From: Pelagibius marinus
GTDB lineage: Bacteria; Pseudomonadota; Alphaproteobacteria; Kiloniellales; Kiloniellaceae
DNA length: 64,000 nt
Assembly: GCF_014925385.1 (NCBI RefSeq)
Contig: NZ_JACSDK010000003.1
Coordinates: forward strand, 186,001 to 250,000
Direction of reading: 5' to 3'
Each line of letters begins with the position of its first letter. The stretch's first letter is position 1. The position numbers and the translations under genes were made by a program. Of this stretch, positions 1 through 64,000 are shown piece by piece. A model generated the notes under the pieces. The model was not told where the DNA came from. It saw only the letters and a program-made list of their open reading frames with translations, and did no database searches.

Positions 1-1278
<1,278 letters not shown>

Positions 1279-1390
1279 GGGAAAAGAACTAAAGCTCTTC
1301 CTTCGGGCTTTCTGAGCTCGGCTTCGGGCCTCGCGCTGTCAAAGGTGCGGGGCCCGAAGTGTTCTCGGGGGGAGAAATCTGATCTGCGGC

Positions 1391-1495
1391 CCCACCCCCA
1401 CCCTAGCCCTCCCCCATCAAGGGGGAGGGGATTGCTGTTGAAGCGCAGATGCTTTCCCTCCCCCCTTGATGGGGGGAGGTTAGGAGGGGGGTGAC
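1391..1495. repeat. C/G-rich palindromic repeat pair
   Basis: Two near-identical hairpins face each other. The one at 1407-1430 has arms CCCTCCCCC and GGGGGAGGG around ATCAA. The one at 1455-1479 has the same arms around the complementary TTGAT. Each is a hairpin by itself. The flanks (CCCACCCTAG on the left, TTAGGAGGGG on the right) also pair, giving a composite inverted repeat of about 35-base arms. Elements of this composition are common as scattered intergenic repeats in alphaproteobacteria. Confidence 0.75.
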
Positions 1496-1550
1496 CCCTT
1501 TGCCGCGCTGAGCCGTCAGGCGGAGGGCGCTTGTGGTCGCCGCTTTCTCT

Positions 1551-1650
1551 TGTCGTCACCCTCGGGCTTGACCCGAGCATCCATGGAAGACCTTGGTCAG
1601 GACCGTGCCACGGAGAAATGGACCCTCGGGTCAAGCCCGAGCATGACAGT
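1551..1650. repeat. CGGGCTTGACCCG-type palindromic repeat pair
   Basis: The core CTCGGGCTTGACCCGAG at 1561-1577 is itself palindromic. It recurs inverted at 1624-1640 with matching flanks: GTCACC and ATCCATGG on the left, ATGGACC and ATGACAG on the right. The full element is therefore an inverted repeat of about 30-base arms around a 30-base centre. It resembles the dispersed palindromic repeats found between genes in many alphaproteobacteria. Confidence 0.75.
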
Positions 1651-1689
1651 GGAGCCTGGGGAGGGCTTTCCGCTACTCTCCACACCGCC

Positions 1690-2256
1690 ATGACCGCGAC
1701 CATCCCGATCCTCACCACCGAGCGCCTCATCCTGCGGCCCTGGCGCGACGGCGACCTGGCGCCCTTCGCGGCCTTGAACGCCGATCCCGAGGTGATGGAG
1801 CACTTTCCGGCGCCCCTCAGCCGGGCGGAGAGCGACGCCGCGGTGGGGCGCATGCGCGCGGCCCTGGCGGCCCAGGGCCACGGCTGGTGGGCGGCCGAGG
1901 CGCCGGGGGTGGCGCCCTTCATCGGGGTGATCGCCCTGGCCGTGCCCAACTTCGAGGCCCACTTCACCCCCTGCGTGGAGGTCGGCTGGCGCCTGGCGAA
2001 GGAATTCTGGGGGCGCGGCTATGCCACCGAAGGCGCCCGCGAGGCCCTGCGCTTCGGCTTCGAGGAGCTTGGGCTGGGCGAGGTCGTCTCCTTGACCACC
2101 ACGACCAACGCCCGCTCCCAGGCGGTCATGGGCCGCCTGGGCATGACCCGCGACCCTGCCGACGACTTCGACCATCCGAAGGTGCCGGAGGGCCACCCGC
2201 TGCGCCGCCATGTGCTCTATCGGCTGAAAAGTGCGAAATGGAGGAAAGGGCAGTGA
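1690..2256 (+). CDS. GNAT acetyltransferase, RimJ/RimL type
   Basis: The 188-residue product is a GNAT-fold N-acetyltransferase transferring acetyl from acetyl-CoA to an unknown amine. It opens with TTERLILRPWRDGDL, the hallmark of the RimJ/RimL-like (Acetyltransf_3) branch. A core region CVEVGWRLAKEFWGRGYATEG includes the acetyl-CoA pyrophosphate-binding loop (WGRGYATEG), followed by SLTTTTNARSQAVMGRLGM. The frame stays open further upstream through the palindromic repeat, but the ATG at 1690 is chosen because homology begins right there. It overlaps the next gene by four bases, so the two are probably co-transcribed. The substrate cannot be told from sequence. Confidence 0.85.
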   Translation: MTATIPILTTERLILRPWRDGDLAPFAALNADPEVMEHFPAPLSRAESDAAVGRMRAALAAQGHGWWAAEAPGVAPFIGVIALAVPNFEAHFTPCVEVGWRLAKEFWGRGYATEGAREALRFGFEELGLGEVVSLTTTTNARSQAVMGRLGMTRDPADDFDHPKVPEGHPLRRHVLYRLKSAKWRKGQ

Positions 2257-2534
2257 CCAAAAGCTATTTCGTGTGCCGCTGGAATCATGACCATCCGGAC
2301 GAGCCCGTCGACCTCTACAGCGAGTTGGATGGCGACCGCTACGAGCTACGGAAGGTGTACATCTTCAAGGACGGGCATGGAGAGGTCGCCGGTCCCGGCA
2401 TTGAGATGGGCAGCACGTGGCTTAGCCCAGAACCCTGTCCGCCGCTGGCCGAGATCGCAGCGCAGGCGGGATTTGAGCCCCGGGAGATCACGCGCGAGGA
2501 GTTCGAAGCGGTCTGGCGGCGATTTGCCGGCTGA
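2253..2534 (+). CDS. Small DUF6881-like protein
   Basis: The 93-residue product begins at a GTG preceded by GAGGAAAGG; an in-frame ATG at 2238 is an alternative. The sequence has the pattern HDHPDEPVDLYSELD, then RYELRKVYIFKDG, followed by a C-terminal helix with ITREEFEAVW. This resembles the small DUF6881 family, whose function is unknown. The start overlaps the stop of the preceding acetyltransferase by four bases, pointing to translational coupling. No signal peptide or membrane segment is visible. Confidence 0.75.
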   Translation: MTKSYFVCRWNHDHPDEPVDLYSELDGDRYELRKVYIFKDGHGEVAGPGIEMGSTWLSPEPCPPLAEIAAQAGFEPREITREEFEAVWRRFAG

Positions 2535-3005
2535 AGGCCCATCGCTCTGTGCTGAATCGGGACCCGGAAAGGGGGCGAGTCGGGCCCTTTTCCGCAACCT
2601 GCGGAAAACCTTCCTGCGTGGAAAAAACGTAGGAAGCGCCTGGACTTCAGCAATTCTTAACGCTTCCAAATTAGATATTGTTAACCTCAAGAGTGGGGTT
2701 TAGAAAAGTAGGCGTTAACCACGCTTCTGAACCGAATGGTGGTCCCGTGACGGGACCGTTGCGCTGAAAACGGGAGACGGCGCGACAGGTCGAGGATCTC
2801 GACCCCTCCAGTAGGGGGGCCTCCGGAGGGGGGACCGGCAGAAGCAGTGACCCTTCCCGTGGCCTTAGGATCGGCCTTGCGCCCAGCTTTTCTTCCGCCG
2901 CTCTTCGCCGCCCCGGTTGCCCGGGCCGGCGCTTTGGGGAACGGGATTTTCACGGGACGTGGCGGCCGGGCAGGCCCACGGCCCGAGACGAGGGTGTAAC
3001 AGGCA
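2535..3005 (+). promoter_or_regulatory. Structured leader region upstream of leuA
   Basis: This 471-base gap contains no convincing gene but many inverted repeats. TTCCGCA/TGCGGAA lies at 2590-2606, with a longer G-U-tolerant stem just after it (about 2613-2639). The near-perfect palindrome GGTCCCGTGACGGGACC lies at 2741-2757. At 2803-2831 three pairings compete: CCCCT with AGGGG, CCTCC with GGAGG, and CCCCTCC with GGAGGGG. Mutually exclusive stems upstream of a leucine gene suggest attenuation. However, I see no leucine-rich leader peptide and no terminator-type T run, so the mechanism is open. Confidence 0.4.
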
Positions 3006-4595
<1,590 letters not shown>

Positions 4596-4613
4596 TCCGG
4601 GCTTCTGGTTTGA

Positions 4614-5708
<1,095 letters not shown>

Positions 5709-5837
5709 GGCCCCGACATTAAGGGTCTATTAGGGATCAATGCTTTCTTCATTTGTATTTGGTGTGATGGTTCGGTAACTTAGCCCGAATCGGTCGCTTG
5801 ATGGCCTGGTTGGGGGGCTGCAGCGACAGGAGGTCCT

Positions 5838-6737
5838 GTGAACAAACCGACCGGCTCAGAAATCCGCGTTGCATCGCCCCTGAAAGCTTGGGCGAGCCGC
5901 TTCGCGCTTCTGCTCCTGGTGGGGGCCGCCTTCGGCCTCATGCTCATCGGGCGCACCAACAGCTTCATCGTCGAGGAAACCCGCACGGCGGTCACCGATA
6001 TGGTGACCCCGATCCTCGACGCCGTCTCGCAGCCGGTCGAGACCTTCAGCGGCGTCATCGACCAGGCCGAGGCCCTGGCGAACCTGCGCAGCGAGAACCT
6101 GGCCCTCAAGGAACAGAACACCCGCCTGCTGGAGTGGCAGGCGGTGGCCCGCCGCCTGGAGGCGGAGAACGCGGCCCTGCGTTCGCTGAACCGCATGGTG
6201 CCCGACCCGGCCATGTCCTACGTCACCGCCCGCGTCGTGGGCGACCCCGGCGGCGCCTTCGTGCGCACCGTGCTGATCAACGCCGGCGAGCGCAACGGCG
6301 TGGAGAAGGGCCAGGCGGCCATTACCGCCGACGGCCTGGCCGGCCGCATCGCCGAGGTCGGCAAGCGTTCGGCCCGGGTGCTGCTGCTGACCGACATCAA
6401 CAGCCGGGTGCCGGTGGTGGTGGGTGACGCCCGCGACCGCGGCGTGCTGGCCGGCGACAACACCAACGCCCCGGAACTGCTCTACCTCGGCCCCACCGCC
6501 AAGGTTCAGGTCGGCGACCGGGTGACCACCTCCGGCCACGGCGGCGTCTTTCCGCCGGGCCTGCCCATCGGCGTGGTCGCCGGGGTCGGCGAGAAGGGCA
6601 TCCGGGTGAAGCCTTTCGTCGACTGGGCGCACATGGAAGTCCTGCGCATCGTCGACTATGAGATGACCGGCATCCTGGACTTCGAGGCACAGGTGGGAGC
6701 GGCCCGCGCGGCGGCGGCAGCCGGGAACGCGCAGTGA
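5838..6737 (+). CDS. mreC: Rod-shape-determining protein MreC
   Basis: This periplasmic scaffold couples MreB to PBP2/RodA. The product has 299 residues: a cytoplasmic tail, one membrane helix at about residues 15-35 (FALLLLVGAAFGLMLIG), a leucine/glutamate-rich coiled coil at about residues 70-115, and the beta-barrel MreC domain. The start is a GTG, chosen because a near-ideal AGGAGGTCCT ribosome binding site sits immediately upstream. The stop overlaps the mreD start (GTGA). Confidence 0.95.
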   Translation: MNKPTGSEIRVASPLKAWASRFALLLLVGAAFGLMLIGRTNSFIVEETRTAVTDMVTPILDAVSQPVETFSGVIDQAEALANLRSENLALKEQNTRLLEWQAVARRLEAENAALRSLNRMVPDPAMSYVTARVVGDPGGAFVRTVLINAGERNGVEKGQAAITADGLAGRIAEVGKRSARVLLLTDINSRVPVVVGDARDRGVLAGDNTNAPELLYLGPTAKVQVGDRVTTSGHGGVFPPGLPIGVVAGVGEKGIRVKPFVDWAHMEVLRIVDYEMTGILDFEAQVGAARAAAAAGNAQ

Positions 6738-7249
6738 GACAGGAAGAGGGGGTCTGGCACCGCCTTGATGTCGTGGCCCGCAGCATCTCGCCCTTCTTCG
6801 TGACGCTGCTGCTGGTCCTCTTCGCCCTTCTGCCCCTGCACATCGCCGACCTGTCGCCCATCGTGCCCGCGCTGGCGCTGATCGGCGTGTTCTTCTGGTC
6901 GGTGCACCGTCCCGATCTCATGCCCATCTGGGCGGTCTTCCTGATCGGCCTGGTGCAGGACGTGCTGACCGGCGGCGTCATCGGCCCCGGCATCATCGGC
7001 CTGCTGGTGGCCCACGCCCTGGTGGTGTGGCAGCACCGCTTCTTCCTGGCGGCCTCCTTCGCCGTCATCTGGTTCGCCTTCATGCTGGTGGCAGCCGCGG
7101 CCCTGGCCGTGACCTGGCTCTTGACGAGCATCGCCATGATGACGCTTCTGGACCCGGGTCCCGTGTTCTTCCAGTACCTGGTGACCCTCGCCTTCTACCC
7201 CTGCCTGGCCTGGGCCTTCCTGCGCGGCCAGCGGCTGTTCCAGCGCTAG
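6734..7249 (+). CDS. mreD: Rod-shape-determining protein MreD
   Basis: A 171-residue, strongly hydrophobic membrane protein with five or so predicted transmembrane segments, and sparse charged loops such as HRPDLMPIW, typical of MreD. MreD is part of the elongasome with MreC and RodA/PBP2. It starts at a GTG overlapping the mreC stop by four bases, which implies translational coupling. The identification rests on position and membrane topology together, since MreD sequences diverge strongly. Confidence 0.93.
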   Translation: MRQEEGVWHRLDVVARSISPFFVTLLLVLFALLPLHIADLSPIVPALALIGVFFWSVHRPDLMPIWAVFLIGLVQDVLTGGVIGPGIIGLLVAHALVVWQHRFFLAASFAVIWFAFMLVAAAALAVTWLLTSIAMMTLLDPGPVFFQYLVTLAFYPCLAWAFLRGQRLFQR

Positions 7250-7266
7250 GGGGACAGGGGCCGGCC

Positions 7267-9168
7267 ATGCTGCAGAAGAACGAAGACAACGAACGCCAAA
7301 GGGCCTTCACGCGCCGCGGGCTGTTGCTGGGCGGCGCCCAGACCCTGCTGCTGGCCGGGCTGGCCGGGCGCATGTACTACCTGCAGGTGATCGAGTCCGA
7401 CCGCTACAAGACCCTGGCCGAGGACAACCGCATCAACCTGCGCCTGCTGCCGCCGCCGCGCGGGCGCATCCTCGACCGCTTCGGCCTGCCGCTGGCCACC
7501 AACCGGCAGAACTTCCGCGTCGTCCTGGTGCGCGAGCACGCCGGCGATGTCGAAAAGGTGCTGATGGCGCTGTCGCGGCTGATCGAGCTGAACGAGCATG
7601 ACACCAAGCGGGTGCTGCGCGAAGTGTCGCGCAAGCGCGGCTTCGTGCCGGTGACGGTGCGCGAGAACCTGACCTGGGACGAGGTCAGCCGCGTCGAGGT
7701 GAACGGGCCGGAGCTGCCGGGCGTCACCATCGAGATGGGCCAGATCCGCGACTATCCCTACGCCGATTCCATGGCCCACGTGCTGGGCTACGTCGCCGCT
7801 GTGGCCGAGCGCGACCTGACCGGCGACCCGCTGCTGGAGCTGCCGGGCTTCCGCATCGGCAAGAACGGCATCGAGCAGAAGTACGACCTGGCCCTGCGCG
7901 GCAATGCCGGGACCAGCCAGATCGAGGTCAACGCCTACGGCCGCGTGATCCGCGAGCTGAACCGCGAGGAAGGCAAGCCCGGCGACGAGCTGGTGCTGAC
8001 CGTCGACGGCGGCCTGCAGACCTTCGTCCATCAGCGCCTGCAGGGCGAAAAGAGCGCCTCGGCCGTGGTCATGGACATCGAGAACGGCGACGTCCTGGCT
8101 CTGGCCTCGGTGCCCAGCTTCGACCCCAACGCCTTCAACATCGGCCTGACCTACAAGCAGTGGAACGACCTCATCAACGATCCGCTGCACCCCCTGACCA
8201 ACAAGGCCATCGCCGGCATGTACGCGCCGGGCTCGACCTTCAAGATGATGGTCGCCCTGGCGGCGCTGAAGGCCGGTATCAACCCCAATCAAAAGGTCTT
8301 CTGCCCGGGCTACATGACCCTGGGACGCTCGCGCTTCCACTGCTGGAAGCGTGGCGGCCACGGCTGGGTCGACATGCACGAGGGCATCCAGCATTCCTGC
8401 GACGTCTATTTTTACGACACCTCGCGCAAGGTCGGCATCGACAACATCGCCGCCATGGCCAACCGTTTCGGCCTGGGCGAGAAAGTCGGCATCGACCTGA
8501 ACGGCGAGAAGGGTGGGGTGATCCCGACCCGGGACTGGAAGCTGGCCAATATCGGCGAGACCTGGCAGGGCGGCGAGACCCTGGTGGCTTCCATCGGCCA
8601 GGGCTTCGTGCTGGCCACGCCGCTGCAGTTGGCCACCATGGCGGCCCGCATCGCCAGCGGCAAGCAGGTGACGCCGCGCCTGACGCGCGGCGTGCGCGCT
8701 GACGCCGAACCGCCGGAGGGCGAGGCGGCCGAGGCCGCGGTGCCGGACTTCGCGCCGCTGGAGGTGCCGCCCGCCCACCTGAAGGTCATCCGCGAGGCCA
8801 TGGACGCGGTCAGCAATCACCCGCGCGGCACCGCCTATCGGGCGCGCATCCAGGAAGAGGGCATGGAGCTGGCCGGCAAGACCGGCACCTCCCAGGTGCG
8901 CCGCATCACCTTGGCCGAGCGCGCCGCCGGCGTGACCAAGAACGAGCAGCTGCCCTGGCGGCGGCGCGACCACGCGCTTTTCGTCTCCTTCGCGCCCGTG
9001 CACAAGCCGCGCTACTGCTGCGCGGTGGTGGTCGAGCACGGCGGCGGCGGTTCCGCGGTGGCGGCGCCGATCGCCCGCGACATCCTGCTGGAGACCCAGC
9101 AGCGTGACCCGGCCGGGCGCCGTTCCCTGCCCATCGTGGCGGCCACGCAGATCGTTGAGCGCGGCTGA
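7267..9168 (+). CDS. mrdA: Penicillin-binding protein 2 (peptidoglycan transpeptidase)
   Basis: This elongation-specific DD-transpeptidase cross-links peptidoglycan in the lateral wall. The 633-residue protein has an N-terminal membrane anchor at about residues 18-38 and a dimerisation/pedestal domain beginning with PPPRGRILDRFGLPLATN. The transpeptidase domain carries the catalytic SxxK as STFK (S323, K326), the second motif SCD (S377-D379) and KTG at 538-540. The ATG at 7267 is chosen over the upstream extension because the membrane anchor follows it directly. Its stop overlaps the rodA start in a TGATG arrangement. Confidence 0.97.
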   Translation: MLQKNEDNERQRAFTRRGLLLGGAQTLLLAGLAGRMYYLQVIESDRYKTLAEDNRINLRLLPPPRGRILDRFGLPLATNRQNFRVVLVREHAGDVEKVLMALSRLIELNEHDTKRVLREVSRKRGFVPVTVRENLTWDEVSRVEVNGPELPGVTIEMGQIRDYPYADSMAHVLGYVAAVAERDLTGDPLLELPGFRIGKNGIEQKYDLALRGNAGTSQIEVNAYGRVIRELNREEGKPGDELVLTVDGGLQTFVHQRLQGEKSASAVVMDIENGDVLALASVPSFDPNAFNIGLTYKQWNDLINDPLHPLTNKAIAGMYAPGSTFKMMVALAALKAGINPNQKVFCPGYMTLGRSRFHCWKRGGHGWVDMHEGIQHSCDVYFYDTSRKVGIDNIAAMANRFGLGEKVGIDLNGEKGGVIPTRDWKLANIGETWQGGETLVASIGQGFVLATPLQLATMAARIASGKQVTPRLTRGVRADAEPPEGEAAEAAVPDFAPLEVPPAHLKVIREAMDAVSNHPRGTAYRARIQEEGMELAGKTGTSQVRRITLAERAAGVTKNEQLPWRRRDHALFVSFAPVHKPRYCCAVVVEHGGGGSAVAAPIARDILLETQQRDPAGRRSLPIVAATQIVERG

Positions 9169-10322
9169 TGGCGATCGATATCTTCCTTTCCCGGCGCAAT
9201 CCGGAGCTGACCCTGCGGCAGAAGTTCTGGCAGCTGAACTGGGGCATGGTGCTGCTGCTATGCCTCATCGCCGGCGTCGGCTTCGCCATGCTGTACTCGG
9301 CGGCCAACGGCTCCATGACGCCCTGGGCCTCACGCCAGATGATCCGCTTCGGCCTCGGCCTGGTGCTGATGTTCACCGTGGCGCTGATAGATATCCGGTT
9401 CTGGTTCCGCTACGCCTACCTGATCTACTTCGCCGCCTTCGCCCTGCTGGTGGCGGTGGAGGTGATGGGCACCATCGGCATGGGCGCGCAGCGCTGGATC
9501 GACCTGGGCTTCATCCGCCTGCAGCCCTCGGAGATGATGAAGGTCGCCCTGGTGCTGGCGCTGGCCCGCTATTTCCACGGCGTCGCCAGCGAGGACATCG
9601 GGCGGCCGACCTACCTGATCCTGCCGATCATGCTGGCCGTGGCCCCGGCGGGCCTGGTGTTGAAGCAGCCCGATCTGGGCACCGCGGGCATGCTGCTGCT
9701 GGCCGCCGGCGCGGTCTTCTTTGCCGCCGGGGTGCGCTGGTGGAAGTTCGCCCTGGTGATCGTCGCCGGCCTGGGCGCCATTCCCATCGGCTGGCAGTTC
9801 CTGCACGACTACCAGAAGGCCCGGGTGATGACCTTCCTGAACCCGGAGAACGACCCTCTGGGCGCCGGCTACCACAGCCTGCAGGCGATGATCGCCTTCG
9901 GCTCCGGCGCGGTCACCGGCAAGGGCTTCATGCAGGGCACCCAGAGCCACCTGAACTTCCTGCCGGAAAAGCAGACCGACTTCATCTTCACCATGCTGGC
10001 CGAGGAATTCGGCCTGGTCGGCAGCCTGGGCCTCCTGGGGCTCTACTTCCTGGTGCTGGCCTACGGCCTCGCCATCTCCCTGCGGGCGCGCAACCAGTTC
10101 GCCCGCGTCCTGGCCCTCGGCCTCACCACCAACCTCTTCCTCTACGTCTTCATCAACATGGCCATGGTGATGGGCATGTTCCCGGTGGTCGGCGTGCCGC
10201 TGCCCCTGGTTTCCTACGGCGGCACCGTGCTGCTGACGGTGATGATCGCCATGGGCCTGATCATGTCCTGCTACATCCACCGGGACATCCGCATCTCGCG
10301 CCGCGGCACGGCCGAGGTCTAG
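9168..10322 (+). CDS. rodA: Peptidoglycan glycosyltransferase RodA
   Basis: A SEDS-family glycosyltransferase that polymerises lipid II together with PBP2. The 384-residue polytopic protein has about ten membrane segments. It includes the conserved GAQRWIDLGFIRLQPSEMMK motif, the KQPDLGTAGML segment, the large extracytoplasmic loop with NPENDPLGAGYH, and the C-terminal VGVPLPLVSYGGT motif. It starts on the A of the mrdA stop codon (TGATG), so the two partners are translationally coupled. It is the last gene of the shape cluster; also called mrdB. Confidence 0.97.
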   Translation: MAIDIFLSRRNPELTLRQKFWQLNWGMVLLLCLIAGVGFAMLYSAANGSMTPWASRQMIRFGLGLVLMFTVALIDIRFWFRYAYLIYFAAFALLVAVEVMGTIGMGAQRWIDLGFIRLQPSEMMKVALVLALARYFHGVASEDIGRPTYLILPIMLAVAPAGLVLKQPDLGTAGMLLLAAGAVFFAAGVRWWKFALVIVAGLGAIPIGWQFLHDYQKARVMTFLNPENDPLGAGYHSLQAMIAFGSGAVTGKGFMQGTQSHLNFLPEKQTDFIFTMLAEEFGLVGSLGLLGLYFLVLAYGLAISLRARNQFARVLALGLTTNLFLYVFINMAMVMGMFPVVGVPLPLVSYGGTVLLTVMIAMGLIMSCYIHRDIRISRRGTAEV

Positions 10323-10573
10323 GGCCCGCCAGCGCCCGGCCCCCCAACTGCTCGCCCGGGGCCAAGGGCCCGTATTTCAGCATTTTTCGCGCCTCATTGC
10401 TCCCGGAGGGCTCGACAAAGCCCGCCGGACTTGCTATCACCCCGCATCCCGGCGGTCTTGCCGTTTTCCGGCCCGGCCCTGTCGACCTCGTTTTCGGGGA
10501 AAATCCAAGGTTTTTCGCGGATTTTGGCGGGCAAAGGGGCCAGGCAGAGCGGCTTCCCGGGAACCCTTCATGG
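10323..10573. other. Spacer between rodA and tRNA-Lys
   Basis: About 250 bases with no credible reading frame. It must hold the tRNA promoter, but I cannot point to a clear -35/-10 pair. Short GC-rich repeats just after rodA (GCCCGGCC and GGGGCC) could form a hairpin but lack a T run. Confidence 0.4.
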
Positions 10574-10649
<76 letters not shown>

Positions 10650-11212
10650 TTTTCCCCAGATATTTCAAATAGATAGAGACGGACAAATGTGAGAAGCGCT
10701 CGCATTTGGAATTCCGCTTTCAGCGCGTTTGGAATAGCGCTCCTCAATAGCTGACTGAGAGCGGCCTTTCGGTCCAAAAATCTCCTGGAGTGCGGCTGGG
10801 AAGTTGACCGTATTCCAGCTCTGCACGAGGCCGTTGGATGTTTCCCTGATGACGACCCTAGGAGCACCGAGCTGCCCCCTCGGCAGGTGTTGCAAGACGA
10901 TTCGAGCTACCGGCTTTAGGCGTGGCAACTGCCCGAGCTTAGTCCGGTAAGCCTACTAGAGCGGACTATGACTGCTGTTGCAGTGAACCGCCGCTTTTGA
11001 TCCGATGCGGTCATTTGAGGGAAGTTATCTGGTTTGGTATCGGGGCTGCATTCCGCCAAGCACCTTTTGGATGTCCGGGCGAATTCGGAACGACATCTGC
11101 ATTTCGGGAGAGGCCGCTCCGCACCAATGCCAGGTCCTGGCGGACACGATCATATGGCGATAGGTGTTATCGATCGGCGCAATCGATCATACTCCCGTCC
11201 GTTGTCTCCATC
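10650..11212. other. Gene-free stretch after tRNA-Lys
   Basis: This 563-base stretch is less GC-rich than its surroundings and shows no supported gene. An 87-residue reverse frame (10665-10928) has no recognisable domain and no good ribosome binding site. The stretch may be residual DNA from an integration next to the tRNA. It also contains the promoter region of the LysR gene that follows. Confidence 0.4.
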
Positions 11213-12160
11213 GTGAGGGCCCGCTTTCTCTTGTCCAATCAACGACCAAGATACAACTGGAACGATATCGTCTATTTCCTGGAAGTGGCGCGGCAGAAGA
11301 GCCTCGTCAGGGCGGCCGAGAAACTGCGTGTCGACCACACCACGGTCAGCCGACGTGTGCGGGAGTTGGAGCGCAGCCTCAACACCTCGCTGTTCTCTCG
11401 GGGCAAGTCCGGCTTCAACCTCACCGAGACCGGTCTGCGCCTGCTGGAGTTCGCCGAGGGAATGGAAGGGCATGCGAACTCCATCGCCGAGGTCATCGCC
11501 GGCGTCGATGGCGGGGAGGCCGGCGGCGCCGTACGGCTCGCCAGTATGGAGGGGATCGGCAGCCTTTATCTCACGCGGTTGTTCGGCGATTTCAATAAGC
11601 GTTATCCGGCCGTCCAGATTGAACTGATCACTGACTATCGCATGCTCGATCTGAGCCGCCGCGAAGCGGACGTCTTCATCAGTTTCTTCAAGCCGGTGGG
11701 CAAACGCCTGTCTATCAAGAAGCTTGGAGAGTTCAAGGTCTCTCTCTTCGCCTCGCGGCGCTATCTGGCGTCGCACGGCCACCCTTCGACCATCGAGGAA
11801 CTCGACAACCATACCTTCGTCGATTTCATCGACGAGCTCGTGCATGTCCGCGAGAACCGTTGGCTGTCGGATATCCTGAGGCCGCCCCAGATCGTCTTTC
11901 GCAGTACCAGCCTGGTGGCGCAGTACCTCTATGCTTCGAACGACCAGGCGATCGCCATGCTGCCATCCTTCGTCGCGGCGAATAACCGGGACCTGATTCC
12001 TGTGATGCCCGACCTCTTCACCGTGCGCGACATTTGGCTTTCCGTCCACGAGGACCTGCTGCACATCACCCGCATCAAGGCGATCCTCTCTTTCCTGGAA
12101 AAACAGATCGCCAAAGACCGCGACTTCCTCATGCCGCAACTCGCCCAGACCGGAGAGTGA
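11213..12160 (+). CDS. LysR-family transcriptional regulator
   Basis: The 315-residue protein has an N-terminal winged helix-turn-helix at about residues 15-75, including AAEKLRVDHTTVSRRVRELE, followed by a substrate-binding regulatory domain. The VDHTTVSRR style is that of the LysR subgroup often acting as single-gene activators. A GTG at 11213 is chosen because it gives the family's usual length; the frame is open further upstream without homology. Palindromes at 12199-12291 lie between it and the ABC/nitrilase/allophanate hydrolase operon on the same strand, which is its most likely target. The inducer is unknown. Confidence 0.85.
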   Translation: MRARFLLSNQRPRYNWNDIVYFLEVARQKSLVRAAEKLRVDHTTVSRRVRELERSLNTSLFSRGKSGFNLTETGLRLLEFAEGMEGHANSIAEVIAGVDGGEAGGAVRLASMEGIGSLYLTRLFGDFNKRYPAVQIELITDYRMLDLSRREADVFISFFKPVGKRLSIKKLGEFKVSLFASRRYLASHGHPSTIEELDNHTFVDFIDELVHVRENRWLSDILRPPQIVFRSTSLVAQYLYASNDQAIAMLPSFVAANNRDLIPVMPDLFTVRDIWLSVHEDLLHITRIKAILSFLEKQIAKDRDFLMPQLAQTGE

Positions 12161-12471
12161 CGCATTTTTTTGCGCTCTGGCGCCCTGCGAAGCCGCTGAA
12201 AGATTAGGCACTTTCAAGATGTGCCGAATCTTTGAGCATGCAAAAATGTCAAGTAGGCTAACGAATTGGCAGAATATTCTGCAAATTTGCACATAGCCTT
12301 GCAAAACTGGGTCTTCCTATCTGCAGCGATCTTCCGATCATGGTGCCTGTGCATTGCAGCATGCGATCCCGAAAACGGCCTGATAGGGCCGATTTCGAGA
12401 CTTAGCAGACGCAAAGGATGCACGCCGGGACGGTGGACGCCGGGCCGGGGCGCAAGAACCAGGGAAGCTCC
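12161..12471 (+). promoter_or_regulatory. Probable LysR operator/promoter region
   Basis: This 311-base gap carries strong dyads. AAAGATTAGGCAC (12199-12211) pairs with GTGCCGAATCTTT (12221-12233) with one mismatch around a 9-base loop. The perfect palindrome GCAGAATATTCTGC (12269-12282) overlaps a second perfect palindrome TGCAAATTTGCA (12280-12291). AT-rich dyads of this kind suit a LysR-type regulator of the downstream operon. The first could alternatively end the LysR transcript, though no T run follows. No gene is visible. Confidence 0.5.
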
Positions 12472-13260
12472 ATGTCTGCACGGATACTCAAAGCCCTAAA
12501 GAAACCCAAGGCGCGACGCTGTGCGGAACTGACCCTGGGCCCGGTCTTCCTGGTGGCGGTGTGGTGGATCGCCTTTGCCGGGGAACTGGTGAACAAGGAC
12601 CTGCTGCCCTCGCCCTTTGCGACCATCGCCGATACCGCGGTCGCCATCGCCGCTGGGGACATGATTCACGACTTCCTGCAAACCCTGATCCGGGTTGCAT
12701 ATTCCATCGCCATCGCGACGGTCCTGGGCGTGCCCATCGGCATCGCCCTGGGCGCCAAGGACAGCGTTTACCGCTCCCTGGAGTTCGTCATCGACTTCTT
12801 CCGCTCGACGCCGGCGACAGCCATGTTTCCGCTGTTCCTGCTGCTCTTCGGCCTGGGCGACATCGCCAAGATCGCGGTCGCCGCCTTTGCCGCCTGGTTG
12901 GTGATCGTCTTCAACGTCGCCTACGGTGTGATGAACGCCCGCCAGACCCGCATCCTGGCCGCGCGCTCCATGGGGGCGTCGAGCCTGCGCATCTTCAAGG
13001 ACGTCATTTTCTTCGAGACCTTGCCGCAGACCTTTGTCGGTCTGCGGACGGCCGTTTCCATTGCCCTGGTCGTCATCATCGTCGCCGAGATGTTCATCGG
13101 CGCCGTCGACGGCATGGGGCACCGGATCATAGACGCCCAGATTTCCTACCAGCTGACGGATATGTATGGGTCGATCCTCGCCGCCGGTGCGATGGGCTAC
13201 GGCCTCAATCTCGGTCTGCTCATCGTCGAGAAGACGATCGTCCACTGGTCAGGACGCTAG
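12472..13260 (+). CDS. ABC transporter permease (nitrate/taurine/pyrimidine type)
   Basis: The 262-residue integral membrane protein belongs to the BPD_transp_1 family, with about six transmembrane segments. The cytoplasmic EAA-type loop reads AARSMGASSLRIFKDVIFF followed by ETLP, which docks the ATPase. The start at 12472 has AGGGAAG upstream; an earlier ATG at 12418 lacks one. Together with the NMT1-like binding protein and the ATPase that follow, it makes a complete importer of the SsuC/TauC/ThiX class. Being first in an operon that ends with two C-N hydrolases, it probably imports their substrate. Confidence 0.9.
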   Translation: MSARILKALKKPKARRCAELTLGPVFLVAVWWIAFAGELVNKDLLPSPFATIADTAVAIAAGDMIHDFLQTLIRVAYSIAIATVLGVPIGIALGAKDSVYRSLEFVIDFFRSTPATAMFPLFLLLFGLGDIAKIAVAAFAAWLVIVFNVAYGVMNARQTRILAARSMGASSLRIFKDVIFFETLPQTFVGLRTAVSIALVVIIVAEMFIGAVDGMGHRIIDAQISYQLTDMYGSILAAGAMGYGLNLGLLIVEKTIVHWSGR

Positions 13261-13315
13261 GCGTGGGCCCAACCGGCAGCAACAGACAAACCGACCAAGA
13301 ACTGGAGGCTTCAAC

Positions 13316-14305
13316 ATGAAAAAGATCGTCTTCTCCACCACCCTGGCGGCGGCCTTGCTGTCGGCCGGCGGCGCCCAGGCAGCCTGCGATAAGATGGAAA
13401 AGGTCGTGGCCGCATGGCTGCCGATCATGCAGACCACGGCCTACTACGTGGCCCTTGAGGAAGGGCTCTTCGAGAAAAACTGCATCGAGATCGATTCGAA
13501 CAAGATGCAGTCGCCGAACCACATCATCGATGCCCTGGTCGCGGGGCGCGCCGACTTCGGCCCTCCGGGCGCCGCGGCGGGCATCGCGATGATCGCGGAA
13601 TCCAAGTTCCCGGGAACCTTTAAGGTGTTCGGCCTGCAGGGCGGCGGCATCCAGGTCGACCTGATCAACGACGGCCTCATCGTCCATCCGGACAGTGACA
13701 TCAAGAGCTTCGCCGACCTGAAGGGCAAGACGCTGGGCCACGTACCGGGCATTCAGTGGCGCACGATCTCGCGTCACATGGTGCGCGCCGCCGGACTCGA
13801 CCCCGACAAGGACGTGACCCTGACCGACCTTGCGGTCGCCATGCAGGTCCCTGCGGTGGCCGGCGGTAGCGTCGACGCCACCCTTTCACTGGAGCCCGTC
13901 GGCTCCATCGCCGCGGCCTCCGGCAAGGCCAAACGGGCGATGACCAACCCCGTGGCCTCAGTGATCGCCGACCCCTTTTATTCGGGCGCGGCGGTCCTGA
14001 CCACGAAGTTCATGCAGGAACGCCCCGACGTCGCCCGCAAGGTGGTCGAGGTGATCGACGAGGCGACCGACTTGGTGATGGCCGACTTCGACAAGTACAA
14101 GGTGATCATTCCCAAGTACACGGCCATCCAGGAATCGCAGCTCGACCTGCTGGCCAAGCCTTACCTGCGGCCGTTCCACGATCTCAACGAGACCGATCTC
14201 AACTCCTACCAGGCCTTCGTCGACGTCTTCGTTAAGGAGGGCGTGCTGAAGGAGCCGATGGACGTACGGGAGAAGATGCTGAAGCTCGCCGACCTCGCAA
14301 GTTGA
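13316..14305 (+). CDS. ABC substrate-binding protein, NMT1/THI5-like
   Basis: The 329-residue periplasmic protein has a clear Sec signal peptide (residues 1-22, cleavage after GAQA). The mature part follows the NMT1/THI5 and SsuA fold: AAWLPIMQTTAYYVALEEGLFE at the start (shown as a 20-residue-class motif around residues 32-53), then ALVAGRADFGPPG and SFADLKGKTLGHVPG. Family members bind pyrimidines, sulfonates, nitrate or similar small polar compounds. The ATG has GGAGG about 9 bases upstream. The ligand is unknown; the neighbouring nitrilase and allophanate hydrolase suggest an amide or ureido compound. Confidence 0.88.
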   Translation: MKKIVFSTTLAAALLSAGGAQAACDKMEKVVAAWLPIMQTTAYYVALEEGLFEKNCIEIDSNKMQSPNHIIDALVAGRADFGPPGAAAGIAMIAESKFPGTFKVFGLQGGGIQVDLINDGLIVHPDSDIKSFADLKGKTLGHVPGIQWRTISRHMVRAAGLDPDKDVTLTDLAVAMQVPAVAGGSVDATLSLEPVGSIAAASGKAKRAMTNPVASVIADPFYSGAAVLTTKFMQERPDVARKVVEVIDEATDLVMADFDKYKVIIPKYTAIQESQLDLLAKPYLRPFHDLNETDLNSYQAFVDVFVKEGVLKEPMDVREKMLKLADLAS

Positions 14306-14326
14306 ACGGGCAGGAGCTGAAGATCC

Positions 14327-15196
14327 ATGACAAGCAGCGTTGCCCGGGTCTCCGCTGATGGCATCGCGAGGGTGGGGGAGGATCTCCCCCACCCCGAGCG
14401 CCGGGAGACGGAACCGCCCATGCCCAAGACGTCCGCCCGCCAGCGCATGATCTCCATCCAGGGATTGAAGAAGTCATTCGGTGACACCGTCATCTACGAC
14501 AACTTCGACATCGAGCTGCCGCAAGAAGAACTGATCTCCATCTTCGGCCCCAACGGCTGCGGCAAGAGTACCCTGATCAACATGATCTCCGGCCTCATGC
14601 CGATGGACGCAGGCGAGGTGCTCTACGATGGTCAAACCATCAAGGAGACGAAGATCTCCTACGTATTCCAGAACTACCGCGAGGCGCTGTTCCCCTGGCT
14701 GCGGGCCATCGACAACATCCACTACCCGCTGAAAGTTATGGGGTTGCCGCGCCGGACGCGCGAGGAGCGTGTGGAGCAGCTGCTTGCCGATTTCGAGATC
14801 AAGATCGACCTCAACGCCTATCCTTACACCCTGTCCGGCGGGCAGCAGCAGACCGTCTCTATCCTGCGCGCCCTGGTGACCGAGCCGGAAGTGCTGTTCC
14901 TGGACGAACCGTTTTCTGCGCTCGACTACGAGATGACGCTCTTCATGCGCGAGCAGATCCAGAAGATCTACCTCAAGACCGGGACCACCACCCTGCTGGT
15001 CTCGCACGACTTGGAGGAAGCCGTGCAGCTGGCGGACAAGGTCTTGCTGCTGACACGGCGGCCGACCCGGGTCGCGGAGATCGTCGACGTTGGCCTGCCG
15101 TGGCCCCGGACGACCCAGGTGACCACGGACAGTCGCTTCGTCGATATCAAGCGGCACTGCCTAGAGGTTTTCTGGCGCGAAGTGAAAGCCAGTTGA
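14327..15196 (+). CDS. ABC transporter ATP-binding protein (SsuB/TauB type)
   Basis: The 289-residue ATPase energises the importer formed with the two preceding genes. Walker A is GPNGCGKST, the Q loop lies in VFQNYREALFPW, the signature is LSGGQQQ, and Walker B is VLFLDEPFSALD, with the switch histidine in LLVSHDLEEA. The start at 14327 is chosen for its AGGAG site. This gives an unusual 45-residue N-terminal extension; the domain proper begins near MISIQGLKKSFGD, and an internal ATG at 14420 is possible. The signature has Q in place of the usual arginine after LSGGQQ (LSGGQQQTVSILRAL), a mild deviation. Confidence 0.9.
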   Translation: MTSSVARVSADGIARVGEDLPHPERRETEPPMPKTSARQRMISIQGLKKSFGDTVIYDNFDIELPQEELISIFGPNGCGKSTLINMISGLMPMDAGEVLYDGQTIKETKISYVFQNYREALFPWLRAIDNIHYPLKVMGLPRRTREERVEQLLADFEIKIDLNAYPYTLSGGQQQTVSILRALVTEPEVLFLDEPFSALDYEMTLFMREQIQKIYLKTGTTTLLVSHDLEEAVQLADKVLLLTRRPTRVAEIVDVGLPWPRTTQVTTDSRFVDIKRHCLEVFWREVKAS

Positions 15197-15250
15197 CCGG
15201 CGCGCCAGAGCCCTCCCCCAGTTCATCGCCTAGTGAGAAAAGAGAACATC

Positions 15251-16924
15251 ATGACTACTCGCCGTTTCCGCGCCGCCGCCGTGCAGACGCTGGCTGCCCT
15301 TGGGGATTACGACCACAACATCGCCCTGGCGACGAAATTCGTCGAGGACGCCGTCCGGCAAGGTGTCGAGCTGGTTGTCTTCCCGGAGTGCATGGACACC
15401 GGTTACCTCTTCGATTCTCCGGCGCACTGCCGCGAGCTGGCAGAGACCGTGCCCGACGGTCCGTTTGTCTCGGCGCTGGCCACGCTGAGCCGGGAGCATG
15501 GCATCTATATCGCCAGCGGCATCACCGAGTGGGACGCGGGCAAGGAAAAGGTCTTTAACAGCGGCATCATGTTTGGGCGCAAGGGTGAAGTGGTTTGCCA
15601 CTACCACAAGCAGTTTCTCGCGACCCACGATCAGAACTGGTTCAGCTTTGGCGAACGGGGCTGCCCGGTGGTCGAAACCGACCTCGGCAAGATCGGCCTG
15701 CTGATCTGCTTCGACGGCCGCATTCCCGAGATCTTTCGCTCCATGGCAATACAGGGAGCGGAGGTCATCGTGGACATGGCGAACTTCTTTGCCATGGACC
15801 AGGCTGACATGTGGGGGCCGGCGCGCGCGTATGAAAACGGCCTTTGGCTGGTCGCGGCCACCAAGGCCGGCTATGAGCGTTCAATCTACTATCCTGGCGG
15901 CAGCATGATTGTCGATCCGAAGGGGAGAGTGCTCTCTAAGGTACCCTACGACACTCATGGCATGGCGGTGGCGGACATCGATCCGGAGGCCGCCGGCGAC
16001 AAGTCCATCTATACCGCGAACGACAAGATTGCCGACCGCCGGCCGGAAACCTACGGCATCATGACCGTGAGCTATGCCGACACGCCGGTCTCCACGGTCG
16101 CGGAAACGCCGATCGTGCCCGCCCGCTCGACCAGCAAGGTGGCCGCGGTGCAGATCCATGTGGATGACGAACACGGTGCCAGCGACGTTCTCAACATGGT
16201 TGAGCATGCGGCGAAACTGGGCATCAAGGTCATTTCTCTGCCCGAATACGCTTTCGCCAGGACTTGGCTGCCGAACGCGGACGAAGCCGCCGCGCTGGCC
16301 GGGGAAACCAAGGGCCTTGTCGCCCAAATCGGCGATATCGCCAGCCTTTACGGTTGCCTCATCGCCCTGCCGACGGTGGAGCGGGCCGCCATGGGACTCT
16401 ACGTCACCACCTATCTGATCGGTCCCGAAGGTCAGGAGATCGGCAAGTACCGGAAGACCCATCTGACCGCCGAGGAGCGCGCCTGGGCGGTGCCGGGCGA
16501 CGACTATCCCGTCTTCGAGACGCCGTTCGGCCGTATCGGAGTCATGTCTGGATATGACGCGGTCTTTCCGGAATCCTCCCGCTGCCTCGGGATTGCTGCG
16601 GCGGATATCATTCTCTGGCCCGCTTCCCTGCGCGAGCCCTTCGAGCGCGAGCTGATCGCTGTACCACGCGCCGAGGACAACCGGGTTGCCGTGGTACTGG
16701 CCAACCGCCTCGACTGCCCCTATCCCGGCGGCAGCCTAGTCATACCGCCCACCGGTTTCCCCCTGTGGGACATCAACGAAGTCGCGCCGCGGGTCCTCAA
16801 GGCCGGCGCGGTGATGCCGAAGCACATCGACCTCGCGGTCTGCCGCCAGAAGCAGATGATCCCCAAGGTCGACATGTTCGCCAATCGCCTGGTCGAGACC
16901 TACGCGCCCATCGTCGCCGCCTAG
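15251..16924 (+). CDS. Tandem-domain nitrilase-superfamily hydrolase with degenerate second domain
   Basis: A 557-residue protein made of two nitrilase/CN-hydrolase domains, whereas most members have one domain of about 270-300 residues. Domain 1 (about 8-250) has an intact Glu-Lys-Cys triad: E46 in FPE, K120 in HYHKQF, C153 in LLICFDG. Domain 2 (about 296-535) keeps E332 (LPEY) and K402 (KYRKTH), but the cysteine position is glycine (G434, VMSGYD), so it is probably inactive. The family cleaves amides, nitriles and carbamoyl groups. Placed between the importer and allophanate hydrolase, it may convert an imported ureido or amide compound to allophanate or a precursor. Substrate unknown. Confidence 0.88.
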   Translation: MTTRRFRAAAVQTLAALGDYDHNIALATKFVEDAVRQGVELVVFPECMDTGYLFDSPAHCRELAETVPDGPFVSALATLSREHGIYIASGITEWDAGKEKVFNSGIMFGRKGEVVCHYHKQFLATHDQNWFSFGERGCPVVETDLGKIGLLICFDGRIPEIFRSMAIQGAEVIVDMANFFAMDQADMWGPARAYENGLWLVAATKAGYERSIYYPGGSMIVDPKGRVLSKVPYDTHGMAVADIDPEAAGDKSIYTANDKIADRRPETYGIMTVSYADTPVSTVAETPIVPARSTSKVAAVQIHVDDEHGASDVLNMVEHAAKLGIKVISLPEYAFARTWLPNADEAAALAGETKGLVAQIGDIASLYGCLIALPTVERAAMGLYVTTYLIGPEGQEIGKYRKTHLTAEERAWAVPGDDYPVFETPFGRIGVMSGYDAVFPESSRCLGIAAADIILWPASLREPFERELIAVPRAEDNRVAVVLANRLDCPYPGGSLVIPPTGFPLWDINEVAPRVLKAGAVMPKHIDLAVCRQKQMIPKVDMFANRLVETYAPIVAA

Positions 16925-16966
16925 GCGGCAGGGGCCGCAAAGGGGTCTCGGGAGGGAATTCCAGGA

Positions 16967-18715
16967 ATGCAGAACGATTTCACAATCGCAGCCCTGCACA
17001 CGGCCTATGGAGCCGGTACAGGCGCCGGCGAGGTTGTCGAGGAGATCGAGCGACGCATCGCGGCGGTCGACGATCCCGGAATCTTCATTTCTCGGCCCAC
17101 GGCGGAGCAGATGAAGGCCGAGATCTCCGGGCTCGGTCCCTTCGATCCCGTTGCCAAGCCTCTGTGGGGCATTCCCTTTGCGGTCAAAGACAATATCGAC
17201 GTTGCCGGCATGGAGACGACCGCCGCCTGTCCGGACTTCGCCTATCGCGCAAAGGAAGACGCGACGGTGGTACGCCGGCTTCGGAACGCCGGGGCCTTCA
17301 TCATCGGAAAGACCAACCTGGATCAGTTCGCGACCGGTTTGGTCGGCCTGCGCACGCCCTATCCCGCCCCGCGCAATGCGCTGGACGACGCTCTGATCCC
17401 GGGTGGATCGAGTGCCGGCTCCGCCGTCGCCGTGGCGCGTGCCCTGTGCAGTTTCTCACTCGGTACGGATACCGCAGGCTCGGGCCGTATTCCCGCCGGA
17501 CTCAACGGGCTGGTTGGCCTCAAGCCGAGCTTCGGTGCGATTTCGACCCAGGGGGTGGTGCCGGCCTGCCGCACCCTGGACTGCGTCTCCATTTTCGCCC
17601 GCTCGCCCGCGGACGCCTCCGCCGCATTTGCTGAAGCACGCGGCTATGATCCCGCCGATCCCTATTCGCGGGTTGTGCCGGCCGGTGATGCCGGAGCGCC
17701 TGCGCAGGTGCAGCGTATTGGCGTGCCGCGGTACGAAGACCGCGTATTTTTCGGCGACGAGGCCGCGGCGGCGGGCTACCAGGCTGCAGTCGAGAGGCTC
17801 GCTGAAATGGGGTTGGAGATCACCCAACTGCCTTTCGACGCCTTCTACCGCGTGGCCCGGCTTCTCTACGAGGGCGCCTGGGTTGCCGAACGCTATGCTG
17901 CGATCGAGGCATTCATCACGTCCCGCCCCGAGGCCCTGCATCCCGTGACCCGCGCGATCATCGAAGGCGCGTCCGCCTTCTCTGCAGCCGATGCATTCAA
18001 GGCCGGTTACCAGCTCGCCGCTCTGCGCCGTGAAACGCGGAACCTCATGCAGGGAATCGATGCACTCTGCGTGCCGACCGCGCCGACGTGGTACACGGTT
18101 GAGGAAGTTCTTGCGGAACCGCTCGCCACCAACAGCAACCTCGGCACCTATACCAATTTCGTAAACCTGCTGGGCCTTTGCGGGATGACTGTCCCCGTCG
18201 GCCGGCGTGAGGACGGGCGGCCGGAGTCCGTCACCTTCCTCGGCCGCGATGGGGCCGACGCACAGGTGGCACAGCTGGCCGGGTCATTCCTAGCGGGACC
18301 GGTTCCGACGTCGAACGACACCGCAAAGCGCATAGGGATACTGGTTGTTGGCGCTCACATGTCCGGCCTGTCACTGAACGGCCAGCTGACGGCCCTCGAC
18401 GGGCAGTTCGAGCAGGCGACGAAGACTGCAGCGGACTATTGCCTCTACGCTTTGCCCGACAGTGAGCCGGCCAAGCCGGGCCTGCTGCGCGTGCAGCCGG
18501 GCAGGGGGACTGAAATAGAGGCGGAGCTTTGGTCATTGACGGAAGAGGCCTTCGGCGCGTTCGTTGCCGCCTTGCCGCCGCCCATGTGCATAGGGAACGT
18601 CAAGCTCGTCGACGGCAGGCTGGTGAAGGGGTTCCTGGTAGAGAGCGTGGCCGTCGATATGGCCCATGACATCTCGCAATTCGGCGGCTGGCGCGGCTTC
18701 GTGGCCGCGCAATAG
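16967..18715 (+). CDS. atzF: Allophanate hydrolase
   Basis: This enzyme hydrolyses allophanate to ammonia and carbon dioxide. The 582-residue product has the amidase-signature domain first (about 1-440) with the Ser-cisSer-Lys triad: K74 in FAVKDN, S148 in GGSSAGS, S172 in TDTAGSGRIP. The spacing (74 and 24 residues) matches characterised AtzF. The C-terminal domain (about 455-582) is the AtzF-specific one, with VVGAHMSGLSLNGQL. No urea carboxylase or biuret hydrolase gene lies nearby, so allophanate presumably arises from the operon's own substrate through the nitrilase-fold protein 42 bases upstream. Last gene of the operon. Confidence 0.93.
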   Translation: MQNDFTIAALHTAYGAGTGAGEVVEEIERRIAAVDDPGIFISRPTAEQMKAEISGLGPFDPVAKPLWGIPFAVKDNIDVAGMETTAACPDFAYRAKEDATVVRRLRNAGAFIIGKTNLDQFATGLVGLRTPYPAPRNALDDALIPGGSSAGSAVAVARALCSFSLGTDTAGSGRIPAGLNGLVGLKPSFGAISTQGVVPACRTLDCVSIFARSPADASAAFAEARGYDPADPYSRVVPAGDAGAPAQVQRIGVPRYEDRVFFGDEAAAAGYQAAVERLAEMGLEITQLPFDAFYRVARLLYEGAWVAERYAAIEAFITSRPEALHPVTRAIIEGASAFSAADAFKAGYQLAALRRETRNLMQGIDALCVPTAPTWYTVEEVLAEPLATNSNLGTYTNFVNLLGLCGMTVPVGRREDGRPESVTFLGRDGADAQVAQLAGSFLAGPVPTSNDTAKRIGILVVGAHMSGLSLNGQLTALDGQFEQATKTAADYCLYALPDSEPAKPGLLRVQPGRGTEIEAELWSLTEEAFGAFVAALPPPMCIGNVKLVDGRLVKGFLVESVAVDMAHDISQFGGWRGFVAAQ

Positions 18716-19044
18716 CGGTCGCTGAGACCAGTAAGCGTGTCCGCTCCAGGTCGGCAAGCCGTCATGTTCACGGCAGCGCGTCGAACACCGGCTGAGAGGC
18801 GCTAAGCGGTCCTGACTCAGCCGCCTGCTGAAAGGCCGCTTCTGGCACGCCCCCGACATTGGGAGGCAGGTGGAGCATGTCCACTCCGCCTCTGAAAGGT
18901 GACATTGGGGGCCGGGCCGCAGAAAATGTCAGCTGAGGGGCTGTTAACGGACCAAGTAGATTGGCACGGGGAAGGCGGCTCGTGACCCCAAGCGGACTTC
19001 CGGACTTTCTGATAGCGTGGCCGTGTAATAGCGCTATTTCCTGA
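18716..19044. other. Gene-free stretch after atzF
   Basis: About 330 bases with no supported reading frame, no strong hairpin followed by T, and no obvious repeat. I see nothing identifiable in it. Confidence 0.4.
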
Positions 19045-19550
19045 TCACATTCGCCAGTGTAGCGCAGCGCTGTGTACCGGGGCCTCCCAGTAGGAGGCTA
19101 CCTCGCTGTCGAACTTGACCAAGGGCAGCAAGCAACTGGCCATCTCCAACGAGGTGCAGTAATTGTCGACCAGGGAGCGGGTAACCGTCAGCCTGCGGCG
19201 GTCGGCCTCACGCACGGCGGCATCGACCGCTTGGCCCTGGTCGGCCAGGGCGGCCGGCTCCGCCAGGCGTCCCATTATCTCGGCGCTGTAGGCGCCGGTC
19301 AGCTGGGCGCCGTCGCCGACCGAGTAGACGCGTTGGACGGTAATGCGATCCTGGGAGTCGCAATCCGGCGGCAACTGGTTGAGGCGGAGATTATAGGAAA
19401 AAGGAACGCTGGCTAGGTCAGCCAGCTGGGCTTTGCGCACAGGTGATTGCCAAAGCCGATGGCATCGCAGGCGACCTCCTGCTCGCTGCCGGCGACATCG
19501 CAAAAGTGCAGCGCCTTGCCGTCCGATCTCTCAAAGGCCAGTTGCGTCAT
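19045..19550 (-). pseudogene. Small unknown gene split by an apparent frameshift
   Basis: On the minus strand an ATG at 19550 opens a protein-like frame of 45 residues (MTQLAFERSDGKALHFC...AIGFGNHLC) that stops at 19413. An overlapping frame continues from about 19440 (a GTG is available) to 19045 for 131 residues, with protein-like sequence (LADLASVPFSYNLRLNQ...RSLVDNYCTSLEMASCLLP). Joining the two near 19440 gives one protein of about 168 residues. I do not recognise the family. It could be a frameshifted pseudogene, a sequencing error, or a short upstream ORF overlapping a second gene. The 9-base inverted repeat at 19568-19590 lies just upstream of the ATG. Confidence 0.4.
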
Positions 19551-19567
19551 GCTGTTCAGAGCTTTGT

Positions 19568-19590
19568 TTCGTTTCACCCCTTGAAACGAA
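19568..19590. promoter_or_regulatory. Perfect 9-base inverted repeat, candidate operator
   Basis: TTCGTTTCA (19568-19576) and TGAAACGAA (19582-19590) flank CCCCT. The element ends 18 bases upstream of the ATG at 19550 on the minus strand. There it could serve as an operator or as a hairpin affecting translation. No T run follows on either strand, so a terminator for copZ is unlikely. Confidence 0.5.
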
Positions 19591-19682
19591 GGGTCTGCTT
19601 TGCCGGTAGAGAGCGGAGAGTGGCGGAAAGGAGGCGGCGGCCAGCCGGGAGCACCGGCAGGCCGCCAAGTCGGCAGGGAGAG

Positions 19683-19937
19683 TCAGTGCGCCAGAAGTTC
19701 CGGCGTATAGCCGGCCTCGCGAATGGCCTGGGCGGCCTTGGCCTGATCGCCGGCGACTGTGACCTGCGCCTTGGCGATATCGATCTCGATGGCGGTGCCC
19801 GGCAGGCTTTCCTCCAGAGCCGAGCGGATGACGCCGGCGCAGTGGCCGCAGGTCATGTCGGCGACGTGAAAGGAAATGCCCTTGCTGGCCGCCGTGGCTG
19901 TGGTCTCTGCCTCGTGATGCTGATGGCTGTCACACAT
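19683..19937 (-). CDS. copZ: Copper chaperone, heavy-metal-associated domain protein
   Basis: An 84-residue cytoplasmic protein with one HMA domain. The metal-binding motif MTCGHC is at about residues 28-33, preceded by a histidine-rich N-terminus (CDSHQHHEAE), which may add metal ligands. CopZ-type proteins carry Cu(I) to the CopA exporter. The ATG at 19937 is preceded by AAGGA. A CueR-type promoter with a 19-base spacer lies directly upstream (19970-20000), so it is expected to be copper-induced independently of copA. It is the last gene of the copper cluster. Confidence 0.9.
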   Translation of the reverse strand: MCDSHQHHEAETTATAASKGISFHVADMTCGHCAGVIRSALEESLPGTAIEIDIAKAQVTVAGDQAKAAQAIREAGYTPELLAH

Positions 19938-19969
19938 GGTGGGATCCTTCTGACTGTCCGAATGAGCGA

Positions 19970-20000
19970 AGCTTGCAGCTTCCCATAATGGTAAGGTCAA
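19970..20000 (-). promoter_or_regulatory. CueR-type promoter of copZ
   Basis: Reading on the minus strand: a perfect TTGACC -35 (20000-19995), a 19-base spacer containing the dyad TTACCATTATGGGAA, then a weak -10 (CAAGCT). The over-long spacer with a central dyad is the hallmark of MerR-family metal promoters. The core matches the copA promoter at 24066-24096. Confidence 0.8.
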
Positions 20001-20005
20001 GCGAG

Positions 20006-20452
20006 CTAGTGATGCCTGGTCCCGATTTTCTTCCAGCCGGCCCGCGGTGGCGCGGGAAGTGCGGTAGGCGCCGCCAAGTCGTTCAGGATCGGGCAGTCGG
20101 GGCGGCCGTCGCCGGAGCAGCAATGGGCGAGGTGCTTCAGGGTCGAAACCATATCCTGCAGTTCGCAGATCCGCTCCTCAAGCTCGGAAATGTGCGAGAG
20201 CGCGAGCTCCTTCACGTCCGCGCTGGCCCGCGACCTGTCCTGCCAGAGGCCGAGCAGCATGCCGGTTTTCTCGATCGAGAAGCCGAGGGTTCTTGCCCGC
20301 TTGATGAAGCGCAGCACGTGGACGTCCTCGGTGCTGTAGACCCGATAGTTGCTCTCGGTGCGCCGGGGCGGACTGATCAGCCCGATCGACTCGTAATGCC
20401 GGATCATCTTGGCCGAGACGCCCGATGCGGCGGCGGCATCTCCGATGTTCAT
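20006..20452 (-). CDS. cueR: MerR-family copper-responsive regulator CueR
   Basis: A 148-residue MerR-family activator. The N-terminal helix-turn-helix is MNIGDAAAASGVSAKMIRHY, followed by the IGLISPPRR wing and a long dimerisation helix. The Cu(I)-binding cysteines C112 and C120 are present in CCSGDGRPDC, with the same spacing and numbering as E. coli CueR; C111 is an extra cysteine. The protein distorts long-spacer promoters to activate them, and two such promoters occur here. The gene starts one base after the stop of the upstream reductase (TGACATG), so it is co-transcribed with copA and autoregulated. Confidence 0.93.
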   Translation of the reverse strand: MNIGDAAAASGVSAKMIRHYESIGLISPPRRTESNYRVYSTEDVHVLRFIKRARTLGFSIEKTGMLLGLWQDRSRASADVKELALSHISELEERICELQDMVSTLKHLAHCCSGDGRPDCPILNDLAAPTALPAPPRAGWKKIGTRHH

Positions 20453-20453
20453 G

Positions 20454-21494
20454 TCAACCTCCCGAGGCAGCCTCGGCGCTCGCCCGGCTGCCGTCTTCCG
20501 GTGTGAAGAAAACGTCGGCGTGCAGGTCGGTTTCCCGCAGATTGCGTTCGCGACAGACCTGCCCGACTGCCTCCACCATGGCCGGCGGACCCGCGACATA
20601 GGCCTTCCAGCCGGCCATGGCGTCGATATCGGCGGCGATCGCCTCGTGCACGAAGCCTTTGCGGAAGGCGGTTTCGCCCTTCGCAGCGGAGAGGACGACC
20701 TGGCGCGAGAACCGGGGGTGCGCCGCCATGAGCGCGTCCAGCTGCTGCTGACCGTAGACGTCGTGGCGGTCGCGGGCGCCGAAATAGACGTGGATCGGCT
20801 GGCGCATGTCGGCCGCAACGGCCCGGGACACAATCGAAAGCACGGGGGCCAGCCCCGACCCGCCGGCTACCGCCAGGATCGGCCTGGTGTGGCCTTCGCG
20901 CAGGTAGGCCTCTCCGAAGGGGCCCTCGACCTGCACCGCGACGCCCGGCTTGGCCGCCTGCGCGACCGCGGCGCTGACGCGCCCGCCGGCCACCTCGCGG
21001 ATGTGAAAGACCAGTTCGTCGTCGCGCCCGCTGGGCGCCATGGAGTAGTCGCGTGCCGGCAGGCCCGGAAAGGTCAGCCTGGCGTATTGGCCGGGCGCAT
21101 AGGCGAAGGGCGCCTCGAGACCTAGCCGCAGTTCCACGATGTCGTGAGTCAGGCGCCGCGTTCCGGCCACGCTGCCCGTCGTCTTGACCAGAGGGTGGGA
21201 GACGGTCTCCTGGGCCAGCCACTTGACCTCGATGTCGCTCAGCGGCTTGGCCCGGCAGGCGAGGATCAGGCCCTGCTCTCGCTCGTCTTCGCTCAGGGCG
21301 AAGCGCGTGTGCGGCAGCAGCTCGACCTCGCCCGACAAGAGGCGTGTCTTGCAGGCCCCACAGCGCCCGGAACGGCAGCCGTGAGGATAGGCGATGCCGG
21401 CGTCCAGAGCGGTCTCCAGCAGGGTCTTGTCCGCCGGCAGTGTGAGTGCGCGCTCCGCGGAAATAATCCTGGCCTTGAAGGTGTCGTTGTCCAA
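20454..21494 (-). CDS. 2Fe-2S ferredoxin / FAD-NAD(P) oxidoreductase
   Basis: A 346-residue electron-transfer reductase. The N-terminal plant-type ferredoxin domain carries the cluster ligands in HGCRSGRCGACKT plus the distal cysteine in ILACRA. It is followed by an FAD domain (RDYSMA) and an NAD domain (AVAGGSGLAPVLSI). This architecture is shared by the reductase components of oxygenases and by CDP-6-deoxy-delta-3,4-glucoseen reductase. No oxygenase is present. Lying between copA and cueR with 20 bases to copA and one base to cueR, it belongs to the copper operon. A role in reducing Cu(II) or supplying electrons under copper stress is an inference. Confidence 0.88.
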   Translation of the reverse strand: MDNDTFKARIISAERALTLPADKTLLETALDAGIAYPHGCRSGRCGACKTRLLSGEVELLPHTRFALSEDEREQGLILACRAKPLSDIEVKWLAQETVSHPLVKTTGSVAGTRRLTHDIVELRLGLEAPFAYAPGQYARLTFPGLPARDYSMAPSGRDDELVFHIREVAGGRVSAAVAQAAKPGVAVQVEGPFGEAYLREGHTRPILAVAGGSGLAPVLSIVSRAVAADMRQPIHVYFGARDRHDVYGQQQLDALMAAHPRFSRQVVLSAAKGETAFRKGFVHEAIAADIDAMAGWKAYVAGPPAMVEAVGQVCRERNLRETDLHADVFFTPEDGSRASAEAASGG

Positions 21495-21514
21495 GGGCGG
21501 GATCTCCTTGCGAT

Positions 21515-24043
21515 TCAGGCTGCGGCCGTGGCCGTGGCCGCGACGCTTGCCGCTGTCCCGGCCGTTTCGCCCTGCGGCGGCACGAAGCGGCGCAGGCGCA
21601 GCGCATTGGTGAGGACGAAGATGCTGGACAGCGCCATTGCGGCAGCCCCCAGCATGGGCGAAAGCAGCGGGCCGGCGGCGGGATAGAGAACGCCGGCGGC
21701 GACCGGGATCAGCAGGACGTTGTAACCGAAGGCCCAGAAAAGGTTCTGCTTGATGTTGCGCATCGTCGCCCGGCTGAGGGCGATGGCGTTCACCGCGCCC
21801 AGCAGATCGCCGCCGACCAGCACCACGTCGGCGCTTTCGATGGCGACGTCCGTGCCCGTGCCGATGGCGATGCCGATGTCCGCCTCGGCCAGGGCCGGCG
21901 CATCGTTGATGCCATCGCCGACGAAGGCGAGCAGATTGCCGCCCTCGCGCAGGTCGTGCAGCGCCGCCACCTTTCCTTCCGGCAGGACTTCCGCGATCAC
22001 CTGGTCGATGCCCAGCTCCCGGCCGATCGCCTTCGCAGTGCGGCGGTTGTCGCCGGTGATCATGGCGACCTGGAGGCCCAGGGCGTGCAGCTGCTCGACG
22101 GCCTGGCGGCTGGTCGGCTTCACCGGGTCGGCCACGGCGATGGCGGCGGCAATCTTGCCGTCCACGGCGGCGAAGAGCGGCGATTTGCCCTCGTCGGAGA
22201 GGCGCTCGATCTCGCCGCCGAAGCCGCGGAGTCTGTAGCCCAGTTTCGTCATGAAGCGGTCGGCGCCGATCTCGACCCGGCGTCCGTCGACCACCGCCGT
22301 GACACCGTAGCCGGGCACCGCCTCGAAGGCGCTGGGGTTTGCCAGGGTCAGGCCGCGCTGGGCGGCGGCGCTCACAATGGCCTCACCGATAGGGTGTTCG
22401 GACTGGGCCTCCACGGCGGCGACCAGCGCCAGGATCTCGGATTCATCGTGTTCCGGCATGGTCAGCAGATCGGTCAGCTCCGGACGGCCCTTGGTCAGGG
22501 TGCCGGTCTTGTCGAGGGCTACCACCGCCGCCGAGCGCAGCTGCTGCAGGGCGTCGCCCTTACGGAACAGCACGCCGGTCTCGGCGCCGCGGCCGGTGCC
22601 GACCATGATGGAGGTCGGCGTGGCTAGGCCCATGGCGCAGGGGCAGGCGATGATCAGCACAGCCACGGCATTGATCATGGCGTAGGTATAAGCCGGCTCT
22701 GGGCCGACGAGGGCCCAGGCCAGAAAGGTGACGGCGGCGATCGCCATGACGGCCGGCACGAACAAGGCGGTTACCTGGTCGACCAGCAGCTGGATAGGCA
22801 ACTTCGATCCCTGGGCCTCTTCCACCATGCGGATGATCTGGGCCAGCATGGTATCGGCGCCGACTTTGGTGGCGCGGAAGCGGAAGCTCCCGGTCTTGTT
22901 GATGGTACCGCCGATCACGGTGTCGGCCTCGCTCTTGGCGACGGGCAGAGGCTCACCGGAGATCATCGACTCGTCGATGTAGGAGGACCCCTCGATCACC
23001 TCGCCGTCGACGGGAATCTTCTCGCCCGGGCGGATGACGACAATGTCGCCGGCGGCGACCGCGGCCAGCGGCACTTCGACGACCGCGCCGTCCTTGACCA
23101 CCCGAGCGGACTTTGCCTGCAGGCCGACGAGGCGCTTGATGGCCTGGCTGGTGCGCCCTTTGGCGCGGGCTTCCAGCAGTCGCCCGACCAGGATCAGGGT
23201 GACGATGACGGCTGCGGCCTCGTAATAGATGTTGTGCGCCGCCGCCGGCAGCAGTTGCGGGGCGAAGGTAACCAGCACCGAGTAGCCGTAGGCGGCAGAG
23301 GTGCCGAGCGCTACCAGCGAGTTCATGTCCGGCGCGCCGCGCAGCAAGGCGGGAACGCCCTTCACCAGGAATCGCCGGCCCGGGCCGAACATCACGGCGC
23401 TGGCCAGCGCGAAGTAGAGCAGGTGGAGCGAAGGGGTCGATATGGCGAACCTCAGCCAGCCTTGGAAGGGAGGATAGAGGTGGCCGCCCATCTCCAGGAC
23501 GAAGAGGGGAAGGGTCAGCAGTGCGGCCACCATGACGTCGCGCCGCAGCTTTTGCACCTCGGCAGTCTTGCTTTCTTGACGGGATTCCAGGGCCTGGTCG
23601 TCCTCCGCGCTCTGCGCTGCATAGCCTGCTGCCGTGATCGCCTTCAGGACCTCGCCCAGCTGCGCGTTGTCGCCCAGCAGTTCCACGCTCGCCCGTTCGG
23701 TCGCCAGGTTGACCGTTGCCCCGACGACGCCGGGCACCTTATGGATCGCGTTTTCCACCCGCTTGACGCAGGAGGCACAGCTCATGCCGTCGATGGCGAT
23801 CTCGGTTCTGCGTGTCGCCGCGCCGTAGCCGCCCTTCCTGATGGCCTCGATCAGGGCCTCAAGGGAAAAATCCTTGGCCATCTCTACTGTCAGGGTCTCG
23901 TTGGCGAGGTTGACGCTGCTCGCGGCGACCCCGGGGGCGCGGCCGGCGATCGTCTCCACGCGTTTGACGCAGGAAGCACAACTCATGCCCTCGACGGTGA
24001 GGGTTAAACTGTTGGGGGCGGGTTGCACGGTCTGGCTGGGCAT
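21515..24043 (-). CDS. copA: Cu(I)-exporting P1B-type ATPase
   Basis: An 842-residue heavy-metal P-type ATPase exporting Cu(I) across the inner membrane. Two N-terminal HMA domains each contain [12 protein letters not shown]. The core shows the phosphatase TGE-type motif region (SGEPLPVAK), the intramembrane CPC in [15 protein letters not shown], phosphorylation site DKTGTLTKG, nucleotide-binding HP (SEHPIGEA), and hinge [10 protein letters not shown]. About eight membrane helices are visible. The start at 24043 is chosen for GGAGG upstream. A CueR promoter lies at 24066-24096. First gene of the copA-reductase-cueR unit. Confidence 0.97.
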
Positions 24044-24065
24044 CGGGAATCCTCCATTCCCTCTA

Positions 24066-24096
24066 TCCCTAAACTTTCCCATTATGGGAAGGTCAA
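24066..24096 (-). promoter_or_regulatory. CueR-type promoter of copA
   Basis: On the minus strand: TTGACC (24096-24091), a 19-base spacer with the dyad TTCCCATAATGGGAA, and the -10 TAGGGA (24071-24066). Both the -35 sequence and the 19-base spacing closely parallel the E. coli copA promoter controlled by CueR. The transcript would start about 20 bases before the copA ATG. Confidence 0.88.
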
Positions 24097-24124
24097 TGCC
24101 TATTCTCGTGGGCTGCCGGAACGG

Positions 24125-25009
24125 CTAGGACAGTGCCAATTGACGCTGGGCTTCGGCGAGGAAGGCACCCGCGACCTGAGAGAGGGTGCCGCTTGGCGGG
24201 GTGATCATCAGCGTGCGGAAATGCACCTCTGGCTTGAAGGGAACGACGGTAAGTCCCGCCCGATCCAATCCCTCGAGCGCCAGGGGATTGACCAGGCTGA
24301 CACCGACACCGTTGCGCACGAGATTGCAGATGGTCACCGAGTATTGCGTTTCCACCACGATGCGCCGCCGGACGCCAGCCTGTTCGAACAGGCGGTCGAT
24401 GCGGGCCCGGGCGGCATCCTCGCTGGCCAGGGAAACGAAGCGGCTGTCCGCAAGATCCTGCGGCGCCAGTGTTTCCCGCTCTGCCAGCGGATGGCCGTTC
24501 GGCACCAGACATACCGCCTGCGGGGCAGCGAAGACCTGCGCTTCGACACCTGCAAGGTCGATTTCATCCGCGGCAAATCCGAGGTCGAACTGACCGGTCG
24601 CCACGAGATCCTTGACCGCTTCCGAACTGCGAATGTGCAACAACACCGAGATGCCTGGAAAGTCACGGCAGAAGGAGGCGACGACGCGCGGCAGGAAGGC
24701 GTGGCCGAGGGCCGGGAGGCTCGCCACACGCAGGCTGCCAGCGGCGAAGCTGCGGATGTTTTCAGCGGCGAAGGACAACCGCTCCAACCCGATGAAGGCA
24801 CGCTGCACCTCCTCGTAGAAGGCGAGGCCTTCGGCTGTCGGCCGGATGCGGCCCTTGCCGCGGTCGAAGAGCTTCAGCTTCGTCGAGCGCTCGAGGTCGG
24901 CCAGCAGACGGCTGACCGCCGGCTGGGAGATTCGCAGGATTTCCGCGGCGCGGGTCGTGGTCCCGCAGGCGATAACGGTCCGAAAGGCCTCGACCTGGCG
25001 GAAATTCAT
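24125..25009 (-). CDS. LysR-family transcriptional regulator
   Basis: A 294-residue LysR protein with an N-terminal helix-turn-helix (RQVEAFRTVIACGTTTRAAEI and SQPAVSRLLADLE) and a ligand-binding domain starting at about residue 90 (GSLRVASLPALGHAFLP). It is divergent from the PLP lyase and Aap-type importer, the usual arrangement of a LysR regulator and its target. A 33-base dyad at 25018-25050 sits 9 bases before its ATG and inside the shared promoter region. The inducer is probably a sulfur- or carbon-containing amino acid handled by those genes; this is inferred from context only. Confidence 0.9.
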   Translation of the reverse strand: MNFRQVEAFRTVIACGTTTRAAEILRISQPAVSRLLADLERSTKLKLFDRGKGRIRPTAEGLAFYEEVQRAFIGLERLSFAAENIRSFAAGSLRVASLPALGHAFLPRVVASFCRDFPGISVLLHIRSSEAVKDLVATGQFDLGFAADEIDLAGVEAQVFAAPQAVCLVPNGHPLAERETLAPQDLADSRFVSLASEDAARARIDRLFEQAGVRRRIVVETQYSVTICNLVRNGVGVSLVNPLALEGLDRAGLTVVPFKPEVHFRTLMITPPSGTLSQVAGAFLAEAQRQLALS

Positions 25010-25017
25010 GGGATGTT

Positions 25018-25050
25018 CCGATACTTATAATATATCTGCATAACTATCGG
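25018..25050. promoter_or_regulatory. LysR operator in the divergent promoter
   Basis: CCGATACTTAT and ATAACTATCGG form an 11-base inverted repeat with one mismatch, separated by AT-rich AATATATCTGC. The 33-base dyad lies between the two divergent genes and is the most AT-rich stretch nearby, as expected of a LysR recognition site used for autoregulation and target activation. Confidence 0.65.
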
Positions 25051-25118
25051 GAAAGTTAGCATTTGAAGTCAAGTTGTCTTCTCGCTGCAATAGGGCGGTT
25101 TCTCATTAGAGGTCGACG

Positions 25119-26300
25119 ATGCACGACGAGACACGCCTGCTTCATTGCGATAGCGATGACGAGCCGTTCCGGGCCCTGACGACGCCGGTTCACCGGGCCT
25201 CGACGCTGGTCTTTCCGACGGTCGAAGAATTCCTCGCGCGCCATAGCCGTTTTTACGACGGCTACTCCTACGGCCTCTATGGCCACCCCGCGTCGCGCTC
25301 GCTCGCCAAGCAGATCGCCACGCTGGAAGGGGGGAGCCGTGCGCTTATCGTGCCTTCCGGCATGGCGGCGATTTCCGTCGTCAACCTCGCGCTCCTGCGC
25401 CCCGGCGACCACGTTCTGATACCGGACGCCGTCTATGCGCCGGCCCGCGCGGCGGCAGAGGGGTTCCTGTCGGCCATGGGGGTCACGTCGACCTTCTACA
25501 ATTCGCTGGCCGGTGTCGGGATTGCCGAGTTGTTCCGGTCGACAACCCGCCTCGTCTGGGTTGAGTCCCCAGCGTCCTTCACTATGGAAGTGCAGGACGT
25601 GCCGGCGATCACGGCCGCCGCCCACGACCATGGCGCGCTGGTCGCTGCCGACTGCACTTGGGCTTCGCCACTCGGCTTTAAGGCGCTGCGCCATGGCGCC
25701 GACGTTGCTGTTCAGGCCCTGTCAAAGCACATCGCCGGCCACTCAGACCTCATCCTGGGCAGCGTGACGGTCGACGACGAAACTCTGTTCCGCCGGATCA
25801 AAGACGCAAGCCGCTACCTCGGGCTCGGGGTGTCTCCCGACGACTGCTTCCTGGCGCAGCGTGGGCTGGGCACGCTCTCCACCCGGCTTGGCCGGCAGAC
25901 GGAGAGCGCCGTCAAGGTTGCCGGCATCCTGGCCGAGCACCCCTGCGTCAAGCAGGTTCTCTATCCGCCACTGCCGGGCGATCCTGGCCACGTCCTTTGG
26001 TGCCGCGACTTCACCGGGGCGAGCGGTGTTTTCTCGGTCGTGCTTGAGCCGAGCGGCGACACGGCCCTTGCCCCCTTCCTGGAGCAGATGCGCCTGTTCC
26101 GCCTCGGCGCGAGCTGGGGTGGCCTGCATAGCCTCGTCGCACCAGCGCGGCTCGACGGCGCGCGCAGTGCGGTGCCGTGGCAAGGCGCGGGACCGGTGCT
26201 GAGATTCAGCATCGGCCTTGAACATCCCGACGACCTTATCGACGACCTTCTGGCAGGGCTGGAGCGCTACCGCCCGCCGAACAGGGCCGCCTCCATCTGA
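25119..26300 (+). CDS. Cystathionine beta-lyase-like PLP enzyme (Cys/Met metabolism family)
   Basis: A 393-residue trans-sulfuration family PLP enzyme. Recognisable features are STLVFPTVEEF, YGLYGHPASRSLAKQIATLEGG, IVPSGMAAISVV, and the PLP lysine in QALSKHIAGHSDLI. The region RLFRLGASWGGLHSLV is typical of cystathionine beta-lyases. Family members cleave C-S bonds of cystathionine, cystine or related amino acids. Placed directly before an amino-acid importer and opposite a LysR regulator, it probably degrades the imported amino acid rather than serving methionine synthesis. The exact substrate is not determinable from sequence. Confidence 0.88.
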   Translation: MHDETRLLHCDSDDEPFRALTTPVHRASTLVFPTVEEFLARHSRFYDGYSYGLYGHPASRSLAKQIATLEGGSRALIVPSGMAAISVVNLALLRPGDHVLIPDAVYAPARAAAEGFLSAMGVTSTFYNSLAGVGIAELFRSTTRLVWVESPASFTMEVQDVPAITAAAHDHGALVAADCTWASPLGFKALRHGADVAVQALSKHIAGHSDLILGSVTVDDETLFRRIKDASRYLGLGVSPDDCFLAQRGLGTLSTRLGRQTESAVKVAGILAEHPCVKQVLYPPLPGDPGHVLWCRDFTGASGVFSVVLEPSGDTALAPFLEQMRLFRLGASWGGLHSLVAPARLDGARSAVPWQGAGPVLRFSIGLEHPDDLIDDLLAGLERYRPPNRAASI

Positions 26301-26376
26301 CCGGGTGGCGTGCGGGGGCCGGTCGTCGGGCCGGCAACACAAACTACAAACAGGGAAGCAAGAAAGGGGTAAGATC

Positions 26377-27405
26377 ATGACTATGAAGCAAGCAGTCTGC
26401 GCACTCTTCGGCATAGGCCTGCTGGCCGGCCCGGCGGTGGCGAGCGAAGGCGAGACCATCAGCGCCATCAAGCAGCGCGGCGAACTCGTCTGCGGTACCA
26501 GTACCGGGACGGCGATCGGACTCAGCACCCTCGACGACACTGGAAAATGGAGCGGGCTCGAGGTCGACTACTGCCGCGCCGTTGCGGCGTCTCTGCTCGG
26601 CGATGCCGCCAAGGTCCGCTTCGTCCCCCTTGAATTCAAGAATGCCTTTGCAGCGCTGCAGTCCGGCAGCGTCGACCTGCTGGCGCGCGCCGCGACCTGG
26701 ACCTATACGCGCGACACCGAGCTGAAATTCGACTGGGTCGGAGTCTACATGTACGACGGCCAGGGCTTCCTGGTGAAGAAGGACCTCGGCGTGGCGAAGC
26801 TGGGGGAGCTGAGCGGCGCCTCCATCTGCGTCTCGGCCGGCACGACGACCGAGCTCAACCTGGCTGACTATTTCCGGACCCACAGCCTGGACTACACGCC
26901 GATCGTGGCGAACAACCGCGAGCAGAACCTCGCCAATCTGGAGGCCGGGCGCTGCGACGCCTATACCAACGAACGGGGTGGCCTCGCCGCCAGCCGTCTG
27001 GGGCTGACCCAGCCTGACGACTACGTCATCCTGCCCGAAGTCATCTCCAAAGAGCCACTGGGGCCGATTGTGCGCCAGAACGATCCGCAATTCCGCGACG
27101 TCGCCGCCTGGACGCTGCATGCCCTCGTCGCTGCCGAGGAGTTCGGCATTACGCAGGAGAACGTCACCGCCTTGGCAGAGTCCTCGCAAAACCCGGAGAT
27201 CCAGCGGTTGCTCGGCAAGACCGGCGACTTCGGCGCCAAGCTCGGGCTCTCCAACGACTGGGCTGTGTCGGTGATCTCCGCCGTCGGCAACTATGGCGAG
27301 ATCTTCGAACGTCACCTCGGTGCGGGCAGCCCGGTGAAACTCGATCGCGGGCTGAACACCCTGTGGACCGAGGGCGGCCTGCTCTACGCGCCTCCGATCC
27401 GCTGA
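26377..27405 (+). CDS. aapJ: Amino-acid ABC transporter substrate-binding protein, AapJ type
   Basis: A 342-residue periplasmic binding protein with a signal peptide (about 1-23, ending PAVAS). It follows the AapJ pattern closely: IKQRGELVCGTSTG, WSGLEVDYCRAVAA, YDGQGFLVKKDLGV, SICVSAGTTTELNLADYFR, VISKEPLGPIVRQ. The family binds L-amino acids of varied side chain. The ATG at 26377 has AGGGG/AAG upstream. It begins a four-gene importer and lies 76 bases after the PLP lyase, so a sulfur amino acid is a plausible ligand. The Aap name reflects family resemblance, not proven specificity. Confidence 0.88.
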   Translation: MTMKQAVCALFGIGLLAGPAVASEGETISAIKQRGELVCGTSTGTAIGLSTLDDTGKWSGLEVDYCRAVAASLLGDAAKVRFVPLEFKNAFAALQSGSVDLLARAATWTYTRDTELKFDWVGVYMYDGQGFLVKKDLGVAKLGELSGASICVSAGTTTELNLADYFRTHSLDYTPIVANNREQNLANLEAGRCDAYTNERGGLAASRLGLTQPDDYVILPEVISKEPLGPIVRQNDPQFRDVAAWTLHALVAAEEFGITQENVTALAESSQNPEIQRLLGKTGDFGAKLGLSNDWAVSVISAVGNYGEIFERHLGAGSPVKLDRGLNTLWTEGGLLYAPPIR

Positions 27406-27435
27406 GGAAGGACAACGCCCGCTGGCCAGGATACG

Positions 27436-28635
27436 ATGCTGACAACTGCTGCAAGCCTGAAGGATGAGAGCAGGCGCACCGACGGGGCGGGCGCGGTCGC
27501 CCGGCGACAGGCCCGTCGCCGGCGCGCCGCGCTCCTCCAACAACTGCTCCTGCTTGGCGCCCTCGCCGCCGTCGGCGCAGTCATCGTCCGCAATACCGTT
27601 GTCAATCTGCAGGCGCGTGGCTTGGCCTCGGGGTTCGACTTTCTCTGGCAGGAGGCCGGATTCAACGTCGGCTTTACCCTCATCGCGGCCGACGCGACCT
27701 CCACCTATGGGCGGATCTTCCTGGTCGGCCTGCTGAACTCCCTGCTTGTCGCCGCCGTGGCGATGGTAGCGGCGACGATGCTGGGGTTTCTCATCGGGCT
27801 GGCGCGCGTGTCGCAGAACATCCCGGCACGGCTCCTTTCGAAAGGCTATGTCGAACTGGTCCGCAACCTGCCGCTGCTGCTCCACCTGCTACTGTGGCAG
27901 GGCGTCATCCTGCGGTCCCTGCCAACCGTGAAGCAGGCGCACGAACTGGGCGGGGTGGCCTTTCTCAGCAATCGCGGCCTCTATCTCGCGGCGCCGGTGG
28001 GTTGGTCAACGGCGTCGCTCGTGTTTCTTGGAGGGGCCGGCGCAACGCTTTGTATCGGCCTCCTGTTGGCGCGCAGGGCCCACCGCCGGCAGGAGTTGCT
28101 GCCGCCGGCCCATGCCGTGGGCATGATCCTTCTCGCCGCCGCCTTCATCGTAATCACAGTGGCGTCGGTGGACTGGGATGTCCCCGTGCTCGGCAGCTTC
28201 GACTACCGGGGCGGTGTGAAGATCATGCCGGAACTCGCTGCGCTGGTTGCCGCGCTGACCCTCTACAACGCCGCCTTCGTCGCCGAGATCGTGCGCGCCG
28301 GCATCCAGTCGGTTAGCCCGGGGCAGCGCCAGGCCGCCACAGCGCTCGGTCTGTCGGCACGCCTGACAATGCGCCTCATCATCGTGCCACAGGCTGTCCG
28401 TGTGATGGTGCCGCCGATGGCCAATCAGTACGCGCACCTCATCAAGGCCTCGGCGCTGGCGACGGTCGTGGGCTTTCCTGACCTGGTAAACGTCTTCATG
28501 GGCACGGCCCTGAACCAGACGGGCCGGGCTGTCGAGATCGTTGTGATGACGGCGGCCGTCTATCTCACCCTGACCGCCTCCGTGGGTCTTGTCACCGGCT
28601 GGTACGACCGGCGTATGAAGCTGGTGGAGCGCTGA
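27436..28635 (+). CDS. aapQ: Amino-acid ABC transporter permease, AapQ type
   Basis: A 399-residue membrane protein of the HisM/AapQ family, with about eight membrane segments. The long insertion before the last transport segments is typical of AapQ/AapM compared with shorter HisM-type permeases. The ATPase-docking loop reads RQAATALGLSARLTMRLIIVP, preceded by AEIVRAGIQSVSPGQ. One base separates its stop from the next permease gene. A basic, arginine-rich N-terminus (about residues 12-33) stays in the cytoplasm. Confidence 0.9.
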   Translation: MLTTAASLKDESRRTDGAGAVARRQARRRRAALLQQLLLLGALAAVGAVIVRNTVVNLQARGLASGFDFLWQEAGFNVGFTLIAADATSTYGRIFLVGLLNSLLVAAVAMVAATMLGFLIGLARVSQNIPARLLSKGYVELVRNLPLLLHLLLWQGVILRSLPTVKQAHELGGVAFLSNRGLYLAAPVGWSTASLVFLGGAGATLCIGLLLARRAHRRQELLPPAHAVGMILLAAAFIVITVASVDWDVPVLGSFDYRGGVKIMPELAALVAALTLYNAAFVAEIVRAGIQSVSPGQRQAATALGLSARLTMRLIIVPQAVRVMVPPMANQYAHLIKASALATVVGFPDLVNVFMGTALNQTGRAVEIVVMTAAVYLTLTASVGLVTGWYDRRMKLVER

Positions 28636-28636
28636 A

Positions 28637-29755
28637 ATGTCGGCGGGAACCCTCTCCGGCCCCTCCATCCCCCGGCGTCTTGCCCGCCAGACGGGATCGT
28701 TGTTGGCGGTCACGATCCGGCACCCCTTCAGCCTCCTGGTATCGCTGGTCCTGCTCTATGCCGCCTGGATCGTCGGCGAGGGCGTGGTCTCTTGGGGTAT
28801 CGTCCACGCCACATTCCTAGCCGAAGACCGCAGCAGCTGTGACCCCGCGGGAGCCTGCTGGGCCTTCATCGTAAACCGCCTGCCGCAGTTCGCTTTCGGT
28901 TTCTATCCGGAGCAGGAGCGCTGGCGCGCCTTGCTCGTTGTGCTGGCGCCGCCGTCACTGATGCTGCTGGCAGTGGTTCCCGAGTTCCGGGGGCGCCGGG
29001 TCATCATGGTGACGGGATTTGGTCTCTATCCTTTTCTTGCCTTCATGCTGCTCGCCGGCGGATTGCCCGGACTGCCCGAAGTCTCGACCGAAAAGTGGGG
29101 CGGCCTCACGCTCACCATGATCGTTGGCATGAGCGCCTTTGTCCTGTCGTTTCCGCTCGCCATTGTGCTTGCTCTCGCACGCACCTCCGGCCTACCGGCG
29201 CTGCGGCTGGTTGCTGCAGGCTTTATCGAGTTCTGGCGCGGCCTGCCGCTGGTGGCGATCCTCTTCATGTCGGTCATCATGCTACCGCTGTTCCTGCCTC
29301 CCGATGTCGAGGCGCCGCGGCTGTCCCTGGCGCTCGCCGGCATCACCTTCTACTCGGCGTCCTACCTCGCCGAGGTGGTGCGCGGCGGCCTCCAGGGCAT
29401 CGGTCGTGGACAGTACGAGGCGGCTGGCGCGCTTGGCTTTGGTTTCTGGAACATGCAGGGCTACGTGGTCATGCCCCAGGCCTTGCGCTCGGTGGTGCCG
29501 GCCATCGTCAACACTGCCATCGCGCTGTTCAAGGATACGACCTACGTGATGGTCGTCGGCCTCTTCGACCTGCTGAACATCGTCGTGGCCGGGCTGTCGG
29601 ATGCCCATTGGGTCGGCCTGGCAGCCGAGGGGTATATCTTCGTCGGGGTCATCTACTGGACCATCTGCTTCGGCATGTCGCGCATGAGCGCCCGCTTCGA
29701 GCAGCGCGACAAGCCGAACCGGCCGGCCGAGAACACACTAGGAATGTCGCGATGA
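28637..29755 (+). CDS. aapM: Amino-acid ABC transporter permease, AapM type
   Basis: A 372-residue membrane protein pairing with the preceding permease as a heterodimeric channel. It shows the conserved EVVRGGLQGIGRGQYEAAGALG loop region followed by VVMPQALRSVVPAIVN, and a final FKDTTYVMVVGLFDLLNI segment typical of AapM. The N-terminal half contains the extra membrane region and periplasmic loop (EDRSSCDPAGACWAF) seen in AapM. Its stop overlaps the ATPase start (ATGA). Confidence 0.9.
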   Translation: MSAGTLSGPSIPRRLARQTGSLLAVTIRHPFSLLVSLVLLYAAWIVGEGVVSWGIVHATFLAEDRSSCDPAGACWAFIVNRLPQFAFGFYPEQERWRALLVVLAPPSLMLLAVVPEFRGRRVIMVTGFGLYPFLAFMLLAGGLPGLPEVSTEKWGGLTLTMIVGMSAFVLSFPLAIVLALARTSGLPALRLVAAGFIEFWRGLPLVAILFMSVIMLPLFLPPDVEAPRLSLALAGITFYSASYLAEVVRGGLQGIGRGQYEAAGALGFGFWNMQGYVVMPQALRSVVPAIVNTAIALFKDTTYVMVVGLFDLLNIVVAGLSDAHWVGLAAEGYIFVGVIYWTICFGMSRMSARFEQRDKPNRPAENTLGMSR

Positions 29756-30501
29756 GCGAGGCCCTGATCTCCGTCCGGTCCCTCTGCAAATGGTATGGAG
29801 CCTGGTGCGCGCTCGACCACGTCTCCCTCGAGGTCAGGGCCGGCAGCTGCACGGTGCTCTGCGGCCCCTCCGGGTCCGGCAAGTCGACGCTGCTGCGCTG
29901 TTTGAACGGCCTTGAAGAATGGGAGGCGGGCGACGTTATTATCGGTGGCTGTCCGGTCGCCCGCAGAGCGCGGGACCTCCGCCGCCTGCGCCGGGAGGTT
30001 GGCATGGTGTTCCAGAGCTTTAACCTCTTTCCACATCTGGACGCGCTGGCCAACGTGACCATTGCGCCAAGAGTCGTGGGCCGGCAGCGCCGGGCTGACG
30101 CGGAACGGGCGGGTATGGCGCTCCTGGCGCGTGTGGGGCTTGCGGATCAGGCCCGCAAGCTGCCGGCCGATCTCTCGGGCGGTCAGCAGCAGCGCGTGGC
30201 CATTGCCCGGGCGCTCGCCATGGCGCCCCGCGCCTTGCTGTTCGATGAGCCGACCTCCGCTCTCGACCCGGAGTCGATCAAGGAGGTGCTCGACATCATG
30301 GTCGAGCTTGCCGAAAGCGGCACAACGATGGTCGTGGTAACGCACGAGATGGGCTTTGCCCGACACGTCGCACACAACGTCATTTTCATGGATCGCGGAC
30401 GCATCGTTGAAGCCGCTGACCCTGCCAGCTTCTTCAAGGCGCCAGCCAGCGAGCGCGCCCGGGCATTTCTCGGGGAGATCGGGGCAACGCCCGTTGCCTG
30501 A
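29752..30501 (+). CDS. aapP: Amino-acid ABC transporter ATP-binding protein, AapP type
   Basis: A 249-residue ATPase of the polar amino-acid (GlnQ/HisP/AapP) class. Walker A is GPSGSGKST, the Q loop MVFQSFNLFPH, the signature LSGGQQQRVAIARAL, Walker B ALLFDEPTSALDPE, and the switch VVVTHEMGFARHVA. It starts within the preceding permease stop codon. It is the last gene of the lyase-importer unit. The length is normal for the family. Confidence 0.93.
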   Translation: MSEALISVRSLCKWYGAWCALDHVSLEVRAGSCTVLCGPSGSGKSTLLRCLNGLEEWEAGDVIIGGCPVARRARDLRRLRREVGMVFQSFNLFPHLDALANVTIAPRVVGRQRRADAERAGMALLARVGLADQARKLPADLSGGQQQRVAIARALAMAPRALLFDEPTSALDPESIKEVLDIMVELAESGTTMVVVTHEMGFARHVAHNVIFMDRGRIVEAADPASFFKAPASERARAFLGEIGATPVA

Positions 30502-30866
30502 TGCCCTCGAACAACGTGCGACTTCAATCTTTATCAAGTGAACTCATCGAGCTGGATTGCTTCCCCGTCTTTCGCGATAGACCACCCTCAGTTGCAGCGT
30601 CAGGCCAGCGGCTGCAGGAATGGCAGAGACCTTCGAGCGCGGCGACGATACGGCGGTTGCGGCTGAGGATTCGGATCGGGCCCTGAGTGAGATGTTTTTT
30701 TGAAGATGGCGGCCTGAACGCCAAGCTGTTCGGCTTTCGGCAAGACCCGCAAGCTGCGTCCTAGGTCAACGTCGCCTCCTGGCAGATTTTGTTGATTTAG
30801 TCGGGCTTGAACGGAGGTGAGAGGCGTGATTCCGTCTTCCTAAGGTTTTGCGGGGAGGACAGGGCA
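30502..30866. other. Gene-free stretch before IS remnants
   Basis: About 365 bases with no supported gene. The right-hand part, leading into a transposase start codon with a GGGGAGGACAGGG ribosome binding region, probably is the left portion of the IS1182-like element whose first codons follow. I cannot define its left terminal repeat. Confidence 0.4.
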
Positions 30867-31265
30867 ATGATGGGGACACAGGCGGCGCCGGACCGGCTGT
30901 TCTATGATTTCTGCCTCGATGATCACGTGCCCGGCGATCTTGCAGACTGGCTCAAGGACCGGGGCCTCGATCACGTCCGTGGCGCAGCGAACCACCCCCA
31001 GACCCAGGGTAAGATCGAACGCTGGCACCAGCCCTTGAAGAACCGCGTCCTGCTGGAGAACTACTACCTGCCGGGTGATCTCGAGCCCGCTATCGCCGAC
31101 TTCGTCGAGCGCTACAACCACCGCCGCTATCACGAAAGCCTCGGCAACCTGACGCCCGCTGACGTCTACTTCGGACGCGACCGGGCCATCATCGACAGAA
31201 GGAGAAAGATCAAAAATCTGACTATCCGAAAACGCCGCTTGGCCCATCAGCGCCAAGCCGCTTAA
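30867..31265 (+). pseudogene. Chimeric transposase remnant: IS1182-like start joined to IS3-family end
   Basis: The 132-residue frame begins with MMGTQAAPDRLFYDFCLDDH, the style of IS1182/IS5-group transposase N-termini. After about 22-25 residues it becomes the C-terminal part of an IS3-family transposase integrase core: WLKDRGLDHVRG, NHPQTQGKIERWHQ, LLENYYLPGDLE, ERYNHRRYHESLGNLTPADVYFG. No full transposase is present, so it cannot support transposition. The junction lies near 30930-30945. It most likely arose when one element inserted into or recombined with another; the in-frame fusion could still be translated. Confidence 0.75.
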
Positions 31266-31337
31266 CATCAACCAGGATGAGCCGGGGCCTCCACTAAGTA
31301 GTCACCGCACCTGTCCCATTCATTCTGATGACGGACA
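30867..31337 (+). mobile_element. Truncated IS3-family element with intact right end
   Basis: The IS3-type coding remnant is followed, about 45 bases after the stop, by CTGTCCCATTCATTCTGATG and ACGGACA (31311-31337). This fits the terminal inverted repeat of such elements (outer end TGTCCG, then CAGAATGGGACAG when read inward). No matching left end is found upstream, so the element is 5'-truncated at the junction with the IS1182-like fragment. Confidence 0.6.
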
Positions 31338-31445
31338 CTTCTAGTATAGATGAGGATACGTTGGGTCGCATCATGAGTGGGGACTTTTTCTGCAGACTGA
31401 GCGCGGTTCCACGTATTCCCTGCCGTGATTGGAGGTGTATGGCGT

Positions 31446-31910
31446 ATGGCGGAAAAATCACAAAAATCGGCGCTGCTTCGAATGGACAACGTCGGCATCG
31501 TGGTGGAATCCCTTGATGAGGCCATCTCCTTTTTCTCTGAGCTTGGCCTCGTGCTCGAAGGGCGGGCCACGGTCGAGGGAGAATGGGCCGGGCGCGTCAC
31601 CGGTCTCGGTGATCAGCGCGTCGAAATCGCTATGATGGTTACGCCCGATGGCCACAGCCGTCTTGAGCTTTCGCGATTCCTCGCTCCGTCGGTAGTTGCC
31701 GATCACCGGAACGCCCCGGTGAACGCGCTTGGCTATCTGCGCACCATGTTCACCGTCGGGAACATCGACGAGACGCTCGAGAGACTGCGCAAGCGCGGCG
31801 CTAAACTCGTTGGTGATGTAGTAATATACAAGGACATGTATCGGCTCTGCTACATCCGAGGTCCCGAAGGAATTCTTATCGGACTGGCCGAAGAGCTTGG
31901 CAACAAGTAG
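31446..31910 (+). CDS. VOC-family (glyoxalase-like) protein
   Basis: A 154-residue vicinal-oxygen-chelate fold protein. The N-terminal motif is LLRMDNVGIVVESLDEAISFF, followed by LGLVLEGRATVEGEWAGRV and the second half motif MFTVGNIDETLERLRKRGAKLVG. The C-terminal segment YIRGPEGILIGLAEEL matches VOC proteins. The family includes glyoxalases, dioxygenases and resistance proteins; metal ligands cannot be assigned firmly. The ATG has GGAGG 10 bases upstream. It follows the IS remnant directly. Confidence 0.85.
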   Translation: MAEKSQKSALLRMDNVGIVVESLDEAISFFSELGLVLEGRATVEGEWAGRVTGLGDQRVEIAMMVTPDGHSRLELSRFLAPSVVADHRNAPVNALGYLRTMFTVGNIDETLERLRKRGAKLVGDVVIYKDMYRLCYIRGPEGILIGLAEELGNK

Positions 31911-32139
31911 GTATCAATGCTGAGAGGTCGGTTCCTGGCACTCGGCGGCTGTTCTTCAGGGGCGATGGACTGGTCCGCTCCTCCCCTGCAAGCCGGCATA
32001 GACGGGCCGGGCACCCCAAATAACAGCTTGGTGGCGCTGACCAGACCTGAGGAGGCGGCCTCCGGAAAGGCGGCTATTGACCTGGTGCGGCACTATGGGC
32101 TTATTGTTCTTGTGACCGCATTCAGCTCAGAGCGGATCT

Positions 32140-32796
32140 TTACGTGCCATCCGATGGCCTGTCGGCGAAAACCGCCAGCTGCGCGTCGAAAGCGCGCCTG
32201 AAAGCGGGCCGTGCTTCGCCGCGGGCGACATAGGCCGCGAGGTTTGGAAATTCCTTCAGCAGGCCCGATCCCTGCAACCGGCGCAGCACCGTCACCATCA
32301 GCAGATCGCCGGCGCTGAACGCGCCGTCCAGCCAGTCGGCATCACCCAGGCGGCGGGAAAGTGCATCCAGGCGTTTGCGGATGCTGTCCTCGAGGACAGC
32401 CAGGTGCTGTTGATACCAGGGCTTGTCGCGCTCCAGGATGTCGGCGAGATCGCGCTCGAAGATCGGCGGCTCCACGGTGTTCAGCGCGGCGAACATCCAG
32501 GTGACCGCCCGCGCCCGCGCATTCGCCTCGTCCGGGAGCAGGCCCGCGTGCCGCTCGGCAATATGGAACACGATCGCTCCCGACTCGAAGAGGGCGAGAT
32601 CTCCTTCTTCATAGGTCGGAATCTGCCCGAAGGGATTCAGTGCCCGATGCGCGGGCCCCTTCATCGCCGCGAACGAAACCAGGCGGACGTCGTAGGCCGC
32701 GCCCGCTTCTTCCAGCGCCCAGCGAACCGGCATGTCGCGCGCCAGTCCCCTGCCGCCATCGGGCGAGCGTGCAAAGGCGGTGATAGTGATGGTCAT
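32140..32796 (-). CDS. Glutathione S-transferase family protein
   Basis: A 218-residue protein with a thioredoxin-fold N-terminal domain and helical C-terminal domain. Motifs include RWALEEAGAAYDVRLV, LNPFGQIPTYEEGDLALFESGAIVFHIAE (conserved cis-proline and the ES glutathione-binding pair), and the C-terminal FSAGDLLMVTVLRRL. Members conjugate glutathione or act as peroxidases. The gene heads a minus-strand group with PhnB-like and AHSA1-like proteins and a TetR regulator, suggesting a stress or detoxification cassette. Confidence 0.9.
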   Translation of the reverse strand: MTITITAFARSPDGGRGLARDMPVRWALEEAGAAYDVRLVSFAAMKGPAHRALNPFGQIPTYEEGDLALFESGAIVFHIAERHAGLLPDEANARARAVTWMFAALNTVEPPIFERDLADILERDKPWYQQHLAVLEDSIRKRLDALSRRLGDADWLDGAFSAGDLLMVTVLRRLQGSGLLKEFPNLAAYVARGEARPAFRRAFDAQLAVFADRPSDGT

Positions 32797-32823
32797 TGGA
32801 AGGCGCCGGGTTGGCTGCGGATA

Positions 32824-33315
32824 TCAGGCGCCCGCTCGGGCAGAGGCAGCCGCTTCGAGTGCCGCGATATCGATTTTCTGCATCTTCATCATCGCCTCGA
32901 AGGTACGCTTCGCCACGGCGCGGTCGGCAAGCGTCGTCAGCTCAAGCAGGCGCCTCGGTGTAATCTGCCAGGAGAAGCCCCAGCGGTCTTTGCACCAGCC
33001 GCACTCGCTCTCGGTGCCGCCATTTGCAGTGATCGCATTCCAGTAGCGGTCGGTCTCTTCCTGGCTTTCGGTCAACACCATGAAGCTGACTGCTTCATTC
33101 GGCGTGAAAACCGGGCCGCCGTTAAGCCCGATGAACCGCCGCCCCAGCACCGTGAACTCGACGGTCAGTTCGCTGCCCTCGCGGCCGCCGGGAAAATCAC
33201 CCGGGGCTGCGTTCACCCGGTCGACATGGCTGTCGGGAAAGGTGGCGGCATAGAATTCGGCCGCCTTGCTGGCTTCACCGTGATCGAACCACACGCAGGT
33301 AACGAGGTCAGTCAT
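32824..33315 (-). CDS. VOC-family PhnB-like protein
   Basis: A 163-residue protein of the PhnB/3-demethylubiquinone-9 3-methyltransferase-like branch of the VOC fold. It shows [44 protein letters not shown], and [23 protein letters not shown]. The ATG at 33315 is chosen over 33321 because AGGAG precedes it at proper spacing. Despite the domain name there is no methyltransferase fold; function is unknown. It sits 27 bases before the GST gene in the same transcript. Confidence 0.88.
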
Positions 33316-33358
33316 GTTCATTCTCCTTGCGTCTTGCTCTTTGCGCCATCGGAGGGCC

Positions 33359-33802
33359 CTATTGGTGGATCTCCGGCTCCACCAGTTTTGTCAGCTTGTC
33401 GAGGGAGTCGCGCCATCCGAGATAGCAGGCCTCCGGCGGGATCACGTCGGGCACACCTTCCTGCTCGATGTTGAGTTCTGTGCCCACCGAAACGGCCTTC
33501 AGGGTGACGGTGACCTGCATCTCGCCCGGCAGTTTCGGATCATCGAAGCTGTCCGTGTAGACCAGGCGCTCGCCCGGCACGAGCTCGACATAGGTGCCAC
33601 CAAATGAGTGGCCCTCGCCCGTCGTGAAATTCCGGAAGGACATTCTATGGCGCCCGCCGACCTTCGCCTCCAGTTCATGGACCGTGCAGACGTAGCCATA
33701 AGGCGGCAGCCAACTCGCCACGGCATCGCTCTCTACGAAGGCGCGGTAGACCTTCTCGGGCTTTGCGGCGAGGACGCGGTGGAGGCGGATCGTACTGGGC
33801 AT
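33359..33802 (-). CDS. AHSA1/SRPBCC-domain protein
   Basis: A 147-residue START-like (SRPBCC, AHSA1) protein. It begins with [18 protein letters not shown], followed by [41 protein letters not shown], and the C-terminal helix [17 protein letters not shown]. The fold binds hydrophobic ligands. AGGAG precedes the ATG. It is the first gene after the TetR regulator in a minus-strand unit with the PhnB-like and GST genes. Confidence 0.9.
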
Positions 33803-33825
33803 GTCATTCTCCTCTTGGTGTGATT

Positions 33826-34452
33826 TCAGTTCTTGCGTTCTACCTTTCGCGGGCTGAACAGCAGTTCCAGGTACCGGGTCAGGTGATCGATGCTGTCGGC
33901 GGCGACCGCCGCGCCGCCCTTTGCCTTGGCGAGAATGAAGGCGCCCTGCAGGATGGCCTGGGTGTGCAGCGCCAGCGACCGGGCGGTCCAGTCGGGCGAC
34001 ATGCCCCGCTCCTGCAGCGCCGCTTCGATATCGGCTTCCAGCGTCTCGGCATGGCGACTGATGCTGCGGTCGCAAGCGTCGCGGATGGCCGGACTGGTCT
34101 CGTAGGTTTCCTGCACCATGGTGCCGACGAGGCAAGTGAACTCGGGCACGCCGCCGCGCAGCAGCGCCTTGCGGAAGGCGAGGTAAGCCAGCACCCGGTC
34201 CAGCGGATCCGCATGGTCGTGATAGGGCGCCTCGGCGAACAGCGCCTCGGTCTTTTCCGACCAGTGGTCCGCCGCGGCGATGCCCAGGTCGTCCTTGCTC
34301 CTGAAGTGATGGAAGAACGCGCCCTTGGTGACCCCGGCGGTCGCGCAGAGCTCGTCAACCGTAGTGGCGGAGTAGCCCTTGGTGCGGATCACCGACAGCG
34401 CGGCATCGAGCAGCTTTGATCTGGCGTTCGGTTTTGCGGCCTGGCTGGACAT
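33826..34452 (-). CDS. TetR-family transcriptional regulator
   Basis: A 208-residue repressor. The N-terminal helix-turn-helix spans about residues 10-55, with AALSVIRTKGYSATTVDELC and AGVTKGAFFHHFRSKDDL. The C-terminal ligand domain resembles TetR_C of the LmrA/YxaF type. AGGAGG precedes the ATG at 34452. A clear operator dyad lies 23-46 bases upstream (34475-34498), so autoregulation with the four downstream genes is likely. The inducer is unknown. Confidence 0.92.
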   Translation of the reverse strand: MSSQAAKPNARSKLLDAALSVIRTKGYSATTVDELCATAGVTKGAFFHHFRSKDDLGIAAADHWSEKTEALFAEAPYHDHADPLDRVLAYLAFRKALLRGGVPEFTCLVGTMVQETYETSPAIRDACDRSISRHAETLEADIEAALQERGMSPDWTARSLALHTQAILQGAFILAKAKGGAAVAADSIDHLTRYLELLFSPRKVERKN

Positions 34453-34474
34453 CTCGCCCTCCTTTGGAAGCCGA

Positions 34475-34498
34475 AACATACCAACCAGTCGGTATGTT
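34475..34498. promoter_or_regulatory. TetR-type operator
   Basis: AACATACC (34475-34482) and GGTATGTT (34491-34498) form a perfect 8-base inverted repeat around AACCAGTC. The inner ACCAACCAGTCGGT is also nearly symmetrical, the pattern typical of TetR sites of the ACCGACCGGTCGGT class. It sits just upstream of the tetR gene. Confidence 0.8.
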
Positions 34499-34816
34499 GT
34501 CAAATGACCATAATCTGCCAGTTTCAGTGACAAGACGTCCACTCGGTCCGCGGCGCGGACATCTGCTCACGGCCACGAAGTGACCGGTGTTGGCACGAAG
34601 CCGAACTCCTCTCGACGTTAGGGCTGTGTCTGCTATGAAATCGTAGCGGACAGGTTAGGGCCATGTGACAGAAGTTGACCGCGTTCGCGCCAGGGCCAGC
34701 GCAGTGCAGCCCCGATCTTCTCTGCAATAGCGCCTGGAAGCTGTTTGGGCGCTCGAATCCGCAATGTCGTGCAGCACTTCCAGGCGGCCGGAGGCCTCGC
34801 GGGGCGCTGTGTGAAC
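34499..34816. other. Gene-free stretch between tetR and a small minus-strand gene
   Basis: About 320 bases with no convincing gene. CGCGCC-type short repeats and one 95-residue reverse frame (34633-34920) are visible, but the latter overlaps the more credible 62-residue gene in another frame. I see nothing else identifiable here. Confidence 0.4.
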
Positions 34817-35005
34817 TTACTTGTCGAGCAGGCGCTTGATGCGGTCGAAACCCGGCTGCCCCAGCGCTTCCAGGTCCTCTTCCGTGAGGGGGCCGGAGAG
34901 GTCGAGTTGACCGCGGGCAAAGCGCTCCTTCTTCAGTGTCAGGAAGGCTTCCGTAACCTCGTCGACGACCAGTTCGGCGGCGTTCTCCGCGCCCCGCTCG
35001 ACCAT
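34817..35005 (-). CDS. Small protein of unknown function
   Basis: A 62-residue, acidic, helix-rich protein (ENAAELVVDEVTEAFLTLKKE, then LTEEDLEALGQPGFDRIKRLL). AAGAGG lies 8 bases before the ATG, and the gene follows the imine-reductase-like gene after 28 bases on the same strand, so co-transcription is likely. I do not recognise a family. Confidence rests on composition, spacing and the ribosome binding site only. Confidence 0.5.
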   Translation of the reverse strand: MVERGAENAAELVVDEVTEAFLTLKKERFARGQLDLSGPLTEEDLEALGQPGFDRIKRLLDK

Positions 35006-35033
35006 GGCGGCCTCTTGCGGCGGCCCTCTGTCG

Positions 35034-35909
35034 TCAGGATGAGCGGCTCCCACGAAGCACCTTTATGACCGCGGCCGTCTCCTCCGACCCGTATCCGGCG
35101 ACCTGAGCGCGTTTCGCCAAAGCGAACAGCAGGTCGGGCAACTCGCTGTTGATGCCGGCATCCTGCGCCTGCTGGCGAATTCGGGCCAAGGCGCTGGTGG
35201 CAACATCGAGCGTCGCCCCGCCTTTGCTGACCTCGGCGAAGGTTCCGTCATTGATGGCTTGCGTCAGTGGAACGGCCCTGTCGTTGGCCGGCAGCAGCGC
35301 CGTGAAGGCCGACACGGGCACACCTTCCGACTCGCAGAGGAGGGCGCCATGAATGGAACCGAATACGACGCCCATCAGGCGCGACAGCCACGCCAGATCG
35401 AGCGCCGAGGGCGCCCCGATGTTCGGGCCGAGATAGCGCAGGTCGCCGGCAAGGTGCTGAAGGTCGGTTCGGCAATCTTCGAACGCCGCTTCCTGCCCGC
35501 CGACCAGGATGAGTCCGTCAGCCGTTCCGATGTTGCGGGGCCAGCAGAGGATGGCGCCGTCCAGATAGGAAGCACCGAAGCCATTGAACCATGTCTCGCT
35601 CTGCTTGGCTTCCTTGGGCGTCCCGGTGCTCAACTGGACGACGCTGCGGCCATTGAGCAAGGTCGTAGTAGCCGGCTGCCCGAACAGTTCTTCCGTCGTC
35701 TGATAGTCCGAAATGCAGACGATGACGCGGGGACTGGCGGCGAGGGCCTCGCCGAAGTCCGAGGGGCCGTTCGCGCCCAGCGCCACGAGGGGGGCCATTT
35801 TTTCCGGAGAGCGATTCCATACCGTCACCTTCCGCCCCGCGTCTATGAGCGTCCGTGCCAGGGCCGTACCCATCGCTCCCAGACCTGCAACCGTAACGTC
35901 GCTCATCAT
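35034..35909 (-). CDS. NAD(P)-dependent oxidoreductase, imine reductase-like
   Basis: A 291-residue member of the 6-phosphogluconate/3-hydroxyisobutyrate dehydrogenase superfamily. The Rossmann motif is VAGLGAMGTALARTLIDAG, with VTVWNRSPEKM marking NADPH preference. VVQLSTGTPKEAKQ, GASYLDGAILCWPRNIG and the C-terminal dimer helix region LARIRQQAQDAGINSELPD resemble bacterial imine reductases more than hydroxyacid dehydrogenases. The lysine typical of hydroxyisobutyrate dehydrogenases is not evident. The start at 35909 is chosen for AGGGGAG upstream; a further in-frame ATG lies at 35930. Natural substrate unknown. Confidence 0.8.
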   Translation of the reverse strand: MMSDVTVAGLGAMGTALARTLIDAGRKVTVWNRSPEKMAPLVALGANGPSDFGEALAASPRVIVCISDYQTTEELFGQPATTTLLNGRSVVQLSTGTPKEAKQSETWFNGFGASYLDGAILCWPRNIGTADGLILVGGQEAAFEDCRTDLQHLAGDLRYLGPNIGAPSALDLAWLSRLMGVVFGSIHGALLCESEGVPVSAFTALLPANDRAVPLTQAINDGTFAEVSKGGATLDVATSALARIRQQAQDAGINSELPDLLFALAKRAQVAGYGSEETAAVIKVLRGSRSS

Positions 35910-36128
35910 CGTCTCTCCCCTCTCAGCCATTCTTCCAATTCCATTAGGCGCCCGGGTCGGGAGATTGTCACCGACATATGGCCGATCCTCCCGGATCGCT
36001 CCGCCGCCCGCACGTCCGCTGCCGCGCCCGGGCCATAGGTGGAAATCGCGCGCGCTTATTCGCGCCTGTCACGAAGGCGGTGGCGCCCTAAATGGTGTAT
36101 CGGTTGTTCCTACGAAAGGAGAAGGCCC

Positions 36129-36422
36129 ATGCCCGGAAAACCTGAGGCCTTGCGAGCCGCCGGCCTCTTCGCCCTGTTTGCCGCGGTTCTTCTTGCGGCA
36201 GCGGAGAGCTACGCGGCTGTCTCCTGCGCCGACCAGATAAAGAGAGCCAAGCGGCATACAGGCGACGTGAACGTGCCGAGGCCGCATATGGGGACCGCCG
36301 CCAGGCACGTCGCCGCGGCCGAAGCGGCGCTGCGAAGCGGTGACGAGGCGAAATGTCTCGAGGAAGTGAAGAAGACCGAAAAGTGGATCAGGATGAACCG
36401 CACCCGCCGCGGCGACCGGTAG
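36129..36422 (+). CDS. Small exported protein of unknown function
   Basis: A 97-residue protein with an N-terminal signal peptide (hydrophobic core AGLFALFAAVLLAAAES, likely cleavage after SYA). The mature part has two cysteines (VSCADQIKRA and EAKCLEEV), which could form a disulfide. It also contains a helical AARHVAAAEAALRSGDEAKCLEEVKK-like repeat region resembling small helical-hairpin periplasmic proteins. AAGGAG sits 8 bases before the ATG. I do not recognise the family. Confidence 0.65.
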   Translation: MPGKPEALRAAGLFALFAAVLLAAAESYAAVSCADQIKRAKRHTGDVNVPRPHMGTAARHVAAAEAALRSGDEAKCLEEVKKTEKWIRMNRTRRGDR

Positions 36423-36611
36423 CGCGGGAGGGCGGTCTGCCGCGAGGCGGTGGGCCGGCGCAGAGATCCGCTGCGCCTCTCGGGGAAGGCGGTGCTGACT
36501 ATGACACTGTGGCGGCCTCCATGAGCCGGGACGTCGCCAGCCTGGGCCGTGAGATCGCGGCGCGCATGAAGGAACTCCGCGCTCAACGAGATCGGCGCAG
36601 CGGCTGCCGGT

Positions 36612-38843
36612 TCAGGCCGCCAGCTCGAAGATCAGGGTGGCCAGCGGCGGCAGCGTGATCTCGATCGAGTCTGTGCGGTCGTGTGAGCCCACAGGTCGGC
36701 TGTCGACGCCGCCCAGGTTGCCGCGCCCCTGGCCGCCATAGTCGGCGGCGTCGCTGTTGAGGCGCTCGATCCAATGACCGGCGGCCGGCACGCCCAGGCG
36801 GAAGGCGCTACGCTCCACCGGCGTGAAGTTGCTGACCACCACCACCGGGGGCGCGTTCCTGTCGCCTCGCCGCAGCCAGGCGAAGATCGACTCTTCGGCG
36901 GCGTTGGCCTCGATCCACTCGAAGCCGCCGGCCTCGCAATCCAGCTGGTGCAGCGCCGGGCTGGCGCGGTAGAGCCGGTTGAGGTCGCGGACCAGGGCCT
37001 GCATGCCGGCATGGCGGCGGTCATCCTGCAGCTGCCAGTCCAGGCTGCGGTTGTGGTTCCACTCGCCGGGCTGCGCTAGTTCCTGGCCCATGAACAGCAG
37101 CTTCTTGCCCGGGTGGCCCCACATGAAGGCGAAGTAGGCGCGCAGGTTGGCGAACTTCTCCTCGCCACTGCCCGGCATTTTGGCCAGCAGGGAGCCCTTG
37201 CCGTGGACTACCTCGTCGTGGGAAAGCGGGAGGACGAAGTTCTCCGAGAAGGCATAGTGCAGGCCGAAGGTCATCTGGTGGTGGTGATGGCGGCGGTGTA
37301 TCGGGTCGCGCCGCATGTAGTCCAGGGTGTCGTTCATCCACCCCATGTTCCACTTGTAGCCGAAGCCGAGGCCGCCGTCGTGGGTTGGCCGCGAAACGGC
37401 GGGGAAGGAGGTCGACTCCTCGGCCAGGGTCATGACCCCGGCGCAGTCGCCGTAGACCACCTCGTTCATGCGCCGGAGGAAAGCGATGGCCTCCAGGTTC
37501 TCGCGCCCGCCGTGGACGTTGGGCACCCATTCACCCTCGCGGCGCGAGTAGTCGCGGTACAGCATGGAGGCCACGGCGTCGACGCGCAGGCCGTCCAGGT
37601 GGTGCTCCTTCAGCCAGTAGAGCGCGTTGGCGATGAGGTAGTTCTGCACCTCGCGCCGGCCGTAGTTGTAGATCAGGGTATTCCAGTCCTGGTGGAAGCC
37701 CTCGCGCGGGTCGGCGTATTCGTAGAGCGCGGTGCCGTCGAAGCGTCCCAGGCCGTGCGGGTCGGTCGGGAAGTGGCCCGGCACCCAGTCGAGGATGAGG
37801 CCAAGGTTCGCAGCATGACAGGCCTCGACGAAGTCGCGGAACTCGCCCGGCGTGCCGTGACGGATGGACGGGGCGTAGAGCCCGATGGGCTGGTAGCCCC
37901 AGGAGCCGTCGAAGGGAAACTCCGTAATCGGCAGCATCTCGATGTGGGTGAAGCCCATGTCGCGGGCATAGGGCACCAGCTGCTCGGCCAGCTCGTGGTA
38001 GCTGAGCGGCCGCTCGCCGTCGCCGCCTTCCTCAAGTACGCGCCGCCAGGAGCCGAGGTGAACCTCGTAGATGGAAATCGGCCGGTCGCGGCGGGCGGCC
38101 TCGGCGCGCCCGGCCATCCAGTCGTCGTCACGCCACTGGCGGCCGCCGAGGTCGCGCACCACCGAGCCGGTGGCCGGCGGGGGCTCTGCGGCCCAGGCCA
38201 CCGGGTCGGCCTTCTGCGGGTGCCCGGCGCCGTCGGCACCCAGGATCTCGTACTTGTAGCAGGCGCCCTCGACGACCCCGGGCAGGAAGATCTCCCATAC
38301 CCCGGTGGCGCCGCGCGCGCGCAAGGGGTGGCGCCGGCCGTCCCAGTGATTGAACTCGCCGACGACGGAAACCCGCCGGGCGTTGGGCGCCCAGACCGCG
38401 AAGTGAACCCCGGCGACGCCCTCCAGCGTCAGGGGGTGCGCGCCGAGAACCTGCCAGAGGGCCAGGTGCGAGCCCTCGCTGATGAAGTGCTCGTCCATTT
38501 CCCCCAGCACCGGGGGAAAGCGGTAAGGATCATGCTCCTCCCATTCGTCCTGCATGCTGCGCGGCCGCAGGCGGTAGACACCGGGATCGCCCTCCAGCGC
38601 GGCGACGAAGAGGTCGCTGCCCGCGACCCTTTCCAGTGTTACGGGTTTGCGCCGCGGCGGCGCCGGCAGCATCTCCACCGCCTCCGCGCCCGGGCGGAAG
38701 ACCCGCAGCACCCAGCCGCCGGCTTCCAGGGGATGGACGCCCAGGTAGCCGAAGGGGTCGCCGTGCCTGCCTGCGGCCAGGGCAGCGGTCTGCGCCGGAT
38801 CGGCCAGAACTTCCTTGGGCGGGGATTTGGGGCGCTTGGCCAT
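36612..38843 (-). CDS. glgB: 1,4-alpha-glucan branching enzyme
   Basis: This enzyme introduces alpha-1,6 branches into glycogen. The 743-residue protein starts with an N1 domain, then a CBM48 module (HFAVWAPNARRVSVVGEFNHWDG). The GH13 barrel follows with DWVPGHFP, DGLRVDAVASMLYRDY (nucleophile Asp), LAEESTSFP (acid/base Glu) and PLSHDEVVHGKGS. The ATG at 38843 is chosen because the frame upstream only mirrors glgP. The gene starts 8 bases after the glgP stop, so the two are co-transcribed: phosphorylase plus branching enzyme. Confidence 0.97.
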   Translation of the reverse strand: MAKRPKSPPKEVLADPAQTAALAAGRHGDPFGYLGVHPLEAGGWVLRVFRPGAEAVEMLPAPPRRKPVTLERVAGSDLFVAALEGDPGVYRLRPRSMQDEWEEHDPYRFPPVLGEMDEHFISEGSHLALWQVLGAHPLTLEGVAGVHFAVWAPNARRVSVVGEFNHWDGRRHPLRARGATGVWEIFLPGVVEGACYKYEILGADGAGHPQKADPVAWAAEPPPATGSVVRDLGGRQWRDDDWMAGRAEAARRDRPISIYEVHLGSWRRVLEEGGDGERPLSYHELAEQLVPYARDMGFTHIEMLPITEFPFDGSWGYQPIGLYAPSIRHGTPGEFRDFVEACHAANLGLILDWVPGHFPTDPHGLGRFDGTALYEYADPREGFHQDWNTLIYNYGRREVQNYLIANALYWLKEHHLDGLRVDAVASMLYRDYSRREGEWVPNVHGGRENLEAIAFLRRMNEVVYGDCAGVMTLAEESTSFPAVSRPTHDGGLGFGYKWNMGWMNDTLDYMRRDPIHRRHHHHQMTFGLHYAFSENFVLPLSHDEVVHGKGSLLAKMPGSGEEKFANLRAYFAFMWGHPGKKLLFMGQELAQPGEWNHNRSLDWQLQDDRRHAGMQALVRDLNRLYRASPALHQLDCEAGGFEWIEANAAEESIFAWLRRGDRNAPPVVVVSNFTPVERSAFRLGVPAAGHWIERLNSDAADYGGQGRGNLGGVDSRPVGSHDRTDSIEITLPPLATLIFELAA

Positions 38844-38851
38844 GGGCGGTC

Positions 38852-41269
<2,418 letters not shown>

Positions 41270-41332
41270 AGAGTCCTCGAAAGACGTCCCAACTTGTTGC
41301 TCAAGCTCGCAAGGGGCCGCGCGGGGAAGGGG

Positions 41333-42553
41333 TCAGGCGGCGCTGGCGATCTTCTTCACCAGCAGCTGCTGGTCGGGCGAGAATTGCCGTATCAGCGGCA
41401 GGATCGCCGCCCCGCAAACCCGCGCCTTGGGGCCGATGCTGCCCTGGCGGATGTCGAAGGGACTGATGCCGGTCAGGTCCAGCTTCTGCAGGGCCGCGCG
41501 CACGTCCGCCACCAGCGCTTCCAGCTGCGGGGGATGCAGCATGGCGTCGATCACCACGCCTTCGAAGTCGATGACGCTGACGGCGGCGGCGATGGCCTGG
41601 GCGATGGGCGGCGCGGCGCGGCGGCGCCACTCGGCGAAGGCTTCCGCTGCGCGGGGGTCGCGCGCCAGTTCGGCGATCAGGCCCAGGTCGCCGATGCCGG
41701 CGGCGCGCAGGTCGTTCTCCAGGCTGAAGAGAGAGCCCTGGCGGATCAGCTGCTCCTGGGCCCCCGCCGCGCCGCTGCGCGCCGGCACCGGCAGGGAGCC
41801 GATGGCCCCGGCATTGCGCTGTGCGCCTTCGAAAAGCTGGCCGTTGATCACCACGCCCCCGCCGATGAAGGTGCCGACGTAGATGTAGAGCGCGCTGGAG
41901 AAGGTCAGGGCGCTGCCCAGCACCATCTCGGCGGCGCAGGCGGCGGTGGCGTCGTTGTAGGTCTCCACCGGCAGGCCTGTGAGTCCGCCGATCTCGGCGG
42001 CGACGTCGACCTCGTCCCAGTCCAGCAGCTCGGCCGGGTTGAGACCCATGACGTCGGTCCAGGCCGAGAGGTTGCCGGGCATGGCCACGCCGACGCCGAT
42101 GACGCGCTGTGCCAGGGCTTCGTCGAGGCTTTGCAGCAGCGGCGGCAGCTCGCGCTGCAGCAGCGCCGAAACCTCCGCCTGGCGCGGGGCGGTGTAGGCG
42201 AAGCGCTTGTAGTCGATGGCCTCGCCGTGGAAGTTGACCAGCATCAGCTCCAGGCTGCGCCGGCCGATCTTCACCCCGAGGGAAAGCACGCCGTTGGGGT
42301 TCAGCGCGATGGGTGTGTGCGGCTGGCCGACCTTGCCGCGCACTTTCTTTTCCTTGCGGACCAGCTTTTCCTTCAAGAGGGCGTTGACGATGACGGAAAC
42401 CGCCTGGGCGCTGAGGCCGGTCAGGCGGGCGATCTCGGCCTTCGGCAGGGCGCCTTCCTGGCGGATCAGGTTGAGGATCATGCGCTTGTTGTAAGCACGC
42501 AGCCCCAACTGGTCGCCGCCGCGGATCTGGTGTTCGCCTTGCATGGTCCTCAT
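41333..42553 (-). CDS. ROK-family transcriptional repressor (FrcR-like)
   Basis: A 406-residue ROK protein with an N-terminal winged helix-turn-helix (RMILNLIRQEGALPKAEIAR and LTGLSAQAVSVIVNALL), followed by a sugar-kinase-like sensor domain with GVGVAMPGNLS and the IYVGTFIGGGVVINGQLFEG glycine loop. The zinc-binding CXCGXXGC motif of sugar-kinase ROK members is not evident. Similar ROK repressors (FrcR) accompany frcBCAK in rhizobia. Here it lies between the glycogen genes and 9 kb from frcBCAK. An AT-rich motif in its upstream region recurs before frcB. ATG 42553 is preferred; 42544 is possible. Confidence 0.87.
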   Translation of the reverse strand: MRTMQGEHQIRGGDQLGLRAYNKRMILNLIRQEGALPKAEIARLTGLSAQAVSVIVNALLKEKLVRKEKKVRGKVGQPHTPIALNPNGVLSLGVKIGRRSLELMLVNFHGEAIDYKRFAYTAPRQAEVSALLQRELPPLLQSLDEALAQRVIGVGVAMPGNLSAWTDVMGLNPAELLDWDEVDVAAEIGGLTGLPVETYNDATAACAAEMVLGSALTFSSALYIYVGTFIGGGVVINGQLFEGAQRNAGAIGSLPVPARSGAAGAQEQLIRQGSLFSLENDLRAAGIGDLGLIAELARDPRAAEAFAEWRRRAAPPIAQAIAAAVSVIDFEGVVIDAMLHPPQLEALVADVRAALQKLDLTGISPFDIRQGSIGPKARVCGAAILPLIRQFSPDQQLLVKKIASAA

Positions 42554-42633
42554 CCCGCCTTTCACTGCAGCGAACCGCGCCGATTCCGGCAGTTTTTCGC
42601 TTGGTTCCAGAGTGCAGCCTTCTCTCGGTACAG

Positions 42634-42662
42634 GCAAATAATTCCTGGTGATTTATCTTTGC
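42634..42662. promoter_or_regulatory. AT-rich inverted repeat upstream of the ROK gene
   Basis: GCAAATAA and TTATCTTTGC flank the centre, with the motif GTGATTTATCTTTG inside. It lies in the 133-base gap between pgm and the ROK gene. The motif GTGATTTAT recurs in the glgC/frcB intergenic dyad at 51512-51542. The two may be binding sites for the same ROK repressor. Confidence 0.5.
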
Positions 42663-42686
42663 AATTCATGAGCGAGCCATCGCGAA

Positions 42687-48524
<5,838 letters not shown>

Positions 48525-48528
<4 letters not shown>

Positions 48529-50012
48529 GCCCCCTTCCTCCGCGCGGCGTCCTCGGCAAGCTCGCCGTAGATCTTCGCATAGGCGTCGGCGGAAGTTTCC
48601 CAGCCGACCGGGTGCCGCATGGCGCGGCGCATCATGCCGGTCCAGAGCTTCCTGTCGGCATAGGCGTCGCAGGCGCGGTCGATGGCGTCGGCCAGCGCGG
48701 CGGCGGCGACGGGGGCGAACTGGAAGCCGGTGGCGACGCCGGCCTGCAGCGCCGCCTCGTTGGCGTCGATCACCGTGTCGGCCAGGCCGCCGGTACGTGC
48801 CACCAGCGGCAGGGTGCCGTAGCGCAGGCCGTAGAGCTGGGTGAGGCCGCAGGGCTCGAAGCGCGAGGGCACGAGGATGGAGTCGGCGCCGGCCTGCAGC
48901 AGGTGCGACAGGGGCTCGTCATAGCCGATGACGACGCCGACGCGGCCCGGGTTGTCGCGCGCCGCCGCGGCGAAGGCAGCCTCGAGGTCGGCATCGCCCG
49001 AGCCCAGCACCGCAAGGCCCGCGCCGCGCGCCAGCAGCCGCGGCAGGGCCTCCAGCAGCAGGTCGAGCCCCTTCTGGCGGGTCAGCCGGCTGATGACGCA
49101 GAACAGCGGGGCGTCATCGTTGCCGTCCAGGCGGAAATGCTCGGCCAGGGCCCGGCGGTTCTTCGCCTTGCCGGCCAGCCGCGTCACCGCGTAGTTGGCG
49201 GTAATCTGGGAGTCGCTCTCGGGGTTCCAGACGTCCAGGTCGATGCCGTTGAGGATGCCGTTCAGGTCCGCGCGGCGGTGGGCGATGAGGCCCTCGAGCC
49301 CCATGCCGAACTCCGGGCTGGCCAGTTCGCGGGCGTAGGTGGGGCTGACCGTGGTGATGCGTTCGGCGTAGGCGAGGCCGGCTTTCAGGAAGCCGAGCTT
49401 GCCGAAGTACTCGAGGCCCGTCGGCGTGAAGCCGCTCTCCGGCAGTCCGAGGACTTCCAGGGTGTCGGCCGGGAACAGGCCCTGGAAGGCGATGTTGTGG
49501 ATGGTGATCAGCGTCGGCGGGGCCGCGGCCCGTTCCTTGGCGCTGCCCAGCTTCAGGTAGGCGGGCACCAGGCCGCCCTGCCAGTCGTGGCTGTGCACGA
49601 TGTCCGGACGCCAGCCGCCGACGCCTTCGAGGGCGATGCGTGCGGCGGCGCGGCTGAGTGCGCCGTAGCGCAGGTGATTGTCCGGCCAGTCCCTGCCGTC
49701 GGGTCCGAGATAGGGATTGCCGGGCCGGTCGAAGAGCTGCGGTATGTCGAGCGCCAGGACGTCGAGCCCCGCCGCCTTGGCGGCGATGAGTTGGGGCCGC
49801 TTGCCAGATTGCTTGCCTTCCAACAATTTGCCGAGCACCACGGTCTTGGCGCTTTTGGGCAAAGCCGCTCTCACCGCCGGATAGGCCGGCAGCAGTACCC
49901 GCACGTCGATTCCCTGCGCGGCCAGGGCGCCGGGCAGGGCGCCGACCACGTCGGCCAGTCCCCCGGTCTTCACGAAGGGGACGCATTCGGAGGCGACGAA
50001 GAGGGCCTTCAT
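48525..50012 (-). CDS. glgA: Glycogen synthase (ADP-glucose)
   Basis: This GT5 glycosyltransferase extends glycogen from ADP-glucose. It has 495 residues. Motifs are VPFVKTGGLADVVGALP (ADP-glucose binding KTGGL), IVHSHDWQGGLVPAYL, ITTVSPTYARE, NGIDLDVWNP, VISRLTRQKGLDLL and the C-terminal LVPSRFEPCGLTQLYGLRYG followed by RTGGLADTV. The ATG at 50012 begins exactly at the family N-terminus; a TTG extension to 50045 is not supported. It follows glgC by 42 bases. Confidence 0.97.
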
Positions 50013-50054
50013 GCGGGTGGCTTTTCCAAGGCGCGAGAGACTCAAGCGGGGGCC

Positions 50055-51335
50055 TCAGCTGTTCAAGGCATCGATCATTTTCTGGGTGATCAGGGTGACT
50101 CCACCCTTGCTGACGCGGAAGTGGCGGGCATCTTCCTCCGGGTCCTCGCCGACCACAAGCCCTTCCGGGATGACGACGCCGCGGTCCAGCACTACGTTGC
50201 GCAGCCGCGCCTTGCGGTTGATCACGCAGTGGGGCAGGGCGACGACCTTGTCCAGTTCGCTGTAGGAACGGCAGTGCACGCCGGTGAAGAGCAGGCTCTC
50301 GGCCACGTTGGCGCCGGAGATGATGCAGCCGCCGGAGACCATGGAGGAGACGGCGGAACCGCGCCGGTCTTCCTCGTCGTGGATGAACTTGGCCGGCGGC
50401 GTGACCTCGCTGTAGGTCCAGATCGGCCAGTCCTGGGAGTAGATATCGAGTTCAGGCACGAACTGGGTGAGGTCGATGTTGGCCTGCCAGAAGGCGTCCA
50501 CCGTGCCGACGTCGCGCCAGTAGGGCTTCGGCTCGGAGCCGGTCATGACGCAGGAGTCGGAGAACTTGTGGGCGACGGCCTTGCCGTGCTTGACGATCTG
50601 GGGGATGAGGTTCTTGCCGAAATCGTGGTCGGACTCCGGGTCGGCCGCGTCCTTGTGCAGCAGGTCGATGAGAAAGTTTGTCTCGAAGACGTAGATGCCC
50701 ATGGAGGCCAGGGCGACCTCCGGGTTACCCGGCATGGCCGGCGGGTCGGCCGGCTTTTCGAAGAAGTCGATGATGCGCGATGATTCGTCCACGTGCATCA
50801 CGCCGAAGCCGGTCGCTTCCATGCGCGGGACCTCGACGCAGCCGACGGTGACGTCGGCGCCGGTCTCCACGTGCTGGGCCAGCATGACGCTGTAGTCCAT
50901 CTTGTAGATGTGATCGCCGGCCAGGATGACGATGTAGTTCACACCGTAGCCTTCGATGATGTCGATGTTCTGGGTGACGGCGTCGGCGGTGCCGAGATAC
51001 CACTGCCGTTCGTCGACGCGCTGCGAAGCCGGCAGAATGTCCAGCATCTCGTTGCGTTCGGCCCGGAAGAAGTTCCAGCCGCGCTGCAGGTGGCGGATCA
51101 GGCTGTGCGCCTTGTACTGGGTGGCCACGCCGATGCGCCGGATGCCGGAGTTTACCGCGTTGGAGAGGGCGAAATCGATGATGCGGCTTTTCCCGCCGAA
51201 GTAGACCGCGGGCTTGGCCCGGCGGTCGGTCAACTCCTCCAGGCGGCTGCCGCGCCCGCCGGCGAGCACGAAGGCCATGGCCTGGCGGGTCAGGGCGCCG
51301 GTACCGGCCTGAGTAGCTGATTGACCTGATTGCAT
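50055..51335 (-). CDS. glgC: Glucose-1-phosphate adenylyltransferase
   Basis: This enzyme makes ADP-glucose, the committed and allosterically controlled step of glycogen synthesis. The 426-residue protein has the nucleotidyltransferase domain ([68 protein letters not shown]) and a left-handed beta-helix C-terminus. First gene of the minus-strand glycogen operon. The ATG at 51335 is chosen for GGGAGG seven bases upstream; a second ATG at 51341 is too close to it. Confidence 0.97.
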
Positions 51336-51669
51336 GGTCATCCTCCCGTTTTTTACCTGAAAAGAACCCCTGCCAGCGCTTCTGAGTCTTAGGGACCGTG
51401 CCCGGTCCTGTCCCGTGAAGCTTCCAAGTCGGCCACGCCAGCCATGCTGCCCGGCTTGAGGGCTCTGCGCATCGTTCTTGTGGGCAGCATGGCGCATTTC
51501 GGCGGGCGTGCCAATAAAAAACTCAATGTGATTTATTTATTGACAGGGGCGTCGACCGGGGACTAACGTTATGTTTATTACGGCGCCAAAGCCCTGCCTG
51601 GCCTGGCGTCCAAGAGCCGACAAGAACGAACCCTAGTCCGACGTTTTGCCACTTGGGAGGAACATTTCC
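51336..51669. promoter_or_regulatory. Divergent glgC / frcB control region
   Basis: A 334-base gap between the glycogen and fructose-transport operons with no gene. It holds the AT-rich dyad at 51512-51542 and a plausible frcB promoter: TTGACA at 51540-51545 and TAACGT at 51564-51569 with 18-base spacing. The dyad overlaps the -35, fitting repression. The glgC promoter is not clear. Confidence 0.5.
51512..51542. promoter_or_regulatory. AT-rich dyad, candidate ROK operator
   Basis: CAATAAA (51512-51518) and TTTATTG (51536-51542) form a perfect 7-base inverted repeat, extended by AT-rich bases, with GTGATTTAT at 51528-51536 inside. The same GTGATTTAT core and symmetrical AT arms occur upstream of the ROK repressor gene. 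The dyad overlaps the putative frcB -35 box. Confidence 0.55.
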
Positions 51670-52710
51670 ATGAAATCGAAGTTCATCAGAGCACTTACGA
51701 CTGCCAGCTTCGTCGCCCTGACCGGCGTCGCGGCGAGTGGCGCTACGGCGCCGGCGATGGCCGAAGACATCATCGTCGGCCTGATCACCAAGACGAACAC
51801 CAACCCCTTCTTCGTGAAGATGCGCGAAGGCGCCCAGGCCAAGGCCGAGGAGCTGGGGGTCGAGCTGCGCACCTTCGCCGGCAAGTATGACGGCGACAAC
51901 GAGGCCCAGATCGAAGCGATCGAGAGCCTGGTCGCCGCCGGCGCCAAGGGCATCCTGATCACCCCGTCGGATCCCGCCGGCCTGACCGACACCGTGGCGC
52001 GCGCGCGCGAGGCCGGGCTGCTGGTCATCGCCCTCGACACGCCCTTCGATCCGCCGGAGACGGCCGACGCCACCTTCGCCACCGACAACTTCAAGGCCGG
52101 CGAGCTGATCGGCCGGTGGGCGGCGGCCAAGATGGGCGACACCGCCAAGGCCAAGATCGCCACGCTGGACCTTTCCGAGGCGCAGATCACCGTCGACGTG
52201 CTGCGCAACCAGGGCTTCCTCAAGGGCTTCGGTGTTGACGTGAAGAACATCAACAAGATGTACGACGAGGACGATCCGCGCATCGTCGGCGGCGACGTGA
52301 CGCTTGGTTCGGAAGAAGGCGGGCGCACCGCCATCGAGAACCTGCTGCAGAAGGATCCCGGCATCAACGTCATACATACGATCAACGAGCCGGCCGCCGC
52401 CGGTGCCTACGAAGGCCTGAAGTCCTTCGGCCTGACCGAGCAGGTGTTGATCGTCTCCGTCGACGGCGGCTGCCCGGGCGTGCAGAACGTCAAGGAAGGC
52501 GTCATCGGCGCAACCTCCATGCAGTTCCCGCTGCGCATGGCTTCGCTCGGCGTCGAGGCCGTGGTCGAGTACGCCAAGACCGGCAAGAAGCCGGTCAACT
52601 CCGAGGGCCTCAACTTCACCAACACCGGCGTCGAGCTGGTGACCGACGAGCCTGTCGAGGGCATCCCCTCGATCAGCTCTGAAGAGGCCCTGGCTCAGTG
52701 CTGGGGGTGA
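51670..52710 (+). CDS. frcB: Fructose-type ABC transporter substrate-binding protein
   Basis: A 346-residue periplasmic sugar-binding protein (peripla_BP_4 fold) with a signal peptide ending near ATAPAMAED. It resembles rhizobial FrcB along its length: [97 protein letters not shown], and the C-terminal AQCWG. FrcB binds fructose, ribose and mannose. GGAGG sits nine bases before the ATG. First gene of frcB-frcC-frcA. Confidence 0.93.
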
Positions 52711-52830
52711 ACCTCAAGGGCTGATCGAAAGCAAGCCGCACCCGACAAGCCGAATAAGAGCAAGGGTGCTGCGGACGGGGAGGTGCCCATGGCACCTCCC
52801 GCGCCTACCAACTCATGGGAGGTTTAAGTC

Positions 52831-54066
52831 ATGGCCAGTGATCCGGGAGGCCCCGCGGGTGGTGCCGCCAGAGGCCCACAGGACTTCGAGAAGGTTCTCG
52901 AAAAGAGCTCGACAGATGTCGCTTCCTTCGAGACGCACGACAAGTCGCCGCTCGCTAAGTTCCACCATTTCCTGCATGCCAATCCGACGGCCGCCCCGGT
53001 GGTGGTGCTGGTGCTCAGCTGCGCCGTTTTCGGGGTGGTCGCCAACAACTTCTTCTCGGCGTTCAACCTGTCGCTGATCATCCAGCAGGTCACCATCATC
53101 GGCATCCTGGGCGCCGCCCAGACCCTGGTCATCCTGACCGCCGGCATCGACCTCAGCGTCGCCGCCATCATGGTGCTGAGCTACATGGTGATGGCCCGCC
53201 TGGCGGTGCAGGGCGACGTGCCTTCTGTCCTCGCCGTGCTTGCCGGCCTGGCCGTCGGCCTGGCCTGTGGCCTGTTCAACGGCAGCCTGGTCACCCGCAC
53301 CCGCCTGGTGCCGGTCGCCGTGGCCGTGCTGGCCTGGGTACTGTTGCTCAGCCTCGGCCTGCCGCTGATCTATGTGGTGCCGCTCGGCATGCTGGCGGGT
53401 CTCGCCGTCGGCTGGTTAAGCTTCGGCCCGGCGCTGGAGCTGCGGCTGCCGCCCTTCATCGTCACCCTGGGCGCCTGGTCGATCTTCTTTGCCCTGAACC
53501 TCTGGTATTCGGAGTCGGAGACGATCCGCAGCCAGGACATCGATACCACCGCGCCGCTTCTGAAGATCTTCGGTCTGCGGGTCGAGCTGCTGGGCGCGCA
53601 GTTCACGCTCGGCTCCTTCCTGATGATCGCTATCTTCATCGTGCTGTGGTACGCGCTGAACTGGACCGGATGGGGCCGTGCTGTCTACGCCGTCGGCGAT
53701 GACAAGGAAGCGGCCGAGCTGTCGGGCATCCGTACCGACCGCGTGCTGCTGTCGGTCTACGGCGCCGCCGGCTTCCTTTGCGCGCTGGGCGGCTGGGCCG
53801 CCATCGGCCGGGTCGGCTCGGCCTCGCCGCAGTCCTTCTATGAAGGCAATCTGGACGCCATCACCGCGGTGGTCATCGGCGGCACCTCGCTGTTCGGCGG
53901 CCGCGGCGCGATCTTCGGCACCCTCTTCGGGGCCCTGATCGTCGGCGTGTTCCGTTCCGGCCTCAAACTCGGCGGCGTCGATGTGCTGTGGCAGACCTTC
54001 GCCGTCGGCCTGTTGATCATCGTGGCCGTCGCCATGGACCAGTGGATCCGGAGGGTAACCGCATGA
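52831..54066 (+). CDS. frcC: Fructose-type ABC transporter permease
   Basis: A 411-residue BPD_transp_2 (RbsC/FrcC) permease with about ten membrane segments and a hydrophilic N-terminus of 50 residues, as in FrcC. Conserved stretches are LVILTAGIDLSVAAIM, FNGSLVTRTRLVPVAVAV, PPFIVTLGAWSIFFALN, YAVGDDKEAAELSGI and AVVIGGTSLFGGRGAIFGTL. GGGAGG precedes the ATG. Its stop overlaps the frcA start (ATGA). Confidence 0.93.
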   Translation: MASDPGGPAGGAARGPQDFEKVLEKSSTDVASFETHDKSPLAKFHHFLHANPTAAPVVVLVLSCAVFGVVANNFFSAFNLSLIIQQVTIIGILGAAQTLVILTAGIDLSVAAIMVLSYMVMARLAVQGDVPSVLAVLAGLAVGLACGLFNGSLVTRTRLVPVAVAVLAWVLLLSLGLPLIYVVPLGMLAGLAVGWLSFGPALELRLPPFIVTLGAWSIFFALNLWYSESETIRSQDIDTTAPLLKIFGLRVELLGAQFTLGSFLMIAIFIVLWYALNWTGWGRAVYAVGDDKEAAELSGIRTDRVLLSVYGAAGFLCALGGWAAIGRVGSASPQSFYEGNLDAITAVVIGGTSLFGGRGAIFGTLFGALIVGVFRSGLKLGGVDVLWQTFAVGLLIIVAVAMDQWIRRVTA

Positions 54067-54863
54067 GCCTGAAACCCGTCATGACCGGTCGCGGTCTCAC
54101 CAAGCGCTATGGCCGGGTCACTGCCATGGATGGTGCCGACTTCGAGCTCTTTCCCGGCGAGGTGCTTGCCATCATCGGCGACAACGGGGCCGGCAAATCG
54201 ACCCTGGTGAAGGCGCTCTGCGGCGCCGTGCACATAGACGACGGAGAAATCCGCCTGGACGATCAGCCGGTCACCTTCAAGTCGCCGATGGACGCGCGTG
54301 AAGCCGGGATCGAGACCGTCTACCAGAACCTCGCGTTGTCGCCCGCTCTGTCGATCGCCGACAACATGTTCCTGGGCCGCGAGATCTACAAGGACGGTAT
54401 TGCCGGTTCCGTCTTCAAGATGCTGGACAAGAAGCAGATGCGCGACTTCGCCCGGCAGAAGCTGACGGAACTGGGCCTGATGACGGTGCAGTCGATCACC
54501 CAGGCGGTGGAAACGCTTTCGGGCGGCCAGCGCCAGGGCGTCGCGGTGGCCCGGGCGGCGGCCTTCGCCACCAAGTTCGTCATCATGGACGAGCCGACGG
54601 CTGCCCTGGGCGTGAAGGAAAGCCGCCGCGTGCTGGAGCTGATCCAGGACGTCAAGGCGCGCGGCATGCCCATCGTGCTGATCTCGCACAACATGCCGCA
54701 CGTCTTCGAGGTGGCCGACCGCATCCACATTCACCGGCTGAGCAAGCGTCATGCGGTGATTCGCCCGCAGGACTTCACCATGTCCGACGCGGTCGCGATC
54801 ATGACCGGGGCGATGGAGCCGCCGGCGGAGATCGCTCTGCCCGAGGGCGCGGTGTTGAACTAA
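54063..54863 (+). CDS. frcA: Fructose-type ABC transporter ATP-binding protein
   Basis: A 266-residue ATPase. Unlike RbsA it has one nucleotide-binding domain, as FrcA does. Walker A GDNGAGKST, Q loop ETVYQNLALSPALS, signature LSGGQRQGVAVARA, Walker B KFVIMDEPTAALG and switch LISHNMPHVFEVAD are all present. It starts inside the frcC stop codon. A strong terminator follows 52 bases after the stop, separating the transporter genes from the kinase. Confidence 0.93.
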   Translation: MSLKPVMTGRGLTKRYGRVTAMDGADFELFPGEVLAIIGDNGAGKSTLVKALCGAVHIDDGEIRLDDQPVTFKSPMDAREAGIETVYQNLALSPALSIADNMFLGREIYKDGIAGSVFKMLDKKQMRDFARQKLTELGLMTVQSITQAVETLSGGQRQGVAVARAAAFATKFVIMDEPTAALGVKESRRVLELIQDVKARGMPIVLISHNMPHVFEVADRIHIHRLSKRHAVIRPQDFTMSDAVAIMTGAMEPPAEIALPEGAVLN

Positions 54864-54914
54864 GGCGGGCTTAGCCCTCCCCCCTGGCGGCTCGGGCCAT
54901 GCGGCCGCCTGCCT

Positions 54915-54958
54915 GGAGGGGCGCGACGGAGCAACGAGGTTTCGCGCCCCTCCTTTTT
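54915..54958 (+). terminator. Intrinsic terminator between frcA and frcK
   Basis: GGAGGGGCGCGA (54915-54926) pairs perfectly with TCGCGCCCCTCC (54942-54953) across a 15-base loop and is followed by TTTTT. This 12-base GC-rich stem with a T run is the clearest terminator in the window. It should lower frcK expression relative to the transporter genes, or mean frcK has its own promoter. Confidence 0.9.
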
Positions 54959-54976
54959 CTTGCGGATTGATGAGAG

Positions 54977-55909
54977 ATGTTCCTGATCTGCGGCGAAGCG
55001 CTCTACGATATTTTCCCGGTGGCTGAAACGGCGGCGGGCTTCACGCTCGACGCCCGCATCGGCGGTTCGCCCTTCAACGTCGCCGTCGGCCTGTCGCGCC
55101 TGGGGCGCCGGGTCGCCTTCTTCACCGGCCTGTCCAGCGATCCCCTGGGCCGCCGCCTGGAGAGCGCCCTGGCCGAGGAGAAGGTCGAGACCGGCTACCT
55201 GGTGAAGAAGCAGAATCCGACGACGCTCGCCGTGGTCGGCCTGACCGCCAGCGGCGTGCCGCACTACACCTTCTATGGCCACGATGCCGCCGACCGCGTG
55301 GTCACGGCGGCCGATCTGCCGGACCTGCCGGCGGAGGTCACCGGTCTGCACTTCGGCTCCTTTTCCCTGGTGGTCGGTCAGACCGCCGACGCCCTGGAGG
55401 CCCTGGCCCACAGCCAGGCCGCCGGGAAGCTTATCTCGCTGGATCCCAACGTGCGCCTCAGCGTCGAGCCCGACGCGGCGGTGTGGCGCCGGCGCGTCGA
55501 AAGCTTTTCGCAGATCGCCGACATCGTGAAGGTCAGCGACGAGGACCTGGACCTGCTGTTTCCCGGCGATAGCATCGACAGCGCGATCGCCCGCTGGCAT
55601 TCGCGCGGCGTGAAGCTGGTGCTGGTGACCCGCGGCGCCGAGGGAGTCGTCGCCTCGCTGCGCGGCGAGGCCTTCGAAGTGCCGGGCCGCAAGGTGGAGA
55701 CCGTGGACACCGTCGGCGCCGGCGACACCTTCCAGGCGGCGCTGCTCTGCGGCCTGGAGGAGCTGGGCAAGGCGACCAAGGCGGGGCTGCCGGAGCTGAC
55801 CCTCGACGACTGCCGGCGCATCGCCGGCTTCGCCATCTCGGCGGCGGCCGTCACCTGCTCGCGCCGCGGCGCCGACCTGCCGCGCCGCGGCGAGGTGCCC
55901 GCGCTCTGA
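54977..55909 (+). CDS. frcK: PfkB-family sugar kinase, probable fructokinase
   Basis: A 310-residue ribokinase-fold kinase. The N-terminal substrate region reads GEALYDIFP and GGSPFNVAVGLSRLG, with the first PfkB signature in FFTGLSSDPLGRRL. The C-terminal signature DTVGAGDTFQAALLCGL contains the catalytic Asp. In rhizobia frcK follows frcBCA and phosphorylates imported fructose; the same order here supports that role. It lies 113 bases after frcA, beyond a terminator. Confidence 0.88.
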   Translation: MFLICGEALYDIFPVAETAAGFTLDARIGGSPFNVAVGLSRLGRRVAFFTGLSSDPLGRRLESALAEEKVETGYLVKKQNPTTLAVVGLTASGVPHYTFYGHDAADRVVTAADLPDLPAEVTGLHFGSFSLVVGQTADALEALAHSQAAGKLISLDPNVRLSVEPDAAVWRRRVESFSQIADIVKVSDEDLDLLFPGDSIDSAIARWHSRGVKLVLVTRGAEGVVASLRGEAFEVPGRKVETVDTVGAGDTFQAALLCGLEELGKATKAGLPELTLDDCRRIAGFAISAAAVTCSRRGADLPRRGEVPAL

Positions 55910-56400
55910 ACGCCGCTGTCTCGCCGCTCCCGCCTCGATGGGGCGGGGGCCCCCGCCGCGGCCCGGCGGATGAACAAGGTCTTAATCCGTCAGCGAAAAA
56001 AGCGAAAAATTTCTCTTGCGCCGGAACCCGTTCGGGCCTATTTACCCCTCGCCCAAATTCGCACGTGCCCGTGGTCGCTCCCGGGACGCCCAGATGGCGG
56101 GGCTCTCCAAAGCTTCGGAGCGCCGAGCGACTTAAAGCAACGACGTAGAGGGCTTTTTTGGTCTCTGCCGGCCTCTCCAAGGGCCGGGGTCACTGAAGAG
56201 GCAGCTACATCATTGCCAGCCGTGCGGACCGGGTCTCCCGTTCCAAGCCAAGGCAGCACTTATTCGGGGTCGCGACGACCATGCCGCAGTCCGGCATGAG
56301 CGCGCGACGGCCGGTATCGCCTGCGGGCCGCCGTCTCCATCGCGGCGGGCCCCCGGGGCGGCGCCGGCGGTTCTTGGACGTCGTTTTACGGGAGAGTCCC
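55910..56400 (+). promoter_or_regulatory. Long structured leader upstream of ornithine decarboxylase
   Basis: This 491-base gap has no credible gene. It contains several stems: CATGCCG/CGGCATG at 56280-56298 (5-base loop), GACGGC/GCCGTC at 56306-56335, and GCCTCT/AGAGGC around 56170-56201. A T6 run lies near 56153-56158, preceded by no strong stem. Alphaproteobacterial ornithine decarboxylase genes are known to carry a long conserved RNA leader (speF motif, Rfam RF00518). Identity here is inferred from the downstream gene and length, not from an alignment. Confidence 0.5.
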
Positions 56401-57531
56401 ATGACCGACCGCGTTCGTGAGTTCCTGCGTAGCCACCGCCACGAGGGGCCCTGCCTCGTCGTCGACCTGGAGGAGGTGCGCCAGAACTACCTGGCGTTCG
56501 AGCGCGCCCTGCCGGACAGCCGCATCTTCTACGCCATGAAGGCCAACCCGGCGCCGGAGATCCTCTCCGCCCTGGTGGCGCTCGGCTCCTGCTTCGACTG
56601 CGCCTCGGTGGTGGAGATCGACGCGGCCCTGGCCGCCGGCGCGACCCCGGACCGCATCTCCTACGGCAACACCATCAAGAAGGAGCGCGACATCGCGACG
56701 GCCCACCGCCTGGGCGTCAGCCTCTTCGCCGTCGACTGCATCGAAGAGGTCGAGAAGGTCGCCCGCGCCGCCCCCGGCGCCCGCGTCTTCTGCCGCATCC
56801 TCTGCGACGGCGCCGGGGCGGATTGGCCGCTGTCGCGCAAGTTCGGCTGCACCCCGGAGCACGCGCCCGAGGTGCTGGAAACGGCGCATCGCCTGGGCCT
56901 GGTGGCCGCGGGCATCTCCTTCCACGTCGGCTCGCAGCAGCGCAACACCGAAGCCTGGGACGCGGCGGTCGCCAGCGCCAGCAGCATCTTCCGCACCCTG
57001 GCAGAGCGCGGCATCCGCCTGACCCTGGTGAATCTGGGCGGCGGCTTTCCGGCCCGCTACCGCGGCGATGAGCCGGCGGCGGTGCGCTACGGCCAGGCGA
57101 TCCGCGAGTCGATCCTGCGCCACTTCGGCAACCGCCCGCCCGAGACCATCATCGAGCCGGGCCGCGGCATGGTCGGCTCCGCCGGCGTGCTCAAGACCGA
57201 GGTGGTCCTGATCTCCAAGAAGGATCCCGGCGAGGACACCCGCTGGGTCTACCTGGACATCGGCAAGTTCGGCGGCCTGGCCGAGACCATGGACGAGGCG
57301 ATCCGCTACCCGATCCGCAGCGAACGCGACGGCGGGGCGGCGGGCCCCTGCGTGGTCGCCGGACCGACCTGCGATTCCGCCGACGTGCTCTACGAGAAGA
57401 CGCCCTACCTGCTGCCGCTGTCTCTGGAGATCGGCGACATGCTGCTCTTCGAGGGCACCGGCGCCTACACGACGACCTATGCCTCGGTGGGCTTCAACGG
57501 CTTCGCGCCGCTGAAGTCCTTCGTGATCTAG
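56401..57531 (+). CDS. Ornithine/lysine decarboxylase (alanine racemase-fold)
   Basis: A 376-residue fold-III PLP decarboxylase producing putrescine (or cadaverine). Motifs are the PLP lysine in RIFYAMKANPAPEIL, SFHVGSQQRN, VNLGGGFPARY, TIIEPGRGMVGSAG, the active-site Cys in VAGPTCDSADVLYE, and EGTGAYTTTYASVGFNGF. Length and sequence match the short bacterial ornithine decarboxylases of alphaproteobacteria, some of which also accept lysine. Homospermidine synthase 0.6 kb downstream uses putrescine, so the cluster makes homospermidine. Confidence 0.93.
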   Translation: MTDRVREFLRSHRHEGPCLVVDLEEVRQNYLAFERALPDSRIFYAMKANPAPEILSALVALGSCFDCASVVEIDAALAAGATPDRISYGNTIKKERDIATAHRLGVSLFAVDCIEEVEKVARAAPGARVFCRILCDGAGADWPLSRKFGCTPEHAPEVLETAHRLGLVAAGISFHVGSQQRNTEAWDAAVASASSIFRTLAERGIRLTLVNLGGGFPARYRGDEPAAVRYGQAIRESILRHFGNRPPETIIEPGRGMVGSAGVLKTEVVLISKKDPGEDTRWVYLDIGKFGGLAETMDEAIRYPIRSERDGGAAGPCVVAGPTCDSADVLYEKTPYLLPLSLEIGDMLLFEGTGAYTTTYASVGFNGFAPLKSFVI

Positions 57532-57556
57532 CGGGCGTGGATTAGAGGGCCCTGCC

Positions 57557-58114
57557 ATGTACGTGATCGACGAGGAGGCGCCGGGCGAGGCCGGCGCCCG
57601 CGAGGCGCTGCTCGACCGGGCCATGGGGCCGGGGCGTTTCGCCAAGACTTCTCAACGTCTGCGCGATGGCCGCCTGCCGGAGGTGTCCCTGGTCGCCCGC
57701 GAGGGCGGCCGGCTGATCGGCTCCGTGCGGTTGTGGTCCGTGGCGGCGGCGGGGGCCCGCGGCCTGGCGCTGCTGGGCCCGCTGGCGGTCGAGCCGGGGC
57801 GCCAGGGGGAGGGCATCGGCGCCGCGCTGCTGTGCCGCGCGCTCAACCGGGCCGCGGCGACGGGCCAGGGCGCCGTGCTGCTGGTCGGCGATGCGCCCTA
57901 CTACGCGCGCTTCGGTTTCACCGCCGCCGTGGCGCAGAACCTGGAACTGCCGGGGCCGGTCGAAAGGCACCGCTTTCTGGGCCTGGAGCTGCGCCCCGGC
58001 GCCCTGAAGCAGGCGCGCGGTTTGCTGCGCGCCGCCGGTATCTGGCAAGCTGACCTGCCGTCTGTCGTTGCACCGCCGTTCCCCGCGGCGCCGCTGGCCG
58101 CCGTCGCGGCCTGA
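57557..58114 (+). CDS. GNAT acetyltransferase, YhbS-like
   Basis: A 185-residue GNAT protein. The acetyl-CoA loop appears as LAVEPGRQGEGIGAALLCRAL, followed by VLLVGDAPYYARFGFTAA, which is characteristic of the YhbS branch. It lies 25 bases after the decarboxylase and 37 bases before homospermidine synthase on the same strand, so it may be co-transcribed with the polyamine genes. Polyamine acetylation is a tempting role but unproven; this branch is not the SpeG family. Confidence 0.87.
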   Translation: MYVIDEEAPGEAGAREALLDRAMGPGRFAKTSQRLRDGRLPEVSLVAREGGRLIGSVRLWSVAAAGARGLALLGPLAVEPGRQGEGIGAALLCRALNRAAATGQGAVLLVGDAPYYARFGFTAAVAQNLELPGPVERHRFLGLELRPGALKQARGLLRAAGIWQADLPSVVAPPFPAAPLAAVAA

Positions 58115-58151
58115 CGGAGTATCTTTAAACCGCAGCAAGGGAGACTGCGCC

Positions 58152-59585
58152 ATGACCACCCCCTGGCCTGACTACGGCGCCATCAGCGGCCCCATCGTCA
58201 TGATCGGCTTCGGCTCCATCGGCCGCGGCACGCTGCCGCTGATCGAGCGCCACTTCGACTTCGACAGCAGCCGTTTCGTCGTTATCGCCCCCGACGATAC
58301 CGACAAGGAACTGCTCGACGAACGCGGCATCCGCTTCGTGCAGGCGGCGCTGACGCCGGAGAACTACCGCGAGCTGCTGACGCCGCTGCTGACCGACGGC
58401 GACGGCCAGGGCTTCTGCGTCAACCTCTCGGTCGACGTCTCCTCGCTGGACGTGATGAAGCTGTGCCGCGAACTGGGGGTGCTCTACATCGACACGGTGG
58501 TCGAGCCCTGGCCCGGCTTCTACTTCGACGAGGGCGCCGACCCGGCCGAGCGCACCAACTATGCCCTGCGCGAAACGGTGCGGCGGGAGAAGGCGGCGAA
58601 CCCCGGCGGCACCACGGCGGTCTCCTGCTGCGGCGCCAACCCGGGCATGGTCTCCTGGTTCGTGAAGCAGGCGTTGCTCGACATCGCCAGGGACACCGGT
58701 GTCGAGACCGACACGCCGCAGAGCCGAGAGGGCTGGGCAAGCCTCATGCAGCGCCTGGGGGTCAAGGGCGTGCACATCGCCGAGCGTGACACCCAGCGCG
58801 CCCGCGAGCCGAGGCCGATGAACCAGTTCTGGAACACCTGGTCGGTGGAGGGCTTCATCTCCGAGGGGCTGCAGCCGGCCGAACTGGGCTGGGGCACCCA
58901 CGAAGCCTGGATGCCGGAGAACGCGCGGACCTTCGACGCGGGCCCGCAGTGCGCCATCTACCTGCTGCAGCCCGGCGCCAATACGCGGGTGCGGTCCTGG
59001 ACGCCGACGGCCCAGGCGCAGTACGGCTTTCTCGTCACCCACAACGAGGCGATCTCCATCGCCGACTACTACACCCTCAGCGAGGGCGGCAAGGCGGTCT
59101 ACCGCCCGACCTGCCACTACGCCTATCATCCGGCCGACGTGGCGGTCCTCAGCCTGCACGAGATGTTCGGGCGCGGCGGGCAGGCGCCCGAGGCCCACAA
59201 GATCCTGGACGAGCACGACATCATCGACGGCATCGACGAACTGGGCGTGCTGCTCTTCGGCCACGCCAAGAACGCCTACTGGTACGGCTCACAGCTCTCG
59301 ATCAAGGAGACGCGCAAGCTGGCGCCCTACCAGAACGCCACCGGCCTGCAGGTGACCTCGGCGGTGCTGGCGGGCATGGTCTGGGCGTTGGAGAACCCGG
59401 AGGCGGGCATCGTCGAGACCGACGAGATGGACCACGCCCTCTGCCTCAAGGTGCAGCGGCCCTACCTGGGGCCGGTGAAGGGCTACTACACCGACTGGAC
59501 GCCGCTCACCGACCGGCGCGGCTTTTTTCCGGAAGACACCGACGACAGCGACCCCTGGCAGTTCCGCAACGTGCTGGTGCGCTAA
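58152..59585 (+). CDS. hss: Homospermidine synthase
   Basis: This NAD-dependent enzyme makes homospermidine from putrescine (and spermidine). The 477-residue length matches the bacterial family. The N-terminal Rossmann motif is IVMIGFGSIGRGTLPLIERHF, followed by FCVNLSVDVSSLDVMKLC, YIDTVVEPWPGFYFD, SCCGANPGMVSWFVKQAL and a C-terminal half with YHPADVAVLSLHEMFGR and YWYGSQLSIKETRKLAPYQN. Homospermidine is a characteristic major polyamine of many alphaproteobacteria. It works together with the decarboxylase upstream. Confidence 0.97.
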   Translation: MTTPWPDYGAISGPIVMIGFGSIGRGTLPLIERHFDFDSSRFVVIAPDDTDKELLDERGIRFVQAALTPENYRELLTPLLTDGDGQGFCVNLSVDVSSLDVMKLCRELGVLYIDTVVEPWPGFYFDEGADPAERTNYALRETVRREKAANPGGTTAVSCCGANPGMVSWFVKQALLDIARDTGVETDTPQSREGWASLMQRLGVKGVHIAERDTQRAREPRPMNQFWNTWSVEGFISEGLQPAELGWGTHEAWMPENARTFDAGPQCAIYLLQPGANTRVRSWTPTAQAQYGFLVTHNEAISIADYYTLSEGGKAVYRPTCHYAYHPADVAVLSLHEMFGRGGQAPEAHKILDEHDIIDGIDELGVLLFGHAKNAYWYGSQLSIKETRKLAPYQNATGLQVTSAVLAGMVWALENPEAGIVETDEMDHALCLKVQRPYLGPVKGYYTDWTPLTDRRGFFPEDTDDSDPWQFRNVLVR

Positions 59586-59650
59586 GGCACAGGCATCCGG
59601 CGCCGTGGCTGTGCTAGGCTCTTCCCCGGTTCATTGGGGAGGAGCAGGGC

Positions 59651-60679
59651 ATGTCCCTGAAGACGAGGCACTTCCAGCGGATCGACAACGGGGGGCTGAC
59701 CTTCACCGAGCTTGGCTTCGGCACGGCGCCGCTGGGCAACCTCTACCGCGCGATCAGCGAGGAGGCGGCGCAGGCGGCGCTGGAGGCGGCCTGGGACGCC
59801 GGTTGCCGCTACTTCGACACCGCGCCACTTTACGGCCTGGGGCTGGCCGAAACCCGGCTTAACCGCTTCCTGCTCGGCCGCCGGCGCGACGACTACGTCC
59901 TCTCCACAAAGGTGGGGCGCCTGCTGCAGGTCTGCCCGCCGGATCAGCGCACCGGCATCGGCAAGTTCTTCGACACCCCCTCGCGCCGCGAGGTCTACGA
60001 CTATACCTACGACGGCGTCATGCGCTCCTTCGAGGCTTCCCTGGAACGCCTGGGCGTCGACCGTATCGATATCCTCTACGGCCACGACATCGACCTCTTC
60101 AACCACGGTACGCAGGAGGCACTGGACGCCAAGCTGCAGGAGTTCATCCAAGGCGGCTACTACGCGCTGCTGTCCCTGCGCGACCAGGGGGTCATCAAGG
60201 CCTTCGGCGCCGGGCTCAACGAATGGCAGGCCTGCCAGTGGCTGGCCGAGCGCGGCGACTTCGACCTCTTCCTGCTGGCCGGCCGCTACACTCTGCTGGA
60301 GCAGGAAGCCTTGGACAGCTTTCTCCCCCTCTGCGAGCGGCGCGGCATCGGCATCGTGCTCGGCGGGCCCTACAACTCCGGCATCCTGGCCAGCGGACCG
60401 AAGCCCGGCGCATTCTACAACTACGACCCCGCGCCCCAGGAGATCCTCGACCGCGTGGCGCAGATCGAGGCGGTGTGCGGGGACCACGGCCTGCGCCTTA
60501 TCGAAGCGGCGCTGCAGTTTCCGCTGCTGCACCCCTGCGTCGTCTCGGTCATCCCCGGCGGGCAGAGCGCGGGGGAGGTCCAGAGCAACCGCGCGATCCT
60601 GGACAAGACGGTGCCGCCCGCGCTGTGGCAGGACCTGAAGGCCAAGGGCCTGCTGCGCGACGATGCGCCGGCGGGCTGA
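59651..60679 (+). CDS. Aldo/keto reductase, D-threo-aldose/L-fucose dehydrogenase type
   Basis: A 342-residue (alpha/beta)8 aldo/keto reductase. The catalytic tetrad region is visible in FGTAPLGNLY, CRYFDTAPLYGLGLAETRL (Asp and Tyr), VLSTKVGRLL (Lys) and ILYGHDIDLF (His). Sequence style matches bacterial D-threo-aldose 1-dehydrogenases, which oxidise L-fucose, L-galactose or D-arabinose to lactones. The next gene, 15 bases downstream, is a matching lactonase, supporting that role. Confidence 0.88.
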   Translation: MSLKTRHFQRIDNGGLTFTELGFGTAPLGNLYRAISEEAAQAALEAAWDAGCRYFDTAPLYGLGLAETRLNRFLLGRRRDDYVLSTKVGRLLQVCPPDQRTGIGKFFDTPSRREVYDYTYDGVMRSFEASLERLGVDRIDILYGHDIDLFNHGTQEALDAKLQEFIQGGYYALLSLRDQGVIKAFGAGLNEWQACQWLAERGDFDLFLLAGRYTLLEQEALDSFLPLCERRGIGIVLGGPYNSGILASGPKPGAFYNYDPAPQEILDRVAQIEAVCGDHGLRLIEAALQFPLLHPCVVSVIPGGQSAGEVQSNRAILDKTVPPALWQDLKAKGLLRDDAPAG

Positions 60680-60694
60680 GCGGGAGGCGAGGCG

Positions 60695-61549
60695 ATGACA
60701 TTGCGCGTCGATGCGCATCAGCATTACTGGGACCCGCGGCGCGGCGACTACGCCTGGATGTCGATGGACGATCCGGTACTGGCGCTGCCCTATGGGCCAG
60801 GCGACCTGGCGCCGGAACTGGCGGCGGCGGGGATCGACCGCACGGTGCTGGTGCAGGCGGCGGGTACGGTCGCGGAGACCGAGTACATGCTGGGGCTTGC
60901 CGAGGCCACCGAGAGCGTTGCCGCCGTGGTCGGCTGGATCGACTTCGAGGACCGGGACCATCTGAGGCACCTGGAGCGCTGGAAGGCGCATCCGAAGTTC
61001 GTCGGCCTGCGTCCGATGATTGAATTCGTCCCCGATGTCGACTGGATGCTGGGCGACGCCGTGCAGTGGGCCTATGCCGCCCTCGTCGACCTCGACCTTA
61101 CCTTCGACGCGTTGGGTCTCTCCCGGCACCTGGCAAACTTCCTGGCCGTCGTGAAGCGCTACCCGAAGCTGAGGATGGTGGTTGATCACTGCATGAAACC
61201 GCAGATCCGCGACCACGGCACCGCGAAGGAGGAACTGGCTGTCTGGGGCGAGGGGCTGCGGCGCATCGCGGAAGAAAGCGGTGCCTGCTGCAAGCTCTCC
61301 GGCCTGGTCACGGAGGCCGACGGGGACTGGCGGGAAGAAGATCTCGCGCCCTATGTGGAGGTGGTGCTGCGGGCCTTCGGTCCCGAGCGGGTGATGTGGG
61401 GTTCGGACTGGCCGGTCTGCACCCGGCGCGCCGGCTACCGGCAATGGCACGCCGCCGCAGAATCACTCTGCGCCGGCCTGACGGATGCCGGCCGTGCAGA
61501 AGTCTTCGGCGGCACGGCAAGCCGCTTCTACGGCCTTGAGGGGCGCTAG
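60695..61549 (+). CDS. Amidohydrolase family lactonase (L-fuconolactonase type)
   Basis: A 284-residue amidohydrolase_2 protein. It starts with the metal-binding VDAHQHYWDP, then YAWMSMDD, VLVQAAGTVAETEYML, VDHCMKPQI and MWGSDWPVCTRRAGY. These features match L-fuconolactonases and L-rhamnono-lactonases. It would hydrolyse the lactone made by the aldo/keto reductase encoded just upstream. The later pathway enzymes (dehydratase, aldolase) are not in this window. Confidence 0.88.
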   Translation: MTLRVDAHQHYWDPRRGDYAWMSMDDPVLALPYGPGDLAPELAAAGIDRTVLVQAAGTVAETEYMLGLAEATESVAAVVGWIDFEDRDHLRHLERWKAHPKFVGLRPMIEFVPDVDWMLGDAVQWAYAALVDLDLTFDALGLSRHLANFLAVVKRYPKLRMVVDHCMKPQIRDHGTAKEELAVWGEGLRRIAEESGACCKLSGLVTEADGDWREEDLAPYVEVVLRAFGPERVMWGSDWPVCTRRAGYRQWHAAAESLCAGLTDAGRAEVFGGTASRFYGLEGR

Positions 61550-61557
61550 GCCCTGCC

Positions 61558-61818
61558 TCAGTTGACCGCCTTTTGCGCCTCGAACCGCCGGGCGTTGGGG
61601 CAGAAGCTTGGCGGAATCTGCTCCACGCCGCCCTCGGTGGCCTCCAGCCAGCGCTGGCAGCTGTCGGTGCGCCCGCAGACCATGCAGGCCCGCGCGGCGG
61701 TGGCCAAGGTGGCGCCGCAGCGATCCTGCGCCAACTCCGCAGGATCGACGCCGCAGCGTTCCATCATCTGGCCCATCAGCTTGCTGTGGAGCTCCAACCG
61801 GGAGAAAAAGTTCGTCAT
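61558..61818 (-). CDS. DUF6455 family small protein
   Basis: An 86-residue cysteine-containing protein. Its core LATAARACMVCGRTDSCQRWLEA shows the CxxCxxxxxCxxWL pattern of DUF6455 proteins. A fifth cysteine is in SFCPNARRF. The spacing suggests metal or cluster binding, but no function is known. The ATG at 61818 has AGGGC upstream; an alternative ATG at 61833 is weaker. It lies convergent with the lactonase gene. Confidence 0.75.
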   Translation of the reverse strand: MTNFFSRLELHSKLMGQMMERCGVDPAELAQDRCGATLATAARACMVCGRTDSCQRWLEATEGGVEQIPPSFCPNARRFEAQKAVN

Positions 61819-61919
61819 CAGGCATGCCCTCATCTTGGATCCGAAAGCAGTTTCGGCCTTTTCCGGACCTCGGGCCTTGCGCTGGATCAATTCTCCCGGG
61901 ATGAGAAAAACCTGAAGAA

Positions 61920-63485
61920 TCAGGTCTCTGCCACGGCATCGCCCCAGGGCGAGAGGGGCTCGGTCGCGCCCCAGTTCTCCCCGGCCTGGCGCAGGACTCC
62001 GGCCGGGCAGGCGAAGGCGTAGGGGTAGGGCGTGCGCCGGGCGGCCACCACCTGGTGGTCCGCGGCCAGGGCGGAGAGAACCTCCGGGGCCAGGCTGTCG
62101 TCGGCGATTACCGTTGCGCCGCCGGACACGTCGATGCGCGGCTGGTGGAAGGCGTCCTCCAGGCTCATGCCGAAATCGGCCAGGAAGGAGGCGAGCTGCG
62201 CCACCGCCGGCATGATCTTGCGCCCGCCGGAGGCGCCGAGGGCGAAGCGCCGCTCTCCCACCTCCCCGATCAGCGGGCAGACGTTCATCAGGCAGCGCTT
62301 GGCGGGCGCCAGGGAGTTGGGCTTGCCGGGCTCCGGGTCGAACCACATGATTCCGTTGTTGAGCAGCAGGCCGGTGGAGGGCGAGACGACCCGCGCGCCG
62401 AAGGCGGAGAGCAGTGTCTGGGTCATCGCGATCATGTTGCCGTCCTTGTCGGCCACGCAGAAATGCGTGGTGCAGGTCGGCGCGCGCGGATCCTCGTTGT
62501 CGCCGTCTTCCGCCAGACGTTTGGCGTAGGCGGCCTTCAGGGCGGCGGCGTAGGCGGTGTAGTGGGCGCCCACCGGGGACGCGGCCGGCGTGAAGCCCTC
62601 GGCCAGGCGGGCGAAGACCTCGGCGATGGTGGGCCCGGCGGTCAGCTGCGGCGTGACGTGGAGCCGTGCATCGCGGTAGTCGAAGCTGAGCGCCTCCTGC
62701 CATTCGGCCTGGTAGGCCTGCAGGTCGGCCAGGCGCAGGGAACCGCCCTTGGCCTCGACGTCCTTGGCCAGGGCCGCCGCCAGGTCGCCGTCGTAGAGCG
62801 CGCGCGGGCCCTGCTCGGCGATTTCCGCCAGGGTCGGGACCATGGCCGACATGTCGATGCGCTGGTCGGAGAGCGCGGTCCAGTTGGCGACGCGCGGCCA
62901 CTGGCCGTCGTCCAGGAAGCGGGCGGCGGCGTCCGGATCCTTCGCCAGGTTGCGCGCGGCGGAGGCGATCAGGAGCGCCACGTACCAGTCGACCAGGAAG
63001 CCCTCCTTGGCGCAGGCGATGGCCGGTTGCAGCAGCTCGCGCCACGGCAGGCTGCCGTAGCGCGCGTGGGCCTTGCCCAGGCCGTCGACCAGGCCCGGCA
63101 CGGCGACCGAGGTGGCGCCCATCACGTTGCGGTCCGCCACCACGGCCTTCCAGGGGAAGAGGTCACCGCTGGACTCCTCGCCGGTCAGAGGGAAATCGGC
63201 GGGCTCGAGGCCGGCCGGGGCGCGCAGGCCGTAGAACAGGGCCTCGGCCCGGCTGTCTTCCGCGTGCCACAGCATGGCCGCGCCGCCGCCCGCCGGCCCG
63301 CTCATCCAGGGCTCTACGACGCCGAGGACGAAGGAAACCGCGACCGCCGCGTCCACCGCGTTGCCCCCGGCCGCCAGAACCTCCGCGCCGATCTCCGCCG
63401 CCTTGCGGTGTTGCGCGGCGACGAGGCCTTTGTGCGAGGTGGTGGCGGTCTTGCGGACAGTCTGGGACGAGGAGAAGGAGGACAT
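61920..63485 (-). CDS. ggt: Gamma-glutamyltransferase family protein
   Basis: A 521-residue N-terminal-nucleophile hydrolase that self-cleaves into two subunits. Features are GLVAAQHRKAAEIGAEVLAAGGNAVDAAVA, EPWMSGPAGGGAAML, the nucleophile Thr in CTTHFCVADKDGNM (about T339), TGLLLNNGIMWFDP and LGASGGRKIMPAV. Canonical enzymes have Ser where this has Cys (C343). No signal peptide is present at the chosen start (63485, with GGAG upstream) nor in the extension. It is therefore probably cytosolic, unlike classical periplasmic Ggt. Glutathione or another gamma-glutamyl compound is the likely substrate. Confidence 0.88.
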   Translation of the reverse strand: MSSFSSSQTVRKTATTSHKGLVAAQHRKAAEIGAEVLAAGGNAVDAAVAVSFVLGVVEPWMSGPAGGGAAMLWHAEDSRAEALFYGLRAPAGLEPADFPLTGEESSGDLFPWKAVVADRNVMGATSVAVPGLVDGLGKAHARYGSLPWRELLQPAIACAKEGFLVDWYVALLIASAARNLAKDPDAAARFLDDGQWPRVANWTALSDQRIDMSAMVPTLAEIAEQGPRALYDGDLAAALAKDVEAKGGSLRLADLQAYQAEWQEALSFDYRDARLHVTPQLTAGPTIAEVFARLAEGFTPAASPVGAHYTAYAAALKAAYAKRLAEDGDNEDPRAPTCTTHFCVADKDGNMIAMTQTLLSAFGARVVSPSTGLLLNNGIMWFDPEPGKPNSLAPAKRCLMNVCPLIGEVGERRFALGASGGRKIMPAVAQLASFLADFGMSLEDAFHQPRIDVSGGATVIADDSLAPEVLSALAADHQVVAARRTPYPYAFACPAGVLRQAGENWGATEPLSPWGDAVAET

Positions 63486-63728
63486 AAGGAAGGCACTCCA
63501 GAGGGAATCGAGCCGCTGCGGGCGGAAAGCGGCCAGATTACAGCCTTCTGCCGCCGGCGGCAGCAAGTCGTCGCGGGCGATGCGTGTCACCTCATGGCGG
63601 TGGTGACCCAGGTGCCGGTACCCGCCGGGGTACTTGTCGGACTTGTGACCCTAACCCAGCTTTTTCTCTTCCCCCATTCCGTAGTCTGAAACTATGCCGG
63701 GTGTTGAGCCTGCCGCGCAACAACGTGA

Positions 63729-64000
63729 CTACAATGCATTGCGCGCATTCTCGGCTGCCTTGATTCCAGTCTTCATACAGCGCGGAAAGGCCGAGGCAGT
63801 GAGGTGCTTCATCCGCTTTGTGAAAGCGATCTGTTCGTTCCTGGAAAGAGAACGGATCTCGGCTTCGACGCGCTTGGTATCGCCTGACATGGCCGCGACG
63901 ATAATCGAATAGTCCTCAGGTTCGAAGCTCTGAGTGGCTTCGTCGACGTAGCAGTTGCAGATAGCTTGTTGCACCGAAGGGTCTTTGAGCCGGGACGCCG
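63729..64000 (-). CDS. C-terminal part of a small unknown protein, cut by the window edge
   Basis: The minus-strand frame is open through the right edge and ends at 63729. The visible 90 residues read SRLKDPSVQQAICNCYVDEA near the edge, then PEDYSIIVAAMSGDTKRVEAEI and KRMKHLTASAF. An in-frame GTG at 63974 exists, but residues before it look like genuine coding sequence, so the start probably lies outside. The CNC motif and later cysteine suggest an exported protein with disulfides. No family recognised. Confidence 0.5.
   Translation of the reverse strand, partial: ASRLKDPSVQQAICNCYVDEATQSFEPEDYSIIVAAMSGDTKRVEAEIRSLSRNEQIAFTKRMKHLTASAFPRCMKTGIKAAENARNAL

Follow-up and report, generated by a model that had tools for sequence, protein, structure and literature searches.

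The locus raises the question of where the allophanate comes from that would be split by a predicted allophanate hydrolase (AtzF type) of Pelagibius marinus, encoded in the 64,000-nucleotide stretch analysed here (the window). A sequence-only reading had placed its gene behind a LysR-type regulator, an NMT1-type importer and a two-domain nitrilase-fold protein (NIT), and this gene set and order were borne out: all six genes lie on the forward strand at 11213–18715, in the order LysR, permease, binding protein, ATPase, NIT and AtzF, with agreement in coordinates, strand and Pfam/NCBIfam families (Table 1). From the permease onward the intergenic gaps are 55, 21 or 114 (depending on which of two ATPase starts is used), 54 and 42 bases, a spacing compatible with a single transcript of 12472–18715, and LysR is 311 bases from the permease. 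A scan for sigma-70 promoters and terminators gave no excess over shuffled sequences.

Table 1 Features of the importer-NIT-AtzF locus (window positions).
Feature	Position	Strand	Remarks
tRNA-Lys(CTT)	10574..10649	+	just 5′ of the locus, at the edge of the lower-GC stretch
LysR-type regulator	11213..12160	+	GTG start assumed; Pfam LysR_substrate 91 bits, HTH_1 63 bits
Likely regulatory region	12161..12471	.	perfect palindrome GCAGAATATTCTGC and repeated TGCAAA boxes; without sigma-54 motif
ABC importer permease (SaoP/TauC/SsuC-like)	12472..13260	+	BPD_transp_1 64 bits
NMT1/SsuA-type periplasmic binding protein	13316..14305	+	NMT1 74 bits
ABC ATPase	14420..15196 (alternative start 14327)	+	ABC_tran 110 bits
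NIT N-terminal nitrilase-fold domain, predicted catalytic E46, K120, C153	15251..16105 (border approximate)	+	
NIT C-terminal nitrilase-fold domain, Gly434 at catalytic Cys position	16106..16924	+	
Allophanate hydrolase, AtzF type, Amidase and AH_C domains	16967..18715	+	TIGR02713, PF21986

Allophanate hydrolase and possible suppliers in the genome

The product of 16967..18715 is, by family scores, a predicted AtzF-type allophanate hydrolase: it reaches 740.2 bits against the equivalog TIGR02713 (cut-off 511.05) and 514 bits against PDB 4gyr, carries the AH_C domain (PF21986, 149 bits) and retains, by motif, the amidase-signature residues K74, S148/S149 and S172. In the assembly searched (G000, 98.35% complete) there is no urea carboxylase match over cut-off; partial matches on contig C16 sit in a run with PxpA (over cut-off), an AccC-type subunit, a 5-oxoprolinase/urea-amidolyase-family protein and a fourth protein with no match at E ≤ 1e-40, and a urea carboxylase hidden there was rejected. 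BiuH/TrtA-type relatives (0 matches at E ≤ 1e-25), AtzD/TrzD (no TIGR02714 match) and DUF1989 were likewise missing from this genome, and a hidden AtzE was rejected, as the six other Amidase-family proteins, one of them GatA, all score under the AtzE cut-offs. The absence of the usual AtzF partners, proposed from the window, thus extends genome-wide within the reach of these searches. With none of these proteins detected, NIT appears to be the only evident allophanate producer in the genome.

NIT combines a conserved and a degenerate nitrilase domain

Pfam CN_hydrolase matches NIT twice (269 bits over two stretches) and the predicted structure (mean pLDDT 91.8) shows the nitrilase fold in tandem; the earlier description as a tandem nitrilase therefore stands for the fold, but the second domain lacks the catalytic Cys in every row examined. 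In an alignment of 56 rows, which includes truncated or split rows and two duplicates (L006, a partial copy of the window gene, and L010, apparently the L043 gene), E46, K120 and C153 are conserved in 52/52, 54/54 and 55/55 rows with a residue at the position, while the C-domain has Gly (51/55) or Asp (4/55) in place of the corresponding Cys, and a protein with two active sites was rejected on this ground. Distant tandem nitrilases also have Gly here (7/7). On these residues, only the N-domain is predicted to be catalytic. Its nearest fold is that of a Pyrococcus nitrilase/amidase (TM 0.94–0.95 by target length), C153 aligning with the Ala of the C146A structure, and among the nearest structures is a glutaramide-bound amidase. 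No NCBIfam model is matched by NIT over its cut-off, the best scores being for archaeal nitrilase (254 of 500) and N-carbamoylputrescine amidase (167 of 410). The active-site sequence, CFDGRIPE, is closer to those of small-amide amidases than to classical nitrilases with their CWE motif.

Importer, regulation and origin of the window copy

The binding protein scores 108.5 bits against TIGR01728, under the SsuA/TauA/ThiY family cut-off of 163.5, and the permease is under the cut-off of every NCBIfam model that it matched. The binding-protein fold (model pLDDT 88.5) nevertheless agrees with SsuA/TauA/ThiY importers: SsuA, TauA and a ThiY-type protein are the nearest solved folds at 16–19% identity, with SsuA structures at ranks 1–5 (TM 0.69–0.78). 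The protein is too distant from relatives of known structure for its ligand to be named from them. From Alphaproteobacteria to Cyanobacteria, column identity averages 71% for NIT (27 rows) and 73% for the binding protein (17 rows), suggestive of one shared substrate.

Most alphaproteobacterial loci have LysR homologs (61–79% identity) beside the module, and the palindrome/TGCAAA region is a candidate LysR operator. Nine module copies (Burkholderiales-type loci and one Enterobacterales MAG) have a divergent NifA-like gene; a sigma-54 motif is found in 8/9 of these (≤2/9 in 400 resamplings, for a pattern set after a first look) but in only 2/28 alphaproteobacterial-type loci. The motif is missing from the window copy, for which sigma-54 control was rejected.

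The window copy was probably acquired horizontally. The module is found in 0/60 relatives of the same order, and G+C content is 59–66% over 11–19 kb vs 68–71% at 6–10 kb and 67–68% at 20–24 kb, falling to 64% again at 24–26 kb. No second copy of the tRNA-Lys end, as an integration repeat, was found within the window.

AtzF as a recurrent partner of the importer-NIT module

NIT loci (n = 53) span Proteobacteria, Cyanobacteria and one Actinomycetota MAG. Of the co-occurrence proposed for NIT, importer and AtzF, the importer part holds, as the importer accompanies NIT in 51/53 loci, but only 6/53 (plus the window) have AtzF no more than 10 kb from the module: L030, L053 and L072 have it directly adjoining and on one strand with the module, L066 has it in one gene run with the module, and in L074 and L061 it lies elsewhere inside the 10 kb. 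In the other 47, several of which end early or are on short contigs, AtzF was not found within this distance, and the conservation of NIT next to atzF on which the sequence-only reading had staked its operon model largely fails.

A rough post-hoc Poisson estimate gives ~0.24 expected cases of AtzF proximity vs 7 including the window, or at least 4 if only independent cases are counted. These cases are scattered over both the NIT tree (50 of the 56 rows, without L006, L010, L029, L055, L059 and L073; at least six label changes) and the AtzF tree (40 AtzF rows together with 3 of the 13 labelled E, including L108, an AtzF beside urea carboxylase; at least four changes; starred branches), which suggests that AtzF came to lie near the module by repeated recruitment; relatives seem to have assembled the importer-NIT-AtzF combination several separate times. 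In L066 the module follows an atzD-(G)-E-H run (AtzD, an AtzG-size orf, and AtzE and AtzH homologs), its ATPase start overlapping the stop of the AtzH homolog by 4 bases. Among 36 AtzF stretches from NIT genomes without a nearby AtzF (two from one genome, G342, and with some AtzF places omitted, e.g. G299, G302 and G346), 18 hold AtzE and AtzH homologs and six hold urea carboxylase, which is present in 0/53 NIT loci. Given these 24/36 stretches with partners of their own and the 47/53 loci without nearby AtzF, AtzF is a recurrent metabolic partner of the module, not a fixed part of it.

Genome-wide searches for AH_C, BiuH and AtzD covered 50 of the 53 loci (dropped were the truncated L055 and L059 as well as L064, apparently from the same genome as L062). 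AH_C was found in 47/50 NIT genomes, three of them cyanobacteria with short AH_C frames only, vs 2/14 control genomes, and was absent from the genomes of L052, L068 and L075. Within one family AH_C is present in 17/18 NIT genomes vs 109/180 (Fisher p 0.002, confounded by shared ancestry) and nitrile hydratase, more weakly, in 16/18 vs 111/180 (p 0.016), genomes with only a distant tandem nitrilase being counted as lacking NIT in both tests. Despite nominal significance, AH_C co-occurrence was dropped as main evidence because of this confounding. BiuH is over cut-off in 10/50 other NIT genomes searched, in which NIT would be redundant if it is a biuret hydrolase.

Proposed pathway and alternatives

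We give a probability of roughly 0.5 to the following reading: the genes form a nitrogen-scavenging operon, acquired horizontally, whose imported substrate is cleaved by NIT and finished by AtzF. The binding protein, permease and ATPase would take up a small compound of ureido, amide or cyano-ureido type; the NIT N-domain (Glu46-Lys120-Cys153) would hydrolyse it to allophanate or a compound one step away, the C-domain being a catalytically dead fused partner that perhaps replaces the second subunit of a nitrilase dimer; AtzF would then split allophanate to ammonia and CO2, and the LysR regulator would control the operon. The likeliest substrate is biuret (biuret + H2O → allophanate + NH3) or a related ureido compound. 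This reading is built on gene content, loss of the C-domain Cys, the lack of another detected allophanate source, importer-NIT conservation and the repeated proximity of AtzF, nitrile or ureido genes; the single transcript, the product and substrate of NIT, the role of the dead domain and LysR control are what we infer. The order of import, nitrilase and AtzF proposed from the sequence remains the best reading, with its AtzF lacking another detected source and its recurrent proximity, tempered by the 6/53 count.

More tentatively, and somewhat short of an even chance, NIT may be the founder of an uncharacterised, importer-coupled double-nitrilase family of three phyla that converts biuret or cyanourea directly to allophanate or a precursor of it, by a nitrilase-fold route unrelated to BiuH, AtzE or urea carboxylase and repeatedly joined to AtzF, to nitrile hydratase and once to a cyanuric-acid gene run.

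An unlikely alternative is that the module and AtzF have independent functions, clustered by their usefulness under nitrogen limitation, with NIT freeing ammonia and its product never meeting AtzF. The 47/53 modules without a nearby AtzF, the 24/36 AtzF stretches in the same genomes that adjoin AtzE/AtzH or urea carboxylase, and the nine NifA-like loci, eight with a sigma-54 motif, which fit general nitrogen control, all agree with this. It leaves the window AtzF without a detected source, however, and repeated AtzF proximity with urea carboxylase in 0/53 loci suggests a specific link.

Improbable, and a form of the operon reading with another substrate, is that NIT is a true nitrilase acting on a cyano-ureido compound (e.g. 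cyanourea + 2 H2O → allophanate + NH3), one step that would equal nitrile hydratase plus a biuret-hydrolase-like amidase. Nitrile hydratase genes occur in 10/53 NIT loci and a BiuH-like hydrolase in 8/53; in Burkholderiales and Cyanobacteria the module adjoins both, the latter with its own NMT1-type importer, nitrile hydratase alone lies ~4 kb from NIT in L047 (an alphaproteobacterium) and ~7 kb in genome G438, and in L062 and L063 it is upstream of ATPase-permease-SBP-NIT on the same strand. Against this, the active-site sequence and the glutaramide-bound structure point to an amidase, and in L161 a nitrile hydratase cluster stands without NIT.

Chance neighbours, joined without functional link by a transfer event beside tRNA-Lys, would fit the apparent horizontal acquisition and the minority arrangement of AtzF, but are very improbable given short gaps in the window and proximity that recurs in unrelated branches. 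Least probable is that the window AtzF has shifted away from allophanate to another specificity, which would undo the allophanate argument: at 0.86 changes per column its end branch is among the longest of the AtzF tree, and it is ≤54% identical to any other row, both of which fit this, but its score well over the equivalog cut-off, kept signature residues and AH_C domain do not.

If the operon reading is right, bacteria including bradyrhizobia and cyanobacteria would have an added route for scavenging nitrogen from fertiliser or triazine by-products and from purine-oxidation products such as biuret and triuret, and a conserved, uncharacterised importer-enzyme module gains a testable function. 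NIT would also be a clear example of a pseudoenzyme domain that is joined to an active counterpart and kept across phyla and in distant relatives.

Comparison with known systems

No description of this gene set was recognised in the portions of the open-access PMC literature consulted, the nearest hint being one passage of PMC6219798. In that passage, Burkholderiales/Comamonadaceae clusters combine allophanate hydrolase and atzG-atzE-atzH with downstream ABC transporters and amidase enzymes, resembling L066. The atzDGEHF cyanuric acid operon of Pseudomonas sp. ADP, as described in that paper, ends like the window set in AtzF and supplies it with allophanate made from ureido intermediates; AtzD and AtzE were not detected in the window genome, where a nitrilase-fold enzyme and NMT1-type importer take the upstream place. 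In the biuret/triuret pathway (BiuH, TrtA, TrtB, AtzF), according to PMC7948467, PMC12625717 and PMC5806882, an amide hydrolase likewise yields allophanate or carboxybiuret for AtzF, but BiuH and TrtA are isochorismatase-like hydrolases, of which the window genome has no relative at the threshold used. Urea carboxylase and guanidine carboxylase pathways (PMC11410670) share AtzF as the last step and differ in the carboxylase and DUF1989 proteins, undetected here.

For NIT itself, the Pyrococcus nitrilase/amidase (PDB 3ivz, 1j31, 6ypa) shares the N-domain fold and Glu-Lys-Cys residues at 32–35% identity, whereas NIT carries a second, dead nitrilase domain in the same chain and comes with an importer. 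A second tandem nitrilase family (L124–L126, L130, L131) is like NIT in its N-domain catalytic residues, C-domain Gly and nearby ABC ATPase genes, but shares 31–35% identity with it across some four fifths of the length and has a different gene neighbourhood.

Gene content and origin of the operon

All six gene families named in the sequence-only reading were recovered, on one strand (see table). The two-domain nitrilase-fold protein (NIT) has 557 residues and the allophanate hydrolase (AtzF) 582; AtzF passed TIGR02713 (740 bits, cut-off 511) and carries an AH_C domain as well as the signature residues of amidases. The gaps from permease to AtzF are short (55, 21 or 114, 54 and 42 bases, in order), which suggests that these genes form a single transcript.

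The locus was probably acquired horizontally, given the upstream tRNA-Lys, lower G+C content (59–66% across 11–19 kb vs 68–71% at 6–10 kb and 67–68% at 20–24 kb; again 64% at 24–26 kb), absence of NIT (E<=1e-100) from all 60 order relatives searched, seven of which belong to its genus, and grouping of the window NIT (100/97) with one Rhodospirillales, one Chromatiales and one Alcanivorax metagenome-assembled genome (MAG).

Features of the window and of compared loci (L, fetched stretches; G000, the window genome; G340, another genome; C, contig)
Location	Strand	Feature
Window 7027-10322		PBP2-like and RodA-like cell-shape genes just before the tRNA-Lys bordering the lower-GC stretch (from translations alone)
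Window 10574-10649		tRNA-Lys
Window 11213-18715	+	LysR regulator, ABC permease, NMT1/SsuA-type binding protein, ABC ATPase, NIT, AtzF
Window 20006-24082	-	Downstream of operon: MerR/CueR-like regulator, ferredoxin-reductase-like protein, copper-type P-type ATPase (from translations alone)
L157 (G000:C15:237000-254000)		One nitrile hydratase in the window genome, on another contig and away from NIT; alpha subunit 54% identical to that of L069
L030, L053		AtzF directly downstream of NIT
L072		AtzF directly upstream of ATPase
L066:3-8158		Burkholderiales MAG; one run of AtzF, importer, AtzD, AtzG-like orf, AtzE homolog, AtzH homolog, NIT module
L074		AtzF past a divergent regulator
L061		AtzF on opposite strand; first gene of the module ~8 kb away, NIT ~11 kb away
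L062:1559-7000		Importer/nitrile hydratase/BiuH-like unit
L069:11724-17806		Importer/nitrile hydratase/BiuH-like unit
L165 (G340:C43:112000-130000)		Cyanobacterial NIT genome; stand-alone short AH_C frame (142 residues), ~1.2 kb from a BiuH gene

The two domains of NIT

Both halves of NIT, 25% identical to each other, adopt the CN_hydrolase fold (mean pLDDT of the model 91.8), so that the proposed tandem nitrilase stands as a fold, but with one active site only. In the N-domain the catalytic residues are invariant among rows with a residue there (E46, 52/52; K120, 54/54; C153, 55/55), while in the C-domain 51 of 55 rows have Gly and four have Asp in place of the catalytic Cys, and the Glu has changed in 18 of 56 rows and the Lys in 17. 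This live-plus-dead architecture looks old, because seven distant tandem nitrilases (31–38% identical) all carry Gly at the same position. The nearest solved structures to the N-domain are Pyrococcus nitrilase/amidase (TM 0.94–0.95 by target length, 32–35% identity), including a C146A amidase with glutaramide; NIT reached the cut-off of no NCBIfam model. A second tandem nitrilase family (L124-L126, L130, L131; 31–35% identical to NIT) likewise has catalytic residues in the N-domain and Gly at the C-domain Cys position. Its members share a conserved gene neighbourhood that includes two genes for ABC ATPases and several others, and the protein may be another importer-coupled double nitrilase.

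Distribution and regulation of the module

A scan with NIT gave 53 loci, many in MAGs, titled as Alpha-, Beta- and Gammaproteobacteria, Cyanobacteria and one Actinomycetota MAG. Importer genes occur with NIT in 51, forming with it the module; in the two exceptions (L055, L059) the contig ends there and NIT is cut short. Averaged over columns, identity reaches 71% in NIT (27 rows) and 73% in the binding protein (17 rows). Among 299 evenly sampled genomes of the phylum, including that of the window, only one other encodes a NIT of close similarity (76% identity), and four encode distant ones.

A LysR homolog (61–79% identity) adjoins most alphaproteobacterial copies. Nine loci, Burkholderiales-type plus one Enterobacterales MAG, have a divergent gene for a NifA-like sigma-54 activator, and in eight of these a -24/-12 motif lies 105–185 bases before the ATPase match, vs at most 2/9 in resampled sequence (400 trials). 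The motif occurs in only 2/28 alphaproteobacterial-type loci and is absent from the window, where the LysR-permease interval contains a palindrome and TGCAAA boxes.

Association with AtzF

The claim that the usual allophanate-forming partners are missing holds across the window genome (98.35% complete): there was no urea carboxylase match over cut-off, no BiuH/TrtA (biuret/triuret hydrolase) relative at E<=1e-25, and no AtzD or DUF1989. Partial urea carboxylase matches on contig C16 are set in a 5-oxoprolinase-type gene run, and all six other amidases fall below the AtzE cut-offs.

Six of the 53 loci have AtzF no more than 10 kb from the module, the window being a seventh case; a rough, post-hoc estimate of chance expectation is 0.24. 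These cases need at least six changes on the NIT tree and at least four on the AtzF tree (by starred branches). AtzF is thus a recurrent, phylogenetically scattered partner but no fixed member, as none was found nearby in the other 47 loci; urea carboxylase is found at none of the 53. AtzF is common in NIT genomes, often serving another route: AH_C occurs in 47 of 50 searched (long frames of >=538 residues in 44, short frames only in three cyanobacteria), and of 36 AtzF stretches taken from such genomes, AtzE and AtzH homologs are present in 18, urea carboxylase in six and AtzH only in one (L109). The L165 frame near BiuH suggests a split allophanate hydrolase.

Nitrile and ureido neighbours

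Nitrile hydratase genes are present in 10/53 loci (L047, L062-L064, L067, L069-L071, L074, L075; a beta piece only in L067) and a BiuH-like hydrolase in eight (L062, L063, L067, L069-L071, L074, L075); the L069 copy scores 266 bits, below the NCBIfam BiuH cut-off of 370. L062 and L063 carry nitrile hydratase genes ahead of ATPase-permease-binding protein-NIT on the same strand. After NIT in L069, L070, L071 and L074 come genes for another NMT1-type importer, nitrile hydratase and a BiuH-like protein. The last three recur without NIT in L161. This three-part unit, whose BiuH-like member is an isochorismatase hydrolase, recurs whether NIT is present or not (L161, L069, L062) and possibly acts by hydrating a nitrile and hydrolysing the resulting biuret- or guanylurea-like amide. 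In L066, AtzD is well over its cut-off (521 bits vs 153), the AtzG-like orf has 60 residues, the AtzE homolog is split over two overlapping frames, and the start of the module's ATPase overlaps the AtzH homolog's stop by 4 bases. Such gene neighbourhoods indicate a chemistry of nitriles and ureido compounds.

Proposed pathway and substrate

The pathway originally proposed, in which an imported ureido, amide or biuret-like compound would be converted by NIT to allophanate and by AtzF to ammonia and CO2, is plausible. It is supported by the repeated appearance of AtzF and other ureido/nitrile genes near the module in phylogenetically scattered loci, although a second active site and fixed AtzF membership fall away. 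Biuret is the favoured NIT substrate. PMC6219798 describes biuret and urea as dead ends wherever a hydrolase for them is lacking, and carboxybiuret has an estimated half-life of ~20 minutes before turning into biuret (PMC7948467). An importer and biuret hydrolase next to a cyanuric-acid-type operon would recover such nitrogen, which is the reason for preferring biuret. The main argument against biuret is that 10 of 50 other NIT genomes searched also have BiuH over its cut-off. Triuret or cyanourea-like nitriles are possible substrates, and NIT may instead act on an unrelated amide.

Comparable clusters in Burkholderiales and Comamonadaceae contain allophanate hydrolase and atzG-atzE-atzH, with ABC transporters and amidase enzymes downstream (PMC6219798). 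Although their description, in the available text, names no nitrilase, they may include the same module.
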